A stretch of DNA of 64,000 nucleotides from Armatimonadota bacterium (lineage in GTDB: Bacteria; Armatimonadota; HRBIN16), in assembly GCA_026003175.1 (NCBI GenBank), contig BPGT01000004.1:1-64000 (forward strand), read 5' to 3'. The notes beneath the pieces are model-generated. The model was not told the origin of the DNA. It was given only the letters and a program-made list of their open reading frames with translations, and searched no databases. Below are positions 1-64,000 of this stretch, piece after piece. The number at the start of each line of letters is the position of its first letter. Within the stretch, counting starts at the first letter, position 1. Made by a program: the position numbers and the translations under genes.

Positions 1-71
1 GGGCGGTAGTGGATTTGAACCACTGACCTCCTCGTTGTCAACGAGGCGCGCTCCCGCTGCGCCAACCGCCC
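1..71 (-). tRNA. tRNA-Val (anticodon GAC)
   Basis: The reverse complement folds as a tRNA. The acceptor GGGCGGT pairs with ACCGCCC, the anticodon stem is CCTCG/CGAGG with loop TTGACAA (anticodon GAC), and the T-loop contains GGTTCAAATCC. The discriminator base and CCA end would lie just outside the window. A consensus promoter lies directly upstream on the minus strand. Confidence 0.95.
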
Positions 72-81
72 ACGCTTCTGT

Positions 82-110
82 ATTATAGCACACGCTTCAG
101 GGGTTGTCAA
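82..110 (-). promoter_or_regulatory. Sigma-70-type promoter of tRNA-Val
   Basis: On the minus strand a perfect TTGACA (105-110) is followed after 17 bp by TATAAT (82-87), 11 bp before the tRNA 5' end. It overlaps the 3' end of the Uma2 gene. Confidence 0.85.
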
Positions 111-702
111 ATTGGCTTATCGCTTCGTGCAGCGGCGGACGTTCCCACAGCCAGCGCACAGGTAATCGCAAACCCTTAAGCACCTCGCTGTGGTATACGC
201 CCTCTGCATCCTCGCGTCGGCGCTCGTAACGACCGTCCGCTCCCAGCACGAAAAAGTCCACCCGTCGCTCGTCGGGATTGATAATCCAGTATTCGGGAAT
301 GCCTTCCAGTTCGTATTCGGCATACTTTTCACCCCGGTCACGCAGCAGGCTTTCGGGGGAGGTAATCTCCACCACCAGGTCTGCACCACCTTCCAGGTGG
401 GTGTCATGCAAACGATGCAGGTTCTGGTTGGCGACGAAAATCAGGTCGGGTTCACGCCCGCGCTCGCTGCGCAATAAACGCATCTGGAAAGGGGCGGAGA
501 CCACACGTCCCAATTCGTGCCGCTGCACAAAAGCACGAATCAGTGCGTTGAGAAAGCCCGCGATGTCCTGATGCTCTAGTCTTGCAGGCGACAAATAGAC
601 CACCTCCCCGTCCACCCACTCCGCGAGCGTGTCTTCGTCTATCTGTTCTAAGAACTGCTCATAACTGATTTTCACCTTTCCCGACGGTGCAGGCAGTGCC
701 AT
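97..702 (-). CDS. Uma2 family endonuclease (DUF820)
   Basis: This 201-aa protein has the Uma2 layout. An N-terminal segment contains YEQFLEQ and WVDGEVV, the middle has EPDLIFV and DLVVEITSPES, and then comes KYAEYELEGIPEYWIINPD. The E-x-D and E-x-T/S residues are those of the PD-(D/E)XK nuclease fold assigned to this family. Uma2 proteins occur in many copies in Cyanobacteria, Chloroflexi and Armatimonadota and their cellular role is unknown. The ATG follows a short leader from the promoter at 724-753. No partner gene is adjacent. Confidence 0.9.
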   Translation of the reverse strand: MALPAPSGKVKISYEQFLEQIDEDTLAEWVDGEVVYLSPARLEHQDIAGFLNALIRAFVQRHELGRVVSAPFQMRLLRSERGREPDLIFVANQNLHRLHDTHLEGGADLVVEITSPESLLRDRGEKYAEYELEGIPEYWIINPDERRVDFFVLGADGRYERRREDAEGVYHSEVLKGLRLPVRWLWERPPLHEAISQFDNP

Positions 703-723
703 CTCGCATCACCCCTCGGGTAT

Positions 724-753
724 ATTATGCATCACCAGCGGCGGGTATGACAA
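724..753 (-). promoter_or_regulatory. Putative promoter of the Uma2 gene
   Basis: Minus strand: TTGTCA (748-753), an 18-bp spacer, then CATAAT (724-729), about 20 bp upstream of the Uma2 ATG. Confidence 0.6.
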
Positions 754-781
754 GGCGATCCTATCATTCACCACTAAACTA

Positions 782-810
782 TTGCTGATTAGATGCAAAC
801 GCTGTATAAT
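782..810 (+). promoter_or_regulatory. Putative promoter of the Cys-rich/prepilin cluster
   Basis: TTGCTG (782-787), 17-bp spacer, perfect TATAAT (805-810). A purine-rich GGGGGAG lies about 20 bp downstream, just before an ATG at 842. The -35 is weak (3 of 6). Confidence 0.55.
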
Positions 811-841
811 AGGGCAACCTCATGCAATGGGGGAGTATTCC

Positions 842-1081
842 ATGCTCGTTTCGGATGAGGCTCTCACCTCGAAGAGTTTGGCGTTGCGTCGCGCACTTCG
901 TTGGCAAAGGCCGCCACACTGGCGCGCCTGCGAATGGTTCGATGAGCTGGAGACAGAGGCAAACCCTGGCATGCTGATAGCGACCTTTCCTTGTTCTTGT
1001 GCTACCGACCCATGTTACCGACGACGACTCCAGAAGCAGACCGGCGATCCTTTAGCAAGGAACAGGGCAAGGACAGTTTGA
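842..1081 (+). CDS. Small ORF, unknown (possible 5' part of the Cys-rich gene)
   Basis: This 79-aa frame starts at an ATG six bases after GGGGGAG and about 30 bp after a good -10 box, so its start is the best supported in this stretch. The product is not recognised. It has a charged N-terminal half and two Cys in PCSC. It overlaps the next frame (991-1356) by 91 bp. One frameshift near 1000-1060 would join them, so the two may be one gene with an indel. Equally, this frame may be spurious. Confidence 0.35.
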   Translation: MLVSDEALTSKSLALRRALRWQRPPHWRACEWFDELETEANPGMLIATFPCSCATDPCYRRRLQKQTGDPLARNRARTV

Positions 1082-1356
1082 TTGCTCCGCTAGCAGCGTC
1101 CAGAATGGACTGTTACGAATGTGTGAAGGTGGGCCAATCCATTCCTCAACGATGGTGTGACTCAGAGACCTGCGGAGACCTGATGTACTGGAATAAGGAA
1201 CGCTGGAAGTGCCGTTACAACTGTGGGGATGGCTACACATACGCCGGATGCGGTCCTCCGGCGAAAGTGAACTGCCTCTGTACTCATGGTGGTGCGATGC
1301 CGGACTGCCAAGAAAATAATGAGAAGGCATGTGGTACCAGCCCATGCGGCACATAG
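991..1356 (+). CDS. Cysteine-rich small protein, unknown
   Basis: The last 82 residues, from MDCYECVKV on, hold 12 cysteines at roughly even spacing together with Trp, Tyr and Gly, as in disulfide- or metal-stabilised mini-proteins. No family is recognised. The start is uncertain: a TTG at 991 gives 121 aa, the inner ATG at about 1105 gives 82 aa, and no clear signal peptide is seen in this frame. It is followed within 60 bp by a membrane protein and a prepilin on the same strand, which suggests an envelope or export context. The high Cys content is unlike neighbouring genes. Confidence 0.5.
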   Translation: MFLCYRPMLPTTTPEADRRSFSKEQGKDSLIAPLAASRMDCYECVKVGQSIPQRWCDSETCGDLMYWNKERWKCRYNCGDGYTYAGCGPPAKVNCLCTHGGAMPDCQENNEKACGTSPCGT

Positions 1357-1411
1357 CACGTTTGCAGGATGAGAGGGTGTAGCATGGCGCGAGAGGAGGG
1401 CAGCCGACCAG

Positions 1412-1972
1412 TTGCTGAGTTCGTCTCGACCGAGAAAGAGAGAGCAAGAACCACCACTCTCCAAAGGAAGTGAGTATATCATCTCGCTGTGCATTGGCGT
1501 TGTGGTGTTCGGGATAGTGCGCACTGTGGAGCGGCTTGCATCGTTCGGTTTGTGGGTTGTCTTTGGGTTAAGCGGTGAGCTATCATTTGCCGACGCCTGG
1601 CGCGAGAGCACAAGGTGGGTATATGTCTGGTTTGAGTGGCCAGGCTTCAGCTGGATACCCTGTCTGCTCGTAGGAGGCAGTATCGGCATAGCATCCTATT
1701 ATATAGCTACTGTTGCGACCTCTGAACAGAGGAGCCTTTGGCGACGTCGGTTGTTCTGGGGTGTTATATCTTTATGGCTTCTCTGGTCGTTCAGGCACCT
1801 GCCGGTGGTGGTGACACGGCTATCAGACGCACGGTCGGCGGCGGAAGGCGCGAGAATACTGTTGTCTGTTTTGTTCCTTTACGCGATGAACGTGTTGTTC
1901 AGTGCGCTTGCTGTATGGATAACCATCCTGGCCACTCAAGGTTTTGTTTTGCGGAAGAGGGGGTATGCTTGA
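1412..1972 (+). CDS. Multi-pass membrane protein, unknown
   Basis: This 186-aa protein has about four hydrophobic segments (near residues 24-55, 78-102, 115-130 and 148-178) and basic loops, so it is an inner-membrane protein. No family is recognised. The start is unsure: the TTG at 1412 has a poor ribosome site, and an ATG at 1384 in another frame opens a 29-codon ORF that ends at 1473. The stop overlaps the next ATG by one base (TGATG), so it is translationally coupled to the prepilin downstream and may belong to the same secretion or pilus-like unit. Confidence 0.6.
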   Translation: MLSSSRPRKREQEPPLSKGSEYIISLCIGVVVFGIVRTVERLASFGLWVVFGLSGELSFADAWRESTRWVYVWFEWPGFSWIPCLLVGGSIGIASYYIATVATSEQRSLWRRRLFWGVISLWLLWSFRHLPVVVTRLSDARSAAEGARILLSVLFLYAMNVLFSALAVWITILATQGFVLRKRGYA

Positions 1973-2640
1973 TGCGGCGTGGTTTTACCTTGATGGAAAT
2001 GATGATTGTGCTGGTAATCATCGCGCTGTTGGTAGCGTTGCTCTTGCCGGTTCTCCTCAGGGCGAGGCGGCACGCGCAGTCCACTCCGTGTACCAGCAAC
2101 TTACGACAGCTGTATTCAGCCTGGGCGATGTATCTTGAGGATACCGGTGGGAGATGGCCGAAGTTTCTCGTGGAGGTCTTACCTTATGCTGGGAATCGCG
2201 AGATTTTCAAGTGCCCACTGGATACGTACAACGGCATCATCACTGCGGAAACCCGTCGTGGAAAGTTTCCCGTTAGTTACTACTTTGTACCCTCTATGAA
2301 GTGGTCATTGGATCTCCTGTCCTCGGTGGATGAAAACCACGGCATCCTTGCTTGCATCCTGCATGGAGAGATAAGGCATCCCCGATATTTGGAACGGGGG
2401 CGAGGATTGTTTGAGCCCGACGCCGCGTTCGATGGGTTGACTCTGCGAGTGCGGAGAGACGGTTCGGTGCAGCGGGCGCAGGTGTTCAACGAGAGATGTT
2501 TTCTTGATGAAAAGGGCGTCTTACAACACGGCTACTGTATGTGGGATTTGTATACTGATGTCCATGAGGGACCGGAACGATCCCGATGGTGCCTCGCGCC
2601 GGCAGACATTACGTACGTGCCCTGTCCCCCTGAACCCTAG
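1972..2640 (+). CDS. Type II/IV prepilin-like protein
   Basis: The N-terminus MRRGFTLMEMMIVLVI is a class III signal sequence: a G|F cleavage site, Glu at +5 and a hydrophobic helix that anchors the subunit in the membrane. The remaining ~190 residues form a soluble domain of unknown role with Cys pairs (TPCTSN, FKCPLD). The ATG at 1972 was chosen because the prepilin motif begins there and it overlaps the upstream stop codon. The 222-aa length and SNLRQLYSAWAMYLEDTGGRWP resemble Armatimonadota/Planctomycetes prepilins, but the C-terminal H-X9-DG motif is absent. Confidence 0.85.
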   Translation: MRRGFTLMEMMIVLVIIALLVALLLPVLLRARRHAQSTPCTSNLRQLYSAWAMYLEDTGGRWPKFLVEVLPYAGNREIFKCPLDTYNGIITAETRRGKFPVSYYFVPSMKWSLDLLSSVDENHGILACILHGEIRHPRYLERGRGLFEPDAAFDGLTLRVRRDGSVQRAQVFNERCFLDEKGVLQHGYCMWDLYTDVHEGPERSRWCLAPADITYVPCPPEP

Positions 2641-2654
2641 TTCGCAGACTCTTT

Positions 2655-3362
2655 TCAGAACGTTTGTACTTTGAGCCAGTCCCTCAACAGGAACTGCAAC
2701 CGTTCCAGAAACACCGCCATACGGGTCATGACCGTATTGCCGAAGAACGCGCCGAAGCTAATCATCAGCAACCAGCGTCCCAGCTTTGCCGTGTGGCGGA
2801 CAGGCGCCCATTTGTGTTCAAACGAGAAGAAGAAGTATACCATCACACAGACTATCGTGCCCACAAAGATGATGTTGTTCAGCGACATCCATAGCGAGAC
2901 GGGAGCGGCGCTGCCCCCTACCAGCGGGGTACCATCGGCCCGGGCGATCAACGGGCGGCAGGAGTCGGCAATCTGCGGCATGTTCATCAGCAGCTGTTGT
3001 TTGAACACCACGCCCGCACCTGCTCCCAGCGTCATACCAATCACGATGCGCGAAAGCCACAGATACTTCCGGCTGAACTGGAAGTACCACAACGTGCCCA
3101 GCAAGCCCACCAGCACCCACAATGCTTTCGCACTGCCGGGCGCAAAGCCATCCATCATCGCCGCGAAGCCCTGCGTCATCGGCTCCCACCACAGCGGCTG
3201 AAGCACCTGCTTCCACATGATGATAAAGTTGTAGCCTACGCCCAGCCCAATCATCACGTTCAGCAGCAGGCGATACAGCTTATTGTCGCTGATGAGGTAA
3301 GAGTAGATTCCCAGCGTGACTATCGCCGCCAGCCAGATTTGCCATGTTGCTGCGCCTTCCAT
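2655..3362 (-). CDS. Membrane protein of a four-gene DUF6754-associated module
   Basis: This 235-aa protein has about six hydrophobic segments and a longer loop in the middle (NMPQIADSC) that may face outward. No enzyme motif is seen. The ATG at 3362 was chosen because it overlaps the stop of the upstream gene (TAATG); the in-frame extension upstream is low-complexity translation of the neighbouring gene. It is the last gene of the second half of a module whose first half lies at 9402-11035. The function is unknown. Confidence 0.75.
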   Translation of the reverse strand: MEGAATWQIWLAAIVTLGIYSYLISDNKLYRLLLNVMIGLGVGYNFIIMWKQVLQPLWWEPMTQGFAAMMDGFAPGSAKALWVLVGLLGTLWYFQFSRKYLWLSRIVIGMTLGAGAGVVFKQQLLMNMPQIADSCRPLIARADGTPLVGGSAAPVSLWMSLNNIIFVGTIVCVMVYFFFSFEHKWAPVRHTAKLGRWLLMISFGAFFGNTVMTRMAVFLERLQFLLRDWLKVQTF

Positions 3363-4219
3363 TAACCTCTCCTCCTGCGTGCGGCAAAATAGCCGATGTT
3401 GCCCAGTATCACCGCCACGATAATCACCAGATGCCCAAAAGCCTGCGGCACGATGAGCTTGGTGCCCATACTGTTGCGCTCGCGGATGTCGGGGTGGAGC
3501 AGGGCATCGTACTCCGCCGCGCCGCGCACCCCCACCAGCATCCCCACCAGCTGCCCAGAAAGCAGGTAACGATAATAGGTGGTGGACTGGATGCCTGCGC
3601 ATCCAAACGCAATGGGCGTGCCGTATACACCGTGCACAAAAGGTATCCAGTCCTCCAGCGGCGAGTAGGTGACGGAGTAAATCAGGTAGATGTCCTCGAT
3701 GTTGCGCACGCGCTGCATCAGGGGGAGATGCTGAGCGTCGTCCAGCGAATAACCGCGCGAGTCCTTCTTATATTGCTGGCGGATGTCTTTGGCGATTTGC
3801 TGCATCGCCTGCCAGCCGCCTTTGGTATAACCCAGGTTCACCCAGTCCACGCCGTATTTGCGGTCGGGAAACTTCTCGCGCACCAGTTTCTCGATCACCT
3901 TGTCGGCGAACTGTGGTCCCAGCGGTGTAATCTCTACGGATGTGACGATGAAGGGGATGCGCTTGCGCAACAGGTGCTCGAACACCACTTCCACCTGCCC
4001 CCAGTTCTCGCCCTGGCTGCCTGCATCCCATGCGCTGTCCACCAGCACTACCTTGCCGGGAGGGCACTTCTCGATGAACTCGTACAGCCTGCGCGTCTCC
4101 GGCGAGACGTACACGGGCAGCTTGATGTTCACCACGAACGGCAGCGCACACGCCAGCCAGATGGATAGGTAGATCCATCGTCGATCCATCGCCTGCAACT
4201 TCGAGAGCCATTCTATCAT
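3362..4219 (-). CDS. Membrane-anchored protein with extracytoplasmic domain, unknown
   Basis: This 285-aa protein has one N-terminal membrane segment (about residues 16-33), a ~200-residue soluble alpha/beta domain, and one C-terminal segment (about 260-278) followed by RRRRG. The soluble part holds VVLVDSAWDAGSQGENW and VDWVNLGYTKGGWQAM, but no catalytic motif that I know. The C-terminal membrane segment would anchor it near its 235-aa neighbour, to which it is coupled by TAATG. It probably forms an envelope complex with the module genes at 9402-11035. Confidence 0.75.
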   Translation of the reverse strand: MIEWLSKLQAMDRRWIYLSIWLACALPFVVNIKLPVYVSPETRRLYEFIEKCPPGKVVLVDSAWDAGSQGENWGQVEVVFEHLLRKRIPFIVTSVEITPLGPQFADKVIEKLVREKFPDRKYGVDWVNLGYTKGGWQAMQQIAKDIRQQYKKDSRGYSLDDAQHLPLMQRVRNIEDIYLIYSVTYSPLEDWIPFVHGVYGTPIAFGCAGIQSTTYYRYLLSGQLVGMLVGVRGAAEYDALLHPDIRERNSMGTKLIVPQAFGHLVIIVAVILGNIGYFAARRRRG

Positions 4220-4432
4220 GGTGTTATCCTCTGTTCGATATCCCGGACGAGGTGGTTGCCTGAGCTAGTCTATGTTATCCGTCGTAAACGGAAACACCTG
4301 TTGTTCTGGGATTGATTTGAGCGAATTTGCGCCTTACACTAGGCGGGCTTCTCCTGATGCAGCGATTGCGAAAGACTACCAAGCAGGTCACATATACGTA
4401 CGGCTGTGAATGCGAAGACGACCAGTGCAATG

Positions 4433-4972
4433 TCAAACAAAAGATCCGCATAGATTTTGCACGCTCGGAAAGCGGTGGCTGCTGCTGCCATGTTCATCGC
4501 CCGTCGTCCCCTCGTTTCCGTATAGAAAGCGGTGCCCAGTTAACACCATGATGGTGAGCGCGCTTGCAACGAAAATTGGGTCAAAGTTGGCGACGGACGC
4601 AAACAGTATCATGAGCAGCAGAGGCATCAAGCGATAAGTTTCTGCAGGTAGATGTTGGTTCATTTGTCTCTTGACGTTGTCCAGTCCCACAGCGAACGTC
4701 ATCAGCAAGCCTTCGGTCACCGAACCCGTAAAAAAGAATACTATCAATAGCAATATTAGCAAGTTGCTCGCTCTTGTTGTGTTCTGCACGCCCGCTCGTC
4801 TGAAGTAGAGACGGAAACCGATACCAGCAATCGTAGCAGCGGCAAGCATGACATGCGCCTCCTTCCACGAAGCACGTCCAAAATTGTCACATTGCCGTCC
4901 GGTCCACACGAGGTAAGAGAACAGGATCAGCATGATCCTCCAAACTATTCTGCCGTGTCGTGTTGCATTCAT
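4433..4972 (-). CDS. Small membrane protein, unknown
   Basis: The protein has 179 aa with about five hydrophobic segments (IMLILFSYLVW, VMLAAATIAGIGF, LLILLLIVFFFTG and others). It is not recognised. The ATG at 4972 sits seven bases after a strong AAGGAGG site, which settles the start and rules out the longer frame. It lies between the two halves of the membrane module and beside an RHS remnant, so it is part of the inserted stretch. Confidence 0.7.
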   Translation of the reverse strand: MNATRHGRIVWRIMLILFSYLVWTGRQCDNFGRASWKEAHVMLAAATIAGIGFRLYFRRAGVQNTTRASNLLILLLIVFFFTGSVTEGLLMTFAVGLDNVKRQMNQHLPAETYRLMPLLLMILFASVANFDPIFVASALTIMVLTGHRFLYGNEGTTGDEHGSSSHRFPSVQNLCGSFV

Positions 4973-4999
4973 GGTTGCTCCTCCTTGCCGGGAGGGGCG

Positions 5000-5570
5000 T
5001 ATCCCCTTGTGGTTGAAGCAATGAACATGCGCGACTGGGCAAATAAAACTGCCCCTGCCCATAGACCAGATCTTCCTCCGCGTCTACCTGCCACCCCCAC
5101 CTCCACGGCGTCTCGGCTGCTCCCTGCTGATACCGCAACACCCCGAACAGGTCAACCGGGTTGTTGCTGACCACCGATGCCGACATGTTCCTCATCACTT
5201 CCGCGATGCCTGGTTGGTCAACCTCTCCCCCCTTCCCCTCTCCTGCGAGGAGAGGGGAGCCGCGCGTCGGACGCCCCCTTCCTTTGTAGGGAAGGGGGGC
5301 AGGGGAGTAGGTTACCAAACTTTAACCTCTCCCCCTTCCCCTCTCCTGCGAGGAGAGGGGAGCCGCGCGTCGGACGCCCCCTTCCTTTGTAGGGAAGGGG
5401 GGTTGGGGGGTTAGGTTTCTCTGCCCAACGGGTCAAAGTGATGTCGCTCACTGTTTCGACGCACCAAAGAGATACCCTGCAAATACAGGGCACCGGTCGT
5501 CCAGCTGCCACCCTCCAGCGGCTTCTGCTGCTCCACCAGCTCGCCCGCTCCGCAGAAGACAGGCAAGTTT
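5000..5570 (-). pseudogene. RHS-repeat protein remnant interrupted by repeat array
   Basis: On the minus strand, 5560-5421 reads as an RHS-type segment (LVEQQKPLEGGSWTTGALY, then ISLVRRNSERHHFDPLGRE). After the repeat array, 5214-5000 reads VVSNNPVDLFGVLRYQQG and ETPWRWGWQVDAEEDL, typical of the RHS-core region in Armatimonadota. The segments are not in one open frame and have neither a start nor the DPxG core end. This is a decayed fragment with the 104-bp repeats placed inside it. Confidence 0.65.
5222..5420. repeat. Tandem repeat, two copies of about 104 bp
   Basis: Units start at 5222 and 5326. Each contains two hairpins: CCCCTCTCC-tgcg-AGGAGAGGGG, and CCCCCTTCC paired with GGGAAGGGG. 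The same unit forms the five-copy array at 8830-9340, and the same two-hairpin core lies inside the 186-bp MITEs elsewhere in the window. Short open frames across it are translation artefacts. Confidence 0.9.
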
Positions 5571-5602
5571 GATACTATTTCAGGTATTCTCTCGCAACCT
5601 GG

Positions 5603-6547
5603 TTAGTGTGTACTGCCCGCACGGTGCAACAGGTACGGAAGGCTTTGTAACAACAACGCTTTCGCTTCGGGTTCTAACTTTTCGTTGTACTCCAGAACCA
5701 GCTGCTGGATAGTCGCGAGAGCGTTCTGCGCTCGTAACCTGTGCCCACTCTGCAACGCCGCCACTGTTCGCTCTACGTACATGGTGAGACGACTCGCCAG
5801 TTGCTTATCTCCAACCCACCCGGCGTCTATTGCAGCGCGCCAGTGTGTCCTGAAACTCTCCGCCGATAACCTCCGGGATGGTGACAATGTATAACTTCGC
5901 AATCCACCATCCAAGCCAAGCGGTAGTCTGTCCGCCAAAACAGAAGGCATCTCTTCCGGAACCCGTATCAATGGAGCATCCGAGCTCACAAAGCAGGTTC
6001 CAACCGCTGGTGGATGCTTGCTAATCAGCTGTAAACATACTTGCTGCCCTGCTGCCAGCGGAGCGTATGGCTCTGAAGCAGGGTCTACGCAAAAACTAAA
6101 GGCTTGCCCCTTGTGAGTCTGATGTACCCCGGTAAATCTCCAGCCTTTCTGCGCCAGTGCCCGCACAGGCTCAGCGTCATCGGTGGTCACGTAAATGGCA
6201 ACAATGTTATGGGGGCTGCGAGGGAGGTTGTGTATGGTGTAGGTATAGCGCCACGTGCTATCTTGGAGCCTTTCTGCAGATGCAATGAGCGTCACCTTGG
6301 CTCTCCACTCAGGCGTATAGGTTGTTTGCAAAAGGCGCCCATCGTATCCCCGCCAGGTAATCCGGTACTCTCCCGTTTGCGCTACGTAGTCTATACGACC
6401 AACCCTATCTACTACCCCTGTGCGGATTGTTGATGCGGGCTGCAATAGACGTTTCAGATCCACGTTGACATCTGCTGTCGGTTGGCTGTTGGCGAAAGAA
6501 ACGATAACTATCGCGCTAAAAACGTACATGCCAGTGATTGCTTTCAT
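5603..6547 (-). CDS. Secreted protein, unknown
   Basis: The 314-aa product begins MKAITGMYVFSAIVIVSFANS, a signal peptide with likely cleavage after FANS. The mature part looks beta-rich in its first two thirds (YRITWRGYDGRLL, WRYTYTIHNLP) and helical at the end (about residues 230-310). No family is recognised. The ATG at 6547 follows GGAGGG by six bases. It overlaps the upstream Ig-like gene by 32 bp, so the two are co-transcribed and may act together at the cell surface. Confidence 0.75.
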   Translation of the reverse strand: MKAITGMYVFSAIVIVSFANSQPTADVNVDLKRLLQPASTIRTGVVDRVGRIDYVAQTGEYRITWRGYDGRLLQTTYTPEWRAKVTLIASAERLQDSTWRYTYTIHNLPRSPHNIVAIYVTTDDAEPVRALAQKGWRFTGVHQTHKGQAFSFCVDPASEPYAPLAAGQQVCLQLISKHPPAVGTCFVSSDAPLIRVPEEMPSVLADRLPLGLDGGLRSYTLSPSRRLSAESFRTHWRAAIDAGWVGDKQLASRLTMYVERTVAALQSGHRLRAQNALATIQQLVLEYNEKLEPEAKALLLQSLPYLLHRAGSTH

Positions 6548-8384
6548 TGAGAACCCTCCCACTATATCGCTGGATGATGTTTCTCAGTGTGGTCTGTAAA
6601 GCAGGCGGTAGGTCATCTGCATTACTGAAATCTACCTCTCTACCACGCCGATGCTCATGGTGGGGTGGCGTCCAGTCCGCCCGGATATCGAACAACCCAC
6701 CCCAAATCAGACTAATGTCGTTGTAGTTCAAAGCAAGGTATCCGCTTTGAGAGCCACACTCTATCCGAAAGTCTCGGGCGATGCTTTGCAGATTAGTGAT
6801 GACATCTGAAGCAGCCCAGTGGTTGCTTTGATGGGTAGCTGTTATCCCTACCAGCGTGTAGCCCTCTCCAGGGGATAAATCTTGAAGGTTCGGAACCCGC
6901 ACTCGAACCCTCCCGGCGGGAGTCTGGGGCTGCGGGTTAAAAGGGAATGAAGCGGACGGAATAACCCTTATTTGTTCCTCTCCAGAGATAGTGGATGCGA
7001 CATAAGTCGTTGACCACCCTCCTACAAGAATACCTTGCCAAGGCGTGCAAGTACCTGCAGGTCGCGAAGAATGATGTTGATGCCCTCCTGAGTACTGCAA
7101 TGGTTGGACGCTCACGTAGATGCTTAGTGGCATCGCTGGCGAATTATCAGCAACTACGAACACCGTACCACGCGTTTCCGAACTTGGAAAACCGGCTCCA
7201 GCTGGTCGCACCTCGGCGGGAGCATATACGTCGATACGGATGGTCGGCAGGCTGAGCGGTCGTAGATTTGTTAGGAACACCTGGTCGTGCACACGGGTGT
7301 AGTGTTTTGCAACGTACCCCATCGCCTTAGCGGTGACTGTCGCATATCCATCGACACCAGCTGAATAAAGCGCAACTGTGCACTCACCGCTGACATTTGT
7401 TAGTTGCTGGGCGGGTTCTACCATCCCTATGCTGGCATGGAATGTGACACGTTCATTTGCTATCGGACTGCCGTATTCGTCCAGCAGAATGACCTTAATC
7501 AGTTCAGGTTGTTCTGCAAACGCCAGCTCGCCACCGGAAAACATCATGCGTAGCCCAGCGGGAGACAGGAGAATAACGGGTAACGTCTCCACCGTACTAC
7601 CAGCCTGTACGGATACATGTGCTACGCCGAATTGACCACGTGGATCGAGATACAGAATCACGTTTCCCTGTTCGTCAGTAAGACAATCTAGAGTAGTAGT
7701 GTACCTCTCCTCTTGCCTCAGAACCGTTTCTTCACGAGCAACTGGGCGGTAGTCCTGTAGACCTTCTGTTTCACCAACTGCTTCCCAGCGAGACACTACC
7801 CGCTTTCCAAGCACAGAGTGCTTTGTCACCAACGCTCCGCGGTCGGTGGTAATATGTACCTTTGCGTTCTTAGATGGAAATCCGTGTTCGTCGTAAAGCC
7901 GTATACTTATCCTTACCCTCTCCTCATTGCTCAGGTAAGCTACCCACACTGGCTGATCAGCTTCACAGCGTATGGATGGGGAAACTTTCTCCCTGACATC
8001 CACTAAGCCCCTCACGAACCATTCATTTCCATCAGGAGATCGCAGAGTTGCCACAATAATTGCCTTTGTCGGATCTTTAGGCGCTATCCAGGTTGCCTCC
8101 GCGCTTCTCCAGAAAGTGAACCCGCGCAGTGTATGACCAGAAGTGCCGGTAGTGACACTCGAAGTAATGCTTCCGTCAGGATTGAGGAAGTATCCTTCAC
8201 TGCACGAGAAGGAGACGGTCAAAAAGCCGGTAGGAGCGTTGGCAAAGATTGCCTGAATATTGACTTCCTGACCTGTGGTGACAACTCGCGGATGTAACAA
8301 CACGCTAGTCTCGGTAAACCCATCTGTTGCCGTTGTCTTAATAGCAGAGCCAACAGGCGATTCAGTCTTAGTCATGTTGACCAC
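6516..8384 (-). CDS. Surface protein with Ig-like repeats and a DD-peptidase-like C-terminus
   Basis: The open frame encodes 622 aa from GTG 8384, but it continues upstream without a stop to 8573, adding a Ser-rich and Pro-rich linker. The centre carries invasin-like Ig domains (KVILLDEYGSPIANERVTF, then GECTVALYSAGVDGYATVT). The C-terminus has HEHRRGREVD and NHWHVRF, which resemble the H-x-x-G-x-x-x-D...HxH zinc-site layout of LD/DD-peptidases. This suggests wall or substrate binding, or hydrolysis outside the cell. It lacks its own signal peptide: that lies in another frame (8533-8673) across a run of ten G. One base less in the run gives a single 6516-8673 gene of about 718 codons. Confidence 0.75.
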   Translation of the reverse strand: MVNMTKTESPVGSAIKTTATDGFTETSVLLHPRVVTTGQEVNIQAIFANAPTGFLTVSFSCSEGYFLNPDGSITSSVTTGTSGHTLRGFTFWRSAEATWIAPKDPTKAIIVATLRSPDGNEWFVRGLVDVREKVSPSIRCEADQPVWVAYLSNEERVRISIRLYDEHGFPSKNAKVHITTDRGALVTKHSVLGKRVVSRWEAVGETEGLQDYRPVAREETVLRQEERYTTTLDCLTDEQGNVILYLDPRGQFGVAHVSVQAGSTVETLPVILLSPAGLRMMFSGGELAFAEQPELIKVILLDEYGSPIANERVTFHASIGMVEPAQQLTNVSGECTVALYSAGVDGYATVTAKAMGYVAKHYTRVHDQVFLTNLRPLSLPTIRIDVYAPAEVRPAGAGFPSSETRGTVFVVADNSPAMPLSIYVSVQPLQYSGGHQHHSSRPAGTCTPWQGILVGGWSTTYVASTISGEEQIRVIPSASFPFNPQPQTPAGRVRVRVPNLQDLSPGEGYTLVGITATHQSNHWAASDVITNLQSIARDFRIECGSQSGYLALNYNDISLIWGGLFDIRADWTPPHHEHRRGREVDFSNADDLPPALQTTLRNIIQRYSGRVLNESNHWHVRF

Positions 8385-8532
8385 TCCGCTGTAGACGGGG
8401 TAGGCGGGTTGCCAGGGCTGTGGCGAGCCCGGAGCAGGTTGCAGGGGTGGTGCACCCGATTGCAGGTAGGAGAGGATGAGGTTCCATAGCCCGTTTGCCC
8501 AGGCGAGCCGTTTGCTGGAAGAGGAGTTGTTG

Positions 8533-8673
8533 TCAGTGGAAAGGGAGGAAACTGTCTCTTTTACCCCCCCCCCTCATGTCGGAGGAGGCGAAGAGCGGAG
8601 CGGCTACCTGCACGGTGAGGCTCAGGATGCACACGGTAGCCAGTGTGCGCAGATACGGAAAGCGTCGTAACAT
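8533..8673 (-). CDS. Signal-peptide leader of the Ig-like surface protein (out of frame)
   Basis: From ATG 8673, downstream of a GGAGGG site, the frame reads a basic start (MLRRFPYLRTL) then ATVCILSLTVQVAAPLFA, a convincing signal peptide. It runs into the G10 run and stops at 8533. The downstream frame open to 8573 continues the expected linker. With nine or twelve G the two frames fuse. I read this as the 5' end of the gene at 6516-8384, split by slippage, mutation or an assembly error. Confidence 0.65.
   Translation of the reverse strand: MLRRFPYLRTLATVCILSLTVQVAAPLFASSDMRGGGKRDSFLPFH
8564..8573 (-). repeat. Poly-G run of ten inside a coding region (possible phase switch)
   Basis: Ten C on the plus strand equals ten G in the coding strand, directly after the signal-peptide region (…DMR then G-run then VKETVSS). 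Lengths of 9 or 12 restore a continuous frame; 10 does not. Confidence 0.9.
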
Positions 8674-8829
8674 TTTGGTAAGCACCCTCCTTTGTAATGT
8701 TGTGAAAAGCCCTCTTGAGATTTTCGCCACACTGCGGGAGCTGCGCTACTGGCTACAGTATAGCACCTCCCTACATGGTTGTCAAGCATTTTGGCGGGGG
8801 CGTGGGGAAAATTTTTTCTAAAGATTCCA

Positions 8830-9340
8830 CCTCTCCCCCTTCCCCTCTCCTGCGAGGAGAGGGGAGCCGCGCGTCGGGCGCCCCCTTCCCTTGTAGGGAA
8901 GGGGAGCAGGGGGTTAGGTTACCAGACTTTAACCTCTCCCCCTTCCCCTCTCCTGCGAGGAGAGGGGAGCCGCGCATCGGGCGCCCCCTTCCCTTGTAGG
9001 GAAGGGGGGCAGGGGGTTAGGTTACCAAACTTTAACCTCTCCCCCTTCCCCTCTCCTGCGAGGAGAGGGGAGCCGCGCGTCGGACGCCCCCTTCCCTTGT
9101 AGGGAAGGGGAGCAGGGGGTTAGGTTACCAGACTTTAACCTCTCCCCCTTCCCCTCTCCTGCGAGGAGAGGGGAGCCGCGCATCGGGCGCCCCCTTCCCT
9201 TGTAGGGAAGGGGGGCAGGGGGTTAGGTTACCAAACTTTAACCTCTCCCCCTTCCCCTCTCCTGCGAGGAGAGGGGAGCCGCGCGTCGGACGCCCCCTTC
9301 CCTTGTAGGGAAGGGGGTCAGGGGGTTAGGTTGCAACACC
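8830..9340. repeat. Tandem array, five copies of a 103-bp unit
   Basis: Units start at 8830, 8933, 9036, 9139 and 9242, an exact 103-bp period. Two variants tend to alternate (CCAGACTT versus CCAAACTT junctions; GGGGAGCAG versus GGGGGGCAG), so the array grew in 206-bp steps. Each unit has the two hairpins described at 5222. It lies at the other side of the DNA inserted between the two membrane-gene pairs. Confidence 0.9.
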
Positions 9341-9368
9341 AACGGCTCGGCGGGAGCCTCGCCCTCCA
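9334..9368. repeat. Dispersed repeat fragment
   Basis: The stretch CACCAACGGCTCGGCGGGAG followed by CCTCGCCCTCCAC recurs inverted at the right edge of the window (63936-63970), and a part (GGAGCCTCGCCCTCC) recurs near 35298. It sits between the 103-bp array and the end of the 9402 gene. Confidence 0.75.
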
Positions 9369-9401
9369 CAAGGCGAAAAAGAGGTGCATCCGCTACAGTC
9401 T

Positions 9402-10256
9402 TTACAGCTCCCTGTCAAAAAATGCGCCGCGTTCCAGCGAGAGCCAGAAGCGCAGTCCTACTGCAATCGCGCCGACCATCATGCCGAACCACATGCCCCG
9501 CACCGCCGCCGAGTTGGCGATGTACAGCACCCACTGCGCCATCACAGGCAGCTGCAGGAAAGAGGGCAGCCCGTGCGTGAGCCACAGCCCAATCGGTATC
9601 TGACCTAACATCACGATAAACGCCGAGGTCATCATCAATGCCGCTTCACCCGACTTCACCCGGAAGGCGCGGTAGGAGGCGGTCGCCATGTGGAACGCCA
9701 GCAGCGAGAAGACCGTCGAGCTCATCGGGCGAAGCAGGTAGTTAAACACCACGTCGTTTGCCTCTTTTAGCCAGCCGCTTTGCGCACCGTAGCCCAGCCC
9801 TGCCACGATGCCTCCACCTACTGCAAGGAAGAAGAACACACTGCCGTACCACTCCGGGCGACGGCGGCGGATGTTGCTCGAGTGCACCATCGCCAGGCTG
9901 ATCAGTCCCATACCCCACGCCATAGCCCCCAGCACGATGAAGAAGTTATTCACGGAGGTAATCCAGTCGGACAGGTAGGTGGTGGGGCCCGCGCTGATGC
10001 GGTCGCCCGGGCGCAGCAGCGAAGGCTCTACCTGTTCGGGCGCGCCGGTAGGACGTTCGCGATACACCTTCAAGGTCGGCTCTACGGGTATTTGCCGTTC
10101 CTGTCCGTCTACCCGCAGGGTGAGAACATCCGTGGTAACCGCCACCACCTCGCCGCGCACGGTGTGCCAGGGCACAGTAGGCGGTACCACGAACTCCAGA
10201 AAATAATACAGCCCCGCCAGAAAGGTCACCAGCGCTATCAATCGGCGTTTGCTCAT
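9402..10256 (-). CDS. Membrane protein of the DUF6754-associated module
   Basis: The 284-aa product has an N-terminal membrane helix (residues 7-24) and a ~70-aa extracytoplasmic beta-like domain (WHTVRGEVVAVTTDVLTLRV, then LLRPGDRISAG), followed by about six membrane segments. The small soluble domain resembles an OB/SH3-like fold by pattern only. It starts three bases after the stop of the DUF6754 gene. It is the second gene of the split membrane module. The function is unknown. Confidence 0.75.
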   Translation of the reverse strand: MSKRRLIALVTFLAGLYYFLEFVVPPTVPWHTVRGEVVAVTTDVLTLRVDGQERQIPVEPTLKVYRERPTGAPEQVEPSLLRPGDRISAGPTTYLSDWITSVNNFFIVLGAMAWGMGLISLAMVHSSNIRRRRPEWYGSVFFFLAVGGGIVAGLGYGAQSGWLKEANDVVFNYLLRPMSSTVFSLLAFHMATASYRAFRVKSGEAALMMTSAFIVMLGQIPIGLWLTHGLPSFLQLPVMAQWVLYIANSAAVRGMWFGMMVGAIAVGLRFWLSLERGAFFDREL

Positions 10257-10258
10257 GG

Positions 10259-11035
10259 CTACCGGTACACCCCTATCAGTTGTACAAACAGGTTCTGGCT
10301 ACCCAGTAGAGTAGTGCTCAACGCGCCGAGCAGAATCACCGCCAGCACAATAATCTTGGAGTAGTCCTGCCCGATGAGGCTGCCCAGCATGGTGGGGTCG
10401 CGCGTGAGGTACGCGCTGGCGGCGTACAGCTCCTCGCCGATGACAGTGTAATCGCAGCTGGCGATGAAGAAGGGTACCTGAAAGTACTGGTCGGTTCCTG
10501 CTATCTGGATGGCTCCAGTGCGCTGTCCGGGTTCGGTGAGCAAGAGCGAGGTGTAGTCATACATGCCGAAGAAGAAGTGGGCGGCGGTCTTCTCCCGCTC
10601 CATCACGTTGGCGGTCGCCAGCGCGAGCTGGTCGCCCGACGCCGCAAGGAAGCGGATATCTTCGGCGTTGAAGAGGTCAGGACGTCCCGCCTGCGTGTAC
10701 GCCTGCTTGACAATATCCTCCGCCACCGGCACGACTACCGGTATCGCGGTGGTGACAATCACGCGCGATCCCATCTGCGCCGCCTTACGCGCCACATAGC
10801 CCAGCACGCCCAGCGCCGCCAGCGTGCCCACGTTCTGCACCTCCCCGACGCCCGGATGGAAAATCATCGGGCGCCCCATTTCGGTTGCCCGTCCAATGGC
10901 TTCGTCTATTTCGTTCAAACCGGGGATGCGGCGGATGAACCCCGCTTTACCGCGCCGCGCAGTAAAAATCTTCCACAGGATCAGTGTGGAAAAAAGCACT
11001 ATCGCCACGAAAATCTGCAGGCTAGCATGTTCCAT
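10259..11035 (-). CDS. DUF6754-like membrane protein
   Basis: The 258-aa protein has membrane helices at residues 5-22 and at about 228-252. Its core carries the pattern I recall for DUF6754: RPMIFHPGVGEVQNVGTLAA, GRPDLFNAEDIRFLA, AIQIAGTDQYFQVPFFIASC and ASAYLTRDPTMLGSLIGQD. The family's function is unknown. The ATG at 11035 follows AGGAG by six bases. That ribosome site lies inside the truncated end of the upstream PIN-toxin gene, so the 5' boundary of the module is a rearrangement joint. Confidence 0.8.
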   Translation of the reverse strand: MEHASLQIFVAIVLFSTLILWKIFTARRGKAGFIRRIPGLNEIDEAIGRATEMGRPMIFHPGVGEVQNVGTLAALGVLGYVARKAAQMGSRVIVTTAIPVVVPVAEDIVKQAYTQAGRPDLFNAEDIRFLAASGDQLALATANVMEREKTAAHFFFGMYDYTSLLLTEPGQRTGAIQIAGTDQYFQVPFFIASCDYTVIGEELYAASAYLTRDPTMLGSLIGQDYSKIIVLAVILLGALSTTLLGSQNLFVQLIGVYR

Positions 11036-11321
11036 CCGTTGCTCCTATGGGAAAACCTGATTGTTCCAGTAGTGACCGCACTCGCGCGGCGGCTCGCGCT
11101 GCTTCTGTATCCAACGGTAACACTGAAACCGTTTCAAGCAAGCGGTTCAATTGGGCACGGCGACGATTAGGAGATGCCGACCGGGCGATGCCGACTTCCA
11201 GCTCATATACGGTGATTGTTGAAAGAGCAACCTCAGATGGCGGTACGCTAAACAGATGTTCTGCTACACGTCCTTGTCCCTTGAAAAAGTATATAACGAT
11301 GTTTGTGTCTAGCAAGAACAT
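11022..11321 (-). CDS. PIN-domain toxin (VapC-like), C-terminally truncated
   Basis: MFLLDTNIVIYFFKGQG and STITVYELEVGIARS are PIN-domain motifs with the first acidic residues (LDTN, the E of YELE). The protein ends SGFPIGATDGTC at 99 aa, whereas the family runs to about 130 aa and continues with GxxD and an LVTxN segment. At least one metal-binding acidic residue is therefore missing and ribonuclease activity is doubtful. The stop falls inside the start region of the DUF6754 gene. It begins one base after the antitoxin stop. Confidence 0.8.
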   Translation of the reverse strand: MFLLDTNIVIYFFKGQGRVAEHLFSVPPSEVALSTITVYELEVGIARSASPNRRRAQLNRLLETVSVLPLDTEAARAAARVRSLLEQSGFPIGATDGTC

Positions 11322-11322
11322 C

Positions 11323-11559
11323 TTACAAAGCCTCACGAGGCGACTGTTTTGTGAGTGATGCTCTCAGATCCTCTGGGTCGGGGAAATCAGTCCACGTCCC
11401 TGCGAAGCAAAGGATGTCTTCCGACCACTCTGTTAGAGCACGATGACGCAATAGCTCTGTAATATACTGGGACAAAGTAACCCCTTTTTTGTCTGCTTGC
11501 CTGCGCAGACGCGCTTCCGTTTCGGCATCGATCTCGATAACAATGCTACGCGCCGCCAT
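11323..11559 (-). CDS. VapB-like antitoxin
   Basis: This 78-aa protein begins MAARSIVIEIDAETEARLRR, a ribbon-helix-helix type N-terminus (beta strand, then helix with KKGVTLSQYITELL). The C-terminal tail should cover the toxin. The ATG at 11559 was chosen for its nine-base distance to AGGGGG; an ATG at 11568 is possible. It is coupled to the PIN gene. Confidence 0.85.
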   Translation of the reverse strand: MAARSIVIEIDAETEARLRRQADKKGVTLSQYITELLRHRALTEWSEDILCFAGTWTDFPDPEDLRASLTKQSPREAL

Positions 11560-11639
11560 CGTGTTCATCCCCCTTTTCGCTCGCTGCGTCTCATTATAGC
11601 ACAAATGCCACATGGCTGCAGCGATTAAAGCTTTTCTCT

Positions 11640-14600
11640 CTACCTCAACGTTTCCACCATCTTCACCGGCGAAGCCAACTTGATGATGGGCTCCCCCCAC
11701 GATGCCCAGTCGGCGGTGGAGTCGTCTTTGGTACCCACGTCCGCGATCAGACGCAGGCGGACGGTTTGTCCGGCAAAGGGGGTGAGGTCAGCTCGAATCT
11801 CGCGCCACGCGCCCTGCACACCGGTTGCCTCCGCCAGACGATGCACCCTGCCTTGTGCGTCTATCAATTCTACACGGAACAGCACGCCGTCGCTGGCGTC
11901 TCCGCCATCGCGCAGCCCGATGAAAGAATGGAACAGACATGGTGCGTCGGGTAGCTGCAGGGGCTTCAGTTCTGCCCACGTATAGCCCACGCCGCCGATG
12001 TAAGGAGGGTGCATGAAGATGCCTTTCTTTGCCACTCCGCCGACAGGCAAATCGCCCGTGTAGTAGATCGCTCCTGTGCCGCCAGGGTCGGGTATCTCCT
12101 TCTCGCCTCGTCGTGCGATGCCCCACATCGCCACTGTGTTGGTTAACTCTGCCAGTACGGGTTGTGTCTCTACGAGGCGCAGGCGCAGTACGGTACGATG
12201 CGGTGAGATGCCGTTGCGCAGGGTGATGCCCAGCGTAGCTTCCGAGCCAGTCGGTGCGTCGCTCTCCACCCGGAGGTCTATCTGCGAGGGCAGTTTGCTT
12301 CCTTCTACGCTGAGCGACGATGGTGAGATGCGCCAGCCCTCCGAGATAGTGAACTCCAGCGTGAGTTTTTCGTTGCTTTTGGGGATGATACGCCATGCGG
12401 GTATCAGGTGCAGAAGGTTTGGGGTTTGCCAGCCGCCTGTTTGCCATCGCCAGCGCACAGGTTCCGCGACGCGCAGCAGGGTTTCTCGTGCCTCATTGCC
12501 CGATCGGGCGCGTACCAGCACCGTGTCGCCCGGGCGCAAATCGGTGTCTATGCGCACTACTCCCTCTGCGTACTTGCCGTTTTCCACCTGCCACTGCGCC
12601 TGAGCAATGCCCTGTAGTTTGACCACCACCGTGCCGCCCGCGATGACTTCCGTTCGTTCCGGCACGATGCTCCAGGTTCGCTTGCCGGAGAACCCCAGCA
12701 CGTAGCGTATCGCCCCGGGCACAGGTTCTACCCAGGTGCTTTCTCCGCTATCATGGGTGTTCGGTCTGGCGAGTTCCTTGCCTTCCACGTCGTACGCCCG
12801 GCATGACACCAGCGCGCCCTGCACGCCAAATGGACGACCGATGCGAAACCGCTCTTTGCCGCTGATGTGAATCACCTGCAAGCGGTTGGGAGCAAGGCGT
12901 GTGATCGCCACACCACCGTCCGAGTCTGCTTCCGATGTGCTGAACAGCTCGCCGCGTCCATCCAGGTAAACATAGGCGTCACTGCGCAGGTAGTCCACCT
13001 TACGTCCGTCCAGAAGCGCAGAGTAGCTCAGCAGTTGCCCTTTCTGGTATGCCAGCCACCCTGCAGGAGGCAGTGTGAACGTCCGCGAGCCGATGGCTAC
13101 CCGCCACTCTTCGGAGGGATGGTCGTTGAGCCAGAGCTTCAGTCCGTTGGGGTATTCCACATATAGCTGACGGCGCGTGCGCGGCAGGTCACGGATGACC
13201 GCTTCGGAGACGCTCACCAGCTTCGCGCCGTCCCAGTAGGCGATTCGCGCAGGGGGTAGCAGCCCATATCGTGCCTGCACCTGCTGCAGCATGTAGTAGG
13301 AACGGCAGGTGCGTTCGATACCGTGTTCCTCCTCTACTAGCCAGCCGATGTGCCCGTAGGCGAGAGTGTGCAGCAGGAAACGGTCTATGGCACGGTCGAT
13401 GTTCTCCGGTGCGCGCCAGTTGGGGATGGCATCACAGAAGAACGAGGTCCACGCCATACCAATGTCGCACTCTCTGGTGTGAATCTGGTAGAGGTCGAAC
13501 ACAGGCAGTAACGGCTCTACAGCCAGTGGACGACCGTTGTACGCCAGCGCATAGTTGCCATCCGCTAAGCCCGCGTACATCCACTGATACGTGCCCTCCG
13601 AGAAGATAGGACCGCCGTACACGTGCGAATCGTTGCGCAGCAGCTCGCCGTAAGCATAGAAGGTTTGCGCAAAGGTTCCCGCTCCGGGCACACGGGCATC
13701 GTAGTCGGTATACCACCAGGGCTGTACGGCGGTATGCACATCGGTGTACGCGCTGTTGGGGTTGTACTTTGCTTTGATTTGCGGGGCAAGCAAGGCGTCG
13801 AACTCCACCGCCTTCAGCGGTTTCAACGCCCAGTTGCGTGGCCATGCGGGGCGCCATTCACCGTCGGGCTGGCGCTGCACGAAGTCGGGGTTCCAGTGTT
13901 CGTTCACTGGGGCAAAGTCGCAGTAGTTGGTGTACAACCCGCTGAGCCAGCCCAGCGAACGCTGGTGTGCCACGTAACGTCTGAGCGCTTCATCGCCGCC
14001 TTTGCCGGGAGCCGCGCGGGTGCGCAGGGTAAAACTCTCCCCTCCATCGCGCCACGAGATCTCATGATTGCACTGGATGAGCTTCTCGATGCCGTACGCA
14101 CGTAGCATCCGGCTGCGCTTCATCTGTTTCTCGTAATCGTCAGGTCCCCACGACTCCTGCCAGAGCCTGTCTGCCGCCATCTTCGCGTGCAGCCCCACCG
14201 GGTTGGCGATAGTGGGCAACACCTCTTCGAAGGTTGGCGAGACGGTGAGGAACAGCCGTTCAAACATTGGGTTGCGCGTGCCGTCGGTTTTGGGGTGGTA
14301 GCGTATCCCTCCGTGGATCCGGGCGACCTCCCCAGCGGCGTACTCCGCGCCGTACGGCTCCGAGCCGTTGGAGCGATACCAGTCCAGCCACAGCGAGGTG
14401 AACAGCCAGCGGTTGCCCGCGCGCGAGAGCAACACTGTCGGGTGCGAGCTACCATAGGTGATATAGGGGATATACATCGCACGCGGCTGCTGTACGCCTG
14501 TGAACTGTCCGAGGTGCAGTTCGGTTGCCTGCGCCGTGCGATTAATCACATCGATAATCAGCGACTTCTGTCTTATCTGCAGGCGCAGGGTTGTGCCGTC

Positions 14601-15611
14601 GTCGTACTCGGCGGTAACGCCCTCTGCTTGCTGGCGTACGCTCTTCAACGTGGTCGGTGCTTTTTCCCCACCGAATCGCACGCCTGCTTCCGCGATTTGC
14701 CCCACCTTTTTGTCGTTCCACTCCGTGTGGATGCCGTTCAAGCCTTGTTTGGCGTCGAATCGGTAGACGAGTTTGCCATCTTTGCCCTCATAGACGAAGG
14801 CGAAGCGATTTTGCCCTTCCGCCACGAGACGATTCTTATGCTCGCCGCTGAGATGCATCGGCAAGATGGTCAGCTCGCGGGTAGGGAAGGGGAGCTTACC
14901 CCGTCCAGTGTTCGCGCCCGGAGACTGCCCATCGAGCAGCGTCAGGTTGCGCTGAGGGCGTGGGGCGAACTGCAGGGGATGAAGCTCTTCGCGGTAGAAG
15001 CGCACCGAGTCCAGAAAAATCTCGCGCCAGTCGCTTTGCCAGCCGCCCGCGACCTCAATACGCACCATCTGCGCCGGGGAGCGGATGCCTGCAGGCAGTT
15101 TGCGGTGCAGGAGCCACCATTCTTTCCACTCTACACTGGCGACGTGCACGGGATGTTCGGTACCTGCGGCATCACGTACCACCACCACAATCTGCACGGG
15201 CGGCGTGTCGGGCGGATTTTCCCAGCTCCAGCGGTTGCCGTACACCCACAGCTCCACGCAATCTGCACCGTCCGATATGGGCACGGGGGCGGGCGGGATC
15301 ATCACAATACGCGGTGCGGAGTTACTCTGTCCGTTGCCCTTATAACGCAATTTAGCAACAGGGCGGTCCCATACGTTCTGGGCGCGGCTGAGCTGTAAGG
15401 TGGCTCCCGCACCGTTGAGAGCCTCCATCTTCCAGCCATGCAGGTTGTCAAAAGTGAGGGTGGGTGGGGCAGGTTCCTGTCGGTTTGCCCACACCATCTC
15501 GTATGGGCGTTCGCCCGGCTTTTCATTGGGGTCCAGCTCTGGCATCACTGTTTGACTCATGGCAGAGACTCCTGTGTAGAATATCAGTACAAGCGTCCAC
15601 CAGCCTTTCAT
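11640..15611 (-). CDS. Large secreted glycoside-hydrolase-like protein
   Basis: This 1323-aa protein starts MKGWWTLVLIFYTGVSAMSQ, a signal peptide preceded by GGAGG at six bases. The N-terminal ~250 residues look like a jelly-roll carbohydrate-binding module (HGWKMEALNGAG, WSWENPPD). Residues ~530-900 look like a TIM-barrel hydrolase (ESWGPDDYEKQMKRSRMLRA, YTNYCDFAPVNEHWNPDF, AYTDVHTAVQPWW, GPIFSEGTYQWMYAG). Several Asp/Glu in DVHT, FSEG and VEEEHG could be catalytic. A C-terminal NPCBM-like module follows (GGVGYTWAELKP, LFHSFIGLRDGGDASDGV). It probably degrades a complex polysaccharide or glycoprotein; I cannot give the GH family. Confidence 0.75.
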   Translation of the reverse strand: MKGWWTLVLIFYTGVSAMSQTVMPELDPNEKPGERPYEMVWANRQEPAPPTLTFDNLHGWKMEALNGAGATLQLSRAQNVWDRPVAKLRYKGNGQSNSAPRIVMIPPAPVPISDGADCVELWVYGNRWSWENPPDTPPVQIVVVVRDAAGTEHPVHVASVEWKEWWLLHRKLPAGIRSPAQMVRIEVAGGWQSDWREIFLDSVRFYREELHPLQFAPRPQRNLTLLDGQSPGANTGRGKLPFPTRELTILPMHLSGEHKNRLVAEGQNRFAFVYEGKDGKLVYRFDAKQGLNGIHTEWNDKKVGQIAEAGVRFGGEKAPTTLKSVRQQAEGVTAEYDDGTTLRLQIRQKSLIIDVINRTAQATELHLGQFTGVQQPRAMYIPYITYGSSHPTVLLSRAGNRWLFTSLWLDWYRSNGSEPYGAEYAAGEVARIHGGIRYHPKTDGTRNPMFERLFLTVSPTFEEVLPTIANPVGLHAKMAADRLWQESWGPDDYEKQMKRSRMLRAYGIEKLIQCNHEISWRDGGESFTLRTRAAPGKGGDEALRRYVAHQRSLGWLSGLYTNYCDFAPVNEHWNPDFVQRQPDGEWRPAWPRNWALKPLKAVEFDALLAPQIKAKYNPNSAYTDVHTAVQPWWYTDYDARVPGAGTFAQTFYAYGELLRNDSHVYGGPIFSEGTYQWMYAGLADGNYALAYNGRPLAVEPLLPVFDLYQIHTRECDIGMAWTSFFCDAIPNWRAPENIDRAIDRFLLHTLAYGHIGWLVEEEHGIERTCRSYYMLQQVQARYGLLPPARIAYWDGAKLVSVSEAVIRDLPRTRRQLYVEYPNGLKLWLNDHPSEEWRVAIGSRTFTLPPAGWLAYQKGQLLSYSALLDGRKVDYLRSDAYVYLDGRGELFSTSEADSDGGVAITRLAPNRLQVIHISGKERFRIGRPFGVQGALVSCRAYDVEGKELARPNTHDSGESTWVEPVPGAIRYVLGFSGKRTWSIVPERTEVIAGGTVVVKLQGIAQAQWQVENGKYAEGVVRIDTDLRPGDTVLVRARSGNEARETLLRVAEPVRWRWQTGGWQTPNLLHLIPAWRIIPKSNEKLTLEFTISEGWRISPSSLSVEGSKLPSQIDLRVESDAPTGSEATLGITLRNGISPHRTVLRLRLVETQPVLAELTNTVAMWGIARRGEKEIPDPGGTGAIYYTGDLPVGGVAKKGIFMHPPYIGGVGYTWAELKPLQLPDAPCLFHSFIGLRDGGDASDGVLFRVELIDAQGRVHRLAEATGVQGAWREIRADLTPFAGQTVRLRLIADVGTKDDSTADWASWGEPIIKLASPVKMVETLR

Positions 15612-15672
15612 GCGCGCCCTCCGCCTGGTATATGCTGAGGAAACATTCGCGAGAACAGAAAGGTTTCCTCTA

Positions 15673-15715
15673 CCCCTTGACCCTCGTGCCCGCATACGGT
15701 AAACTGAAAGCACAG
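15673..15715 (+). repeat. 43-bp direct repeat with promoter, copy 1
   Basis: This copy is identical to 16388-16430. It contains TTGACC (15677-15682), a 17-bp spacer and TAAACT (15700-15705), so each copy is a portable promoter. Copy 1 lies 21 bp upstream of the PIN toxin gene start. Confidence 0.95.
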
Positions 15716-15736
15716 GTGAGGGGTGTAACATAAGAA

Positions 15737-16177
15737 GTGAGAATATATCTCGATGTGTGTGCTATCCAGAGACCGCTCGATACTCCAGACCAGATTCGAG
15801 TTGTTCTGGAAGCGGAGGCTGTTTTGGGTATTCTTGCCTTGTGCGCAGTCGGACATCTGGAATTAGTCTCGTCTGATGCGCTGGTGTATGAGTCGGAGAA
15901 GAACCTGCTGCCTGTTCGGAGAGAGCATGCCAGAGCCGTTTTGTCGATGGCAAGGAGCTATGTTGATCTGTCCGATGAAATCAAAGAGAGGGCGGAACGC
16001 TTAACTGTATCAGGCCTTGCTCCAATGGACGCCCTGCACCTGGCGTTTGCAGAAGAGGCAAATGCGGAGTACTTTTGCACGTGCGATGACCGGTTGCTGC
16101 GAAGAGCGAAACAGATAGTAGATTTACATGTGAAGGTGGTCTCGCCGATTGAACTGGTTCAGGAGATAGAGCAATGA
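15737..16177 (+). CDS. PIN-domain toxin
   Basis: The 146-aa product MRIYLDVCAIQRPLD... has the PIN metal-site pattern: D in YLDVC, E in VYESEK, D in GLAPMDALHLA, and TCDDRLL near the end. It is a complete PIN domain, predicted to be an RNase toxin. The start is GTG 15737, with only a weak ribosome site. It comes before its antitoxin and overlaps it by four bases, an order seen in some PIN pairs. The pair lies between two 43-bp repeats and so looks like an inserted cassette. Confidence 0.85.
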   Translation: MRIYLDVCAIQRPLDTPDQIRVVLEAEAVLGILALCAVGHLELVSSDALVYESEKNLLPVRREHARAVLSMARSYVDLSDEIKERAERLTVSGLAPMDALHLAFAEEANAEYFCTCDDRLLRRAKQIVDLHVKVVSPIELVQEIEQ

Positions 16178-16395
16178 CTATGGCAGTCAAACCGCTAGCA
16201 GAGGTGAATCAGCAGGCGCTGCAGATTCTGTATAAGGAACTGGGCGTTGTGAATGCAGTGCGGTTCCTCATGCAGTTCACCACAGGTTTTGGCAACTACG
16301 TTCGGGAACGAGATACCTTGTTTGCTGACAAGAGTCTGCAGGAGATTATCGCGGAGATACAAGGGCCAAAGGAACGGCATACCGACACCCCTTGA
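16174..16395 (+). CDS. Putative antitoxin of the PIN pair
   Basis: The 73-aa, mostly helical protein (VNQQALQILYKELGVVNAVR, then FLMQFTTGFGNYVRERD) starts ATGA over the toxin stop, so it is translationally coupled. Similar small proteins accompany PIN toxins in Cyanobacteria and Armatimonadota. The last residues (KERHTDTP) are encoded by the second 43-bp repeat, so its natural C-terminus may have been replaced by the repeat. Confidence 0.7.
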   Translation: MTMAVKPLAEVNQQALQILYKELGVVNAVRFLMQFTTGFGNYVRERDTLFADKSLQEIIAEIQGPKERHTDTP

Positions 16396-16430
16396 CCCTC
16401 GTGCCCGCATACGGTAAACTGAAAGCACAG
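16388..16430 (+). repeat. 43-bp direct repeat with promoter, copy 2
   Basis: Perfect copy of 15673-15715. TTGACC (16392-16397), 17-bp spacer, TAAACT (16415-16420). It forms the promoter of the HIT gene, with GTAAGGAG as ribosome site after it. Confidence 0.95.
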
Positions 16431-16450
16431 TCGTAAGGAGTTATGCGGGC

Positions 16451-16963
16451 ATGACTGAACGTCTGTGGGCACCGTGGAGGATGCAATATGTCTCTTCCGC
16501 GCGGGAGCAGCCGGAAGAGTGCCTCTTTTGCGCGAGAGCAAAGGAATCCTGCTCTGCCGAGAGCCTGGTGCTGTGGCGGAGCACACATGCCTTTATCATA
16601 CTCAACGCGTTTCCCTACACCAATGGTCATCTGATGGTAGCTCCGGTGCGCCATACCGCCGACATGAACGACCTTTCCGATGAAGAGCTCCTAGAGGTGA
16701 TGCGTCTGGTACGCGAAAGCGTCAACCTGTTGCAGGAGGCGTACCGTCCGGACGGCTTTAACATCGGCGTGAACCTTGGCAGAGCAGCTGGGGCGGGCAT
16801 CGTAGACCACATTCACTGGCACATCGTGCCGCGATGGAATGGCGACACTAACTTTATGCCGGTGCTGGCAGACGTGCGTGTCATACCCGATAGTCTGGAA
16901 AACACCTACGCGAAACTCTGTGAAGTGCTGAAACGGCGTGATGGAAATGGACCTGACCCTTGA
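16451..16963 (+). CDS. HIT family nucleotide hydrolase/phosphorylase
   Basis: This 170-aa protein has the histidine triad HIHWHIVPRW at about residues 116-125; the central His attacks the alpha-phosphate. WAPWRMQYV and CLFC at the N-terminus are typical of the Ap4A phosphorylase-like HIT branch, which handles diadenosine polyphosphates or adenylylated compounds. The ATG lies behind AAGGAG. It overlaps the uracil-DNA glycosylase gene by about 20 bp, so the two form an operon from the repeat-borne promoter. Confidence 0.92.
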   Translation: MTERLWAPWRMQYVSSAREQPEECLFCARAKESCSAESLVLWRSTHAFIILNAFPYTNGHLMVAPVRHTADMNDLSDEELLEVMRLVRESVNLLQEAYRPDGFNIGVNLGRAAGAGIVDHIHWHIVPRWNGDTNFMPVLADVRVIPDSLENTYAKLCEVLKRRDGNGPDP

Positions 16964-17603
16964 CCTGTGGGGAGTGGAAAACCCCGAAGAAGAACTGGAG
17001 AAGGTGCGTCAGCAGGCGTTACAATGCACTGCCTGCCGTTTGGCGGAAACGCGAACGCACGTCGTTTTCGGTGAGGGTAATCCACGCGCGCCGCTGGTGT
17101 TTGTCGGCGAGGGACCGGGTGAACACGAAGATGCCACTGGACGCCCCTTCGTCGGGCGAGCAGGCGCACTGCTGGACCAGGCGCTGCGCGAAAACGGTCT
17201 GAGCCGAAAGCATGTGTACATCTGCAACGTGATTAAATGCCGCGCCTCGGTGGTGGAAAACGGGCGCGTGCGTAACCGTCCTCCGTACGCGGATGAAATC
17301 GCCGCCTGCCATCCCTGGCTGGATAAGCAGCTGACTATTATTCAGCCGCTGGTGATTGTCTGTCTGGGCGCGCCAGCCGCCAATACCCTTATCCACAAGA
17401 ACTTCAAGATGACCCAGGAGCGAGGCATCTGGTTCCCCTGCAACTACGCGCGCTACGCGATGGCAACACTTCACCCAGCATACATCCTCCGGCAAGAGGG
17501 GGAGAGCTACCAGCAGAACTACCGCCTGCTCGTTCAGGACATCGCCGCCGCACGACAGAAGGTGATTGAAGCCAAAAAGGAACCCAAAACCACCCTGTTT
17601 TAG
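16941..17603 (+). CDS. udg: Uracil-DNA glycosylase, family 4 (Fe-S type)
   Basis: About 220 aa. Motif 1 is [19 protein letters not shown], motif 2 is [10 protein letters not shown], and cysteines for the [4Fe-4S] cluster occur in [15 protein letters not shown] and AACHPWL. Family 4 enzymes remove uracil from DNA and are common in thermophiles and in lineages lacking Ung. ATG 16941 is favoured; GTG 16938 is possible. It is co-transcribed with the HIT gene. Confidence 0.92.
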
Positions 17604-17639
17604 TCTAAGAAATCGTAGTACTATTGGGGGGGACGTAGT

Positions 17640-17870
17640 ATGACCAAATTGCTGGAACAGGCAATCGCTGAGATCCAGAAGCTGCCTCCCGAGGTGCAGG
17701 ATGCTATCGCTTCTCGTCTCATGGAAGACCTCGTGGATGAGATGTGGTGGGAGAAGCAATTTGCATCTACCTCGAACGAGGAGTGGGACAGAATAGTGAA
17801 GGAGGTAAAGGCAGAAATCGCTCGCGGAGCGACGATAGATTTGGACACCTTTCTAGAAGAGGCTGGGTAG
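17640..17870 (+). CDS. Antitoxin-like small protein (toxin partner decayed)
   Basis: The 76-aa helical protein (IQKLPPEVQDAIASRLMEDL, ...NEEWDRIVKEV, LDTFLEEAG) has the pattern of antitoxins that pair with RelE/HigB-like toxins. The downstream partner survives only as a ~23-codon remnant. GGGGGGGACGTAGT precedes the ATG. It is probably an orphan now. Confidence 0.7.
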   Translation: MTKLLEQAIAEIQKLPPEVQDAIASRLMEDLVDEMWWEKQFASTSNEEWDRIVKEVKAEIARGATIDLDTFLEEAG

Positions 17871-17872
17871 AG

Positions 17873-17941
17873 GTGCTCTCTATAGTCACCGAGGGTTTCC
17901 GTAATCTCTTTGCTGAATTGCCACCAGAGGTGCAAAAACAA
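17873..17941 (+). pseudogene. 5' remnant of a RelE-type toxin gene
   Basis: GTG 17873, two bases after the antitoxin stop, begins LSIVTEGFRNLFAELPPEVQ, matching the first helix of RelE/HigB-like toxins (FRxLFxxLPPEVQ). The frame then enters the promoter region of the vWA gene (TATAAT at 17947-17952). The remaining ~60 residues, including all catalytic residues, are missing. Confidence 0.6.
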
Positions 17942-17978
17942 GACGATATAATAAGAAAACTGCTTTTGGGGGCGAGAT

Positions 17979-19328
17979 ATGGATGCAACGCAGCGCATAG
18001 ACCCGTTGGGGGCACAACCGACGCAACAGATCTCTCCGACCTCTGACCGCACCCAGCAGGTGGCAACGGGGGTTCCCACTGTAATGGGCGTGCCTACGCG
18101 TGCCTTACAGATGGAGTGTATTTTAGGACGTGAGGTGGGCAATGCCTACGGTGGGCGCGAACACCTGCTGGTGGAAATCACCGGTACCAGCGCAGGCATC
18201 GGCAGGAGGCTACCGCTGAATCTGTGTCTGGTGATTGACCGCAGCGGTTCGATGGAGGGCGAGCCGATTGACTACGTGAAACGCGCCTGCGGGTACGTGG
18301 TAGACCTGCTGGACCAGAACGACATCCTCTCTATCATCACTTTCTCGGATAGCGTGGACGTGGTGATGCCCGCGCGCCGCGTAGTGAACAAGACGCTCAT
18401 CAAAGAGCACATCCAGCGCATCGAAATCGGCAACACCACTAACCTCTATGATGGGATGCTGGTCGGCTGTCAGCAGGTGGCGGCGGTGATGAGCGAGCAG
18501 GTACTCACGCGCGTGCTGGTGTTCACCGACGGCGAGCCGACGTCTGGCATTAAGGATTTCGCCTCTATCGTGCAGTTGGCGGCGGAACAGAAAGCGCGTG
18601 GCATCACCATCACCGTGCTGGGCTTCGGTCCCGAGTTCAATGAGGAGTTGCTGGCGGGTATCGCACGGCGCAGTGGGGGCAATTACTACTACATCCAGCG
18701 TCCTGAACTCATCCCCGAGGTGTTCCGCAGGGAGCTGGAACTTCTCATGACCGTTGTGGCGAAAAACGTGCGGCTGATTCTCACTCTGCCTCGCTTCACG
18801 CAGATTCGGCAGGTGTACGGGGCACAGCCCAACCTGCAAGGCAGGGTGGTGGAGATTCCGCAGGTAGACATCGAGCGGGGTGCGGTGGTCACGCAGCTGG
18901 TGGAGATGGACCTGCAGATGCGTCCGCCGGGCAGATACCGTGTGGCGAAGGTCGCGCTGGCATACGATGACACTATCACCGGTAGGGTAGAGCGCATTGA
19001 GGCAGATGCGGTGATGGAGTTCACGCAGGATGTATCTCGCATCCCGCAGAGCATCAACCCGCGCGTGCAGCGCGAGATAGAGATACAGCAACTGTCGCGT
19101 AATCTAGAGCGCACCGTGATGGGCTTAAAGACGCAGCAACTCTCCGCCGCTGAGGCGCGCCAGGAGCTGGAGCGCACGATGGCGATGCTCACCCGGCAGG
19201 GCAGGCTACAGGAAGCACAGGAGATACGGCAGGCTCTCGCCGCGCTTGGCTCCGATGACACGGTGGTGGAGAAAACGCTAATGGGAACCGCTTACTCGCT
19301 GGAGGTGGGAAAGAGTAAACAGCCATGA
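17979..19328 (+). CDS. von Willebrand factor A domain protein (TerY-like)
   Basis: The 449-aa protein has a Thr/Gln-rich start and then a vWA domain from about residue 75. Its MIDAS motif is complete: DRSGSM, the Thr of NTTNLYDG, and the Asp of FTDGEPTSG. A ~100-aa beta-sandwich follows (LILTLPRFTQIRQVYG, ...MRPPGRYRVAKVAL) and a helical end (about 365-430). No signal peptide is seen, so it is cytoplasmic. The stop overlaps the next start by four bases. With the J/FHA, PP2C and kinase genes behind it, it probably forms a phosphorylation-controlled complex, as proposed for TerY-P triads. Confidence 0.9.
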   Translation: MDATQRIDPLGAQPTQQISPTSDRTQQVATGVPTVMGVPTRALQMECILGREVGNAYGGREHLLVEITGTSAGIGRRLPLNLCLVIDRSGSMEGEPIDYVKRACGYVVDLLDQNDILSIITFSDSVDVVMPARRVVNKTLIKEHIQRIEIGNTTNLYDGMLVGCQQVAAVMSEQVLTRVLVFTDGEPTSGIKDFASIVQLAAEQKARGITITVLGFGPEFNEELLAGIARRSGGNYYYIQRPELIPEVFRRELELLMTVVAKNVRLILTLPRFTQIRQVYGAQPNLQGRVVEIPQVDIERGAVVTQLVEMDLQMRPPGRYRVAKVALAYDDTITGRVERIEADAVMEFTQDVSRIPQSINPRVQREIEIQQLSRNLERTVMGLKTQQLSAAEARQELERTMAMLTRQGRLQEAQEIRQALAALGSDDTVVEKTLMGTAYSLEVGKSKQP

Positions 19329-20584
19329 GTACCTTCGACCCACATGAGGACCTGTATGCGCTACTGGAAGTGCCACCCGATGCTTCGGACGAGCTGATAC
19401 GCGAGCAATACCGCAAGCTCGTGCAGCAGTACCTGTGGGACCGCGAGAAGTTCGCCCGGCTCAACCACGCTTTTGAGGTGCTCAGCAACCCCGAGCTGCG
19501 GGCAGAGTACGACAAGCAGGCAGCTATCGCTCGCCCACGCCCCAGCCCCGACGTGCTGGCAACTGCCCCGCCAGCACCACCTGCTGCCGAAGTGGCTCCA
19601 ACGGTCATCGGCGCACCTGTGCAAGACCTGCTGGCGACCCAGCAGATAGCCGACCTGCAACGCACTCAGATGGGGGTGCGCGTCACGTGCCCCGTGTGCA
19701 AAACCGAGACCTCCGCGATAGATGGCTACTGCGAGGAGTGCGGCTTCGCTTTGGAAGGAGCGGAAGCGGTGCAGGAGATTCCTTCGCTGGAGGTACCCGA
19801 GCTGCCTACGCTGGTAGACGCGCTGGGCAACGTGTACACTCTGCGCCCCGGCGTGAACACCGTCGGACGGTTGAACGCGGACGTGTTGCTGAGTGACCCC
19901 AGCGTGTCACGGAGTCATGCCCGTATTATCGTGCAGAACGGTGCTGTGACCATCGAAGACGTGGGCAGCACCAACGGCACGTTCGTCAACGGGCAAAAGC
20001 TGACCCCGCAGGTGGCGGTTCCTCTCAGCGATGGGGCAGAGGTCACCTTTGGCGGCACAAAACTCACCGTGCGGATACCGGGTGCTGCTGCTCCACCGAC
20101 GACAGAGCCAACCCTTGCTGTATCTGCGCCCGTGACTCAAACGTTGACGGTGACGGCAGAGGAGGAGGCTGCTGCGGGCTCGGCGCAGGAAGAGGAAGCG
20201 GAAGTGGTGGCTTACTGGTGCAGCGACGACGGCACGATGCGAGTGCCCCTGTCGCCGGGCATATACACCATCGGACGCAGGCCGAGCAACCATATCGTTA
20301 TCCCTGATCCCTACGTCTCCGGCAACCATGCCATCCTGCTGGTAGAACCGGACCTGGTGAACATCGAGGATGTGGGCAGCACCAACGGCACATTCGTGGA
20401 TGACACCAAGCTGATACCGCATGTGACGGCGCCCTTACCGTTCGGGGTGAAGGTGCAGATAGGGCAGGGTACTTACCATCTGGAGGAGGCGGAAAAGCGC
20501 ACTGTAGAGGAACCACCCCCGGAAAGTGCGCACGAAGAGGAGAAGGCAGTCGTAGCGGGAGAGGGCGATGCAGAGCAACCATAG
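19325..20584 (+). CDS. J-like/zinc-ribbon/double-FHA adaptor protein
   Basis: Order over 419 aa: a J-domain-like N-terminus (residues 8-63, DLYALLEVPPDASDELIREQ and LNHAFEVLSNPELRAEYDK), a zinc ribbon at about 122-143 (CPVCKTE, CEECGF), FHA1 at ~165-250 (VGRLNADVLLSDPSVSRSHA, DVGSTNGTFVNG), an acidic linker, and FHA2 at ~300-390 (IGRRPSNHIVIPDPYVSGNH, DVGSTNGTFVDD). The HPD tripeptide that activates DnaK is absent (YLWDREK instead), so it is a scaffold, not a co-chaperone. The FHA domains should bind phosphothreonine made by the kinase encoded two genes downstream. Confidence 0.9.
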   Translation: MSTFDPHEDLYALLEVPPDASDELIREQYRKLVQQYLWDREKFARLNHAFEVLSNPELRAEYDKQAAIARPRPSPDVLATAPPAPPAAEVAPTVIGAPVQDLLATQQIADLQRTQMGVRVTCPVCKTETSAIDGYCEECGFALEGAEAVQEIPSLEVPELPTLVDALGNVYTLRPGVNTVGRLNADVLLSDPSVSRSHARIIVQNGAVTIEDVGSTNGTFVNGQKLTPQVAVPLSDGAEVTFGGTKLTVRIPGAAAPPTTEPTLAVSAPVTQTLTVTAEEEAAAGSAQEEEAEVVAYWCSDDGTMRVPLSPGIYTIGRRPSNHIVIPDPYVSGNHAILLVEPDLVNIEDVGSTNGTFVDDTKLIPHVTAPLPFGVKVQIGQGTYHLEEAEKRTVEEPPPESAHEEEKAVVAGEGDAEQP

Positions 20585-21467
20585 CGGACAACAGGTCAAC
20601 GAGGAGATAGAGATTACCGCCAAGTTCCGGCGTAACGAACTACTGGCGACGCCCCGGCGCGAGCCGAAAGCACAGCCGGAAGTGGTGCCGTTTGTGCGCT
20701 TTGGGGCAAAGACCGACCTCGGCAACGTGCGTGAGAACAACGAGGATAAATTCGATTTCTTTGAGCCCACCGAGCCGACCCTGTTGGCGGAGCGTGGAAG
20801 CGTGTACGCGGTGTGCGATGGCATGGGTGGGCACAGCGCAGGGCAAATCGCCAGTGAGCTGGCTTTGAAGACATTCCTGAAAGCGTATTATGATCTGGAA
20901 CTGCCCGATATCGACACCGCCCTGACGTTCGCAGTGCAGGCAGCCAACGCCCTGGTGCGCGAGGCGGCACAATCCATCCCCGGCAGGCGTGGCATGGGCA
21001 CAACGCTCACCGCTGTCGCGCTCTGCGAAGGGGACGCGCATATCGTGCATGTCGGGGATAGCCGATGCTACCTGGTACGTGGCGAGGTGATAGAACAGGT
21101 TACCGAGGACCATTCCTACGTGATGGAGCAGGTGCGGCAAGGGTTACTGACGCTGGAGGAGGCGCAATACTCGCCTTACCGCAACGTGATTACCCGTTCC
21201 ATCGGCATGGACGCAGTGGAACCCGATATCTATCGCGTGCCTTTGCAGGCGGGCGACAGATTGGTACTCTGCACCGACGGGCTAACCACGCACGTCTCCG
21301 ATGAACACATTGCGGAGGTGGTGCGCACCCATTCGCCTTCCGCTGCCGCGCAGCGGCTGGTGGAGATGGCTTTGGAAGAGGGTGGTTCGGACAATGTGAC
21401 GGTAATGGTGGTGCAGGTGCTGGAGCTGCTTACATGGGAAAAGGCGCAGCAGATTGGCTGGGTGTAA
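20568..21467 (+). CDS. PP2C-type Ser/Thr phosphatase
   Basis: The 299-aa protein shows the PPM motifs: DLGNVRENNEDKF, VCDGMGGHSAGQIAS, HVGDSRCYLVRG, TEDHSYV, LCTDGLTTHVSDEHI and GGSDNVTVMVV. The Asp residues bind the two metals, so it should be active. It is cytoplasmic. The first ~45 residues are an extra charged leader. It overlaps the FHA gene by 17 bp and is followed after three bases by the kinase gene: a phosphatase/kinase pair that sets the phosphorylation state of the vWA/FHA partners. Confidence 0.93.
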   Translation: MQSNHSGQQVNEEIEITAKFRRNELLATPRREPKAQPEVVPFVRFGAKTDLGNVRENNEDKFDFFEPTEPTLLAERGSVYAVCDGMGGHSAGQIASELALKTFLKAYYDLELPDIDTALTFAVQAANALVREAAQSIPGRRGMGTTLTAVALCEGDAHIVHVGDSRCYLVRGEVIEQVTEDHSYVMEQVRQGLLTLEEAQYSPYRNVITRSIGMDAVEPDIYRVPLQAGDRLVLCTDGLTTHVSDEHIAEVVRTHSPSAAAQRLVEMALEEGGSDNVTVMVVQVLELLTWEKAQQIGWV

Positions 21468-21470
21468 CGG

Positions 21471-23144
21471 ATGACCTCTTCGGTGAATACGCTGGGCAAA
21501 TATCAGATTGTGCGCGAAATCGCCCGCAGCAACGATATCGTGTGGGAGGCAGTGGACCCCGAGCTGGGTCGGCGCGTGGCGATTAAGGAGCTGAATCTGC
21601 CCGAAGGCGTCACCGAAGCGCAAAAGCAGGAACGCATCAACCGATTCCTGCGCGAGGCGAAGGCAGCGGGGCGGCTCAGCCATCCCAATATCGTAACCAT
21701 CCACGAGGTAGGCATCGACAACGGGCGGCACTACATCGTGATGGAGTATCTGGAAGGGGAGAACCTGCGCGAACGGTTGCAACGCCAGGGGGCTATCCCT
21801 CTTAAGGAAGCGGTGGACATTACACTACAAGTGCTGTCCGCGCTGGAACACGCGCACCGGATGGGTGTGGTGCATCGTGACATCAAACCCGAAAACATCC
21901 ACCTTCTGCCCGGTGGTCTGGTGAAGCTCACTGATTTCGGCATTGCCCGCATCGTTTTTGAGCCGAATATCACTATCGACGGGCAGATATTCGGCACGCC
22001 CAGCTATATGTCTCCTGAGCAGATAGAAGGCGGGGAAATAGATCAGCGCACGGACATCTTCTCGCTGGGTGTGGTGCTGTACGAGATGCTCACCGGACGC
22101 AAGCCTTTCACCGGTGAAAGCATCGTTACTATCACCTACAACATCATGCACAAAGAGCCGACGCCGCCACCCGGCGTGCCGTACGGTATCGAACGGGTTC
22201 TGACGCGCGCGATGGCGAAGCGACCGGGTGACCGCTACGCTTCTGCCCGTGAGATGGCGGAAGATCTGAAGCGTGCGATGGAGCCGGGGGCACTGGTCAT
22301 GCCTGCGCCGCCTCCGGTGGTAGCCTCTCCCCCTGCTGGAGGGTCTCCCGGTGCATCTTCGTTGCCACCCTTGCTGAATCCGGTGCCAAACCCTGCACCA
22401 GCCGGGGGGCAGGTTTCCTCGCTCCCCCGGGTGCAGAAGAAGCCTCCACCGCCCCTGCCCAAGCCGCGCGAGCCGTGGCTGTCTCCAAGGGAGAGTGAAG
22501 CCATGAAGCAGATGCTGCTGGTGCTGTTTCTCGGTTTGCTCATCGTGCTGATTGCTTACGGCATCAACGTCGCCTACGAGCGGTATGCCGAGCTGCAGCG
22601 CATGGAGATGCTCAGCACGCAGATGAGCGACGGGGTGAAGCTGGCGCAAGCGGGCAACTATCGTGAGGCGCTGGCTCGGTTTGTGAACGTGTATCAGAAC
22701 GCGAGGTCTGCGGAGGTGCGCGCGGTAGCCGCTCGCAACGCTGCTGTATGTCTGGTGCACCTCGGAGATGAAGCTCTGCAAGCAGGGCGAGCCGACCTCG
22801 CTTTGCAGTACTATCAGCAGGCAATGCAGTATGACCCCAGCTCCGTTGCTGCCCGTCAGAGAGTGGACCAGGTTTCCCGAATGTACTCGGGCAGTGTGGA
22901 CATCACACCACCGATTGCTCCTCCTCCTGCCGTCCGCTCGAACGGCTCTTCGCCGGAGCTTCCTCCTCGTCCACGCGGCAACGAGCCGCTGGCGGTGGAG
23001 CTGTATATGCGTGGGTTGGAAGCCTACCAGCGCGGCGACCGCCTCACAGCGGTAGACCTGTGGCAGAAAGCCATTCAAGCTGCGCCCGGCTCTGAGACGG
23101 CGCGCCTGGCGATGGAGTCTATTCAACAGCTGACCGCGAGATAA
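21471..23144 (+). CDS. Membrane Ser/Thr protein kinase with TPR-like extracytoplasmic domain
   Basis: In this 557-aa protein the kinase domain (residues 10-270) has VAIKEL (ATP-binding Lys), HRDIKPENIHLL (catalytic loop), TDFGIAR and SPEQ. The glycine loop is unusual: ARSNDIVW replaces GxGxxGxV, so nucleotide binding may differ. A Pro-rich linker (280-340), one membrane helix (about 345-366) and TPR-like repeats (380-550, e.g. LALQYYQQAMQYDPSS) follow. It is a PknB-like receptor kinase and the last gene of the vWA/FHA/PP2C operon. Confidence 0.93.
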   Translation: MTSSVNTLGKYQIVREIARSNDIVWEAVDPELGRRVAIKELNLPEGVTEAQKQERINRFLREAKAAGRLSHPNIVTIHEVGIDNGRHYIVMEYLEGENLRERLQRQGAIPLKEAVDITLQVLSALEHAHRMGVVHRDIKPENIHLLPGGLVKLTDFGIARIVFEPNITIDGQIFGTPSYMSPEQIEGGEIDQRTDIFSLGVVLYEMLTGRKPFTGESIVTITYNIMHKEPTPPPGVPYGIERVLTRAMAKRPGDRYASAREMAEDLKRAMEPGALVMPAPPPVVASPPAGGSPGASSLPPLLNPVPNPAPAGGQVSSLPRVQKKPPPPLPKPREPWLSPRESEAMKQMLLVLFLGLLIVLIAYGINVAYERYAELQRMEMLSTQMSDGVKLAQAGNYREALARFVNVYQNARSAEVRAVAARNAAVCLVHLGDEALQAGRADLALQYYQQAMQYDPSSVAARQRVDQVSRMYSGSVDITPPIAPPPAVRSNGSSPELPPRPRGNEPLAVELYMRGLEAYQRGDRLTAVDLWQKAIQAAPGSETARLAMESIQQLTAR

Positions 23145-23229
23145 ACGGAAGTCGTTATGCCGAAGGAGGTACGTTTTAAGGGTTAAGGTCACGCTGTTCC
23201 CCGATGTTCATCCCGATGCAGGTGACCTC

Positions 23230-24198
23230 TTATACCTTCACCGCCTTTCCTGTCTCCGCAGAGCGGAACGCTGCCTCGATGATCTGGATAGCCTTGCGCA
23301 CCTCTTCCGGTTTGACCGCCAGTTCTGCGCCCTCGTTCAGCACGGCGGAGATGTTCTGGTAGTAGCTCTGCCAAGAGGAGGGGATCTTGTCAAAGCGCAT
23401 TTCGGTCTTGATACCGTTGACCTCAGTGCGCAAACGGAACTGGTCATCCCAGCCTTCCAGCAACAGCGCGCCTTTCTCGCCGCGCACGTGCCAGCGCGGG
23501 CGGGCTATCCACGAGATACACCCCACTTCTATCTCGCCCACCAGCCCGTTCTTAAAGCGTATCATCACCTTCGCGAAGGTATCTACATCCACGTTCCACA
23601 CGCGGCTTTCTATCTGGGCGAACACGGTATCGGGGTCGCTTTTCGCCAGCTGCACCATCTGGTCGGTAAGGTGTGCGCCCCAGTCGTATAACATCCCGCC
23701 CCCATGCTTCTTATGAGCACGCCATCCTCCGGGCTGACCATAACCATCCACGCAGCTGGCAACCTGGAAGACCTCGCCCAGCATTCCCTGTTCGATAACG
23801 TATTTCACCGTGACGTAATCGCTGTCCCAGCGGCGGTTCTGGAACACGGAGAGTATTTTGCCCGCTTTCTTCGCCGCGGCAATCATCGCGTCCGCTTCTG
23901 CCACGTTCAGGCACATCACTTTCTCGGTAACTACGTGCTTACCCGCCTCCAGTGCAGCAATCGCCATCGGCGCGTGGGTATCATGCGGTGTTACCAGAAC
24001 CACCAAATCCACCTTTTCATCTGCCAGCACCTCTTCGTAGCTGGCAAAGGTTTTCACGCCCCAGTCCTCCTGCGCCGCCTTGCGCCTCTCAGGGTCGATG
24101 TCGCATACAGCGTATAGCTGCAGACCGGGTGTTTTGCTAATGTCCGAGCAATGGTATTTGCCCATGCCGTAGCCTACTACTGCTACTCTGGTGCTCAT
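23230..24198 (-). CDS. Gfo/Idh/MocA family oxidoreductase
   Basis: The 322-aa product has an N-terminal Rossmann fold (VAVVGYGMGKYHCSDISK, VCDIDPERR, VTPHDTHAPM, EAGKHVVTEKVMCL) with the conserved EK, and the GFO_IDH_MocA C-domain (YDWGAHLTDQMVQL). It is an NAD(P)-dependent dehydrogenase acting on a sugar or cyclitol; the substrate is unknown. ATG 24198 follows AGGAGG by eight bases and begins the Rossmann strand, so a longer frame is rejected. It is a single gene, divergent from cdd. Confidence 0.92.
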   Translation of the reverse strand: MSTRVAVVGYGMGKYHCSDISKTPGLQLYAVCDIDPERRKAAQEDWGVKTFASYEEVLADEKVDLVVLVTPHDTHAPMAIAALEAGKHVVTEKVMCLNVAEADAMIAAAKKAGKILSVFQNRRWDSDYVTVKYVIEQGMLGEVFQVASCVDGYGQPGGWRAHKKHGGGMLYDWGAHLTDQMVQLAKSDPDTVFAQIESRVWNVDVDTFAKVMIRFKNGLVGEIEVGCISWIARPRWHVRGEKGALLLEGWDDQFRLRTEVNGIKTEMRFDKIPSSWQSYYQNISAVLNEGAELAVKPEEVRKAIQIIEAAFRSAETGKAVKV

Positions 24199-24248
24199 CC
24201 TCTTCGCCTCCTGAGGTTCATTGCTACTCTGTTTTTCGAGCAACAGGG

Positions 24249-24277
24249 TAAACATCCTCTCATGACTAAAGTATAAT
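24249..24277 (+). promoter_or_regulatory. Promoter of cdd-mtlD
   Basis: TAAACA (24249-24254), 17-bp spacer, perfect TATAAT (24272-24277), 39 bp before the GTG start of cdd, with GGGGGA as ribosome site. Confidence 0.7.
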
Positions 24278-24315
24278 AGCAGGTAGGTTAAGGCACTCAA
24301 TCGGGGGATACGCGA

Positions 24316-24750
24316 GTGAATATCGAATCCCTGCGGGACAAGTTACTGGCGGCAGCGCAAGAGGCTCGCCACCGTGCCTATGCACCTTATTCGGGCTACA
24401 CCGTGGGGGCGTCGGTGTGCAGTGAAGATGGACGCATCTTCACCGGCGCAAACGTGGAGAACGCCAGCTATGGCTTGAGCATCTGCGCGGAGCGGGTGGC
24501 ACTATTCCGTGCGGCAAATGAGGGAGCACGGCGCATCGTCGCCGTAGCAGTGGTCACGCGCGATGGTGGTACGCCGTGCGGTGCATGTCGGCAAGTGTTG
24601 TCCGAATTCGCCGATGGCGATGCTGTGGTGTGGTGCGCATCGGAGGAAACAGTAGTGGAAGAATATCATTTGTCAGACCTGCTACCGTTCGCTTTTCATC
24701 TACCATCGCAGCCATCCGGCGAGGATGAACTGATAATGGGAGGGATGTAG
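24316..24750 (+). CDS. cdd: Cytidine deaminase
   Basis: This 144-aa, tetrameric-type cytidine deaminase has NVENASYGLSICAERVALF (zinc Cys and catalytic Glu) and TPCGACRQVLSEF (two zinc Cys). It converts cytidine and deoxycytidine to uridine forms in pyrimidine salvage. The GTG at 24316 follows GGGGGATACGCGA. The stop is two bases before mtlD, so they share a transcript although the pathways differ. Confidence 0.95.
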   Translation: MNIESLRDKLLAAAQEARHRAYAPYSGYTVGASVCSEDGRIFTGANVENASYGLSICAERVALFRAANEGARRIVAVAVVTRDGGTPCGACRQVLSEFADGDAVVWCASEETVVEEYHLSDLLPFAFHLPSQPSGEDELIMGGM

Positions 24751-24752
24751 AC

Positions 24753-25928
24753 ATGGAGCGTATTGCTATACAGTTTGGCGCGGGCAATATTGGGCGCGGT
24801 TTTATCGCCCAGCTCTTCCACGAGTCGGGCTTTGAGGTGGTTTTTGTGGAAGCGGTGCCCGCGCTTGTGGACGAGATCAACCGCCGCAAGAGGTACACCA
24901 TCCACATTGTGGGTGATGGGACGCAAGAGGTGGAAATCACCAACATTCGCGCGATTCACAGCGAGAAAACAGAGCAAGTGGCACAGGAAGTGGCGCGGGC
25001 AGAAATCGCCTGCACAGCGGTGGGAGTGAATGTGCTGAAACAGGTAGCCCCATCGCTGGCGCGGGGCATTGCCCTGCGAAGCCAGAACCCGGATGCGCCT
25101 CCGCTAAACGTTCTCATCTGCGAGAACCAGCTGGATGCCGACCAGATACTGCGCAGTGCGGTGCTGGAGCATCTGCCCGCTGAACTGCGCGCATATGTGG
25201 ACTCTCACGTGGGGTTCGTGCTGTGCGTGGTGAGTCGTATGGTTCCATTGATGACGCCTGCGGAGAGGCGCACGGACCCTCTCGCCATCAAGGTGGAGGC
25301 GTACAAGCGGCTGCCGGTAGACGCTAAAGCGATTAAAGGTGATCTGCCGCCCATCGTGGGGGTGGAACCTGTGGAGAACTTTCTGGGACACGTCGAGCGC
25401 AAGCTTTTCGTGCATAATGCCGCGCATGCGATACTGGGTTATCTCGGCTGGTTGAAGGGGTATACCTATGTGCATGAAGCGATGGCAGATGAGCAGATAC
25501 GCTCCATGCTGGGCGAGTCGATGCAGGAAGTTGGTGAAGCGTTGATACGCAAGCACGGCTTCAGTCGTGAGGAGATGCAGGAGTATCTCACCGACTTGTA
25601 CCATCGCTTTGAGAACGCTGCACTGGGCGATACCATTGCACGCGTAGCGCGTGACCCCGAGCGCAAGCTGCGCCCTGATGACCGGCTGGTGGGTGCCGCA
25701 AGGCTTCTGGTAGATAACGGACTAGAGCCAAAGGGGTTCTGTATGGCTATCGCTGCTGCCCTGTTATATAGCAACCCGGAGGATGTGTCGGCGGTTGCGC
25801 TACAGAAGCGTATCGAGCAGGAGGGTGTTTCCACAGTGCTGGAAAAGCTGTGCAAGATTACCCCCGATATGCCGATGCACCAGTGTATCCTTAGCGCGTA
25901 TGCTCAGCTGAAGAACCGGTTGCTATAG
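24753..25928 (+). CDS. mtlD: Mannitol-1-phosphate 5-dehydrogenase
   Basis: The 391-aa protein, the usual length for MtlD, has an N-terminal NAD site FGAGNIGRGFIAQLF, the family segment CENQLDADQILR, and the C-terminal domain with KLFVHNAAHAILGYLG (the Lys/His active-site region). It interconverts mannitol 1-phosphate and fructose 6-phosphate in the cytoplasm. No PTS gene is near, so it may serve mannitol synthesis or act on a related hexitol or altronate-type phosphate. Confidence 0.9.
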   Translation: MERIAIQFGAGNIGRGFIAQLFHESGFEVVFVEAVPALVDEINRRKRYTIHIVGDGTQEVEITNIRAIHSEKTEQVAQEVARAEIACTAVGVNVLKQVAPSLARGIALRSQNPDAPPLNVLICENQLDADQILRSAVLEHLPAELRAYVDSHVGFVLCVVSRMVPLMTPAERRTDPLAIKVEAYKRLPVDAKAIKGDLPPIVGVEPVENFLGHVERKLFVHNAAHAILGYLGWLKGYTYVHEAMADEQIRSMLGESMQEVGEALIRKHGFSREEMQEYLTDLYHRFENAALGDTIARVARDPERKLRPDDRLVGAARLLVDNGLEPKGFCMAIAAALLYSNPEDVSAVALQKRIEQEGVSTVLEKLCKITPDMPMHQCILSAYAQLKNRLL

Positions 25929-25953
25929 AGGGGCAGCCAATCGTCATATCGTC

Positions 25954-26008
25954 GTAGCCGCAGGTTCTATCCTGCGCCAAAGGGAGGCAACCTGAAGGCT
26001 GCGGCTAC
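25954..26008. repeat. REP-like palindromic element
   Basis: GTAGCCGCAG (25954-25963) pairs with CTGCGGCTAC (25999-26008), with a second inner pair AGGTTC/AACCT. It is a likely dispersed palindrome, here between convergent mtlD and sufA, where it could also end transcription. Confidence 0.7.
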
Positions 26009-26112
26009 ACAAGGACAGGCAAGCGGAACTGCTCTACTCATATCTAAATAATCACGTGTGGTCATGTAGTACACGCTTGTATTCTATCAAGAGTCTGTGC
26101 CGTCAGCAATCG

Positions 26113-26472
26113 TCAACGCAACCCCTTAGGTGTGAAAGAGGTGCCGCATCCACAGGAGCGTTCCGCATTGGGATTGTGGAAGGTGAACCCTGCCAACAGG
26201 TTCTGGAAGGAGTAATCGATAACGGTGCCCTCCAGGAACCGTTTGCTCTTGCGGTCAATGACCACAGGCAACCCATCCACCTCGTACAGGTCGTCTTTAT
26301 CGGTGACCTTTGTATCCACGTCCAGTACATAAGTTAGGCCATGACACCCTCCACCGCGCACACCGATGCGGATGCGCACATCGGGAGCGTTGTCGTGTTT
26401 GGCGAGCACCGCTCGCAGTCGTTTCAGTGCGTTTTCGGTAAACTGCACCGGACAGGTTGTCGTATCCATCAT
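26113..26472 (-). CDS. sufA: A-type Fe-S carrier (SufA/HesB/IscA family)
   Basis: The 119-aa protein has the three conserved Cys of A-type carriers: RGGGCHGLTY and the C-terminal SCGCG. The first motif has CHG where CSG is usual. It receives clusters from SufBCD and hands them to target enzymes. ATG 26472 follows GGAGG by seven bases. It is the last gene of the suf operon. Confidence 0.92.
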   Translation of the reverse strand: MMDTTTCPVQFTENALKRLRAVLAKHDNAPDVRIRIGVRGGGCHGLTYVLDVDTKVTDKDDLYEVDGLPVVIDRKSKRFLEGTVIDYSFQNLLAGFTFHNPNAERSCGCGTSFTPKGLR

Positions 26473-26486
26473 AGTATCACCTCCGG

Positions 26487-26807
26487 TTATTCCCAGATGC
26501 CCAGCTCCATTTTAGCTTCCTCGCTGCAGTGGATACGCGGGTCCCAGCGAGGCTGCCACACCAGCTGCACATAGGTTTCCTTCACAAATGGCAGCTCTGA
26601 TAGTCTGTCGCGGATCATCTCCTCGAGCAATGGACCTATGGGACAACCCGGGCTGGTAAGCGTCATCGTAATCAGTACATTGCCCTCGTCGTCCATGTCA
26701 ATGCCGTATACCAGTCCCAGGTTGATGATATCGATGCCCAACTCCGGGTCGTATACAGTCATCAGTCGTTCGCGTATCTGCGATTCCTGTTCTGCTGTCA
26801 ACGCCAT
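26487..26807 (-). CDS. sufT: SufT-like Fe-S assembly factor (MIP18/DUF59)
   Basis: The 106-aa protein has the DUF59 core VYDPELGIDIINLGLVYGI and TLTSPGCPIGP, whose Cys is the conserved reactive one. SufT proteins help cluster maturation when Fe-S demand is high. The N-terminal extension of long SufT forms is absent. It is four bases downstream of sufU. Confidence 0.9.
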   Translation of the reverse strand: MALTAEQESQIRERLMTVYDPELGIDIINLGLVYGIDMDDEGNVLITMTLTSPGCPIGPLLEEMIRDRLSELPFVKETYVQLVWQPRWDPRIHCSEEAKMELGIWE

Positions 26808-26810
26808 GGC

Positions 26811-27239
26811 TTACCCCTCTTGTTGTTCCAAAATCTCCCCCAGTGTTGTCCATGCCAGCAGGGCGCATTTGATGCGCACAGGGTAGTTCTTCACCCCTTC
26901 CAGCACGCTCAGGTCATCATCCTCGTCAAAAGGCTCATGTGGCGCGCCGGTCAACATGGCTTTCACTCGCTCCTGCAGATGCTTTGCTTCTTCCAGCGTT
27001 AACCCCCGAACCGCTTCCGTCAGCATAGAGGCGGATGCCTGGCTGATAGAACAACCCCGTCCCTCGAAGCGTGCTTCCACAATCCGGTCGCCATCTGTTT
27101 TCAGATAGAGCGTCAGTTCATCACCGCATAGAGGATTCATCCCCTCGGCGGTCAGGTTGGCATCGGGCAGCGCACCCTTATAACGCGGATGATGGTAGTG
27201 TTCCAGAATAATCTCGCGATACAGTTCATCGTCCACCAT
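26811..27239 (-). CDS. sufU: SufU zinc-dependent sulfurtransferase
   Basis: The 142-aa protein has zinc ligands C and D in NPLCGDELTL, C in GRGCSISQAS and C in VRIKCALLAW, as in Bacillus SufU. It takes persulfide sulfur from SufS rather than acting as an IscU scaffold. The 18-residue insertion typical of SufU is present (SMLTEAVRGLTLEEAK). It overlaps sufS by 14 bp. Confidence 0.94.
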   Translation of the reverse strand: MVDDELYREIILEHYHHPRYKGALPDANLTAEGMNPLCGDELTLYLKTDGDRIVEARFEGRGCSISQASASMLTEAVRGLTLEEAKHLQERVKAMLTGAPHEPFDEDDDLSVLEGVKNYPVRIKCALLAWTTLGEILEQQEG

Positions 27240-28485
27240 ATTTGCCGAAGACCTTCCTCACGTCGTCTAAGGCTTTCCAGAAGGCGCGAACCTCCTCTAT
27301 CGTATTATACAGGTAAAAGCTGGCGCGTGCGGTGGCAGCCACATCCAGTCGGCGCATGATGAGCTGACAGCAGTGATGCCCTGCGCGGATGGCGATGCCG
27401 TGCTTGTCTAGAATCTGCGCCACATCGTGTGGGTGAACGTGTTTGAAGTTGAACGATACCAGCCCGCAGCGTCGTCCCGGGTCGCGGGGACCGTAGATGA
27501 CGATATCTTCTTCGGCTTCGAGCAGGCGCAATGCCTCAGCGGTAAGCTGCTGTTCGTGTTGCTGGATGGTCTCTATCCCGATGTGTTGCAGGTAGTCTAC
27601 TGCCGCGCCGAAAGCGATGCCGTCGGCGATGTTGGGTGTACCCGCTTCGAACTTGGTGGGGATGTCAGCCCACGTGCTGTATTCATGCGTGACACGGCGG
27701 ATCATACTGCCCCCGCCCATGAAGGGAGGCATTTCCTCCAGCAGTTCGCGCCGGGCATATAGCGCACCGATTCCGGTGGGTGCAAGCATCTTGTGACCGG
27801 AGAAGGCGTAGAAATCACAATCTATCTGAGCGACGTTTATCGGCTTGTGAGGCACTGCCTGCGCGCCGTCAATTAACACCTTCGCGCCAACCGCATGCGC
27901 TTTGCGGGTAATCTCCTCCACAGGGTTTATCGTGCCCAGCACGTTGGAAACGTGTGTGATGGCTACCAGCTTCGGCTCCTGTTGCAGTGCCCGCTCCAGC
28001 GCGTCCATATCCAATTCGCCTTCTGGAGTAAAGGGTACGTAGTGTAACCTCGCCCCTGTCATGCGGGCAATCAGTTGCCATGGTACAATGTTCGAGTGGT
28101 GCTCCATTTCGGAGAGCACAATCACGTCACCCGCCTTCAGATTTGCCAGCCCCCAAGCGTACGCGACGAGGTTGATTGCCTCCGTAGTGTTGCGGGTGAA
28201 GACGACGCTCTGCGGTTCTGCTCCGATGAATCGTGCAACTTTCGCGCGAGCGGACTCGTATGCCTCGGTGGCTTCTTCCGCGAGTGTGTGCAAACCGCGA
28301 TGTACGTTGGCATTGGTGTGCTCGTAATAGTGTAGCAGCGCATCAATCACCTGGCGCGGCTTCTGGGAAGTGGCAGCATTGTCCAGGTACACGAGCGGAT
28401 GACCGTTCACCCGCCGCTGCAGGATAGGAAAATCGGCGCGTATTGCCTGCAGGTCGTATGTCGTCTCCGTTTGTAAGGGCATCAT
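27226..28485 (-). CDS. sufS: Cysteine desulfurase SufS
   Basis: The 419-aa class V aminotransferase fold binds PLP through Lys in YAFSGHKML (about residue 230). HHSNIVPW and the active-site Cys in RAGHHCCQ identify group II desulfurases. It makes cysteine persulfide and passes it to SufU. Start ATG 28485 is preceded by GGAGGG. Confidence 0.96.
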   Translation of the reverse strand: MMPLQTETTYDLQAIRADFPILQRRVNGHPLVYLDNAATSQKPRQVIDALLHYYEHTNANVHRGLHTLAEEATEAYESARAKVARFIGAEPQSVVFTRNTTEAINLVAYAWGLANLKAGDVIVLSEMEHHSNIVPWQLIARMTGARLHYVPFTPEGELDMDALERALQQEPKLVAITHVSNVLGTINPVEEITRKAHAVGAKVLIDGAQAVPHKPINVAQIDCDFYAFSGHKMLAPTGIGALYARRELLEEMPPFMGGGSMIRRVTHEYSTWADIPTKFEAGTPNIADGIAFGAAVDYLQHIGIETIQQHEQQLTAEALRLLEAEEDIVIYGPRDPGRRCGLVSFNFKHVHPHDVAQILDKHGIAIRAGHHCCQLIMRRLDVAATARASFYLYNTIEEVRAFWKALDDVRKVFGKYGGR

Positions 28486-28525
28486 CTTCTGCTCCCTCCT
28501 GTTAGCCAGTTAAGGCTCCATTTGT

Positions 28526-28545
28526 GGACGCGACGGGGCGCGTCC
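28526..28545 (-). other. Stem-loop between the Rieske and sufS genes
   Basis: GGACGCG-acgggg-CGCGTCC in the only sizeable gap (114 bp) inside the suf operon. It has no T-run on the minus strand, so it is more likely a processing or dispersed-repeat hairpin than a terminator. Confidence 0.45.
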
Positions 28546-28599
28546 TTATATTCTTCGCTCCGCCTAGGATGGCACGCACACCCAAGCCAGCCGAACCCG

Positions 28600-28914
28600 C
28601 TACTGCTCCGGCAGTTCGATAAGTACCTCATCACCTTCCACGAACGCGCGATATGTCTTGACCGGCCTAGTTGCAGGTAGCGTTAGCGCTTCGCCGGTGC
28701 GCACGTCGAAATGCGCTCCGTGTCGTGGGCACTCTATCTCGTAGCCACACAGTTCCCCTTCGCCGAGCGGACCGCCATCGTGGGTGCATACGTCATCTAT
28801 TGCATAGAGCTCGTCGGCTGTGGGGCGACAGAGCGCAAGCCTCCTGCTGCCCGCGTGTACGACCTTCGCTCTGCCAATGTCTATCTCTGAGATGTTGGCA
28901 ACGCGCACACGCAT
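28600..28914 (-). CDS. Rieske-type ferredoxin in the suf operon
   Basis: This 104-aa protein has the Rieske motifs CTHDGGPLGEG and CPRHGAHFD (C-x-H...C-x-x-H) that bind a [2Fe-2S] cluster. It resembles small soluble ferredoxins of dioxygenase systems, but lies eight bases behind sufD, as in other SUF operons where it may supply electrons for assembly or repair. ATG 28914 was chosen because it begins the typical RVRVANISEID strand. Confidence 0.93.
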   Translation of the reverse strand: MRVRVANISEIDIGRAKVVHAGSRRLALCRPTADELYAIDDVCTHDGGPLGEGELCGYEIECPRHGAHFDVRTGEALTLPATRPVKTYRAFVEGDEVLIELPEQ

Positions 28915-28921
28915 CGCTTCC

Positions 28922-30250
28922 CTAAAACCTCCCACGAGCAATTTTCGCATCTACTTTGGCGCCAACCATCTCGCGCAGGCTCTTTGCCGGGATGCGGTCC
29001 AGCACCGGTTGCAGGAAACCCTCCACGATGAGGCGTTTGGCGTCGCGCGGCGCCATGCCCCGGCTCATCAGGTAGAACATCTGCTCCATATCCACGGGCG
29101 CAACGGTGGCACCGTGTGTGCAACGCACGTCGTTCGCCTCGATCTCCAGATTGGGCAGTGTTTCGGCATGAGCCTTGCTGCTCAGTACCAGGTTTTCGTT
29201 GCGCTGGTAGGCGTTTGCCTTCTGTGCGCCCGGCTCGATACGTATCAAGCCGCTGTAAGCCGAGTACGCCTGTTCATCCAGCGCTACCTTGAACAGCAGG
29301 TCACTGGTGGTGTTACCCACTGTGTGCAGCTGCACCGTGTGGTGGTCAAAATGCTGGTTGCCGTCGCCAAACACCACGCCCAGCATATCACTCACCGCAC
29401 CGGGCGAACAGAGCACCGATTCGATAGTGGCTTTGCTCAGCGATGCTCCCAGCGCGACGGTGATGGTGGTTAGATGCGAGTCACGTCCCAGTACCGCGCG
29501 CTGGTGGTGGAAGTACTCCATGCCCTGCCCCCACTGCTGAAAGAGCACGTAGGTGAGCTTAGCGCCCTCGCCCAGAATGAGGTCAGCGACGCCACTGCCG
29601 AAGGTTCGCTCTGACAGGTCAGGAGAAAGCATCCCATCCAGCAAGGTGACTCGTGCGTCCTCTTCCAGAATGACGAGCGTGTGGGGGAAGACCGCCTGCG
29701 CTTCCTCTGCCGCGAAGAAGGCTTGCAGGGGCAGGGTCACTTCTACCCCACGCGGCACGATGAGCACAGTGCCTCCTGTGGCGTAGGCTCGCGCCATAGC
29801 GGTGAACTTTTCGTCTGCGGGATCGTAGTCCACGCCCTCTATCGCGCGAAGGATGTGGTCGGGATATTGCTGTACCGCCTGCGACCAGCTGGTGAATACG
29901 ACCCCTTTTTTGCGCAGACTGTCGGTGAGGTGCTCATAAACCAACGTGCCGTCCACGAAGGCGAGCGTGCCTCCGACGCGCCGCGTGCCTGAGCGAATCA
30001 TCGGCTGTAGCCACTCGGGCAGCGGACGATGCTCCGCAGGTATGGCGGGCACAATCTCTTCCAACACCAGATGGCTGATGTCGGTGCGCCGCCAGTGTTC
30101 ATGGGTGCGTGAAGGCGTGGGCGTTTGTGTGAAGCGGCTCCACGCCTCCTTACGATAGGCATACACCCACTCTGGTTCTGCGAGGTGCCGACCGATGGCT
30201 TCTATCAGATCCAGCCCTGTCGGACTGGTTGTGGTCAATGTGTTTCCCAT
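28922..30250 (-). CDS. sufD: SufD, subunit of the SufBCD scaffold
   Basis: 442 aa with the SufB/D beta-helix core (VLIVPRGVEVTLPLQAFF, GDGNQHFDHHTVQLH, SAYSGLIRIEPGAQKANAYQ) and a helical C-terminus (FYLMSRGMAPRDAKRLIVEG). The His in HFDHHT corresponds to the region proposed for cluster building at the SufB-SufD interface. The start overlaps the sufB stop (TAATG). Confidence 0.95.
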   Translation of the reverse strand: MGNTLTTTSPTGLDLIEAIGRHLAEPEWVYAYRKEAWSRFTQTPTPSRTHEHWRRTDISHLVLEEIVPAIPAEHRPLPEWLQPMIRSGTRRVGGTLAFVDGTLVYEHLTDSLRKKGVVFTSWSQAVQQYPDHILRAIEGVDYDPADEKFTAMARAYATGGTVLIVPRGVEVTLPLQAFFAAEEAQAVFPHTLVILEEDARVTLLDGMLSPDLSERTFGSGVADLILGEGAKLTYVLFQQWGQGMEYFHHQRAVLGRDSHLTTITVALGASLSKATIESVLCSPGAVSDMLGVVFGDGNQHFDHHTVQLHTVGNTTSDLLFKVALDEQAYSAYSGLIRIEPGAQKANAYQRNENLVLSSKAHAETLPNLEIEANDVRCTHGATVAPVDMEQMFYLMSRGMAPRDAKRLIVEGFLQPVLDRIPAKSLREMVGAKVDAKIARGRF

Positions 30251-31662
30251 TAGCCTACCGAGCCCTCCATCTCCAGAGCGATGAGACGGTTCAACTCCAC
30301 CGCGTACTCCAGCGGAAGCTCTTTGGCGAACGGCTCGAAGAAGCCGTTGATAATCATGGTGGTCGCTTCCTGCTCGCTCAGCCCTCGGCTCATCAGGTAG
30401 AACAGCTGCTCCTCGCCCACCTTGCTGACGGTCGCCTCGTGTTCGATGCGCACGTCATCCTCCTTGACGTTCATGGTGGGGTAGGTGTCGGAGCGCGAGA
30501 ACTCATCCAGCAGCAGCGCGTCACAGCGCACGTTGCACTTGACGCCCACCGCGCCCTCGTCCACCTGCACCAGCCCGCGATAGGTGGTGCGTCCACCGCC
30601 CTTGCTGATGGACTTGGAGACGATAGTGGAGGTGGTATACGGCGCGGCGTGGATCACCTTTGCGCCCGCGTCCTGATGCTGCCCTGGACCAGCGAAAGCG
30701 ACAGACAAAATGTCACCTCTCGCGCCTTTGCCAACCATATAGACACTCGGGTACTTCATCGTGAGCTTAGAGCCGAGATTCCCGTCAACCCACTCCACTG
30801 TAGCGTCCTCGTACGCTACCGCACGCTTGGTGACGAGGTTATACACGTTCTTGGACCAGTTCTGTACGGTGGTGTAGCGGATGTGCGCGCCCTTCAGCGC
30901 GACCAGTTCCACCACTGCCGAGTGCAGCGAATCGGTGGAGTAGATAGGCGCGGTGCAGCCCTCGATGTAGTGCACCCGGCTGCCCTCATCGGCGATAATC
31001 AGGGTGCGCTCGAACTGCCCCATGTTCTCGGCGTTGATGCGGAAGTATGCCTGCAGAGGGATCTCCACATGCACCCCCGGCGGCACGTAGATAAACGACC
31101 CGCCCGACCACACCGCCGAGTTCAGCGCAGCGAACTTGTTATCGGCTGGCGGTATCACCTTGCCGAACCAGCGGCGCACCAGCTCTGGGTACTCGCGCAA
31201 GCCCGAGTCCATGTCAAGGAAAATCACACCCTGACGTTCCAGGTCCTCGCGAATACTGTGGTAAACCACCTCAGACTCGTACTGCGCCGAGACGCCCGCC
31301 AGGAACTTGCGCTCCGCCTCCGGGATGCCCAGCTTCTCGAAGGTATTCTTGATGGTCTCAGGCACCTCTTCCCACGTCTTGCCCTGCTTCTCTGCGGGCT
31401 TGATGTAGTAGTAGATGTCGTCGAAATCGATCTCGTTGAGCAGCTGGGTGTTGCCCCAGGTGGGCATCGGCTTCTTCAAGAATATCTCCAGAGCGCGCAG
31501 GCGGAACTCGCGCATCCAGTCGGGCTCGTTTTTGAAGTACGAGATCATCTCCACCACGCGGCGGTCGAGTCCCTTTTCCGCCTTATACACGTACTCTATC
31601 TCATCACGGAAACCGTACTGGTATTCGGTGCCGACATCCAGCAACGACTGTGGTGCTGTCAT
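30250..31662 (-). CDS. sufB: SufB, Fe-S scaffold subunit
   Basis: 470 aa with the SufB signatures [33 protein letters not shown] (Cys), [14 protein letters not shown], and [17 protein letters not shown] (the conserved Cys of the SufB core). ATG 31662 lies behind AGGAGGTG; the longer frame would overlap sufC. It assembles clusters with SufC and SufD. Confidence 0.96.
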
Positions 31663-31663
31663 T

Positions 31664-32449
31664 TTATCCCACCTCCTGCAGGATTTTCTCTTCCTCCACG
31701 CCTGCCTCACGCAGCAGCCAGTCGTAACCGCGCTGCTCCAGTTCGTGTGCAAGGCTCTCGTCGCCTGAGCGGATAATCCGTCCCCCCACCATCACATGCA
31801 CGAAATGGGGACGGATGTAGCGCAGGATACGCTGGTAGTGCGTAATCAACAGAACGCCTGTATCTTCACCGGCGATGCGATTGACGTTTTCGGAGACGAT
31901 GCGCACGCCGTCGATGTCTAGTCCCGAATCGGTTTCGTCCAGTATCGCCAGTTTGGGCTTGATCAAGCCCATTTGCACGATTTCCAGTCGCTTTTTCTCA
32001 CCGCCCGAAAAGCCCTCGTTGACGTAACGGCTGGCGAAGCTGTCAGGCATGTGCAGTGCTTTGAACTCCTCTTTCAGGGCGGTGCGGAACTCGCGCGCGC
32101 TCATCTCCTCGCCGCGCAGAGACTTGAGCGCACTGCGCAGGAAGTTAGCAACGCTCACACCGGGAATCGCCACGGGGTACTGGAAGGCGAGGAAAATGCC
32201 CGCTCGGGCACGCTCGTCCACCTCCATCTCCAGCAGGTTCCTGCCCTCAAAGCGCACCTCGCCTCTGGTCACCTCATAGCGCGGATGCCCCATCAGCGTG
32301 GCAGCGAGGGTGCTTTTACCGGAGCCGTTGCGCCCCATCAGAGCGTGAATCTCTCCACGATGGATGGTCAGGCTCACGCCCTTCAATATCTCTTTGCCAT
32401 CGATGGCAACATGCAGGTCTCGAATCTCCAGCAGTGGTGGTTGACTCAT
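31664..32449 (-). CDS. sufC: SufC, ABC-type ATPase
   Basis: 261 aa with Walker [14 protein letters not shown] signature [13 protein letters not shown], Walker [15 protein letters not shown] and a final His switch ([10 protein letters not shown]). It is the cytoplasmic ATPase that drives conformational change of SufB2C2D-type complexes. The start ATG 32449 is just downstream of the Rrf2 gene stop. Confidence 0.96.
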
Positions 32450-32456
32450 GGTTGTT

Positions 32457-32975
32457 TTATCTCCCCTCCAAGGATGTCTGGGTCGCCGACGCAGATTGGC
32501 GTTCGGCAAGCGGTATGGTTTGCTCGTGACGTAGTACAACGGCAGGTACCAGCGGGCGCGCCTCACCCTCCGCCAGATGCTTCAGCGTGATACGGTTGAA
32601 AACCACCGAGAGGTAGTCTGCGACAAAGCTCCACACGGAGTGCAGTTCGCATCCGCCGTGGTGCACGCAGATTTCGCGGTCGCCTGAGAACTGGCTGCAC
32701 AGGGAATCGGTTGTTAGCACGCCCCCTAATGCCTCCAGCACCTGCTTCAGGGTAATCTGTTCGGCAGGATAAGCAAGCCGGTAGCCACCCTGCGCCCCCC
32801 GCACGCTCTCGGTCAACCCGGCGCGGTTGAGCAAGTACAGCAGCTTCTCCACATAGGCGACCGACAACCCTTCGTGCTCGGCTATCTGGCGCACGTTCAC
32901 CGTATCGCCGAAAGGCACGCGGGCAAGGTGCATGATACAGCGCAGACCGTATTCCTCTTGTGCGGTGATTTTCAT
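32457..32975 (-). CDS. Rrf2-family Fe-S regulator of the suf operon
   Basis: 172 aa. The winged helix ([46 protein letters not shown]) is followed by three Cys ([17 protein letters not shown]) spaced C-x9-C-x5-C that can hold a [2Fe-2S] cluster. It probably senses Fe-S status and represses the operon, of which it is the first gene (SufR/IscR-like role). Confidence 0.92.
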
Positions 32976-32996
32976 CCCGTTTCTCCTCCGATTCCT

Positions 32997-33025
32997 ATTA
33001 TGCCCAATCCTTACAAAAAAGTCAA
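32997..33025 (-). promoter_or_regulatory. Promoter of the suf operon
   Basis: Minus strand: TTGACT (33020-33025), 17-bp spacer, CATAAT (32997-33002), then GGAGGAG before the Rrf2 ATG. The target duplication of a MITE pair begins on base 33025, the first T of the -35. Confidence 0.8.
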
Positions 33026-33034
33026 GTATCGCGG

Positions 33035-33221
33035 GAGGGTGTTCGAAATTGCTGGTTGAATGGATAGATAACCTAACCCCCTTGCCCCCTTCCCTGCAAG
33101 GGAAGGGGGGAACGCCCCTCTCCTCGTAGGAGAGGGGACGGGGGTGAGGTAAGGCAGGGATAGCAAGAACACCTCTCTCCTTGCGCTACAACCAACTTCT
33201 CAACAATTCTCGAACACCCTC
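33035..33221 (-). mobile_element. 186-bp MITE, copy 1 of a tandem pair
   Basis: Ends GAGGGTGTTCGA... and ...TCGAACACCCTC form the terminal inverted repeat, with two internal GC hairpins. It is separated by nine bases (AGATGGAAC) from copy 2. The pair as a whole is flanked by a 10-bp duplication AGTATCGCGG (33025-33034 and 33419-33428), so it was inserted as one unit. No transposase gene is in the window. Confidence 0.9.
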
Positions 33222-33230
33222 AGATGGAAC

Positions 33231-33418
33231 GAGGGTGTTCGAAATTGCTGGTTGAATGGATAGATAACCTAACCCCCTTGCCCCCTTCCCTGCAAGGGAA
33301 GGGGGGGAACGCCCCTCTCCTCGTAGGAGAGGGGACGGGGGTGAGGTAAGGCAGGGATAGCAAGAACACCTCTCTCCTTGCGCTACAACCAACTTCTCAA
33401 CAATTCTCGAACACCCTC
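33231..33418 (-). mobile_element. 186-bp MITE, copy 2 of a tandem pair
   Basis: Nearly identical to 33035-33221, same orientation; one extra G in the second hairpin. The right outer end abuts the duplication AGTATCGCGG and then the truncated RHS gene. Confidence 0.9.
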
Positions 33419-34594
33419 AGTATCGCGGTGTATGACGCCTTCGGGCGGCGCACGTGGTATGAAACGCCCGACGACGATCTAACGTTCATCTATGACGGCG
33501 ACACTTTGCTTGGGGAAGCCGACCTGGATGGCTATCGCGCGGTGTACATCTGGGGCTTGTTGGGTCCGATTGCCCGCATCGACTTGCGCTCCCCGGCAGG
33601 AACGCGGTATGATGTGATTGATGGTCTGGGTCACACCCGTTTGCTCCTTGACAGTTCGGGCAACATCACCGACCGCTACAGTTACGACGCCTGGGGCAAC
33701 CCCATAGAGCAGGCTGGCACCGCCTTCAACCCCTTCCGCTGGAACGGGGCAGCGGGTTATGAGTGGACGCCTGCGACAGGTTTATACCATGTCGGCGCAC
33801 GGGAGTACGACCCGCGCACGGCAAGGTGGCTGCAGCGAGACCCGATTGACGCAGCTTCAGGCGACCCGAACCTGTATCGGTATGCAGGGAATGATCCGGT
33901 AAATGGAGTAGACCAGAACGGTCTGATCGCCTTTGTGCCCGTCATCGTTGGAGGGGCTGCAATCGGGGCATTGTCAGGAGCACTGATTAGTGGCTTATAT
34001 GAACTTCACGGCTACTTGCAGGGGCAAAGTTGGGATTGGCGTCATATCGGACATGGCGCTGTTCTGGGAGCAATTGGAGGTGCTGTGGCGGCACCGGTTA
34101 TTTCCCTGTTGGCTCCGGTTCTACCTGTAGGGCTATCCGGTGGCATCATTGGCGGAGCGGTGGGGGCGGTACCTGCTAACCTTGTACAACAAGGTTTCAG
34201 CTGCGTAGTAGGCTGGCAACAGGGCTTTGACCCATATCAGTTAGGATATGCCTCTGTGTTCGGGGCGCTGGGTGGCAGCGTTGTGCTACGTCCGGGGTTG
34301 TTCGCCAGAGGAACCATCACTGTCACTCACTGGTCTCCGGGTGGCAGACTGGCTCCTGGACCGGGCAAGTGGGTGATGATCGGTGGACGCACGTGGCGAA
34401 ACTACTTGTTCAGTGGATGTGATTTACGTAGCGTTCTGGTGGTCAGTCTACTGGTGTCTCGCTCTGCGATGGTATCCGTACTGGCTGTTCTGGCGCGGCT
34501 TTCTGCACCCCTGTTACCGCGAGCAGATGCTTCCGAGAATGATGTTCTTAGGACATCCTCTATCCCCTTACACAGTCTGGGTGCTCTGGAGTGA
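33419..34594 (+). pseudogene. RHS-repeat protein, 5'-truncated, with variable C-terminus
   Basis: The frame opens directly at the MITE boundary (YDAFGRRTWYETPDD) with no start signal. It carries RHS repeats (DVIDGLGHTRLLLDSSGNIT, DRYSYDAWGNPIEQ) and the RHS core end (GLYHVGAREYDPRTARWLQR, DPI...NLYRYAGNDPVNGVD). After the core the sequence changes to a Gly/Ala-rich hydrophobic stretch (about 160-250) and GKWVMIGGRTWRNYL, as in polymorphic-toxin tails. The final ~60 residues look out of frame. Without the N-terminus and export signal it is probably inactive. Confidence 0.75.
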
Positions 34595-34964
34595 GCAATC
34601 TGTCAATGCGCTAAGAGCACTTCTGGCGATGTGTGGTCTAGACAGATGTATGCAAAGGTTTCTCAAGAAGAGAGAACTATTGCAAAGGGTTTCGCCAGGC
34701 AGAGCACTGCATGGTTTCTATCAATATTCCATCTGTAGAAGCCCAGAGCAGATACAGCTGGCGCTACAGCAATGGTGTGCCTTGTCTAATCGCTGGAGTG
34801 TGTATGAGTGGTGTCAGCGAGATAGGTCATCATGGGAGCAGCTTCCCCAGGCAGAGCGTGACCTTCTCGTCATAGTGGATAGTAGGGTATCAGCGCTGCA
34901 GTTTGACATTCAGACAGTGTTAGAATACCTGAGTAGTAGAGGTGGCTGGTGTGGGGACGAGTAA
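34383..34964 (+). CDS. Unknown ORF after the RHS tail (frameshifted tail or immunity-like)
   Basis: The frame overlaps the RHS ORF end and has protein-like composition: aromatic hydrophobic stretch (VAFWWSVYWCLALRWYPYW), then a helical soluble part (MCGLDRCMQRFLKKRELLQR, QIQLALQQWCALSNRW). The real start may be GTG ~34419 or later, and no good ribosome site is seen. Either it continues the RHS protein after a frameshift near 34420, or it is a separate partner such as an immunity protein. I cannot decide. Confidence 0.4.
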   Translation: MDARGETTCSVDVIYVAFWWSVYWCLALRWYPYWLFWRGFLHPCYREQMLPRMMFLGHPLSPYTVWVLWSEQSVNALRALLAMCGLDRCMQRFLKKRELLQRVSPGRALHGFYQYSICRSPEQIQLALQQWCALSNRWSVYEWCQRDRSSWEQLPQAERDLLVIVDSRVSALQFDIQTVLEYLSSRGGWCGDE

Positions 34965-35229
34965 TGAACAGGAGAAATATCGCTGGCTCCTGCAGGATTT
35001 TGGCAGAATATTGAAGCAGGAGATACACACTGCAACGCAACTGCGCCAGCGAGCTTACGGGCGACGCGCAGAAAACTATCCATACATATCGGGTTACTTG
35101 ACTGGGACAAAACCCCCTTCGGGGGTGGATAACCTGCGTCAGCAGGTTTGTGCCCCTGTTGCCCGCGATTTTCCATCGCTGGGGCAGTACCACCTGAGGA
35201 ACAGGGCTGGATGGCGAACCTCCCGGTGA
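34942..35229 (+). CDS. Small ORF, unknown
   Basis: 95 codons overlapping the previous stop. The first ~50 residues look like a real charged helix (QEKYRWLLQDFGRILKQEIH), while the rest has a hairpin-forming stretch (CCCCCTTCGGGGG near 35108) and repeat-like composition. No family is recognised; it may be a remnant in the degenerate RHS region. Confidence 0.3.
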   Translation: MAGVGTSNEQEKYRWLLQDFGRILKQEIHTATQLRQRAYGRRAENYPYISGYLTGTKPPSGVDNLRQQVCAPVARDFPSLGQYHLRNRAGWRTSR

Positions 35230-35349
35230 GCCAAAACACGCAGCCCTACCCTGCCTCCCCGCAAGCGGGGAGGAGAAAGCTCGGACGGAGCCTCGCCCTC
35301 CTCGTATCTGCGTGGGGAGAGACTTAGCGGAGCGCGTCCGCAGGAGCCC
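35230..35349. other. Intergenic GC hairpin region
   Basis: No gene is seen. A perfect stem CCTCCCCGC-aa-GCGGGGAGG (about 35254-35273) is followed by a piece of the dispersed GGAGCCTCGCCCTCC repeat (35298) found also at 9345 and 63944. It could terminate transcription of the convergent genes. Confidence 0.5.
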
Positions 35350-36342
35350 TCAGAAGACGTAGCTGCGTCGGTTTTGAGAATCCCAGACGCGCACGCCGAT
35401 GGTTTGCTGATCTGGACGAGGCAATATCAGAAAGATGTTGGCGTAGCTGCTGATGAGGTCTGCAGAAGGGCGCATCTCCTGTGGAGCCAGTTCGTGGAAA
35501 CGCTGGAACTGCCTGGTAGCATAGTCATAAGCCTCCACAAACACGTCGGACGGCAAACGAGAAAGGGGCACCTCGACCTCATTACCCTGCAACCACGACT
35601 CTCTTTCCTCTGGGGTGAGCAGCTCTACCAGTTTAGGCAGCAATTTTTCAGATTGCTGATCTGGCGAGGTCAGTTTCTCGCCCGCCTCCAGCACTTGCAT
35701 CTGTTCCTTCCGCTTCTGAACATCTGAGCGAAGGAGCTGTACCTTCTTCTCCGTATGGAGCAAGCCTGCCAGCGCCTCGATGATGTCCGTGAACTGCACG
35801 TTTTGCCAGTGAGCAACGATACGCACGTTTGCCAACCCCTCTTCGATATGTAAATCCCAGCCGGTCCTTTCGGAGAGCACGTGGGCGAAACGTGACAGCG
35901 GTACAACCACTGCGGTCACGGTTATTTTGGAGACACTATCCACGCTGATGCTCAGTGCACCTTCGGTTGCCCACCGCGCGCCGTAGTGTGCCTGTGCAAA
36001 GGCATCTTGCTGACGGCGCAGGGCTCCGTTCTTCGCTCTCAGTACGTATGTTTTGCCTATCTGCACAACCTCTCGCTGGTAAGTTTGGGCAAGTTTTTGA
36101 ACGGCTTGCTCCAGCGACAGTCCGCGAATCTGCCATTGAGTCACAGGAGGGTCACCCGTAAGGTAAACGTCGCCCAGGATATTGACCTGGTATTGCTGTG
36201 CCAGCTTTTCGCAGGCGGCAGCGAAAGGGACAACGTCCTTCTGGGGTGTGTCCGCACCGTTCTGCTGAGCGAAGATGCCAGCGGTAGCAAGCCAGTACAC
36301 AATGATGTGAATTGTAAACATGACACGAGTGTTTAAGTGCAT
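35350..36342 (-). CDS. Secreted protein with secretin/STN-like domains
   Basis: 330 aa. The N-terminus has a membrane/signal segment (FTIHIIVYWLATAGIFAQ). Residues ~35-105 match the secretin/TonB short N-terminal pattern (ACEKLAQQYQVNIL, LSLEQAVQKLAQTYQREV, YVLRA), and residues ~130-195 a second one (LSRFAHVLSERTGWDLHIEE, FTDIIEALAGLL). There is no secretin pore domain, so it is a stand-alone periplasmic protein, perhaps an accessory of pilus or secretion machinery. ATG 36342 follows GGAGG by seven bases. Confidence 0.75.
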   Translation of the reverse strand: MHLNTRVMFTIHIIVYWLATAGIFAQQNGADTPQKDVVPFAAACEKLAQQYQVNILGDVYLTGDPPVTQWQIRGLSLEQAVQKLAQTYQREVVQIGKTYVLRAKNGALRRQQDAFAQAHYGARWATEGALSISVDSVSKITVTAVVVPLSRFAHVLSERTGWDLHIEEGLANVRIVAHWQNVQFTDIIEALAGLLHTEKKVQLLRSDVQKRKEQMQVLEAGEKLTSPDQQSEKLLPKLVELLTPEERESWLQGNEVEVPLSRLPSDVFVEAYDYATRQFQRFHELAPQEMRPSADLISSYANIFLILPRPDQQTIGVRVWDSQNRRSYVF

Positions 36343-36370
36343 CTTTTACCTCCGTTGAGCCTAATGTAAA

Positions 36371-36397
36371 CATGGTAGAGCATGTTGCTCTACCATG
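36371..36397 (-). terminator. Inverted repeat downstream of the 36412 gene
   Basis: A perfect 10-bp stem CATGGTAGAG/CTCTACCATG with a 7-base loop, followed on the minus strand by TTTACAT. It is a plausible but weak intrinsic terminator before the next gene. Confidence 0.6.
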
Positions 36398-36411
36398 TGG
36401 TTAATACCTAA

Positions 36412-36894
36412 CTACACCCCTCCGCCAGGCGGTGTTCCGCCCGGTGGTTGTGTCTGAGGAGGTTTAATTTTCACAAATTGAACCACGGAAATACTCACGT
36501 CCAGTAGCGGGTCAGCCGTACCCCGGTCGTTGTAAAGGGACCACTGGTCCATGACGATAGTTTCTTCGGTTACGTGTATCGCCGTTCCTGCTACCGTCCA
36601 GTGTACTTTGCCGTCATCATCTACTCGGCTGAGTCCCCATATATATCCCGGTTTCATGCTTCTCATGTTAATTGATCTAATCTGGCTTTTGTCATCTCGA
36701 ATTTGCTGCCCGTTTGCCAGAGTATCCTTATCCTTCTGCCAGATGACATAGTAGAAACCAGTGTCGGTAATGGCTTCTACTACGTGCTGGGCGCATCCTC
36801 CTGACATTTCGGGAAGATACGATTGTGCGTACACGGGTGCCGCAGTGAAGCAAGCGACTGTTACCGCAGCAATAATAATGTGTTTCATGCTCAT
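36412..36894 (-). CDS. Secreted protein, unknown
   Basis: 160 aa. MSMKHIIIAAVTVACFTAAPVYA is a signal peptide (cleaved after VYA). The mature part contains QHVVEAITDTGFYYVIWQKD and a Pro/Gly-rich tail (PPQTQPPGGTPPGGG). No family is recognised. ATG 36894 is six bases behind GGAGG. It is encoded just upstream of the secretin-like gene on the same strand. Confidence 0.7.
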   Translation of the reverse strand: MSMKHIIIAAVTVACFTAAPVYAQSYLPEMSGGCAQHVVEAITDTGFYYVIWQKDKDTLANGQQIRDDKSQIRSINMRSMKPGYIWGLSRVDDDGKVHWTVAGTAIHVTEETIVMDQWSLYNDRGTADPLLDVSISVVQFVKIKPPQTQPPGGTPPGGGV

Positions 36895-37029
36895 TTCACA
36901 CCTCCCTGTAGACTTTATGATAAGAGTATACATCGAAAAAAAAAGTGCAACCCCCAGCTTTGGACGAATCGTAGAAAAGGAATCAGAGTGCGTTCACTGA
37001 GTATTACAACAAGTGGGAGATAGAAACCG

Positions 37030-37671
37030 ATGCGCGTTGTGATCATGCTCAACGGTCAGCCGCCGCGGCGGGAACTGCTTCAGTCCATCGTGGAACGAGC
37101 GGATGTGCTCATCGGCGCAGATGCGGGGGCAGTGCGCCTGCGCGAGGCAGATTTGCGTGTCGACTATGTGGTTGGCGATTTCGATTCCGTGCCCCCCGAA
37201 CTGCTGCAATCCTTGCCCGCTCAGAGCGTGGTGCACGACCCCGGACAGGACGATACCGACCTGGAGAAGGCGTTGCGCTTCGCGGTCACCCGCTGGGAAC
37301 AGCCGCAGGTGGTGGTCGTGGGCACTACAGGCGACCGCATAGACCATGTGCTGGGCAACGTGTGCGGTGGGGTGCGATACGCCGACCGAGCCTTCGTTCG
37401 CTTTGTGGAGGACCACTCCATCATCTACTTTGCCCATCGGCGGCTGCAGTTCGACGCGCCTGTGGGGGCAACGGTCTCTCTGTTGCCTCTGGGGGAGGTG
37501 GAAGGAGTGCGTACGGCAGGCTTAAAGTGGGCGTTGCATGGAGAGGCGTTGACCATCGGCACGCGCGGAGTGAGCAACGTGGTGGAGGAGTCGCCAGTGA
37601 GCATTGAGTGGGAGCGAGGGTATCTGGTGGTGGTGCGGTTGTTACAGGAAGGGGAGTTGTTCCGGTGGTAG
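37030..37671 (+). CDS. thiN: Thiamine diphosphokinase
   Basis: 213 aa. GADAGAVRLREADLRVDYVVGDFDSV and HDPGQDDTDLEKAL (metal/ATP site) and GTTGDRIDHVLGN (substrate site) are ThiN signatures. It makes thiamine diphosphate from thiamine and ATP. Its end overlaps the start of the symporter by seven bases, which hints that the transporter could import thiamine or a precursor; no TPP riboswitch is seen. Confidence 0.93.
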   Translation: MRVVIMLNGQPPRRELLQSIVERADVLIGADAGAVRLREADLRVDYVVGDFDSVPPELLQSLPAQSVVHDPGQDDTDLEKALRFAVTRWEQPQVVVVGTTGDRIDHVLGNVCGGVRYADRAFVRFVEDHSIIYFAHRRLQFDAPVGATVSLLPLGEVEGVRTAGLKWALHGEALTIGTRGVSNVVEESPVSIEWERGYLVVVRLLQEGELFRW

Positions 37672-39101
37672 GCGCGCTGGTGCATTTTTCGGTGGGTGAT
37701 GTGCTGGTTTTGCTCGCTTTTCTGGTTGCCGTGCTGTGGGTGGGCTATGCCGCTCGGCGTAGCCTGCGTGAGGGAGATGCAGCGGGCTATCTGGTTGCAG
37801 GACGTACCGTGAGCCTGCCAGCTTTTGTCGCTACGCTGGTAGCAACCTGGTACGGCGGCATTCTGGGGGTAGGGGAGTTCAGCTACTCCTACGGCGTGTC
37901 CAACTGGGTGGTGTTTGGGCTGCCGTACTATGTGTTTGCCCTGCTGTTCGCGTGGCTGCTGGCGCCGCGCGTGCGCGAGGCGGAGCTGTACACCATTCCC
38001 GACAGGCTGTATGGCATCTACGGACGCGCCTGTGGGCTGGTGGGGTCGCTGCTCACCTTCTGTATGACCACTCCCGCTCCCTACACGCTGATTCTGGGGG
38101 TGCTGTTCCAGCTGCTGTTCGGGGGAGACCTGCTGGTCTGGCTGATAGTGGGCACGGTGCTCAGCACCGTTTATCTGTACAGGGGCGGTCTGCACGCCGA
38201 CGTGCGGGTGAATATCCTGGAGTTCCTGATGATGTTCGGCGGTTTTGCGGTTATTATCCCGTTTGTCATCAGCCGGTACGGTGGGCTGGATTTCCTGCGC
38301 CAGAACCTGCCCCCGCTGCACCTGACATGGCACGGCGGGAACACGGTGCAGTATATCGTGGTGTGGTTCTTCATCGCGCTGTGGACGCTCATTGACCCCG
38401 GTTTTCACCAGAGGTGCTACGCCGCGCGCTCGCCACAGGTAGCAAGGTGGGGCATTGTGGTGAGCGTGTGCTGCTGGTTCGTGTTTGACCTGATGACCAC
38501 CACTGCCGGGCTGTATGCGCGTGCGGTGCTGGGCGATAGCCTGCAGGACCCGAAGTTCGCCTATCCTGTGCTGGCAGAAAAGGTGTTGCCCCCTGTGGCG
38601 AAAGGCATTTTCTTCGTGGGCATGTTCGCCACGGTGATGTCGACGGTGGTCAGCTATACCTTCCTGTCGGCGGTGACGTTCGGGCGCGATCTGGTGTGGC
38701 GGTGGCGTGGTGGAGAGGAGGCAGACGCCCTGCGCTACACCCGCTGGGGCATTACGCTGGTAGGTGTTCTGGCGATTGTGCTGGCATGGAAGGTACAGTC
38801 GGTGGTGAACCTGTGGTATCTCATCGGCTCGCTGTTCATCCCGGGCTTGCTGTTGCCTCTGGTGGGCAGTTATACAAAGCGGTTTCGGGTGTCTCCACCC
38901 TGTGCGCTGGCGACGATGGTGCTGGGCTTTGGCACCTCACTGGGCTGGATGGTATATGGCGCCGTCACTGGCAAATTACAGGACCCAGCTTTTCTACAGC
39001 CGATGTATCCCGGGCTGGCGGTGGCGGTGGTGATATACACGGTGGGATGGATCGGGACAGTGCGAAAACTTGCTTCTGGTATACCTGATTCGGTATCATA
39101 G
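37665..39101 (+). CDS. Sodium:solute symporter family protein
   Basis: 478 aa with about 13 hydrophobic segments. AGYLVAGRTVSLPAFVATLVATWYGG and DPGFHQRCYAARSPQVAR are SSS-family patterns. The substrate is unknown; the tight coupling to thiN makes thiamine or its precursor possible. GTG 37665, about eight bases after GGGGAG, begins just before the first membrane segment. Confidence 0.9.
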   Translation: MVGALVHFSVGDVLVLLAFLVAVLWVGYAARRSLREGDAAGYLVAGRTVSLPAFVATLVATWYGGILGVGEFSYSYGVSNWVVFGLPYYVFALLFAWLLAPRVREAELYTIPDRLYGIYGRACGLVGSLLTFCMTTPAPYTLILGVLFQLLFGGDLLVWLIVGTVLSTVYLYRGGLHADVRVNILEFLMMFGGFAVIIPFVISRYGGLDFLRQNLPPLHLTWHGGNTVQYIVVWFFIALWTLIDPGFHQRCYAARSPQVARWGIVVSVCCWFVFDLMTTTAGLYARAVLGDSLQDPKFAYPVLAEKVLPPVAKGIFFVGMFATVMSTVVSYTFLSAVTFGRDLVWRWRGGEEADALRYTRWGITLVGVLAIVLAWKVQSVVNLWYLIGSLFIPGLLLPLVGSYTKRFRVSPPCALATMVLGFGTSLGWMVYGAVTGKLQDPAFLQPMYPGLAVAVVIYTVGWIGTVRKLASGIPDSVS

Positions 39102-39165
39102 AATTGGAAAAAAACTCTGCATCACGCCGTAATCGGCAGGAGGGAAAAGAGTCTCTACGAACTGC

Positions 39166-40782
39166 ATGAGCAGCTTCACTTCGCTGACCGGCGCGCAGAC
39201 ATTGCAGCGCCCGAAGACACAATTGCGTGTAACCGACAATCTGGACGAGTTGCTGGCGGTGTTGCCACCGCAGGTTCGACGCGCCCTCGAGCAGGAACCG
39301 AGTCTGGAGGACCTGCTGGAGGTCATTCTGGACCTCGGGCGGGAGCCGCAGGCGCGTTTTCCTGATCGCACCTTGCAGCTCAGCAATATGGAGGTGACCG
39401 AGGCGGACATCGACTACGTAGTGCAGCGCGTGGGCGCGTTCGGCAAGGACAACCGCGCAGGTATCGAGCGTACCCTCCACCGCATCTCCGCTATCCGCAA
39501 CCGGCAGGGGCGTATCATCGGCTTGACCTGTCGCGTGGGGCGAGCGGTTTTCGGCACTATCGACATCATTCAGGACGTGATTGAGCGCGGCAAGAGCGTT
39601 TTGATGCTCGGACGTCCCGGCATCGGCAAGACCACCAAGCTGCGCGAAATCGCGCGCGTGCTCGCCGATGAGTTCAACAAGCGCGTGGTGATTGTGGATA
39701 CTTCCAACGAAATCGCCGGTGACGGCGACATCCCGCACCCCGCCATCGGCATGGCGCGACGGATGCAGGTGGCTTCGCCCGAACTGCAGCACGCGGTGAT
39801 GATTGAGGCGGTAGAAAACCACATGCCGGAGGTCATCGTTATTGACGAAATCGGCACGGAGGCGGAGGCGTTTGCGGCGCGCACCATCGCCGAGCGCGGT
39901 GTGCAGCTCATCGGCACGGCGCACGGCAACTCGCTGGAGAATCTGTTGATGAACCCCACCCTGTGCGACCTGGTGGGAGGCATTCAGGCGGTCACCCTCT
40001 CCGACGAGGAGGCTCGCCGCCGCGGTACGCAGAAGACCGTACTGGAGCGCAAAGCGCCGCCCACCTTCGACATCATCATCGAGATGATTGAGAAGGACAA
40101 GCTGGCGATTCACCACGACGTAGCGAGCACCGTAGACCGCATCCTGCGTGGCGAGACACCTCGCCCCGAAGTGCGTGTACGCCTGCCCGATGGCACGATT
40201 CAGGTGGTGCAGGCGGGAGACGCTCCCGAACCGGCGCGGGAAACGGGAACACTGGTCGTTCGCTCCAGTACGCCCAGAGAGCGCAAGCAGTTGCCCGCCA
40301 CCGTGCGCATCTTTCCGTACGGAGTGAGCCGTAACCGCCTGGAACGCGCCATCCGCGAGCTGCGCGTGCCCGCGTATATCGTGCGCGACGTACAGCAGGC
40401 GGACGTGGTGATTGCGCTCAAGGCGAATGCCCGCCGCGAACCCACGCGCATGAAGGAAGTATCGGCAAGAGGGCTACCGGTGTATGTGGTGAAGAGCAAC
40501 ACCTACGCGCAGATTGCCGGTAGCGTGCAGGACATCTTCGCGATGCGCCCGCCGGAGGGCTGGGAGGAACCGGAGCCTGTGCTCGACCCGACGGAAGCCG
40601 CCCTGCTGGAGACGGAGGCAGCCATTCAAGAGGTGTTGCGCACCTCCATGCCGGTAGACCTCTCTCCGCAGAACAGCTATATCCGTCGGCTACAGCACCA
40701 GCTGGTGGAGAAGTACCGGCTGGTGTCGGAGAGTGTAGGAGTAGAGCCGAACCGTCGCGTGCGCATCTCGCCGCCGACATAA
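39166..40782 (+). CDS. AAA ATPase with R3H-like C-terminus (Ycf45/SpoIIIAA-like)
   Basis: 538 aa. The N-terminal domain resembles SpoIIIAA/Ycf45 (LPPQVRRALE, LEDLLEVILDLGREPQARF). Then comes an AAA core with Walker A LGRPGIGKTTKLR, Walker B VIVIDEIGTEAEA and TAHGNSLENLLMNPTL, and finally a nucleic-acid-binding R3H-like tail (YIRRLQHQLVEKYRLVSES). Its role is unknown, and it is common in Cyanobacteria and related phyla. The AGGAGG box is 23 bases from the ATG, so the start is uncertain. It overlaps tmk by one base (TAATG). Confidence 0.88.
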   Translation: MSSFTSLTGAQTLQRPKTQLRVTDNLDELLAVLPPQVRRALEQEPSLEDLLEVILDLGREPQARFPDRTLQLSNMEVTEADIDYVVQRVGAFGKDNRAGIERTLHRISAIRNRQGRIIGLTCRVGRAVFGTIDIIQDVIERGKSVLMLGRPGIGKTTKLREIARVLADEFNKRVVIVDTSNEIAGDGDIPHPAIGMARRMQVASPELQHAVMIEAVENHMPEVIVIDEIGTEAEAFAARTIAERGVQLIGTAHGNSLENLLMNPTLCDLVGGIQAVTLSDEEARRRGTQKTVLERKAPPTFDIIIEMIEKDKLAIHHDVASTVDRILRGETPRPEVRVRLPDGTIQVVQAGDAPEPARETGTLVVRSSTPRERKQLPATVRIFPYGVSRNRLERAIRELRVPAYIVRDVQQADVVIALKANARREPTRMKEVSARGLPVYVVKSNTYAQIAGSVQDIFAMRPPEGWEEPEPVLDPTEAALLETEAAIQEVLRTSMPVDLSPQNSYIRRLQHQLVEKYRLVSESVGVEPNRRVRISPPT

Positions 40783-41372
40783 TGAGCGCACTGTTTATCA
40801 CCTTTGAGGGTATCGAAGGGGCGGGCAAGACCACTCTTGCCCGCTGGCTTTCCGAGCGTCTGCTGCAAGAAGGTATCCCTAACTGGTTGACGCATGAACC
40901 ATGGGAGCCACGCCTGCGACAGGTGTTACTGGAACACAGTGACCTGCAGCGCGAAGAGGAGCTTCTGCTGTTTCTTGCCGACCGCGCCATCCACACCCGC
41001 CACATCCGCCAGACTCTCGCCGAAGGAAAGAAGGTCATCTGTGACCGCTACGCCGATTCCACACTGGTCTATCAGGGCTACGCACGCGGGTTAGATGTCG
41101 AGTGGGTCAGGCAGCTCAACCGCTTCGCCACCGGTGGTTTGCAACCGATTCGTACCTACCTGTTGGACCTGCCGGTGGAGATCGGTTTACGACGCCAGCG
41201 CGAGCGCAACCGCATCGGTGCGGAAGAGATAGCCTTTCACGAAAGGGTGCGCGAGGGATTTCTCACGGAAGCGAGGCGGGAGCCTCAACGCTATCTGGTT
41301 CTGGATGCCATGCGACCGCTGGAGGAGCTGCAAGGGATAATCTGGGAGGATGTAAGCGGGTTGCTTGTTTGA
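40782..41372 (+). CDS. tmk: Thymidylate kinase
   Basis: 196 aa. P-loop FEGIEGAGKTTL, DRYADSTLVYQGYARG (substrate site) and lid RRQRERNRI. It phosphorylates dTMP to dTDP. Coupled to the upstream ATPase gene. Confidence 0.95.
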   Translation: MSALFITFEGIEGAGKTTLARWLSERLLQEGIPNWLTHEPWEPRLRQVLLEHSDLQREEELLLFLADRAIHTRHIRQTLAEGKKVICDRYADSTLVYQGYARGLDVEWVRQLNRFATGGLQPIRTYLLDLPVEIGLRRQRERNRIGAEEIAFHERVREGFLTEARREPQRYLVLDAMRPLEELQGIIWEDVSGLLV

Positions 41373-41398
41373 ACCCTGCGCAACACTTCCTGTATAAT
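41369..41398 (+). promoter_or_regulatory. Promoter of the darA-like gene and rnc
   Basis: TTGAAC (41369-41374), 18-bp spacer, perfect TATAAT (41393-41398), 31 bp before the ATG. The -35 overlaps the tmk stop codon. Confidence 0.8.
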
Positions 41399-41429
41399 AG
41401 AGGCGTCCGCAAGGCAGGAGGGAAGGACA

Positions 41430-41759
41430 ATGAAACTGGTCATCGCTGTCGTGCATGACCGCGACAAGAACAAGATTTCGGACGCGCTGCTGCGCAACGG
41501 TTTCAAGTTCACCAAGGTGGCGAGCACCGGTGGGTTCCTGCGCGAGGGCAATGTGACGCTTTTCATCGGTGTAGAGGATGAAGACCTCGATCAGGTGCTC
41601 CGCCTTATCGGTGAGAGTTGCAAAACGCGCGAGCAGTATGTAAACGTGCTCCCGCCCGACGCCGCACCAGTGGGTGCCTTCGTGCCCAATCCGGTGAAGG
41701 TGCTGGTAGGTGGCGCCATCGTCTTCGTGGTGAACGTGGAACGGTTTGAGCGCTTCTAG
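41430..41759 (+). CDS. PII-like cyclic-di-AMP receptor (DarA/PstA family, DUF970)
   Basis: 109 aa. KLVIAVVHDRDKNKISDALL, FTKVASTGGFLREGNVTLFI and the late VFVVNVERFERF are hallmarks of the DarA/PstA family, trimeric PII-like proteins that bind c-di-AMP. It implies c-di-AMP signalling in this organism; no cyclase gene is in the window. The stop is one base before the rnc start. Confidence 0.92.
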   Translation: MKLVIAVVHDRDKNKISDALLRNGFKFTKVASTGGFLREGNVTLFIGVEDEDLDQVLRLIGESCKTREQYVNVLPPDAAPVGAFVPNPVKVLVGGAIVFVVNVERFERF

Positions 41760-41760
41760 G

Positions 41761-42462
41761 ATGTCGCCCCGGGAGTTCTGCCACAATCTCCAAATTCCGG
41801 AGACCTGTGCCCCGCTGATAGAGCAGGCGCTAACCCATCGCTCTGCGCTGGCGGATGGCGCTGCAGCAAGCAACGAGCGTTTGGAGTTTCTCGGCGATGC
41901 AGTGCTGGGACTGATCGTTACCGAATACCTATACACCCTTTTCCCCGACTGTGCCGAAGGTGATCTATCGCGTGCTCGTGCGCTGGTGGTGAGCCGGCGT
42001 ACGCTGGCTCAGGTGGCGAAACAGCTCGGTGTGGACAACATGTTGCGCCTCAGCGCAGGCGAGGAGGCACAGGGCGGTCGCCAGCGCAGCAGCATCCTCG
42101 CGGATGCTGTGGAGGCACTGATTGCGGCGGTATACTTGCAGGCAGGCATAGAAGAAGCCAGGCGGTTCGTGTGGCGTGTGCTCGGCGACATGATCCGCAA
42201 AGCGCCGGACGCCTCTCGCGCACACGACTACAAATCGCGGTTACAGGAAAAAACACACGCCCTGCTGCGCCAAACTCCCGAGTACGAGGTCATCTCCGAA
42301 ACGGGGGCAGACCACGACAAGACCTTCTGCGTGCAGGTGCGTTTAGGCGAGGTGATTTTGGGCACAGGATCGGGCAAAAGCAAAAAGGAGGCGGAGCAGG
42401 CAGCGGCGCGAGAGGCGCTAGAGAAGATAGAAACTGCCGAACGCCGCCGATCACTGTATTGA
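41761..42462 (+). CDS. rnc: Ribonuclease III
   Basis: 233 aa. NERLEFLGDAVLG carries catalytic Glu and Asp, and DAVEALIAAVYL the second metal site. The C-terminal double-stranded RNA-binding domain runs from YKSRLQEKTHALL to SKKEAEQAAAREAL. It processes rRNA and other double-stranded RNA. ATG 41761 is chosen because it begins right behind the darA stop; an upstream TTG is in the darA gene. Confidence 0.95.
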   Translation: MSPREFCHNLQIPETCAPLIEQALTHRSALADGAAASNERLEFLGDAVLGLIVTEYLYTLFPDCAEGDLSRARALVVSRRTLAQVAKQLGVDNMLRLSAGEEAQGGRQRSSILADAVEALIAAVYLQAGIEEARRFVWRVLGDMIRKAPDASRAHDYKSRLQEKTHALLRQTPEYEVISETGADHDKTFCVQVRLGEVILGTGSGKSKKEAEQAAAREALEKIETAERRRSLY

Positions 42463-42487
42463 CACATTGGCAGCACTGTTCTATAAT
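42459..42487 (+). promoter_or_regulatory. Full-consensus promoter of the prepilin gene
   Basis: TTGACA (42459-42464), 17-bp spacer, TATAAT (42482-42487): perfect in all twelve positions, suggesting strong expression. The -35 begins inside the rnc stop codon region. Confidence 0.9.
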
Positions 42488-42530
42488 ATCCCCAAGCGAC
42501 AAACTTCAACGGAAAGGAGCCTGAGAAACC

Positions 42531-43400
42531 ATGTCTCGTCGTGCATTTACCCTGATCGAGCTGCTCGTGGTTATCGCGATTATCGCGATACTAGCAGCGA
42601 TCCTCTTCCCCGTCTTCGCGCAGGCGCGCGAAAAGGCGCGACAGTCCAACTGCATCTCCAACGTGAAGCAGATTCTGCTAGGCGCGCTGATGTACACGCA
42701 GGACTACGATGAGAAGTTCCACCGACTGCTGGTGTGGAACCCCACCTGCTTCACCAACCCCGGCGCGTGTTCTTCCGGATGCCCTGCTCGGTGCTGGAAC
42801 AACGACCCCAACGGCCCCGACCAGACCATCGGTCCCGAGGATATGTTGAACCCGTACATCAAGAACACTGGTATTTGGGGTTGCCCCAGCGACGGCATCC
42901 CACGCGACGACTGCACCGGTCCGAACGGTACCTGGTACAAAATCAGCTACTCGTTCACTCACTTCCAGCCGGGTACCTGGGAGAACACCGCTACCTTTGG
43001 GGTATGCGCCTACTATCCCATCAGTACGGCAGCAGGCGCCGCCAGCGCAGAGTCCAAAACGCAGTCGGAGATTGGACGACCGGGCGAAACCGCTATCATG
43101 TACGAGCTGTGGACGACGGTGAGCTACGGGCGCAACTTCACGCACTGGCGCTGGGACAACCGCAATATCGCTGATCCTGCCTGGCCCGAAGCCCCCAGCT
43201 ACCTGACGGTCAACTGGTGTGGACAGGGGGATGGACGTTTTGCAATGGGCAACCATAATAAGCTTATGACGCTTGGCTGGGCAGATGGTCACGCGAAGGC
43301 GATGCGACGCAGCCAGATTATGTACTGGCCCTGGAACGATCAGGCAGTCGCCGAGCGGCGCTTTAACTATCTGCACTGGAACGAAGCGTTCAAACCCTGA
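42531..43400 (+). CDS. Prepilin-type protein with H-X9-DG motif
   Basis: 289 aa. The start [20 protein letters not shown] and ...[17 protein letters not shown] is the stereotyped Armatimonadota/Planctomycetes prepilin N-terminus. Near the end, His, nine residues, then DG (within [12 protein letters not shown]) is the H-X9-DG motif. The middle is a Cys-containing globular domain ([19 protein letters not shown]). It is likely exported and assembled as a major pseudopilin or surface protein. Strong promoter, AAAGGAG ribosome site. Confidence 0.93.
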
Positions 43401-43414
43401 GGAGTGCAAAAACC

Positions 43415-43636
43415 ATGTCTAAAGTACCAGCCAACTCCAACAAGACCCTTATCTGGGTGATTATCGCGGTGGTCGCTATTGCCATCGCCGCGTTCTCCGC
43501 GTACAAGTCGTTCATCCAGCCCCAGCAGGGCAAGAATGTCGGCTTTGTGGACATGTTCCCCGGCGGCAAGGCTGGCTTGATGAAAGGCGGTGAGTCGGCA
43601 GAGACGCAAGGCGGCGCGCCTGCAGACATGCGTTGA
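43415..43636 (+). CDS. Small membrane-anchored protein, unknown
   Basis: 73 aa. A short polar start, one membrane helix (LIWVIIAVVAIAIAAFSAY), then a Gly-rich tail (GGKAGLMKGGESAETQGG). It lies 14 bases behind the prepilin gene with GGAGTG as ribosome site, and so it is probably expressed with it and may assist its assembly. Confidence 0.7.
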   Translation: MSKVPANSNKTLIWVIIAVVAIAIAAFSAYKSFIQPQQGKNVGFVDMFPGGKAGLMKGGESAETQGGAPADMR

Positions 43637-43674
43637 GCGAAACCGCCACACGCTGTCGCCACGAGAAAGCGGAG

Positions 43675-43719
43675 GGACCTGCTGAAGTTACCCCTGTAAG
43701 CAGGTTCCTCCTGCTTTTT
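43675..43719 (+). terminator. Intrinsic terminator after the prepilin operon
   Basis: Stem GGACCTGCT (43675-43683) with AGCAGGTTCC (43699-43708), followed by CTGCTTTTT (T-run 43715-43719). Confidence 0.75.
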
Positions 43720-43798
43720 GCCCTCTTCACAAAAGCCCCGTTTTAGCCAACATACTTATTGACACCCTTTTGCATGATTTCACAAGGAGGTCGGGTAG

Positions 43799-44671
43799 AT
43801 GTTCGTGCTGATTGGGCTGGCGGTGGTGTTCGGCTCCATTCTGGTGGGCTATACCATGCACGGAGGCAAGGTGGCAGCGCTCATCCAGATTTCGGAGTTC
43901 ATCATCATCGGCGGCGCGGCGTTTGGTGGCGTGATTATTGGCAATGGCATCTCCGGGGTGCAAACGCTGATCAAAGCGGTACTGGGGTTGTTAAAACCGC
44001 CCCCGGTGAGCAAAGACAGCTACATGGAGCTGTTACAGATGCTGTTTGCACTCTTTACGCTGGCACGAAAAGAAGGGTTGCTTGCGCTAGAGCGGCATGT
44101 GGAAAGTCCCGAATCGAGCGAACTATTTGCCCAGTATCCGGGCATCCTGGCGAACCACCATGCTCTGGAGTTTCTATGTGATACCGTGAAGGTGATCCTC
44201 ACGGGCGCGGTGGGGCATTACGAACTCTCCGACCTGATGGAAATAGACCTGGAGACACACAAAGAGGAGGCACTGAAGCCCGCGAACATGCTCGCAAAGA
44301 CAGGTGACGCTATGCCGGGCTTCGGTATTGTGGCGGCGGTGCTGGGTGTGGTCATTACCATGCAGGCGATTAACGGTCCCCCAGAACAGATTGGTCACAA
44401 AGTGGCAGCGGCTCTGGTAGGCACCTTCCTTGGCGTTTTAATGGCGTATGGTATCTTCCAGCCGCTGTCGCAGGCGGTGGAGGGGCGCGTGCACGCGGAG
44501 GAGGAGTATCTGCAGTGCATCCGCCATGCGCTGCTATCGTTTGCACGTGGCGAATCGCCCATTACCTGTGTGGAGTTCGCCCGTCGGCAGATACCTCCAG
44601 CCTATCGCCCCAGCTTCCGCGAGATGGAGGAGAGCGTGAAGGGCACTGGTCGGCAAGCGGCGGCGGCATAG
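43799..44671 (+). CDS. motA: Flagellar motor stator protein MotA
   Basis: 290 aa. Four membrane segments; GGAAFGGVIIGNG and the cytoplasmic loop with charged residues, then GDAMPGFGIVAAVLGVVITMQAING (TM3) and GHKVAAALVGTFLGVLMAYGI (TM4) match MotA/PomA. It forms the proton or sodium channel with MotB. ATG is eight bases behind AAGGAGG. No other flagellar genes are near. Confidence 0.93.
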   Translation: MFVLIGLAVVFGSILVGYTMHGGKVAALIQISEFIIIGGAAFGGVIIGNGISGVQTLIKAVLGLLKPPPVSKDSYMELLQMLFALFTLARKEGLLALERHVESPESSELFAQYPGILANHHALEFLCDTVKVILTGAVGHYELSDLMEIDLETHKEEALKPANMLAKTGDAMPGFGIVAAVLGVVITMQAINGPPEQIGHKVAAALVGTFLGVLMAYGIFQPLSQAVEGRVHAEEEYLQCIRHALLSFARGESPITCVEFARRQIPPAYRPSFREMEESVKGTGRQAAAA

Positions 44672-44681
44672 GAGGTGAGGT

Positions 44682-45467
44682 ATGGCAGGCAACGAAAAAG
44701 GCGGCGATATCCGCATTGTCAAGAAAAAGCATGGTGGGCATGGTCATCATGGCGGCGCGTGGAAGGTAGCCTACGCCGACTTCGTGACCGCCATGATGGC
44801 GTTCTTTCTGGTGATGTGGATTATCGGGCTGAGCAAAGACATCAAGGAAGCCATCGCGGCATATTTCAAGGATCCTGTAGGCTTCATGAAGGCAGTGAGC
44901 GAGGGGAAGCTGGCGTTCAGTGTTTCCCCGGATGGCGGCGCCGCGAAAGCAGCCGAGAAAGAGCTGCCTGCGCCGGACGAAGCCTCCGAGAAGCAGCGTA
45001 TGGAGCAGGCAAAGAAAGAGATAGAAAAAGTGATGGAGGGCGTGCCTGAATTCAAGCACCTGAAGCCATACGTGCAGATACAGATTGTGGACGAAGGGCT
45101 TCGGATCGAGTTAATGGAAAGCTCACAATCGGTGTTTTTCATGACGGGCAGCGCAGAGGTTAACCCCCCCGCCCGCCAGTTGCTCAGCCGCATCGCCAAA
45201 TACCTTGCCAAACTGCCCAACCGGATTATTATCGAGGGGCATACCGATAGCCGTCCCTTTTCACGCGGAGGGATGACCAACTGGGAGCTTTCGGTAAACC
45301 GGGCAAACAGTGCACGGCGTATTCTGGAGGCGAGCGGTTTGCGCAAAGGACAGATTTACGAAGTGCGCGGTTACGCCGACAACAAGCTGCGCGTGCCCAA
45401 CGACCCATATCACTACTCCAACCGCCGCATCAGCCTGCTCATTGCGTACAGCAAGCAGCTGAGGTGA
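44682..45467 (+). CDS. motB: Flagellar motor stator protein MotB
   Basis: 261 aa. A His/Gly-rich start, one membrane helix with the ion-binding Asp in VAYADFVTAMMAFFLVMW, a linker, and a C-terminal OmpA-like peptidoglycan-binding domain (IIIEGHTDSRPF, NRANSARRILEASGL). It anchors the stator to the wall. Confidence 0.95.
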   Translation: MAGNEKGGDIRIVKKKHGGHGHHGGAWKVAYADFVTAMMAFFLVMWIIGLSKDIKEAIAAYFKDPVGFMKAVSEGKLAFSVSPDGGAAKAAEKELPAPDEASEKQRMEQAKKEIEKVMEGVPEFKHLKPYVQIQIVDEGLRIELMESSQSVFFMTGSAEVNPPARQLLSRIAKYLAKLPNRIIIEGHTDSRPFSRGGMTNWELSVNRANSARRILEASGLRKGQIYEVRGYADNKLRVPNDPYHYSNRRISLLIAYSKQLR

Positions 45468-45487
45468 TATTTGGGTATTCTTGCGAT

Positions 45488-45673
45488 GAGGGTGTTCGAG
45501 AATTGTTGAGAAGTTGGTTGTAGCGCAAGGAGAGAGGCGTTCTTGCTATCCCTGCCTTACCTCACCCCCGTCCCCTCTCCTACGAGGAGAGGGGCGTTCC
45601 CCCTTCCCTTGCAGGGAAGGGGGCAAGGGGGTTAGGTTATCTATCCATTCAACCAGCAATTTCGAACACCCTC
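45488..45673 (+). mobile_element. 186-bp MITE upstream of the S41 protease
   Basis: Ends GAGGGTGTTCGAGAATTG and CAATTTCGAACACCCTC. The perfect 9-bp target duplication TCTTGCGAT is at 45479-45487 and 45674-45682. The right copy ends on the first T of the downstream -35. An open frame crosses it and runs into the protease gene but is not its start. Confidence 0.93.
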
Positions 45674-45681
45674 TCTTGCGA

Positions 45682-45711
45682 TTGACTCTGCTCTCCGACG
45701 GGTGCTATAAT
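45682..45711 (+). promoter_or_regulatory. Promoter of the S41 protease pair
   Basis: TTGACT (45682-45687), 18-bp spacer, perfect TATAAT (45706-45711), 72 bp before the GTG start. Confidence 0.8.
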
Positions 45712-45783
45712 ACCTTTACTGGACAAGCGTCCGGGCATGCCTGCCAGCGTTTGCAACCTGGTATTCGGAATGGAGGTTCATCA

Positions 45784-47169
45784 GTGGACGTTCGTGGCTC
45801 ACGGCGTATTTTACCCTGGTTTACGGTGGCATTGCTCGCTTTTGGCACAGGATGGTGGCTGCGTCAGCAGTTGGCTACCCTGCCGGTAGCGAACGCAAAC
45901 CCACGTGCGCGCGTGACTTCGCTGCAAGAGTATTCCCCCAAGCAAGCCGATTTCGCAAAGATTGTTCCCAAGGACGATCCTTCCCCGGTTAGCATGGACC
46001 TAATGCAGCTTTTCTATAGTGTATTCAAGTATGTGGAAAAGCAGCATGTGGACTACACGCCGGAGCAGGCGAAGCCGATGGCATACGGCGCGGTGCGGGC
46101 GATGCTTCAGTCGCTCAATGACCCCAACACCCGCTTCTTAGAGCCAGAGGAGGCGCGGCTGCTTCAGGAAGCGGCGAAGGGCACTTATTACGGCATCGGC
46201 GCGGCGCTAACCGTTACGCGTAAGGTGACGCAGGACGTGGAAAGACGCGAGCTGACGGTGATTGCGCCTCTACCGGGCAGCCCCGCGGAGAAAGCAGGCT
46301 TGCAGCCGGGCGACGTGATTACCGAGATCGACGGCAGATGGGTTATCGCATACGACCCCTTCCGGCAGGTGCAACGGTCAGGCGTACGGGGCAGCGAGTT
46401 GGTAAAGGCACTGGAGGAAGCTCGCAAGCGAGTGATAGCAGGTCTGGATTTGCGCAAAGCGCTGAACGCATTAACCAACAAGGACCAGGGAACGATGACG
46501 CTTACCGTCCGTCGTGGCAACGCGACCATCAAGGTGAAGGTAACACCTGGCGTGCTGACGGTGGAGCCTGTTACCTACCGGTTGATGCCGGGCGGATTAG
46601 GGTATCTGCGCATCGTACAATTCAATACGCGAACATCGGAGAGCCTTAAGCGTGCGCTGGCAGGGTTGGGCAATAACCTGAGCGGACTGGTGGTAGACCT
46701 GCGCAACAACCCTGGTGGTTCGCTGGAGGCGGCATCGCAGGCGGCGGCAATGCTGGTGAAAAGCCCGACACTGGCACTGCTGGAAATACGCAACGGCGAA
46801 AGCATGCGCCGCCAGCCTGTAAATATCAACGCGAATCCACGCGTAAAGGTTCCTATGGTGGTGTTGATCAATCAGGGTACCGCGAACGTGGCGGAGGTGC
46901 TGGCAGTGGCACTGCGCGACAAGGCGGGGGCAAAGCTGGTGGGTGAACGTACCTTCGGTGATGCGCTGGTGCAAACCTTTATCCCTTTGCCGGACGGCTC
47001 CGCGATGACGATAACGACCGGCAAGTTCTTAACGGTAAACGGCGGCGACTTTCACGGCAAAGGCGTGTATCCTGCCGTTTCTGCCCCGACGGTTCCTAAA
47101 CAGGGGCACGACCTTGCGCTGGAGAAGGCGGTGAGTCTGCTCTCTCAGCGTACAACCAGGCGGGTATAG
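45784..47169 (+). CDS. S41-family protein, probably catalytically inactive
   Basis: 461 aa. N-terminal membrane anchor (ILPWFTVALLAFGTGWWL), a helical region, a PDZ domain (about 130-260, SPAEKAGLQPGDVITEIDG), then the S41 core (YLRIVQFNTRTSESLKRAL, GLVVDLRNNPGGSLE). Where active enzymes have GSASASE and TFGKG, it has NQGTANVAE and ERTFGDAL, so the catalytic Ser is Asn and the Lys is Asp. It may bind substrates or regulate the neighbouring active protease. GTG 45784 lies seven bases behind GGAGG. Confidence 0.88.
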   Translation: MDVRGSRRILPWFTVALLAFGTGWWLRQQLATLPVANANPRARVTSLQEYSPKQADFAKIVPKDDPSPVSMDLMQLFYSVFKYVEKQHVDYTPEQAKPMAYGAVRAMLQSLNDPNTRFLEPEEARLLQEAAKGTYYGIGAALTVTRKVTQDVERRELTVIAPLPGSPAEKAGLQPGDVITEIDGRWVIAYDPFRQVQRSGVRGSELVKALEEARKRVIAGLDLRKALNALTNKDQGTMTLTVRRGNATIKVKVTPGVLTVEPVTYRLMPGGLGYLRIVQFNTRTSESLKRALAGLGNNLSGLVVDLRNNPGGSLEAASQAAAMLVKSPTLALLEIRNGESMRRQPVNINANPRVKVPMVVLINQGTANVAEVLAVALRDKAGAKLVGERTFGDALVQTFIPLPDGSAMTITTGKFLTVNGGDFHGKGVYPAVSAPTVPKQGHDLALEKAVSLLSQRTTRRV

Positions 47170-47184
47170 GAAGGGAGCGGAAAA

Positions 47185-48498
47185 ATGCAAAAGAAGCGTT
47201 TGTCGTTTTCGGGATTGGTTCCGCTGTTGATAACGTTTGCCTTTCTGGCGGGCTTTTTCTTCCCCGATATGAAGGCTGGGGGAGTCCGGCGTGCGCTGTA
47301 CGCCGCGCAGACGGTGCCGCAGCAAGTGAGCCTTGCTTTGCAAATAGAGCAAGACGTCCAGCAGGGGTACCTCTGGCCAGTAGGGCTGTACTGGGAAGCG
47401 CTTTCGCATCTGCGCAAACAGTACTATCAACCGGTGAACGAGAAGCAGTTGACATACACGGCCATTCGCGGTATGTTGGCTGCTTTGCACGACCCCTATA
47501 CCCGTTTTATGGATCCCAACGAGTACCGTAGTATGCAAGAGGATACGCGCGGCGACTTCTTCGGCATCGGGGCGCAATTGCAGGAGAAGGATGGGCAGGT
47601 GGTTATCTATCGCCCTATCGAGGGAAGCCCTGCCGATAAAGCCGGGGTGAAAGCGGGCGATGTGATTATAGAGGTAGACCGAAAGCCTATCGCAGGAATG
47701 CGTGTGGACGACGTGGTGAAGAAGATTCGTGGTCCACGCGGTACGAAGGTAGAGTTGACCATCCGGCGCAAGGGGGAAGCAAAGCCCCTGCATATCGCTA
47801 TTGTGCGCGACCTGATTACCTCCCCCGTTGCCTATGCCTATATGGAGGACGAGAAGCTCGGCATTGGGCGCGTACGGCTGGAGCAGTTCAACGAGAAATG
47901 CGACCAGATGCTGGTGCAGAAGGTGCGCGAACTGGAAGCAAAGGGCTTGCGCGCGCTTATCCTGGACCTGCGCTACAATCCGGGCGGCTTGCTGAACGTG
48001 GCGGTGGATGTAGCCAGCCGATTCATCGACAACGGCGTGGTGGTGTTGATACAGGAGAAGAATGGACAGGTTACCAAGCTGTTCGCTGAAAGAGGTCGCG
48101 CTTTTAAACCCTATCCGCTGGTTGTGCTGGTGAACGAGTGGAGCGCCAGTGCGTCCGAAATCGTCGCCGGGGCGATCAGGGATAATAAGCGCGGCGTTAT
48201 CGTCGGCGAGACCACCTTTGGTAAGGGACTGGTGCAGACCATCTTCCAGCTGCAGGATAACTCGGCGGTCGCCATCACCACCGCGAAATACCTGACCCCC
48301 AGCGGTTACGACCTGAATCGGAAGGTAGACCCGGACGGCAAGGAGATAAAACGGGGAGGCATCCAGCCGGATATCGTGGTGAAGCAAAGCGAAGAGATGA
48401 CTGATATCGATGACCGCGCCCACGATGTGCAGCTGCAAAGGGCAATAGAGTACCTGCGCGAGAAGCTGACAACCCCCGTGGTGGCTTCGTCACAGTAG
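47185..48498 (+). CDS. Carboxyl-terminal processing protease (S41, CtpA-like)
   Basis: 437 aa. Signal anchor (LVPLLITFAFLAGFFF), PDZ (SPADKAGVKAGDVIIEVDRK), and a complete S41 catalytic site: NEWSASASEIVAGAI (Ser) and TTFGKGLVQT (Lys). It cleaves proteins near their C-termini outside the cytoplasm. It is 15 bases behind its inactive paralogue. Confidence 0.94.
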   Translation: MQKKRLSFSGLVPLLITFAFLAGFFFPDMKAGGVRRALYAAQTVPQQVSLALQIEQDVQQGYLWPVGLYWEALSHLRKQYYQPVNEKQLTYTAIRGMLAALHDPYTRFMDPNEYRSMQEDTRGDFFGIGAQLQEKDGQVVIYRPIEGSPADKAGVKAGDVIIEVDRKPIAGMRVDDVVKKIRGPRGTKVELTIRRKGEAKPLHIAIVRDLITSPVAYAYMEDEKLGIGRVRLEQFNEKCDQMLVQKVRELEAKGLRALILDLRYNPGGLLNVAVDVASRFIDNGVVVLIQEKNGQVTKLFAERGRAFKPYPLVVLVNEWSASASEIVAGAIRDNKRGVIVGETTFGKGLVQTIFQLQDNSAVAITTAKYLTPSGYDLNRKVDPDGKEIKRGGIQPDIVVKQSEEMTDIDDRAHDVQLQRAIEYLREKLTTPVVASSQ

Positions 48499-48502
48499 AG
48501 CA

Positions 48503-49462
48503 ATGGCATCCCGAAAGCGTTCCACATCGCGAAGGCGCCCGCGCCGTCATGGGCGGTTCGTCTGGGGTCTGTTGCAACTCTTGCTGGTTGTAGTAGGCGT
48601 GCTGGTGGTGGCTGTTTATGTCTCGCGTGTCCTGCCACCTGCCTCGGAAGGTAACGTTCGGGAAGTGACAGTGCCCCCTCCCGACGAGGGATCGGTGCGA
48701 AGCCTCCAAACAAACGGCAGAACGGGTGCGCCAAAAACTGAGAAACAGGAACAGGCTGTTCAAGCTGTGCAAGAACCACAAAGTCTACCCTCACCTTCCA
48801 ACTCTGGCGAGGTACTATCCCTCTCCGCAGCACTAAGGATAACCTCTAGGGAGGTAGATTCTGCACCTTCCTCCGCCAAACTGGTCGCCTTAACCTTCGA
48901 TGCGGGTAGTTCCGCCGAACCGGTTCCGCACATTTTGCATGCGCTGGCGCAACGGGGGATACGCTGCACCTTCTTCCTGACCGGTCAATGGATAGAGCGG
49001 TATCCTGATGCCGCCCGCCAAATCACCGAGGCAGGGCACGAACTGGGCAATCACTCCTGGTCGCATCCAGCGTTTACCTCTCTGACCGACGAGCAGATAC
49101 GCGACCAGCTCCGCCGCACCGAGCAGATCGCCCTGCGTGTTTGCGGACGCAGCACCAAACCCCTGTTCCGTCCACCCTTTGGGGCACGTGATGAGCGGGT
49201 TCGCGCGGTGGTGGCGGATGAGGGGTACCTGACCATCTACTGGACCATCGACAGCTGGGATAGCGTGAAAAAAGACATTACCCCGCAGATGATTACCGAC
49301 CGGGTAATACGGTTGATGCGTCCGGGCGCAATTGTACTGATGCATTGTGGTAGTGAAGCCACTGCGCAAGCTCTGCCGCAGCTGCTCAACGCGCTGGATG
49401 CGCAGGGGTATCGCGTGGTGACGGTAAGTGAGTTACTGCAAGCCAGTAATGGAGGACGTTAG
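48503..49462 (+). CDS. Polysaccharide deacetylase (NodB domain)
   Basis: 319 aa. A basic cytoplasmic start (KRSTSRRRPRRHGRF), one membrane helix (LLQLLLVVVGVLVVAVYV), a linker rich in Pro/Ser, and a NodB domain from ~125: ALTFDAG (catalytic and metal Asp), GNHSWSHPAF (His pair), FRPPFGARDE and VLMHCG. It removes acetyl groups from a wall or capsule polysaccharide. It follows the protease gene by four bases. Confidence 0.92.
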   Translation: MASRKRSTSRRRPRRHGRFVWGLLQLLLVVVGVLVVAVYVSRVLPPASEGNVREVTVPPPDEGSVRSLQTNGRTGAPKTEKQEQAVQAVQEPQSLPSPSNSGEVLSLSAALRITSREVDSAPSSAKLVALTFDAGSSAEPVPHILHALAQRGIRCTFFLTGQWIERYPDAARQITEAGHELGNHSWSHPAFTSLTDEQIRDQLRRTEQIALRVCGRSTKPLFRPPFGARDERVRAVVADEGYLTIYWTIDSWDSVKKDITPQMITDRVIRLMRPGAIVLMHCGSEATAQALPQLLNALDAQGYRVVTVSELLQASNGGR

Positions 49463-49574
49463 GTCTGGAGGACGGATATCTGGCGCTTCTCTGTCAAGGT
49501 GGTACTGTGTGTTTAGCGGTCCAACGCAACAGTGGGCGTTTTGTCATGCGGGGTGCGAAGTATCTCAAAGTAAA

Positions 49575-49596
49575 GGGCAGACGCGGCGGTCTGCCC
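49575..49596. terminator. Stem-loop between convergent genes
   Basis: GGGCAGAC-gcggcg-GTCTGCCC, a perfect 8-bp stem preceded by AAAG. It could act for both the deacetylase (plus) and the barrel gene (minus). Confidence 0.6.
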
Positions 49597-49639
49597 CAGT
49601 ACTCGCAACTTGACGGGAACCTCGTCCTTCAGCAATCTG

Positions 49640-50140
49640 CTAAAAGCGCAGCTGCAAGTGCACTGCCACGCCATCCAGCTGGTTACTGACGTTGGTCATG
49701 CCTCTCCACACCACGCCCACTTCCAGCGGGACGGTGGTGTTTCCGATTTGCGCGCTGACGCCCACGCTGTAGGTCATGCCCGTTTTGGCGTCACCGACGA
49801 CGTTCTTAGCGAAGCCGATGCCAGCTCCGACGCTCCATGAGAACCGCTCGAAGGTACCCACCAGGTTCACCTGCACGGGGATGTTCTGCATGTCCTTGCT
49901 GCCCATAAAGTCGGCGCTGAGGGTAATCTTGCCCTCAAAGCCGGGGCTAATCAGTGGCTGAAAGGCGTACTCTACCCCTGCCGTGAACCACGCTTTGCCT
50001 GCTGCGTCACGAGTGTCGGACTTTTGCGGGAAGAAGACACCTGCCCGCACGCGCAGGTTGTTGCCTCCGGTTTCCTCCTGCGCGCCTGCCGGAATGACGG
50101 CAGCCACAGCCAAGGCGAGCATTATCCACCACTTGTGCAT
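49640..50140 (-). CDS. Outer-membrane beta-barrel-like protein
   Basis: 166 aa. MHKWWIMLALAVAAVIPAGAQ is a signal peptide. The mature part alternates polar and hydrophobic residues in ~8 strands (FTAGVEYAFQPLI, GKITLSADFMG, FSWSVGAGIGFA, TYSVGVSAQIG) and ends in HLQLRF, with the terminal Phe typical of outer-membrane barrels. No ligand is known. It supports a didermic envelope. Confidence 0.8.
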   Translation of the reverse strand: MHKWWIMLALAVAAVIPAGAQEETGGNNLRVRAGVFFPQKSDTRDAAGKAWFTAGVEYAFQPLISPGFEGKITLSADFMGSKDMQNIPVQVNLVGTFERFSWSVGAGIGFAKNVVGDAKTGMTYSVGVSAQIGNTTVPLEVGVVWRGMTNVSNQLDGVAVHLQLRF

Positions 50141-50202
50141 TGGAAGACCTCCTTGTGCTGAGATTTTTTCGCGTCTGGGGCGAGAAAACCGCGCTCACCC
50201 CG

Positions 50203-50231
50203 TTGACAAATCGCAAGATTTTTGGAATAAT
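50203..50231 (+). promoter_or_regulatory. Promoter of the tRNA-Val/Asp/Phe cluster
   Basis: TTGACA (50203-50208), 17-bp spacer, AATAAT (50226-50231), 32 bp before the first tRNA. Confidence 0.75.
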
Positions 50232-50263
50232 ATACGGTGCTGGTGGGAAATCTTCCTGCAAGA

Positions 50264-50339
50264 GGGCGAATAGCTCAGGTGGAAGAGCGCTTCCCTTACA
50301 AGGAAGAGGTCAGAGGTTCGAGCCCTCTTTCGCCCACCA
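50264..50339 (+). tRNA. tRNA-Val (anticodon TAC)
   Basis: Acceptor GGGCGAA/TTCGCCC, anticodon loop CTTACAA, T-loop GGTTCGAGCC, discriminator A and encoded CCA. Confidence 0.96.
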
Positions 50340-50357
50340 TGCCTTTTACAAGCAAGC

Positions 50358-50434
50358 GGGGGCGTAGCTCAGCTGGTTAGAGCGCAGGCCTGTCACGCCT
50401 GAGGCCGCGGGTTCGAGCCCCGTCGTCCCCGCCA
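50358..50434 (+). tRNA. tRNA-Asp (anticodon GTC)
   Basis: Acceptor GGGGGCG/CGTCCCC, anticodon arm CAGGC-CTGTCAC-GCCTG, discriminator G, encoded CCA. It lies 18 bp behind tRNA-Val in the same direction. Confidence 0.96.
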
Positions 50435-50445
50435 CTATCTAGCGT

Positions 50446-50521
50446 GCCGCGGTAGCTCAGTTGGTAGAGCACAGGACTGAAAATCCTGGTGTCGGCAGTT
50501 CGATTCTGCCCCGCGGCACCA
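50446..50521 (+). tRNA. tRNA-Phe (anticodon GAA)
   Basis: Acceptor GCCGCGG/CCGCGGC, anticodon loop CTGAAAA, discriminator A, encoded CCA. Third of the cluster. Confidence 0.96.
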
Positions 50522-50654
50522 TTTTGTTACACCCCCTCATCCTCGTAGCCTGCCAAATGAACATTGCTGCAGGAGATGTTCCAGGCTTGAAACCAGTCTT
50601 TTGTGTTTGCGTGTGTGCCATCGAGGATATATGTGGTGGAGCCTGTACAAAATA

Positions 50655-50730
50655 TGGCGCGCCCGGAGGGACTCGAACCCCCAACCCTCAGATCCGAAGT
50701 CTGATGCTCTGTCCATTGAGCTACGGGCGC
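50655..50730 (-). tRNA. tRNA-Arg (anticodon TCG)
   Basis: Reverse complement: acceptor GCGCCCG/CGGGCGC, anticodon arm CAGAC-TTCGGA-TCTG, discriminator G, encoded CCA. It is convergent with the three tRNAs; 50522-50654 between them holds no gene that I can support. Confidence 0.95.
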
Positions 50731-50742
50731 GCTCCAAAATAT

Positions 50743-50771
50743 ATTATCCCACAAAAGCGACCAAATCGCAA
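50743..50771 (-). promoter_or_regulatory. Promoter of tRNA-Arg
   Basis: Minus strand: TTGCGA (50766-50771), 17-bp spacer, GATAAT (50743-50748), 12 bp before the tRNA 5' end. The MITE target duplication starts on 50771, the first T of the -35. Confidence 0.7.
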
Positions 50772-50779
50772 GGTACCGC

Positions 50780-50965
50780 GAGGGTGTTCGAGAATTGTTG
50801 AGAAGTTGGTTGTAGCGCAAGGAGAGAGGCGTTCTTGCTATCCCTGCCTTACCTCACCCCCGTCCCCTCTCCTACGAGGAGAGGGGCGTTCCCCCTTCCC
50901 TTGCAGGGAAGGGGGCAAGGGGGTTAGGTTATCTATCCATTCAACCAGCAATTTCGAACACCCTC
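50780..50965 (+). mobile_element. 186-bp MITE between tRNA-Arg and the glycosidase gene
   Basis: Identical ends to the copy at 45488. The perfect 9-bp duplication AGGTACCGC is at 50771-50779 and 50966-50974. The left end faces the tRNA-Arg promoter. Confidence 0.93.
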
Positions 50966-51039
50966 AGGTACCGCAGGACAGGATTGGGAGCATGGGCGGA
51001 GAACCAGAAAAACAGCCAAACTCCAGTGGAGGTGTGACT

Positions 51040-53001
51040 ATGGGTAACACTGGCCACTTTCAAGGGCAGTATTTCTCGGGCAAAGGCGATGTGGAGTACT
51101 TGCAGCTGCTGGACACTGCACGCCGGATGTTTGACCCCGACCCCGAGCTGCAAAACCTGCCGATGCTGTATACCCCGCAATGGAACGGTTTTGTCGAGGG
51201 ACCCACGTGGAACGCTTGGTGGATACAGAACAGCTACGGGACCACCTACTGTGCGCTACCGTTCCTGCTAGAGCCGTATCTCACTTTTTTGCAGAACGCG
51301 CAGGATTTGTGGTTTGACCAGATGGGCGACGGCAAGACCGTGCGTCCCTTCCAGATGGGCGAACGCCGCTTCGACTGGATTCCGCCTGATGGTTGCTTAT
51401 GTGATGCTGCTGCGCCGGGCTGGTTCGTGGCAAAACAAGGCGATGGGCGGGTGGACATCCACGATTGGGGCATGGAGTTTACGGCAGCAGGATTGTTGAT
51501 GCAGGCGGAACTGCTGTTGATTAGTCGCAACCCTGAAGCCATCGACCGCTACCTGCCCAAACTGGAGCGCTGCGCGGAGTTCATCGAAAGCAGGCGAGAT
51601 CCGAGAAACAACCTTTTCCTCGCAGGACCGGCTGGGAACTTGCTCGCCCCCAGTTATGCAGGCTGGAAGCGTCCGGACGGCACATACGATATGGCATATC
51701 TCGCCGGATTGTCTATCACGACCATCGCTGCGCTGGACAGGCTTATCGAGTTGGAGAAGCTGGCAGGCAATGCACGCAAGGCACGCCTGTACACGGGGCG
51801 GCGTGAGCGAGCGCGCAGGGGGCTGGCGCTGCTGACCACGGAGGAGGGGTACTTCATCAAATCGCTGGACCCCGACGGCACGAAACACGGTGTGTACGGC
51901 GCGCCAAAGCACGGCTACTTCGAAGCCCCGCCCAACCACGACGCCATCTGTTTCCGTGTTGTGGACGATGAGCAGGCACAGCGCATCTACGCCAAGATGG
52001 CTTCCATCCCCGGCTTGCGCCCGTACGATTTCATCCTGCCCAACTACCCATCACTGGACGACATGTACACGAAACCGGAGGGCTTGTGGGCTTTTGGCAC
52101 ATGGGTAAACGGCGGTCACTGGTCTACCTGCGAGGCGCGCATGATAATGGCGTACTACCGCCTGGGCAAACATGAGGATGCCCGCCGCTCGATGAAGCGG
52201 TTGCTGGACTTCGCCCGCCGGTTTCGCCTGGATAACCCGCTGGTAAAGTTTGGCAGCGACGTGTATCAGCCGGGAGAACCCATCAACATCACTTACGACG
52301 CCTTTGGTCCCCCTGCCGCGATGGTGCGTGGGCTGTTCGAGTATCTCTACCGCGCCGACGGGTTGACGTTGATACCGCATATACCGGCTGGTATCACCGA
52401 ATTGCATCAGCGCTTCCCGGTGCGCCTGGGCAAGAAGCGTTTATACCTGTCTGCGGCGGGGCAGGGGAGTGTGCGCAGGGTGCTGGTCAACGGTAAAGAC
52501 TGGCAATGGCATGACGAAACGTCGGCGTTTCTGCCTGAGGGGCATACGCCAGAGGAGGCGACGATACAGGTAGTACTGGGTGATGCAAAGCCCACCCGTG
52601 TACCCAAGCCTGCCGTGCCCGTTCCTGCGAAGTCGGTGCTGAGCGAGTTCGCGAAAGTGTCCGCGCCAGCGTCACTGGCGCCGCTCAGGGAAAGGGTATC
52701 TACCTTCGCCCTTTTCCTGCAGCGATTAGAGCAGGCGGGGTTGGCTCAGACCTGCGAAGCAGCCCACGCCCAGCTGATACTGAGGCAGTGGTTGACGATA
52801 ATCCGGCGCATGGAGTTGCAGAGTGCGGGTAAACTCCCGCGACTGCCAGAACCGTCACAAACGGCTGCCGACAAGAGCTACACTGACACCCTGACAAAAC
52901 TGTGCGACGGGCTGCAGAAGGCGCTGGACAGCTGTGCCGATTCACGCCTTGTTGAGAAACGCCGTATTTATGAGGTATGGCAGACGGTGAAGGGAGAGTA
53001 G
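51040..53001 (+). CDS. Six-hairpin glycosidase-like protein
   Basis: 653 aa, no signal peptide. The (alpha/alpha)6 pattern runs over residues ~10-470 (TWNAWWIQNSYGTTYCALPF, WGMEFTAAGLLMQAELLLIS, PEGLWAFGTWVNGGHWSTCE, HEDARRSMKRLLDFARRF), and a beta domain follows (LTLIPHIPAGITELHQRFPV). Candidate acids lie in HDWGME and KPEG. Trehalase, glucoamylase and rhamnosidase families share this fold, and I cannot choose one. The ~120 C-terminal residues are a helical extra domain. ATG 51040 is seven bases after GGAGG; the open frame farther upstream is translated MITE and tRNA DNA. Confidence 0.8.
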   Translation: MGNTGHFQGQYFSGKGDVEYLQLLDTARRMFDPDPELQNLPMLYTPQWNGFVEGPTWNAWWIQNSYGTTYCALPFLLEPYLTFLQNAQDLWFDQMGDGKTVRPFQMGERRFDWIPPDGCLCDAAAPGWFVAKQGDGRVDIHDWGMEFTAAGLLMQAELLLISRNPEAIDRYLPKLERCAEFIESRRDPRNNLFLAGPAGNLLAPSYAGWKRPDGTYDMAYLAGLSITTIAALDRLIELEKLAGNARKARLYTGRRERARRGLALLTTEEGYFIKSLDPDGTKHGVYGAPKHGYFEAPPNHDAICFRVVDDEQAQRIYAKMASIPGLRPYDFILPNYPSLDDMYTKPEGLWAFGTWVNGGHWSTCEARMIMAYYRLGKHEDARRSMKRLLDFARRFRLDNPLVKFGSDVYQPGEPINITYDAFGPPAAMVRGLFEYLYRADGLTLIPHIPAGITELHQRFPVRLGKKRLYLSAAGQGSVRRVLVNGKDWQWHDETSAFLPEGHTPEEATIQVVLGDAKPTRVPKPAVPVPAKSVLSEFAKVSAPASLAPLRERVSTFALFLQRLEQAGLAQTCEAAHAQLILRQWLTIIRRMELQSAGKLPRLPEPSQTAADKSYTDTLTKLCDGLQKALDSCADSRLVEKRRIYEVWQTVKGE

Positions 53002-53036
53002 CTACAAGGAGAGGCTGCATCCGAGCCGTCGCTTGT

Positions 53037-53125
53037 GTGTCATTGCGAGGGTGCTTTGGCACCCGAAGCAATCCCCTTCGCGCTCGGTGGGGATGGCTTC
53101 GCCGCTTCGCGGCTCGCAACGACAC
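53037..53125. repeat. Dispersed repeat with ends TGTCATTGCGAG / CTCGCAACGACA
   Basis: About 89 bp with inverted ends (GTCATTGCGAG and CTCGCAACGAC) and inner hairpins (GGTGCTTTGGCACC, GCCGCTTCGCGGC). The motif TCATTGCGAGG also begins at 63970 at the right edge. Such palindromic units are scattered in many bacterial genomes. Confidence 0.7.
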
Positions 53126-53134
53126 TGCAGCTGC

Positions 53135-54955
53135 TTACTTCTTAATATGCTTGCGCTTGGCACGGTCGATGCCGGCGTCGCGCCTCTTCTCGTCCAGATG
53201 CCACAACCCGCTGCGCAGGTAAAACGCCTGAAACGCGCTCAACACGGACGCAACCCGTCTGCGTCTGGTGCGCCGGATGACGTTGACTTCGCTGAGAATG
53301 CTCAGGAACTCCATGCCTCCGCGATGCGTGCTCAGAATCTCGCAGATGATGTCGAAGGTGGGGTAGCTCTGCGCCATGCGGGTGCTCATGTCCAGCAGCT
53401 CTTCGTAGCGGGTGCGGCTGATGTGCACGCGCTGGTCCAACGTGTCTTCCCAGCGCACCTTGAAGACGAACGGGTCTTCAGTGCGGGTCAGGGTAAACAC
53501 CAGTCCGGACACCGCCTCGCGCGTGGAGTACCAGTCCAGCAAGCCGAAGATAAGTCGTTCCTCCTGGTTCACGTACACCTCGGTGAAGTGCTTACCGGTT
53601 GTCTCATCAATGAACGTTACCTGCTGGAACTTTGGGTGTTCCTGGAAGAAACCGGCGGGAATCTGGCAAAGGGGGAAGGTACCAATCTCCTTGTGGCGCG
53701 CTTTGACCACGCACTGCACGCTTTCGGGCACCGGAAAAATGGTTATCTCGCTTTCTTCGTCGTCCACGTCCTGCGCTACAGGGTCCATGATATCGGAGCG
53801 CAGGGTGCCCGATAGCCCTTCGTCCTCGAGGTCAAACTCTAGCGGTTCGCCCTCCTCGGTGTAGAACTGCACCTCGGGGAAGCGCAGGCTCTCCGGTATC
53901 TCGAAGAGATAGGCTGGCAGATTCTCCTTATTGATGAACCGGGTGCCGCCTAGCCACATAACCCGTTCATCCTGCCTCAACGACAGGGTAATGGTTTCGA
54001 GGTCGTTCGTGTAGGTGGGATCGCTGGAGGTCAGGTCGAAGAAGGCGCGCGCCAGCTCTTCGGCAGTGACCACTCCCGGCGACTGTAATACGCGCTGCAC
54101 CATACCTTCCACGTCCTCTACCGATAGTACCAGCGGCTCCGCCATGAGTTGCGCTAGCACGCCCGCCATCTGTTTGGCTTGAGGGCGTATCGCCTCGATC
54201 CATTGAGGAACCCATTCTGCCAGCGCCCAGTGCGCCACCGGATCCAGCGTGTCTGCTGCCTGCATGGGGAACGAGACGATACCTTCCGCCTCCAGCAGGC
54301 TCTGATATGCCCTGAGCGCGTGGAAAGATTCAGGGTCCCTGTACCACTGCAGGAATGCGACAAAACGGGCGGGCAATGGGGTGCCTGCGCTGCGTAGTAA
54401 GGCGATAACCGATTCAAGCGAGCCGTCGAATTTCGAGTGCTTTCGCAGCATCTTCCGCGCCTCGGCGAGGTCCACATAGTTATAGAACGCCACATCCTCT
54501 GCGTTGTCGTAATCGGTGCGAAGGAGCCACTCCCGCAAGCCAATACGGTTGTCCGGCAGACGGAAGAAGTGTTCATCCGATAGCCGATAGACCACCACCG
54601 CCATCGCTTGCGGCGTGCGATGGTACACCTCAGCAAGCAGGTAGGCAAGCGATTCCAGCGAAACAGGTTGCCCGGTGTTGCGCAGGATGTTCTCCACAAC
54701 CGCGTGGACAGGGCGTGCGCGATCTTCAAAACGCGTAGAAATCGTCCACCGTCGCTCGGTGGATATGAACAGGTCTGAGTTAGCACCCAGCACGTAGCGC
54801 AGGATGTCCATGTCCAGCGCCGGCAGGTTGCAGGCATTCTGCAGTTCCGACATCTTGGCGGGCTCTCTGAAATGCAGTAACGTGCTGGTCACAGTGGCTC
54901 TCAGGAAAGCCTGTGCAATTGTCTCTATATCTGGTGCGGTAACAGAGTTGCTCAC
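53135..54955 (-). CDS. Large cytoplasmic protein with winged-helix-like N-terminus, unknown
   Basis: 606 aa, acidic, no membrane segment. The first ~200 residues look like repeated winged-helix units (FREPAKMSELQNACNLPALD, QPVSLESLAYLLAEVYHRTP), suggesting DNA or protein binding. The rest is mixed alpha/beta with an acidic patch (DVDDEESEITIF) and a basic end (RRTRRRRVASVLSAF, KRKHIKK). No family is recognised. It overlaps the end of rimO by four bases, so it is co-expressed with it. Confidence 0.75.
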   Translation of the reverse strand: MSNSVTAPDIETIAQAFLRATVTSTLLHFREPAKMSELQNACNLPALDMDILRYVLGANSDLFISTERRWTISTRFEDRARPVHAVVENILRNTGQPVSLESLAYLLAEVYHRTPQAMAVVVYRLSDEHFFRLPDNRIGLREWLLRTDYDNAEDVAFYNYVDLAEARKMLRKHSKFDGSLESVIALLRSAGTPLPARFVAFLQWYRDPESFHALRAYQSLLEAEGIVSFPMQAADTLDPVAHWALAEWVPQWIEAIRPQAKQMAGVLAQLMAEPLVLSVEDVEGMVQRVLQSPGVVTAEELARAFFDLTSSDPTYTNDLETITLSLRQDERVMWLGGTRFINKENLPAYLFEIPESLRFPEVQFYTEEGEPLEFDLEDEGLSGTLRSDIMDPVAQDVDDEESEITIFPVPESVQCVVKARHKEIGTFPLCQIPAGFFQEHPKFQQVTFIDETTGKHFTEVYVNQEERLIFGLLDWYSTREAVSGLVFTLTRTEDPFVFKVRWEDTLDQRVHISRTRYEELLDMSTRMAQSYPTFDIICEILSTHRGGMEFLSILSEVNVIRRTRRRRVASVLSAFQAFYLRSGLWHLDEKRRDAGIDRAKRKHIKK

Positions 54956-56349
54956 GGCAAAACCTCCTCCTTCTGTCCGGCAATCACCGGCAGGTTAGTA
55001 GTGCTTTCGGCTATCAGGTCGTAGGCGGTAGCGTCGGTAATTCGTACAGTGATGAACTCACCCGGTTGGACGTTCCTTGCCCGCACGAGCACTGTCCCGT
55101 CCACCTCTGGCGCGTCGCGGAAGGAGCGGGCTATCCAGAGATGGCGTTGGGCTGGGTGCGCGGTTTCCACCAGCACCTCCATTTCGCGCCCAATCCACGC
55201 CCGGTTGCGTGCCAGCGAAATGCGTTGCTGCAGGCGCATCAGTCGATCGTAGCGGTGCTGAGCGACACGAGAGGGCACGCGGTTAGGTAGCTTTTCGGCA
55301 GGCGTGCCGTCCTCCGGCGAGAAGAGGAATACCCCTGCTCTGTCCAGCTGAGCCTCCTCGAGAAACGAAAGCAGGTTGGCGAAGTGCTCCTCCGTTTCAC
55401 CCGGGAAGCCCACGATGAAGGTGCTGCGTATGGTCATGTCCGGGTTCGCTTCGCGCAGACGGCGAATCAGGCGCAGGTAAGGCTCTCTGCCCGGTGGACG
55501 CATCATCGCCCGCAGAATCTCGTCGTCCGCGTGTTGCAGGGGCATGTCCACATAAGGCACAACGCCGGGCGTACTCGCCAGCACATCTATCACTGCATCT
55601 GTCACGCGCGAAGGATAGCAATACAACACACGAATCCAGCGGAACACGCCCATCTCAGACAGCTCACGCAGCAAAAGGGGCAACATCTGTTTGCCGTAAA
55701 GGTCCAGTCCATACTGCGTGCTGTCCTGAGCGATGAGATTGACCTCCTGCACGCCACGCCGCGCGAGGTCTTCCGCCTCCGCCAGCACACGTTCCAGCGG
55801 TTTGCTCACATGTCCACCGCGAAAAGCGGGGATAGCACAAAAGGTGCATTTGTGGTCGCAGCCTTCAGAAATCTTCAGATACGCGCTCCAGGGGGCGGTA
55901 GAGAGCACACGCGTACCTGTTTGCGCCCAGCGATGCTGCGGGGGCGTATGCTCCACTACGGGGCGCTCCTGCGACAGGGTACGCTCCACAATCTCATGGA
56001 TACGCGCCATCTGCCCCACACCGATCAGCGCATCTACCTCAGGTACCTGCTCTAACAGCTTCTGTCCGTATCGCTGTGAGAGACAGCCGGCGACAATGAC
56101 CTTCGCTCCGCGGCGGCGTTTCCAGCGCAGCGCGTTGCGGATGGCGGACAACGACTCCTCCTTCGCGCTGGCGATGAATCCGCAGGTGTTGACGATGAGC
56201 ACGTCGGCGCGAGATGTATCAGCGGTTAGCGTGTAGCCGTGCTCCGCCAGCACACCCAGCATCTCCTCGGCGTCCACCACATTTTTGGCGCAGCCGAGGT
56301 TCACTACCGCCACCGAAGGAGATTGTCCGTTGGAACGACCTGTCGCCAT
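54952..56349 (-). CDS. rimO: Ribosomal protein uS12 methylthiotransferase RimO
   Basis: 465 aa. N-terminal UPF0004 domain with Cys (NLGCAKNVVDAEEML, VNTCGFI, VAGCLSQRY), radical-SAM motif SEGCDHKCTFCAIP and family sequence FRGGHVSKPLE, and a C-terminal TRAM domain. It adds a methylthio group to Asp of ribosomal protein S12. NLGCAKNVVDSE-like wording distinguishes RimO from MiaB. Uses two [4Fe-4S] clusters, supplied by the SUF system here. Confidence 0.95.
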   Translation of the reverse strand: MATGRSNGQSPSVAVVNLGCAKNVVDAEEMLGVLAEHGYTLTADTSRADVLIVNTCGFIASAKEESLSAIRNALRWKRRRGAKVIVAGCLSQRYGQKLLEQVPEVDALIGVGQMARIHEIVERTLSQERPVVEHTPPQHRWAQTGTRVLSTAPWSAYLKISEGCDHKCTFCAIPAFRGGHVSKPLERVLAEAEDLARRGVQEVNLIAQDSTQYGLDLYGKQMLPLLLRELSEMGVFRWIRVLYCYPSRVTDAVIDVLASTPGVVPYVDMPLQHADDEILRAMMRPPGREPYLRLIRRLREANPDMTIRSTFIVGFPGETEEHFANLLSFLEEAQLDRAGVFLFSPEDGTPAEKLPNRVPSRVAQHRYDRLMRLQQRISLARNRAWIGREMEVLVETAHPAQRHLWIARSFRDAPEVDGTVLVRARNVQPGEFITVRITDATAYDLIAESTTNLPVIAGQKEEVLP

Positions 56350-56555
56350 ACACTCCTCACAAAAAATCGCACTTGCGTGCGCACATTAAGTATACCACGT
56401 TCACAGGGGACAGGTCAAAGAGGGGGGGCACAATAGGTTACGTAACCGTCACCATTCGCCCGAAGCCTGCGAACCGCCGAACAGACCACCCACCACCAGA
56501 AGACGCGACGGAGCACGCCCTCCACATCAGCCATGCCCCGCCGCCTCCGTAACGT

Positions 56556-57008
56556 TCACTCATCCCCCATCGCACCAAAGTTGCGCACGAGGATGCCGAA
56601 GTCGAATAGGGTGACCTCCTCGTCGCCGTCCAGATCGGCATCGGCGTTCCAGTTGGTGTCGCCCGGCACGCTGCCAAACGCCGCCACCAACGCACCGAAA
56701 TCAAACAGCGTCACCTCGTTGTCCCCGTCGATGTCGCCATTGGTCAGCGACACATCCACGCCGGTCACGTCCGCACTGGAAACCACGACACCCGACACCA
56801 CCACGCGCAGCCAGTGGCTGGCTTTGAAGGCGATGTCATAAGTGCCCGCCTGCACGTTGGGGATGCTGTAGTTCCCATTGCTATCGGTATAAATGGTCTC
56901 GGTACGCACGGGGTTGCCGTTCTGGCGCAGCTGAACCGTGATGGCTACCTGCGCCGGGTCACCAGTGTAATCACCCAGTTGGAGGTTGCCTCTGATGCTG
57001 AAGGCAGC
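56556..57008 (-). pseudogene. Carboxypeptidase-regulatory-like/dockerin-like domain cut off by an amber codon
   Basis: The frame is continuous with the HAF gene except for TAG at 57009-57011. It reads IRGNLQLGDYTGDPAQVAIT and a Cna-B/CarboxypepD_reg-like fold (GNYSIPNVQAGTYDIAFKAS), then two dockerin-like calcium loops (NGDIDGDNEVTLFDFGALVA and DADLDGDEEVTLFDFGILVR). No start codon with ribosome site is near the stop. It is either read through, a lost C-terminus, or a sequencing error in one base. Confidence 0.75.
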
Positions 57009-58079
57009 CTAGGTGTCCAGCAAGAATGCCTCGTCGCGTCCGGTGGCGGCGTTATAACCCTGACCCACAATAAATCGCCCGTTCGAGGAGATTCCCCATG
57101 CGATTGAAAGGCGCGAGCCGTTGCTCAACAGCGCGGCGTAGGTCAGGTTAAGGTCTTCCACCTGCGTGGTGGCAGTGCCCACATTCCAGCGCACGGCGCG
57201 TCGCTGACGGTTCGGCAAGCTGGAAAAGCCCACGATAACATCGCCGCGGATATCGAAAGCCTCTCCTGCATTGCCGCCCAGATGCGCGAGTTGTTCTGGC
57301 TGCCAGTTGTTCACCTCGCGCCACATCACAGGGTAGTAGCTACCGCCCCAAAAGTTGCCCGTGTTCCCGACAGCAATCGTGCCGTCGCCAGAGACCTCGC
57401 GGGGCACGCAACCGTAGTGCCCCGATACGGGGTTCAGGAACGCCCAAGCAGCCACGCTGCCATCGCTGTTCAAGCGGAACACAACCCCTTTGTAGCCCCA
57501 TCGATTGCCGTGTCCGAAAGCCACCACGGTGCGCGCATCATCGGAAATGCCGTATGCCTCCCCAAGATACATATCCCCCGGTACTGCATAGGTATGCACA
57601 AGGGGTGGGTTCGTATTCAGTTCCCATACAGCGGGTAAGTTATTACCCGATGGCGACCGTGCCTTCCCCACTGCGTGGGAGCCTGACGGAGTGATATCCA
57701 CAGCCCAGCAGAAGCTGGGCGCGGGGGGCAACCACTGGAAGTTATTCGGAGGTGTCCACATAAACGCACGTTGAACAGGGTCGAAATCCCAGAACCCGAC
57801 TGCTTTGCTTCCGTCAGCGGCGACGGCTATAAGGTACGAGGAAGCATATACCTGTGTTATGGTGCTTGTCTGGCGGTTCCAGACGACGGCGTAGCCATTC
57901 GCGCGACCAACAACGGTTGTGCCGTCGTTAGAGACATCGTAAGCAAAGCTGGAACCCCCTGTTGGCGTGAGCGTGCCTAGCCAGGTCAGCGATTGCGCCT
58001 CGCCGCGCATCCCTACGCTAAGCATCGCGCTCAACACCAGCAATGCCGGCAGTAGCCAGTAGCCACGAAGTGTCTTCAT
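57009..58079 (-). CDS. Secreted HAF-repeat protein
   Basis: 356 aa. A signal peptide (LLPALLVLSAMLSVGMRGEAQS) is followed by HAF-type repeats: GGSSFAYDVSNDGTTVVG, AVDITPSGSHAVGKA, AYGISDDARTVVAFG, REVSGDGTIAVG and AWGISSNGRFIVGQG. These form a beta-propeller-like extracellular domain of unknown role. ATG 58079 is nine bases behind AGGAGG. The end AFLLDT is at an amber codon, after which the same frame continues as a dockerin-like domain (56556-57008). Confidence 0.85.
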   Translation of the reverse strand: MKTLRGYWLLPALLVLSAMLSVGMRGEAQSLTWLGTLTPTGGSSFAYDVSNDGTTVVGRANGYAVVWNRQTSTITQVYASSYLIAVAADGSKAVGFWDFDPVQRAFMWTPPNNFQWLPPAPSFCWAVDITPSGSHAVGKARSPSGNNLPAVWELNTNPPLVHTYAVPGDMYLGEAYGISDDARTVVAFGHGNRWGYKGVVFRLNSDGSVAAWAFLNPVSGHYGCVPREVSGDGTIAVGNTGNFWGGSYYPVMWREVNNWQPEQLAHLGGNAGEAFDIRGDVIVGFSSLPNRQRRAVRWNVGTATTQVEDLNLTYAALLSNGSRLSIAWGISSNGRFIVGQGYNAATGRDEAFLLDT

Positions 58080-58177
58080 TGTCACGAACCTCCTTCCTCA
58101 ATGCTTTGTGGTAACCTGCCCAGAAAGAAAAGGTGGACGTGTTGAGCTACTCATGCTTTCAGTACTTGTTGCATCGT

Positions 58178-58207
58178 ATTATAGTGTATTGTATGCACGG
58201 GTGTCAA
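58178..58207 (-). promoter_or_regulatory. Promoter of the HAF-repeat gene
   Basis: Minus strand: perfect TTGACA (58202-58207), 18-bp spacer, perfect TATAAT (58178-58183). A MITE end lies 10 bp upstream of the -35. Confidence 0.85.
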
Positions 58208-58217
58208 GCAGTTGTGA

Positions 58218-58403
58218 GAGGGTGTTTGAGAATTGTTGAGAAGTGGATGCAGAGCAAGGAGAGAGGCGTTCTTGCTACTCCTTGTCCTACCTCACCCCCG
58301 TCCCCTCTCCGACGAGGAGAGGGGCGTTCCCCCTTCCCTCGCAGGGAAGGGGGCAGGGGGGTAGGTGATCTATTCATTCTAACCACCAATTTCGAACACC
58401 CTC
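58218..58403 (+). mobile_element. 186-bp MITE, diverged copy
   Basis: Same family but with many substitutions (GAGGGTGTTTGAG at the left end, GATCTATTCATTCTAACC at the right). No clear target duplication is seen, so it is older than its neighbours. The left end points to the HAF promoter. Confidence 0.88.
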
Positions 58404-58412
58404 GTACAGTCT

Positions 58413-58598
58413 GAGGGTGTTCGAGAATTGTTGAGAAGTTGGTTGTAGCGCAAGGAGAGAGGCGTTCTTGCTATCCCTGCCTTACCTCACCCCCGTCCCC
58501 TCTCCTACGAGGAGAGGGGCGTTCCCCCTTCCCTTGCAGGGAAGGGGGCAAGGGGGTTAGGTTATCTATCCATTCAACCAGCAATTTCGAACACCCTC
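58413..58598 (+). mobile_element. 186-bp MITE upstream of rplU
   Basis: Identical in type to 45488 and 50780. The perfect 9-bp duplication GTACAGTCT is at 58404-58412 and 58599-58607. It was inserted beside the older copy, and its right duplication ends on the first T of the rplU -35. Confidence 0.93.
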
Positions 58599-58606
58599 GT
58601 ACAGTC

Positions 58607-58635
58607 TTGACAAAGAGCATTTTGTTCGGTAAAAT
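58607..58635 (+). promoter_or_regulatory. Promoter of rplU-rpmA
   Basis: TTGACA (58607-58612), 17-bp spacer, TAAAAT (58630-58635), followed by a 46-bp leader to the rplU ATG. Confidence 0.88.
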
Positions 58636-58681
58636 CCTACAGGTGTTTGAACACAATTCGCTGAGAGAAGCGGGGTTAGCC

Positions 58682-58993
58682 ATGCTCGCTATCGTCAGAA
58701 CAGGTGGAAAACAGTATAAGGTAGAACCCGATACCATCCTGCGTGTGGAAAAGCTACCGGTGGCAGAGGGGCAGACCGTTGAGCTCACCGAGGTGCTGCT
58801 GGTGCGGGATGAGAACGGTCTGCGCGTGGGCACGCCCACGGTACCTAATGCAAAGGTGGTTGCCGAAGTGGTGCGCCACGTGAAGGGCAAGAAGGTTATC
58901 GGGTTTACGTATAAACCGAAGAAGAACGAACGACGCCGCTATGGACATCGGCAGTGGCAAACTGTTCTTCGGGTGCAGAGCATCGAAGCGTAG
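58682..58993 (+). CDS. rplU: 50S ribosomal protein L21
   Basis: 103 aa, normal length. Start [20 protein letters not shown], then [18 protein letters not shown] and the basic [19 protein letters not shown] with YGHRQ. ATG 58682; the in-frame extension into the MITE is rejected because the promoter lies between. Followed by rpmA and obgE as is usual. Confidence 0.96.
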
Positions 58994-59009
58994 AGTGAGG
59001 TGAGGCAAA

Positions 59010-59282
59010 TTGGCACATAAGAAAGGTGTGGGTAGCTCCCGCAACGGGCGAGATAGCAAGTCGAAGCGCCTCGGCGTGAAGGAATACGCGGGTGAGTTCG
59101 TGAAGGCGGGGAGCATCATCATCCGCCAGCGAGGCACCAAGTTCAAGCCCGGCAAGAACGTGGGCATGGGCGGCGATTACACGCTGTTCGCCCTGGTGGA
59201 TGGCGTGGTGAAGTACGAAAGCAACGACAAGAAGAATCGCCGCGTGAGCGTGGTGCCAAGAACAGAAACGGTTACCGCGTAG
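59010..59282 (+). CDS. rpmA: 50S ribosomal protein L27
   Basis: 90 aa. [40 protein letters not shown] and [20 protein letters not shown] match L27. The start codon is TTG (59010), behind GTGAGG. The N-terminus begins directly AHKKG without the cleavable leader of Firmicutes. Confidence 0.96.
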
Positions 59283-59295
59283 ATTCGCTGGATGA

Positions 59296-60647
<1,352 letters not shown>

Positions 60648-60648
<1 letters not shown>

Positions 60649-61784
60649 TGGCTTATCGTAGAGTTGTGGTTAAGGTTGGTACCAGCACGCTGACCGATGA
60701 GACCGGCGCGTTGGACCGGGTGTACATCGCCTCGTTGGCAATGCAGTGCGCTGCCGAGCATCGTTCAGGCACTGATATGGTGCTGGTGAGTTCCGGCGCC
60801 ATCCGCGCAGGCGTCGAGCAATGGGAGGGTTATGTTGGGCAGCCGGCAGAATCCCTCTCTCGCGCGACCATACCCTTCAAGCAGGCGATGGCAGCTATCG
60901 GTCAGCCCCTGTTGATGCAGGCGTATCTGGCGGCGTTTGCGGCGTACGACCTGCCGGTGGCGCAGGTGCTGCTCACGCGTGAGGATTTCGGTGAGCGGCA
61001 TCGCTTCCTGCACGCCCGCAACACCCTCCAGCAACTGCTCAGGATGGGCGTCGTCCCTATCATTAACGAGAACGACACCGTTGCCACCGAGGAGATTCGC
61101 TTCGGCGATAACGATACGCTGGCGGCAATGGTGGCTTCCCTGCTGGATGCCGACCTGCTGATTCTGCTTTCGGACGTGGAGGGGCTGTATGAGCGAGACG
61201 AACGCGGGCGGTACACCCGGCTGGTGCGCCAGGTGCATCGGCTGGATGAGCACATCTGGCGTATGGCGCAGGGTAGTGGCTCGCGCGTGGGTACGGGTGG
61301 CATGATTACCAAACTGCAGGCGGCGCAGATCGCCACCACCTCCGGCGTGATGATGGTGATTGCGCATGGCAGGCACGAGGGAATCATCCATCAAATCTGT
61401 CATGGACGCGATTTCGTGGGCACGGTGTTCTATCCCCTGCCGCGCAAGCTGTGTCACCGCAAACGCTGGCTGGCATACGGTCTGCCCTCCTCGGGGGCGA
61501 TTGTGGTGAACGAGGGAGCCAAACAGCGCATTATTGCGGATGGCAAAAGTTTGCTTCCCGCAGGCGTGCTGCGTTGCGAAGGACACTTTTTGCCTCAGCA
61601 GGTGGTGGAAGTACGCGATGAGGGCGGTCATGTGTTCGCGCGTGGGTTTACCAACTACAGTAGCGAGGAGCTGACGCGCATCGCAGGCTGCCAGAGCTCG
61701 CAGATAGCCGAGAAGCTCGGCTTCAAACGCGCCGATGAGGTGATACACCGCGATAATCTGGTGCTGGTTTACGACGCGGTGTGA
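60648..61784 (+). CDS. proB: Glutamate 5-kinase
   Basis: 378 aa. Amino-acid kinase domain (VVVKVGTSTLTDE, VLVSSGAIRAG, IINENDTVATEEIRFGDND, LLSDVEGLY, GTGGMITKLQAA) and a C-terminal PUA domain (about 280-365). First step of proline synthesis; proA is not next to it. Coupled to obgE. Confidence 0.95.
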
Positions 61785-61881
61785 ACATCCTGCACTGACG
61801 AACCGCTGAGCACGCAGGAAGCGAGATAATGACTCGGCGAACCCTGCGCTCTCTGCGGTGAAAACGCGGAGGAGTAGTGAC

Positions 61882-63900
61882 ATGAAAATGGGTAGAGTGT
61901 GGTGCTGGCTGGTCGCATGGGTGGCTCTGTCCGCCGTACAGGCACTGTCTGCGCCTTCGGTGACCCTGTCCGACCTGCTGAAGCAGATGGTAGACCTCGA
62001 GGCGTTAAGCCTAGAACCCCTTCCGGGCGAGCGATGCAATCAAGCATCCAGCTACGACCGCGCCAGCCGCATCGTGGACGGCAAGAAAGTAGACTGGTTT
62101 GCCAACGGCGATGCCGGTCAGTACATCCGCATCGAGGAACGTAGCGGGCGCAGGGAGATGGTGATGGCAGATATTCCGGGACCCGGTGCGATAGTGCGTA
62201 TCTGGTCGGCGAACCCGAAGGGTATACTACGCATCTACATCGACGGCACGGAGAAACCGGCGATAGAGCGCGAATTTGCGAAGCTGTTTGACGGTTCGCA
62301 AGGATATCCGTTCATCCCTCCTCTGGCAGGTATACGTTCCAGTGGAGCCAACGTCTATTTCCCCATTCCCTTTGCGAAGCGTGCGCTGGTTACCGTAGAA
62401 GGCGGCGAAGGCATGTACTATCACGTCAACTATCGTCTCTATCCGCCCGGCACACAGGTAGAAAGCTTCTCCTGGCAGGCGGTAGAGCGTACGCGCAAAC
62501 TGGGCGAGCAGGTGATGCGGCGGCTGGCAAAGCCCTACGAGACGTGGCGTGCGCCTGCTGGTTCGCAAACCTATTCGCTTCGCTGGGATATTCCTCCGAG
62601 TGGCTCGCGGGTGCTGAATCTGCAGGGACCGGCGCGTATCGTAGCAATCGAGATGCAGCCGCAGGCGAGGGACATACAGAAAGCATTGCGGGCGGCAGTG
62701 CTGGAAATCACCTGGGATAACGGTATGTTGCCCTCAGTGTGGTCTCCGCTGGGCGATTTCTTCGGCACTGGACCCGGCTTAAACCCATATCAGGCATTAC
62801 CCTGTGGAGTGCTGGAAAACGGCACGATGTACAGCCACTGGGTGATGCCTTTTGCCTGGCGGGCGGTGCTGCGGATACGCAACGAGGGAGATGAAACGCT
62901 GGAGCTGTCGGGCAAGGTGGTGGTGCAGCCCATGCGCTGGAGCGATCGCTGGATGCACTTCCACGCGCAGTGGCATACGCAATATCCCATCCGCACCCGC
63001 CCGATGCGCGACTGGACGATGGCAGAGGCGTGGGGAACAGGGCGTTTTGTGGGCGTTGCGTTGAGTGTGGCAAATCCTGTCAAGGTGTGGTGGGGCGAAG
63101 GCGACGAGAAGTTTTACGTGGACGGAGAGCAGTTTCCCAGCACCTTCGGCACCGGTACAGAAGACTTCTTCGGCTACGCCTGGGGTAATCCCACACCGTT
63201 CACGCACGCCTACCACAACCAGCCCCGTGCCGATGGACCCGGCAGCTACGGTCACGTGTCCAACAACCGTTTCTTCATTATCGACAACGTGCCGTTCCAG
63301 AAGAGCTTTCGCGCGGATATCGAGGTATGGCACTGGGCAGAAGTGGAGGTCAGCTACAGCGCAATCGGTTACTGGTACGCGACTGGCGAGCAAGGAGCAA
63401 GGAGCTTTCCCACCTTGCGCGAGCGTTTGCCCGTGCAGCTACCCGAGCTGAAGGTGTATCGCGAGCCTGATGCTATCGAGGGCGAGGCGATGAAGATTTT
63501 GCGATGCAACGGTGGCAACACCAGCACGCAAGACATGCAGGGCTTTGGCGAGGCGTGGAGTGGTGGTGCGCAGTTGTGGTGGACAGGTGCACAACCGGGC
63601 AACGTGCTCGAACTGGGCTTTAACGCCAGCAAGGCAGGCACGTACGATCTGATTGTGGCGATGACCAAAGCAGTGGACTATGGACAGTTCCGCCTGTCGG
63701 TGAACGGCGTGTCCGTCGGCGATGTGGTAGACCTGTTCAATAACGGGGTCGTCCACACGGGCAAAATCAGCATGGGAAGGGTGCAGTTGAAGCAGGGGCA
63801 AAACGTGCTGCGTGTGGAGGTGGTGGGCACCAACCCTGCCAGCACCGGCGATCGCTACATGTTCGGGCTGGACTTTATCAAGATAGTGCCGGTGCAATAA
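61882..63900 (+). CDS. Secreted DUF2961 (GH172-type) glycoside hydrolase
   Basis: 672 aa. MKMGRVWCWLVAWVALSAVQ... is a signal peptide. The DUF2961 core is at ~45-500: RIWSANPKGILRIYIDGTEK, FPIPFAKRALVTVEGG, GDFFGTGPGLNPY and FPSTFGTGTEDFFGYAWG, the last carrying the conserved Glu of this family. GH172 members act on fructofuranose- or arabinofuranose-containing glycans. A C-terminal CBM-like sandwich (570-670, GNVLELGFNASKAGTYDLIV) follows. ATG 61882 is seven bases behind GGAGGAG. Confidence 0.9.
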   Translation: MKMGRVWCWLVAWVALSAVQALSAPSVTLSDLLKQMVDLEALSLEPLPGERCNQASSYDRASRIVDGKKVDWFANGDAGQYIRIEERSGRREMVMADIPGPGAIVRIWSANPKGILRIYIDGTEKPAIEREFAKLFDGSQGYPFIPPLAGIRSSGANVYFPIPFAKRALVTVEGGEGMYYHVNYRLYPPGTQVESFSWQAVERTRKLGEQVMRRLAKPYETWRAPAGSQTYSLRWDIPPSGSRVLNLQGPARIVAIEMQPQARDIQKALRAAVLEITWDNGMLPSVWSPLGDFFGTGPGLNPYQALPCGVLENGTMYSHWVMPFAWRAVLRIRNEGDETLELSGKVVVQPMRWSDRWMHFHAQWHTQYPIRTRPMRDWTMAEAWGTGRFVGVALSVANPVKVWWGEGDEKFYVDGEQFPSTFGTGTEDFFGYAWGNPTPFTHAYHNQPRADGPGSYGHVSNNRFFIIDNVPFQKSFRADIEVWHWAEVEVSYSAIGYWYATGEQGARSFPTLRERLPVQLPELKVYREPDAIEGEAMKILRCNGGNTSTQDMQGFGEAWSGGAQLWWTGAQPGNVLELGFNASKAGTYDLIVAMTKAVDYGQFRLSVNGVSVGDVVDLFNNGVVHTGKISMGRVQLKQGQNVLRVEVVGTNPASTGDRYMFGLDFIKIVPVQ

Positions 63901-63935
63901 GGTGGAGTGTTCCACAGGGTTCTGACCGCCACCCA

Positions 63936-64000
63936 GTGGAGGGCGAGGCTCCCGCCGAGCCGTTGGTGTCATTGCGAGGGAACGGGGACATGCCTCTCTC
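63936..64000. repeat. Dispersed repeats at the right edge
   Basis: GTGGAGGGCGAGGCTCCCGC and CGAGCCGTTGGTGT is the inverse of 9334-9368. It is followed by GTCATTGCGAGG, the start of the unit at 53037, and runs out of the window. Confidence 0.7.

What the first reader, a model, noticed from the sequence alone, without database searches (positions are those of the whole stretch)
8533..8673. G10 run splits a signal peptide from a surface protein: candidate phase-variation switch
Seen: a signal peptide ORF (8673-8533) and a 686-codon frame (8573-6516) meet at ten consecutive G. Nine or twelve G gives one secreted Ig-like protein; ten does not. Homopolymer runs in the 5' part of surface genes are a classic slippage switch in host-associated bacteria, but are not known to me in Armatimonadota-like bacteria. 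The co-transcribed secreted gene at 5603 could be affected too.
Basis: partly seen in the sequence, partly recalled or inferred. Interest (0 to 1): 0.72.

Follow-up and report, generated by a model that had tools for sequence, protein, structure and literature searches.

The report
Poly-G on/off switch, secreted protein
A run of ten G's separates the export signal from the body of a secreted protein in a hot-spring bacterium, and similar G or C runs of changing length sit at the front of many secreted-protein genes across its genus, so these free-living bacteria probably flip such genes on and off at random, as Neisseria and Campylobacter do.

Summary
G10 (C10 at 8564-8573 on +) separates a 46-codon signal-peptide ORF from a 686-codon frame; nine or twelve G would join them.

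The phase-variation reading is supported by comparison. Promoter, signal peptide, tract and linker form a multicopy cassette heading secreted RHS-repeat genes, or this Ig-like (Big_1) gene, across an Armatimonadota genus that includes HRbin16. Cassette tracts measure 6-13 G; the 98%-identical orthologue has 13.

Linker and bodies are under purifying selection although most alleles read out of frame. Further secreted-gene families show the same anatomy with G or C tracts, and a promoter family has G7-G11 between -35 and -10. One promoter orthologue pair has identical 120-bp flanks but G11 versus G10. All five G≥10 tracts of this genome lie at the 5' end or promoter of a secreted-type gene.

Alleles fall in both wrong frames (17 and 15, against 3 in frame, in four families), which argues against one programmed frameshift; G/C runs are reported not to provoke transcriptional slippage.

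Not shown: reversible switching within one population. An assembly error at this tract cannot be excluded. The mechanism is known; this phylum, habitat and cargo were not found in the literature searched.

The parts
8780..8785 (-). -35 box TTGACA of the cassette promoter
   Evidence: sequence; conserved in cassette copies
8757..8762 (-). -10 box TATACT, 17-bp spacer
8686..8690 (-). Shine-Dalgarno GGAGG
8533..8673 (-). signal-peptide ORF as read in the present phase (46 codons plus stop)
8564..8573 (-). G10 tract, the proposed switch
   Evidence: length 6-13 in relatives
8373..8564 (-). RHS-type linker following the tract, 77% identical to the N-terminus of the RHS protein of G003:C38
6516..8573 (-). 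686-codon frame: linker plus Ig-like body, out of frame with the signal peptide at G10
7317..7502 (-). Big_1 (bacterial Ig-like) domain
   Evidence: PF02369, 43.7 bits against cut-off 34.9
5603..6547 (-). second secreted gene (314 aa), overlaps the first by 32 nt; conserved order in G006 and G003
5423..5560 (-). remnant of RHS core (residues 821-866 of the full-length RHS protein)
   Evidence: tblastn 89% identity
5019..5225 (-). remnant of RHS core (residues 861-929)
   Evidence: tblastn 51-52% identity

Best explanation
The G10 run is a translational phase-variation switch. Slipped-strand mispairing during replication adds or removes G's. When the length is a multiple of three, the signal peptide is joined to linker and body and the protein is exported; otherwise translation stops within about 12 codons after the tract, as in this assembly. 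The switch lies in a multicopy 5' cassette (promoter, signal peptide, tract, linker) that heads secreted RHS-repeat genes in this genus and here heads an Ig-like gene, probably because the middle of an ancestral RHS gene was replaced (RHS core remnants remain downstream). The OFF phase probably also lowers the overlapping second secreted gene. Shown: anatomy, length variation between relatives, selection on out-of-frame bodies, and the same anatomy in many secreted genes. Inferred: the slippage mechanism, reversibility within a population, surface exposure and polarity on the second gene.
For: Tract lengths 10, 13, 10, 8, 10, 7, 8, 6 at eight cassette loci. Linker conserved as protein only in the fused frame, pN/pS 0.19-0.57. 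Body dN/dS 0.35 against the orthologue and 0.24-0.42 for pairs of out-of-frame genes elsewhere. Same anatomy in TPR, second RHS and two poly-C dockerin families with differing lengths and phases, and in promoters with G7-G11 spacers, including G11 versus G10 between identical 120-bp flanks. All five tracts of 10 or more in this genome are at the 5' end or promoter of secreted-type genes. Both wrong frames occur.
Against: No read-level or culture evidence of switching. Most alleles in four families are OFF (32 of 35), more than two thirds, which is unexplained. The automatic position test against 7-G runs gave only a modest contrast (6/17 versus 3/30). All lengths are consensus assembly values.
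Confidence: 0.77

Rival explanations
1. Assembly or consensus error at this tract: the DNA really has nine G and the gene is simply on.
For: Homopolymers are the usual place for consensus errors, and the sequencing method of this genome is unknown to me.
Against: The orthologue has 13 G, also out of frame. Out-of-frame alleles with tracts of only 6-8, where short-read assemblies are normally sound, occur in several independent genomes. An error here would leave the genus-wide pattern standing.
Confidence: 0.1
2. Recoding: the gene is constitutively expressed from out-of-frame DNA by transcriptional slippage or ribosomal frameshifting at the tract.
For: Out-of-frame bodies are kept by selection and in-frame alleles are rare in four families (3 of 35); the window and its orthologue differ by exactly three G.
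Against: Out-of-frame alleles fall in both wrong frames within families (17 and 15), so no single frameshift direction serves. In E. coli and Buchnera, transcription insertions in homopolymer runs were all in A/T runs (PMC5574713). In-frame alleles do exist, and promoter tracts cannot be explained by recoding.
Confidence: 0.1
3. Pseudogene: a dead RHS-locus fragment with a chance G run.
For: Out of frame, RHS remnants alongside; the G003 copy is broken near its C-terminus and several cassette copies are remnants.
Against: 682 intact codons, dN/dS 0.35 against the orthologue, conserved neighbour gene in three species, purifying selection between out-of-frame genes.
Confidence: 0.03

Closest known systems
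Poly-G/C translational phase variation in Neisseria and Campylobacter (HmbR/HpuAB, PMC3786947; phasome surveys PMC5953494, PMC6321876)
   Same: G/C tracts of about 9 or more inside the 5' part of genes for secreted or surface proteins, length varying between relatives so that the frame is on or off; 17 tracts of 9 or more here against a published mean of 15.4 per meningococcal genome.
   Different: Free-living hot-spring Armatimonadota, RHS, Ig-like, TPR and dockerin cargo; switching within a population not yet shown; genome larger and of different composition, so the tract counts are not strictly comparable.
Transcriptional phase variation by a homopolymer between -35 and -10 (as in Neisseria porA, from own knowledge; promoter tract of nspA, PMC6389960)
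   Same: G7-G11 between -35-like and -10-like hexamers, giving a 14-18 bp spacer that differs between orthologues.
   Different: This concerns a sister family in the same genomes, not the window gene; the promoter assignment is by sequence only.
Secreted RHS/YD-repeat proteins with DUF6531
   Same: Signal peptide, tract, linker and downstream RHS core remnants are those of full-length RHS genes of the genus.
   Different: The window protein has no RHS repeats; its body is Ig-like.

Membership tests
Homopolymer-mediated translational phase variation | G/C tract of 9 or more within the reading frame | tested here: met
   G10 at 8564-8573
Homopolymer-mediated translational phase variation | unit change of length toggles a full-length product | tested here: met
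   lengths divisible by 3 fuse signal peptide and body
Homopolymer-mediated translational phase variation | tract length varies between closely related copies | tested here: met
   6-13 G in cassette loci; 13 in the 98% identical orthologue
Homopolymer-mediated translational phase variation | OFF alleles keep an intact, selected reading frame | tested here: met
Homopolymer-mediated translational phase variation | reversible switching, mixed lengths in one population | not testable with these tools
   no raw reads or strains available
RHS/YD-repeat protein | RHS repeats in the window protein itself | tested here: not met
   Pfam finds Big_1 but no RHS repeat in the body; only the N-terminal linker and downstream remnants are RHS-type
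Big_1 (bacterial Ig-like) domain protein | Big_1 domain above the Pfam gathering score | tested here: met
   43.7 bits against 34.9
Programmed ribosomal frameshifting | one fixed frame relation between the two parts in all members | tested here: not met
   both wrong frames and in-frame alleles occur within families

The most novel reading that the evidence does not exclude
Free-living thermophilic Armatimonadota (the HRbin16 genus) carry a set of contingency loci about as large as the meningococcal one: G and C tracts that switch several families of secreted RHS, dockerin, TPR and Ig-like proteins by frame and others by promoter spacing, with most copies of some families off at any time and one switch cassette re-used in front of different bodies.
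Probability: 0.65. Interest if true: 0.75.

Novelty: new member of a known kind. Interest (0 to 1): 0.64.

Why it matters
Contingency loci of this kind are studied mostly in host-associated bacteria and explained by immune evasion. A genus-wide set in free-living hot-spring bacteria would need another driver, such as phage, predators or contact competition through RHS proteins, and can be tested with existing metagenome reads. It also warns annotators that many long secreted genes in this lineage are split by phase and not dead.

Tried and rejected
Structure prediction of the Ig-like body gave a useless model (mean pLDDT 41, three sequences), so no fold search was made. A sequence search of solved structures with the C-terminal 144 aa found nothing significant. 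A first by-eye count of frames in the poly-C families was wrong and was replaced by scripted counts. The automatic position test (signal-peptide gene around the tract, 9 or more versus exactly 7 G) gave only a modest contrast (6/17 versus 3/30, one of the three being a short-tract member of a switch family), so the argument rests on orthologue comparison. Programmed frameshifting was put aside (mixed direction), transcriptional slippage judged unlikely (G/C runs reported as not slippery), and a chance pseudogene rejected (purifying selection). Literature searches for phase variation with Armatimonadetes, hot-spring repeats and thermophiles found nothing relevant; the library holds open-licence papers only.

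Full report
OBSERVATION. On the coding (-) strand, ATG 8673 starts a typical signal peptide (MLRRFPYLRTLATVCILSLTVQVAAPLFASSDMRG...). Ten G's follow at 8573-8564. In the present phase the ORF ends after 46 codons at 8533. The long frame, 8573-6516, is open for 686 codons including its stop but has no ATG, GTG or TTG before 8384. Any tract length divisible by three fuses them. No other G/C run in the window exceeds seven.

ORGANISM. The window is part of a 4.1-Mb, 7-contig genome, 97% complete. Its order is represented by ten genomes, all of one genus. G001 has a contig of the same number and length as BEHS01000025.1 of bacterium HRbin16; others correspond to RSWS16 and Ch118. So this is an Armatimonadota lineage of the HRBIN16 group, reported from hot springs (PMC9671151, PMC11071339).

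THE CASSETTE. The promoter, signal peptide and tract (8800-8530) occur several times in this genome and in five relatives; a sixth, G009, matches only in the promoter part. In intact copies a conserved linker follows (VKETVSSLSTDNN...PWQPAYPVYSGVVN). In G002:C38 and G003:C38 it runs into RHS proteins of about 1070 aa with DUF6531 and 12-13 RHS repeats; G001:C25 and G007:C60 carry shorter RHS stretches. In the window, in G006 and in G003:C18 the body is Ig-like instead (Big_1, E 3.1e-11). Downstream come a second secreted gene and remnants of the RHS core (residues 821-929 of the full-length protein). G006 and G003 have the same order. The simplest reading, an inference, is that the middle of an RHS gene was replaced by the Ig-like and second genes, leaving the switch cassette in front.

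TRACT LENGTHS. At the eight loci with a long or contig-limited body the G count is 10 (window), 13 (98% identical orthologue in G006), 10, 8, 10, 7, 8 and 6. Only the last is in frame, and that gene is broken near its C-terminus. Deletion remnants with interrupted tracts also exist (G006:C1 GGGGTGGGAG; G006:C3 GTGGGGG).

THE FUSED FRAME IS REAL. The linker has no start codon of its own before GTG 8384. Between copies it is conserved as protein only in the frame fused to the signal peptide: pN/pS is 0.19-0.57 there, 0.52-1.44 in the second frame and above 1.2 in the third. Pairs of genes that are both out of frame still show dN/dS of 0.24-0.42 in their bodies. These proteins are therefore made at least some of the time.

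A GENUS-WIDE PATTERN. This genome has 17 G/C tracts of nine or more. Eight lie at the signal-peptide end of a gene (two of them cassette remnants) and four between -35 and -10 of a promoter; the five of ten or more are all in these two groups. The published criterion for phase-variable G/C tracts is nine or more, and meningococcal genomes average 15.4 poly-G tracts (PMC5953494). Orthologues were examined for length and frame. TPR proteins: G9 in frame at five loci, G6 in frame, G10 twice and G8 out of frame. A second RHS family: 5-18 G at seven loci, none in frame with the upstream start (some bodies are broken). Two dockerin-bearing families with poly-C tracts of 6-11 and 6-10: one in-frame allele among ten loci each. 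Promoters TTGACRC-G(n)-ACRGNGTAGAAT have n of 7 to 11 and spacers of 14-18, mostly before signal-peptide genes. One G000/G006 orthologue pair has identical 120-bp flanks on both sides but G11 versus G10.

MECHANISM. Best reading: slipped-strand mispairing changes the tract, and frame or promoter spacing switches the gene. In four families (RHS/Ig, second RHS, two dockerin) the counts are 3 in frame, 17 in one wrong frame and 15 in the other. A programmed frameshift would need one direction. Transcriptional slippage could serve either, but in E. coli and Buchnera all transcription insertions in homopolymer runs were in A/T runs (PMC5574713). The excess of OFF over the two thirds expected for random frames (P about 7e-4 if loci were independent, which they are not) suggests that OFF is the favoured state in the sampled populations. 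This is unexplained, and the TPR family shows the opposite (6 ON, 3 OFF).

LIMITS. ON/OFF was called from the longest open frame downstream of the tract. Loci share ancestry, so the counts are descriptive. Tract lengths come from consensus assemblies; this particular ten could be nine. The automatic control for position gave a modest contrast. Reversible switching has not been seen. The literature library covers open-licence papers only, so 'not found' is weak evidence of novelty.

VERDICT. The kind of mechanism is well known; its presence on this scale in a free-living thermophilic Armatimonadota genus, on RHS and other secreted proteins, was not found described in the searches made here.

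Noticed in passing
L080, L081, L082 (G000:C2:230520, C2:944186, C3:123344, C3:128363) and relatives: A repeated promoter-like element with a G7-G11 spacer between -35 and -10 precedes genes with signal peptides; candidate transcriptional phase variation.
   Followed up: partly
L007 (G000:C2:140048), L006 (G000:C1:1364551), L154 (G003:C55), L129, L146: G9 tracts at the 3' end of sigma-factor-like genes just upstream of secreted genes; in G002:C48 the tract appears to fuse the sigma-like frame to a downstream 334-codon frame.
   Followed up: no
L132 (G006:C3:903867-903884): An 18-G tract in the signal peptide region of a gene start whose body is truncated; the orthologue in this genome has 9 G and a long RHS body.
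   Followed up: partly
window 6519-6700: The C-terminus of the Ig-like protein reads HRRGREVDF...NHWHVRF, reminiscent of LAS-type metallopeptidase motifs; no Pfam or structure match supports it.
   Followed up: partly
window 8829-9332 and about 5230-5415: A 103-bp GC-rich unit repeated 4.9 times directly upstream of the cassette promoter; related units interrupt the RHS core remnant downstream.
   Followed up: no
L028 7767-14224: In G006 a series of RHS-core fragments follows the orthologous locus, resembling an array of orphan RHS tips.
   Followed up: no

Follow-up and report, generated by a model that had tools for sequence, protein, structure and literature searches.

What task could be served by an operon that joins a vWA protein, an FHA adaptor, a PP2C phosphatase, and a Ser/Thr kinase? 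We addressed this question for a 64,000-nucleotide stretch from the genome of an uncultured Armatimonadota bacterium (GCA_026003175.1, contig BPGT01000004.1; hereafter the window), in which the four genes occupy positions 17979 to 23144. An earlier note on this DNA had described them as tightly coupled and TerY-P-like, and as possibly a self-contained signalling device. Our analysis suggests that the operon probably encodes a self-contained phosphothreonine switch resembling the ArnA/ArnB pair of Sulfolobus acidocaldarius, for which the operon itself supplies a membrane kinase and a PP2C.

Organization and conservation of the operon

The operon encodes, all on the forward strand, an ArnB-like vWA protein of 449 aa (17979..19328), an adaptor of 419 aa with a J-like domain, a zinc ribbon, and two FHA domains (19325..20584), a PP2C Ser/Thr phosphatase (20568..21467), and a PknB-like Ser/Thr kinase with one probable transmembrane helix and a TPR-like C-terminal part (21471..23144). 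The close coupling described in the earlier note proved exact to the coordinate, with overlaps of 4 bp between the vWA and adaptor genes and 17 bp between the adaptor and PP2C genes, followed by a gap of 3 bp before the kinase gene. Among 58 adaptor loci fetched from other genomes of the phylum, 33 have this same vWA-adaptor-PP2C-kinase order, and the arrangement is therefore not a product of chance. Among 151 genomes of the phylum, the kinase, vWA, and adaptor genes are all present in 85 and only in part in 11, while the set is missing from 55. In genome G085, the genes are kept even though they are unlinked, with FHA-FHA-vWA, adaptor-PP2C, and kinase at three separate places. The genes are thus conserved together, all four in linkage and the kinase, vWA, and adaptor genes in co-occurrence. 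This is one of the points on which the earlier note had staked its reading, and the conservation supports a self-contained kinase/phosphatase/FHA/vWA module with a predicted membrane-bound kinase. Beside the vWA gene, many relatives also have genes for two membrane FHA proteins, which in the window's genome are located elsewhere.

The phosphatase, which has a Pfam PP2C match, passes the NCBIfam equivalog model for Stp1/IreP (NF033484; 246 bits against a cut-off of 230). The kinase has Pfam matches to Pkinase and TPR, and its score against the PASTA-kinase model NF033483 (311.7 bits) falls below the cut-off of 450, with TPR instead of PASTA. Its hydrophobic stretch (22512..22571) is probably a transmembrane helix, as judged from the sequence and the modelled helix 339-393. 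The TPR-like C-terminal region (22620..23141; TPR_2 match and modelled helices) probably lies beyond the membrane, an orientation that we infer.

Resemblance of the vWA protein and the adaptor to ArnB and ArnA

The predicted fold of the vWA protein is a beta-sandwich split by the vWA domain and followed by a C-terminal four-helix bundle (residues 361-443; 19059..19307). The vWA domain (Pfam VWA, residues 81-249; 18219..18725) has an intact MIDAS motif, D87-x-S89-x-S91. The Foldseek rank 1 match of the model is ArnB (8s05, E 1.8e-25), with which it aligns at a VIA Z score of 35.7 (373 aligned, rmsd 3.3). ArnB is also the best PDB match of the sequence (8s05_A, 3e-15 over residues 82-417), and the vWA profile matches it at 1.1e-18 over residues 88-433. 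The three-domain fold of ArnB is itself widespread; the model matches 4fx5 at Z 36.5, and Sec23/24 as well. ArnB_C was absent among the Pfam families listed for 40 vWA members (E up to 10), a result that presupposes that the library includes this model. According to PMC12852372, most ArnB-like proteins, though common, stand outside multi-phosphorylation processes.

In the adaptor, a linker with the threonine motifs APTVIGAP, ATQQI, and RTQMG (19586..19672) lies 5' of a CxxC-x10-CxxC zinc ribbon (19688..19759), for which Pfam gives weak matches at about residues 122-145. Three of its cysteines, C122, C136, and C139, are invariant in 33 sequences and C125 nearly so. FHA domain 1 (19859..20053, 77.6 bits) and FHA domain 2 (20264..20464, 63.3 bits) follow, and it is the second that matches the FHA domain of ArnA.

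ArnA and ArnB, with ArnC/ArnD and PP2A, constitute a regulatory network of the archaellum in S. acidocaldarius. In the published account, the ribbon of ArnA (C21/C24/C35/C38) has the spacing CxxC-x10-CxxC, ArnA and ArnB have adjacent locus numbers, and both ribbon docking and FHA binding to the phospho-Thr of the helix bundle are experimentally supported for this pair (PMC12852372). The operon of the window likewise places an ArnB-fold vWA protein next to a zinc-ribbon/FHA protein of identical ribbon spacing, carries conserved threonines in the C-terminal bundle of the vWA protein, joins a Hanks kinase to TPR-like repeats as in ArnC, and includes an opposing phosphatase. It differs from the Arn system in that it is bacterial and includes the kinase and phosphatase genes, in that the kinase has an odd loop and is apparently membrane-bound, in the use of PP2C instead of PP2A, and in its two FHA domains, J-like domain, and tails with threonine motifs.

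A threonine motif shared by the vWA and adaptor tails

The tails of the vWA protein and the adaptor contain a repeated threonine motif centred on D-P-N-[RK]-T-[QV]-[MI]-[GA], which may serve as a target site of the kinase and as a ligand of the FHA domains. In the window, TQ/TVMG motifs occur in the N-terminal tail of the vWA protein (residues 1-37; 17979..18089), which is predicted to be disordered (pLDDT <50). Two further motifs are T379-V-M-G, inside the helix bundle (19113..19124; T379 invariant in 40 sequences, TxMG in 33 of them), and E-K-T433-L-M-G at the C-terminus (19269..19286; KT[LI]xG in 39/40). The conserved T379 and T433 may be the phosphothreonines bound by FHA domains.

The pattern T.[MILV][AGS] occurs 91 times in the tails, as compared with 17.2 +/- 3.9 in 1000 shuffles, which ignore sequence relatedness. 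At the DNA level, the pattern of DP[ND][RK]TQM had 10 of its 13 matches inside vWA or adaptor tails. Strict DP[ND]..T patterns had no match in the window's own genome, whose motifs are the looser forms PTVMG, EKTLMG, and RTQMG. A wider pattern gave 24 matches in 19 genomes, of which 17 fell in vWA or adaptor tails, two in DnaK, and five elsewhere; the reversed-pattern control also gave five matches, so the five elsewhere are at chance level.

A proposed phosphothreonine switch

On the established parts of the operon, their order and conservation, the motif enrichment, and the predicted vWA fold, we propose the following switch, whose every working step, including kinase activity, phosphorylation, FHA binding, and output, we infer. 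The kinase, anchored by one helix and with its TPR-like part reaching beyond the membrane, would sense the state of the envelope and phosphorylate T-[QV]-[MI]-[GA] threonines in the N-terminal tail and C-terminal bundle of the vWA protein and in the adaptor linker. Before phosphorylation, the zinc ribbon of the adaptor may hold the vWA protein loosely; afterwards, the FHA domains would clamp the vWA protein, or the adaptor's own linker as in GarA/OdhI. The two membrane FHA proteins could bring the complex to the membrane, the metal site of the vWA domain or the exposed ribbon might pass the signal on, and PP2C would reset the switch.

The ArnB-like protein here is encoded together with its ribbon/FHA partner and with both a kinase and a phosphatase, so that the idea of an ArnAB-like switch in bacteria can be put to a direct test. 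More tentatively, and with a probability we put well short of even, the operon may represent a core pThr circuit of a bacterial phylum, with its own motif code (D-P-N-[RK]-T-[QV]-[MI]-[GA]), a kinase class in which a fixed, shortened A-R-S-N-D hairpin allows active glycine-free ATP binding, and a counterpart of ArnA/ArnB that maybe reflects shared ancestry.

Comparison with other FHA and kinase systems

An unlikely alternative is a metabolic switch of the GarA/OdhI type, in which the kinase would phosphorylate the TQM threonine of the adaptor, FHA domain 1 would fold back onto it, and the target of the adaptor, a metabolic enzyme, would be turned on or off, the vWA protein being one client among others. 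In profile comparisons, the adaptor has GarA and OdhI among its best matches, many adaptors have the threonine motif directly before the ribbon, and the predicted kinase fold is that of PknB (Z 35.8, 251 aligned, rmsd 1.3); GarA/OdhI with PknB/PknG likewise combine a PknB-like kinase with an FHA adaptor whose N-terminal stretch bears a threonine. However, the vWA gene and its threonine motifs are as conserved as those of the adaptor, and the two FHA domains and ribbon depart from the plan of GarA and OdhI, which have a single FHA domain, no ribbon, and no vWA partner. The motif of GarA/OdhI is ETT, as opposed to TQM here.

The actinobacterial FhaA-FhaB-PstP-PknA/PknB operon also brings together FHA proteins, a PstP/Stp-like PP2C, and a PknB-like membrane kinase; unlike it, the operon of the window lacks FhaA_N and PASTA and has a vWA protein and a ribbon. 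A set with a true FhaA_N is present at a second locus of the window's genome (L039). The PpkA-PppA-Fha1 threonine phosphorylation pathway of T6SS similarly comprises a membrane kinase, a PP2C, and an FHA protein, and PpkA carries a vWA-like part. We rejected this pathway, as the TssB sheath gene (PF05591) was not found in the genome (control positive in 1/14).

The kinase and its glycine-free loop

A glycine-rich loop is taught as a hallmark of kinases. The nucleotide loop of the present kinase, IARSNDIVWEA (21519..21551), had been flagged as odd for its lack of glycines; it has indeed none, and in alignment with PknA it is also one residue shorter. Far from a local oddity, the loop is conserved and marks out a phylum-wide orthologue: R-S-N-D is present in 90 of 91 kinase orthologues and Q-S-N-D in the remaining one, so that SND is found in 91/91. 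We therefore rejected pseudogenization or decay of the loop. In the invariant SND, nature provides a test of the extent to which the glycine-rich loop is replaceable. No description of an SND-loop kinase was found in the open literature searched.

It appears improbable to us that the kinase has lost all or nearly all catalytic activity, with a loop that no longer binds ATP to any use, a scaffold role for the protein, and a PP2C that serves other kinases. Besides the missing glycines and the deleted residue, this alternative draws on the normal loops of the kinase's own paralogues (LGVGGMAHV and IGGGGMARV). Against it, an alignment of 34 sequences shows no variation in Lys39, HRD (within HRDIKPEN), DFG, or the residues of the activation segment, the loop is conserved instead of drifting, and the PP2C gene ends 3 bp before the kinase gene.

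Possible links to Hsp70 and to TerY-P triads

The J-like domain of the adaptor (19349..19513; PF00226, Pfam DnaJ at residues 9-63) might suggest an Hsp70-linked stress system, in which the adaptor would recruit a DnaK whose tail carries the same threonine motif in some genomes. Two DnaK tails (G013 and G079) do carry DPDKTQMGGDDVIDAEF close to their ends, with a few residues after it. These are, however, 2 of 30 fetched DnaK loci (the tail at L277 being unreadable), both from one genus, and no motif-bearing DnaK tail was found in the window's genome; on these counts we rejected DnaK as a general client. The absence of HPD, as read earlier for the window, extends to 27/27 J-like ORFs (window included; species seen twice counted twice), and only certain families have added the J domain, most adaptors being without it. 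We thus consider the Hsp70 link very improbable.

A conflict or stress triad of the TerY-P type, which we take to be represented by YegL/PphC/YegI of E. coli, is the least probable alternative, despite the identical protein classes (vWA, PP2C, and kinase encoded together) and PADLOC matches of the kinase that are mainly PD-T4-6 kinase models, given that the vWA architecture differs from the short TerY/YegL type, the set is core-like across much of the phylum instead of patchy, and detectable kinship is limited to the MIDAS motif. The vWA protein matches YegL over 15 MIDAS residues only, hhalign aligns the two over 48 columns at 75% probability, and BLASTP gave no significant match of the PP2C to PphC or of the kinase to YegI; the TerY-P likeness thus fails as kinship. 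The reported lack of nearby Ter genes holds, and TerD (PF02342) was not found in the whole genome (control positive in 2/14). A defence role was rejected, the PADLOC matches of the kinase being mainly general kinase models.

Distribution of the loop and of vWA relatives

Among the loop-pattern matches listed (120 stretches), 116 are followed by an H-R-D type motif of kinases, and the remaining four, cut or short, read as kinase starts. A tree of 115 loop stretches among these matches comprises 96 labelled Armatimonadota, 16 with no phylum, and three with other labels, namely two Actinomycetota and one Methanoregulaceae, the last placed among Fimbriimonadaceae rows. A cultured member is represented as well, since a contig bearing the title Fimbriimonas ginsengisoli Gsoil 348 (L202) has the loop. 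The deep branching of the tree was not used because it is rooted at the midpoint and has one very long branch. The loop pattern had no match in viral contigs. Plasmid relatives of the vWA protein were observed in four regions of Deinococcus and cyanobacteria; no FHA, PP2C, or Ser/Thr kinase genes were found near them in these regions, and three of the relatives are located after a MerR gene.

Gene content of the operon

The four open reading frames at 17979-23144 on the forward strand have exactly the positions and couplings given in the earlier note, and encode a vWA protein (Pfam VWA), an adaptor (DnaJ and two FHA domains, with weak zinc-ribbon matches), a phosphatase (PP2C, above the Stp1/IreP cut-off) and a predicted membrane Ser/Thr kinase (Pkinase and TPR), which is nearest to PknB-type kinases and scores below the PASTA-kinase cut-off. 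By Pfam, the operon is preceded by genes for PIN, HIT and uracil-DNA-glycosylase proteins and followed by a Gfo/Idh/MocA oxidoreductase gene. A small ORF of 76 aa (window 17640-17870, forward strand) lacks a Pfam match over the cut-off and is followed on the same strand by a short reading frame (about 17873-17960) that extends into the vWA gene start; we take them to resemble an antitoxin and the truncated start of a RelE-type toxin, respectively.

Similarity to the archaeal ArnA/ArnB system

The previously proposed TerY-P-like reading was abandoned, as it failed the tests of kinship to E. coli YegL, PphC and YegI and of TerD (PF02342) in the genome. In the sequence search, the top match of the vWA protein was ArnB, a vWA regulator of the Sulfolobus archaellum; in the profile search, a human inter-alpha-trypsin inhibitor chain was level with ArnB over the vWA domain only. 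The predicted structure (mean pLDDT 85.6) comprises strands, the vWA domain, strands and four helices, and its nearest full-length structural matches are 4fx5 (Z 36.5), ArnB (8s05, Z 35.7) and an ArnB paralogue (5a8j, Z 30.4), followed by a row at Z 26.5. The MIDAS residues are conserved, and two helix-bundle threonines are invariant or nearly so, namely T379 in a T-x-M-G motif (33/40 sequences) and T433 in KT[LI]xG (39/40).

According to two reports on Sulfolobus, unphosphorylated ArnB is bound weakly by the ArnA zinc ribbon, the kinase ArnC phosphorylates ArnB, whose helix-bundle phosphothreonines are then bound by the ArnA FHA domain, and PP2A reverses the phosphorylation (PMC12852372; PMC6509490). 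Like ArnA/ArnB, the operon has both kinds of partner; it also itself encodes a kinase and a phosphatase beside them. We call the operon ArnAB-like in its probable working, and confine the label to working rather than strict membership because ArnB_C was not seen by Pfam in the vWA protein and the phosphatase differs (PP2C versus PP2A).

Among 33 adaptors, the ribbon residues C122, C136 and C139 are invariant and C125 nearly so, as are, without exception, both sets of FHA residues (G181-R182, S195, H198, N217 and G317-R318, S332, H335, N354). The J domain is missing from adaptors of most lineages, and HPD was not found in any of 27 J-like ORFs, which makes an Hsp70 role unlikely.

Kinase glycine loop

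The Pfam kinase match begins only at model position 15, beyond the loop, which is one residue shorter than that of PknA in the alignment. A DNA pattern for the loop matched 86 of the 151 phylum genomes, normally once each (reversed control, 0), and six more orthologues that it missed read ARSND; together, these matches and readings give SND in 91/91 orthologues. The preceding residue is R in 90 of them and Q in one (G041), and the A is replaced by G in a few. The structure model shows the loop, with good confidence, as a tight hairpin of two strands (11-19 and 22-29); the rest of the domain matches PknB (structure comparison, Z 35.8), and none of 34 aligned kinase sequences departs from the catalytic Lys, HRD and DFG. 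Normal loops occur in two kinase paralogues of the source genome and in the kinase of its FhaA_N cluster. We read the loop as a fixed alternative, not decay, in a putatively active kinase. With a membrane helix predicted ahead of its TPR-like tail, this kinase may sense the envelope.

The FhaA_N cluster (L039 5976-10401; G000:C2 about 1292975-1297400) is the source genome's second Ser/Thr kinase system, of the actinobacterial type, in which the normal-loop kinase is accompanied by a PP2C phosphatase and a genuine FhaA_N/FHA/FHA protein.

Threonine motif

The motif D-P-N-[RK]-T-[QV]-[MI]-[GA] is abundant in the vWA-protein tails and in the adaptor stretch before the ribbon. In 69 tails (38 vWA and 31 adaptor, two same-genus rows removed per set), D at -4 from the Thr was enriched 3.8-fold, N at -2 4.3-fold, K or R at -1 about 5-fold, Q at +1 4.7-fold and M or I at +2 about 3-fold; T.[MILV][AGS] occurred 91 times versus 17.2 +/- 3.9 in 1000 shuffles. 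As DNA, DP[ND][RK]TQM had 13 matches in the 151 genomes, 10 of them in vWA or adaptor tails as assigned by position relative to adaptor and vWA search matches, and a wider pattern had 24, with 17 in such tails (reversed control, 5). Neither pattern matches the source genome, where the threonine motifs are PTVMG, RTQMG, ATQQI and EKTLMG. These motifs have the expected look of candidate kinase sites and FHA ligands.

The DnaK C-terminus in two genomes of one genus (L272 and L273) closes with DPDKTQMGGDDVIDAEF and a few further residues, the operon's threonine motif, which was not found in the other readable DnaK tails (30 loci). Away from the operon, a small zinc-ribbon protein with DPNKTQM after its ribbon (L271 about 4180-4457, forward strand) is possibly another FHA client.

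Conservation and gene order in the phylum

The adaptor, kinase domain and vWA protein were each searched in one set of 151 phylum genomes, including the source genome and mostly metagenome-assembled as judged by titles. Orthologues were accepted at E <= 1e-94 for the kinase (plus one partial match, G095), E <= 1.3e-46 for vWA (excluding 36%-identity matches of G010, G025 and G060) and E <= 5.5e-20 for the adaptor, giving 91, 90 and 91 genomes, respectively. All three occur together in 85 genomes and none in 55, with partial sets in 11, many of them fragmented; Fisher tests of co-occurrence gave p of 1e-30 and below, common descent ignored.

When 58 loci were retrieved with the adaptors of other genomes as anchors, 33 had the order vWA-adaptor-PP2C-kinase, and the others were split or interrupted by contig ends. 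In many lineages two extra FHA proteins are encoded immediately upstream of the vWA gene, a pair like that of the source genome (C3:252264-255020), where an NAD(P)HX repair gene comes first and both FHA proteins are membrane proteins that carry zinc knuckles (L038 3706-8021, G000:C3); the family cluster of the repair gene occurs in 27 of 81 clustered stretches. One family (f12) has the parts at three sites, for example FHA-FHA-vWA, adaptor-PP2C and kinase in G085, and their retention in the absence of linkage argues for one functional set.

In a J-bearing lineage, a zinc-ribbon/B-box/RDD membrane protein lies between adaptor and PP2C (L062 4486-5217), and related ORFs were seen at 4 loci. Among the matches listed, some copies of the kinase come from assemblies that carry a Methanoregulaceae or Actinomycetota label (L153, L188, L196); mislabelling or mixed bins are likely, because the Methanoregulaceae one (L153) groups among Fimbriimonadaceae rows in the tree.
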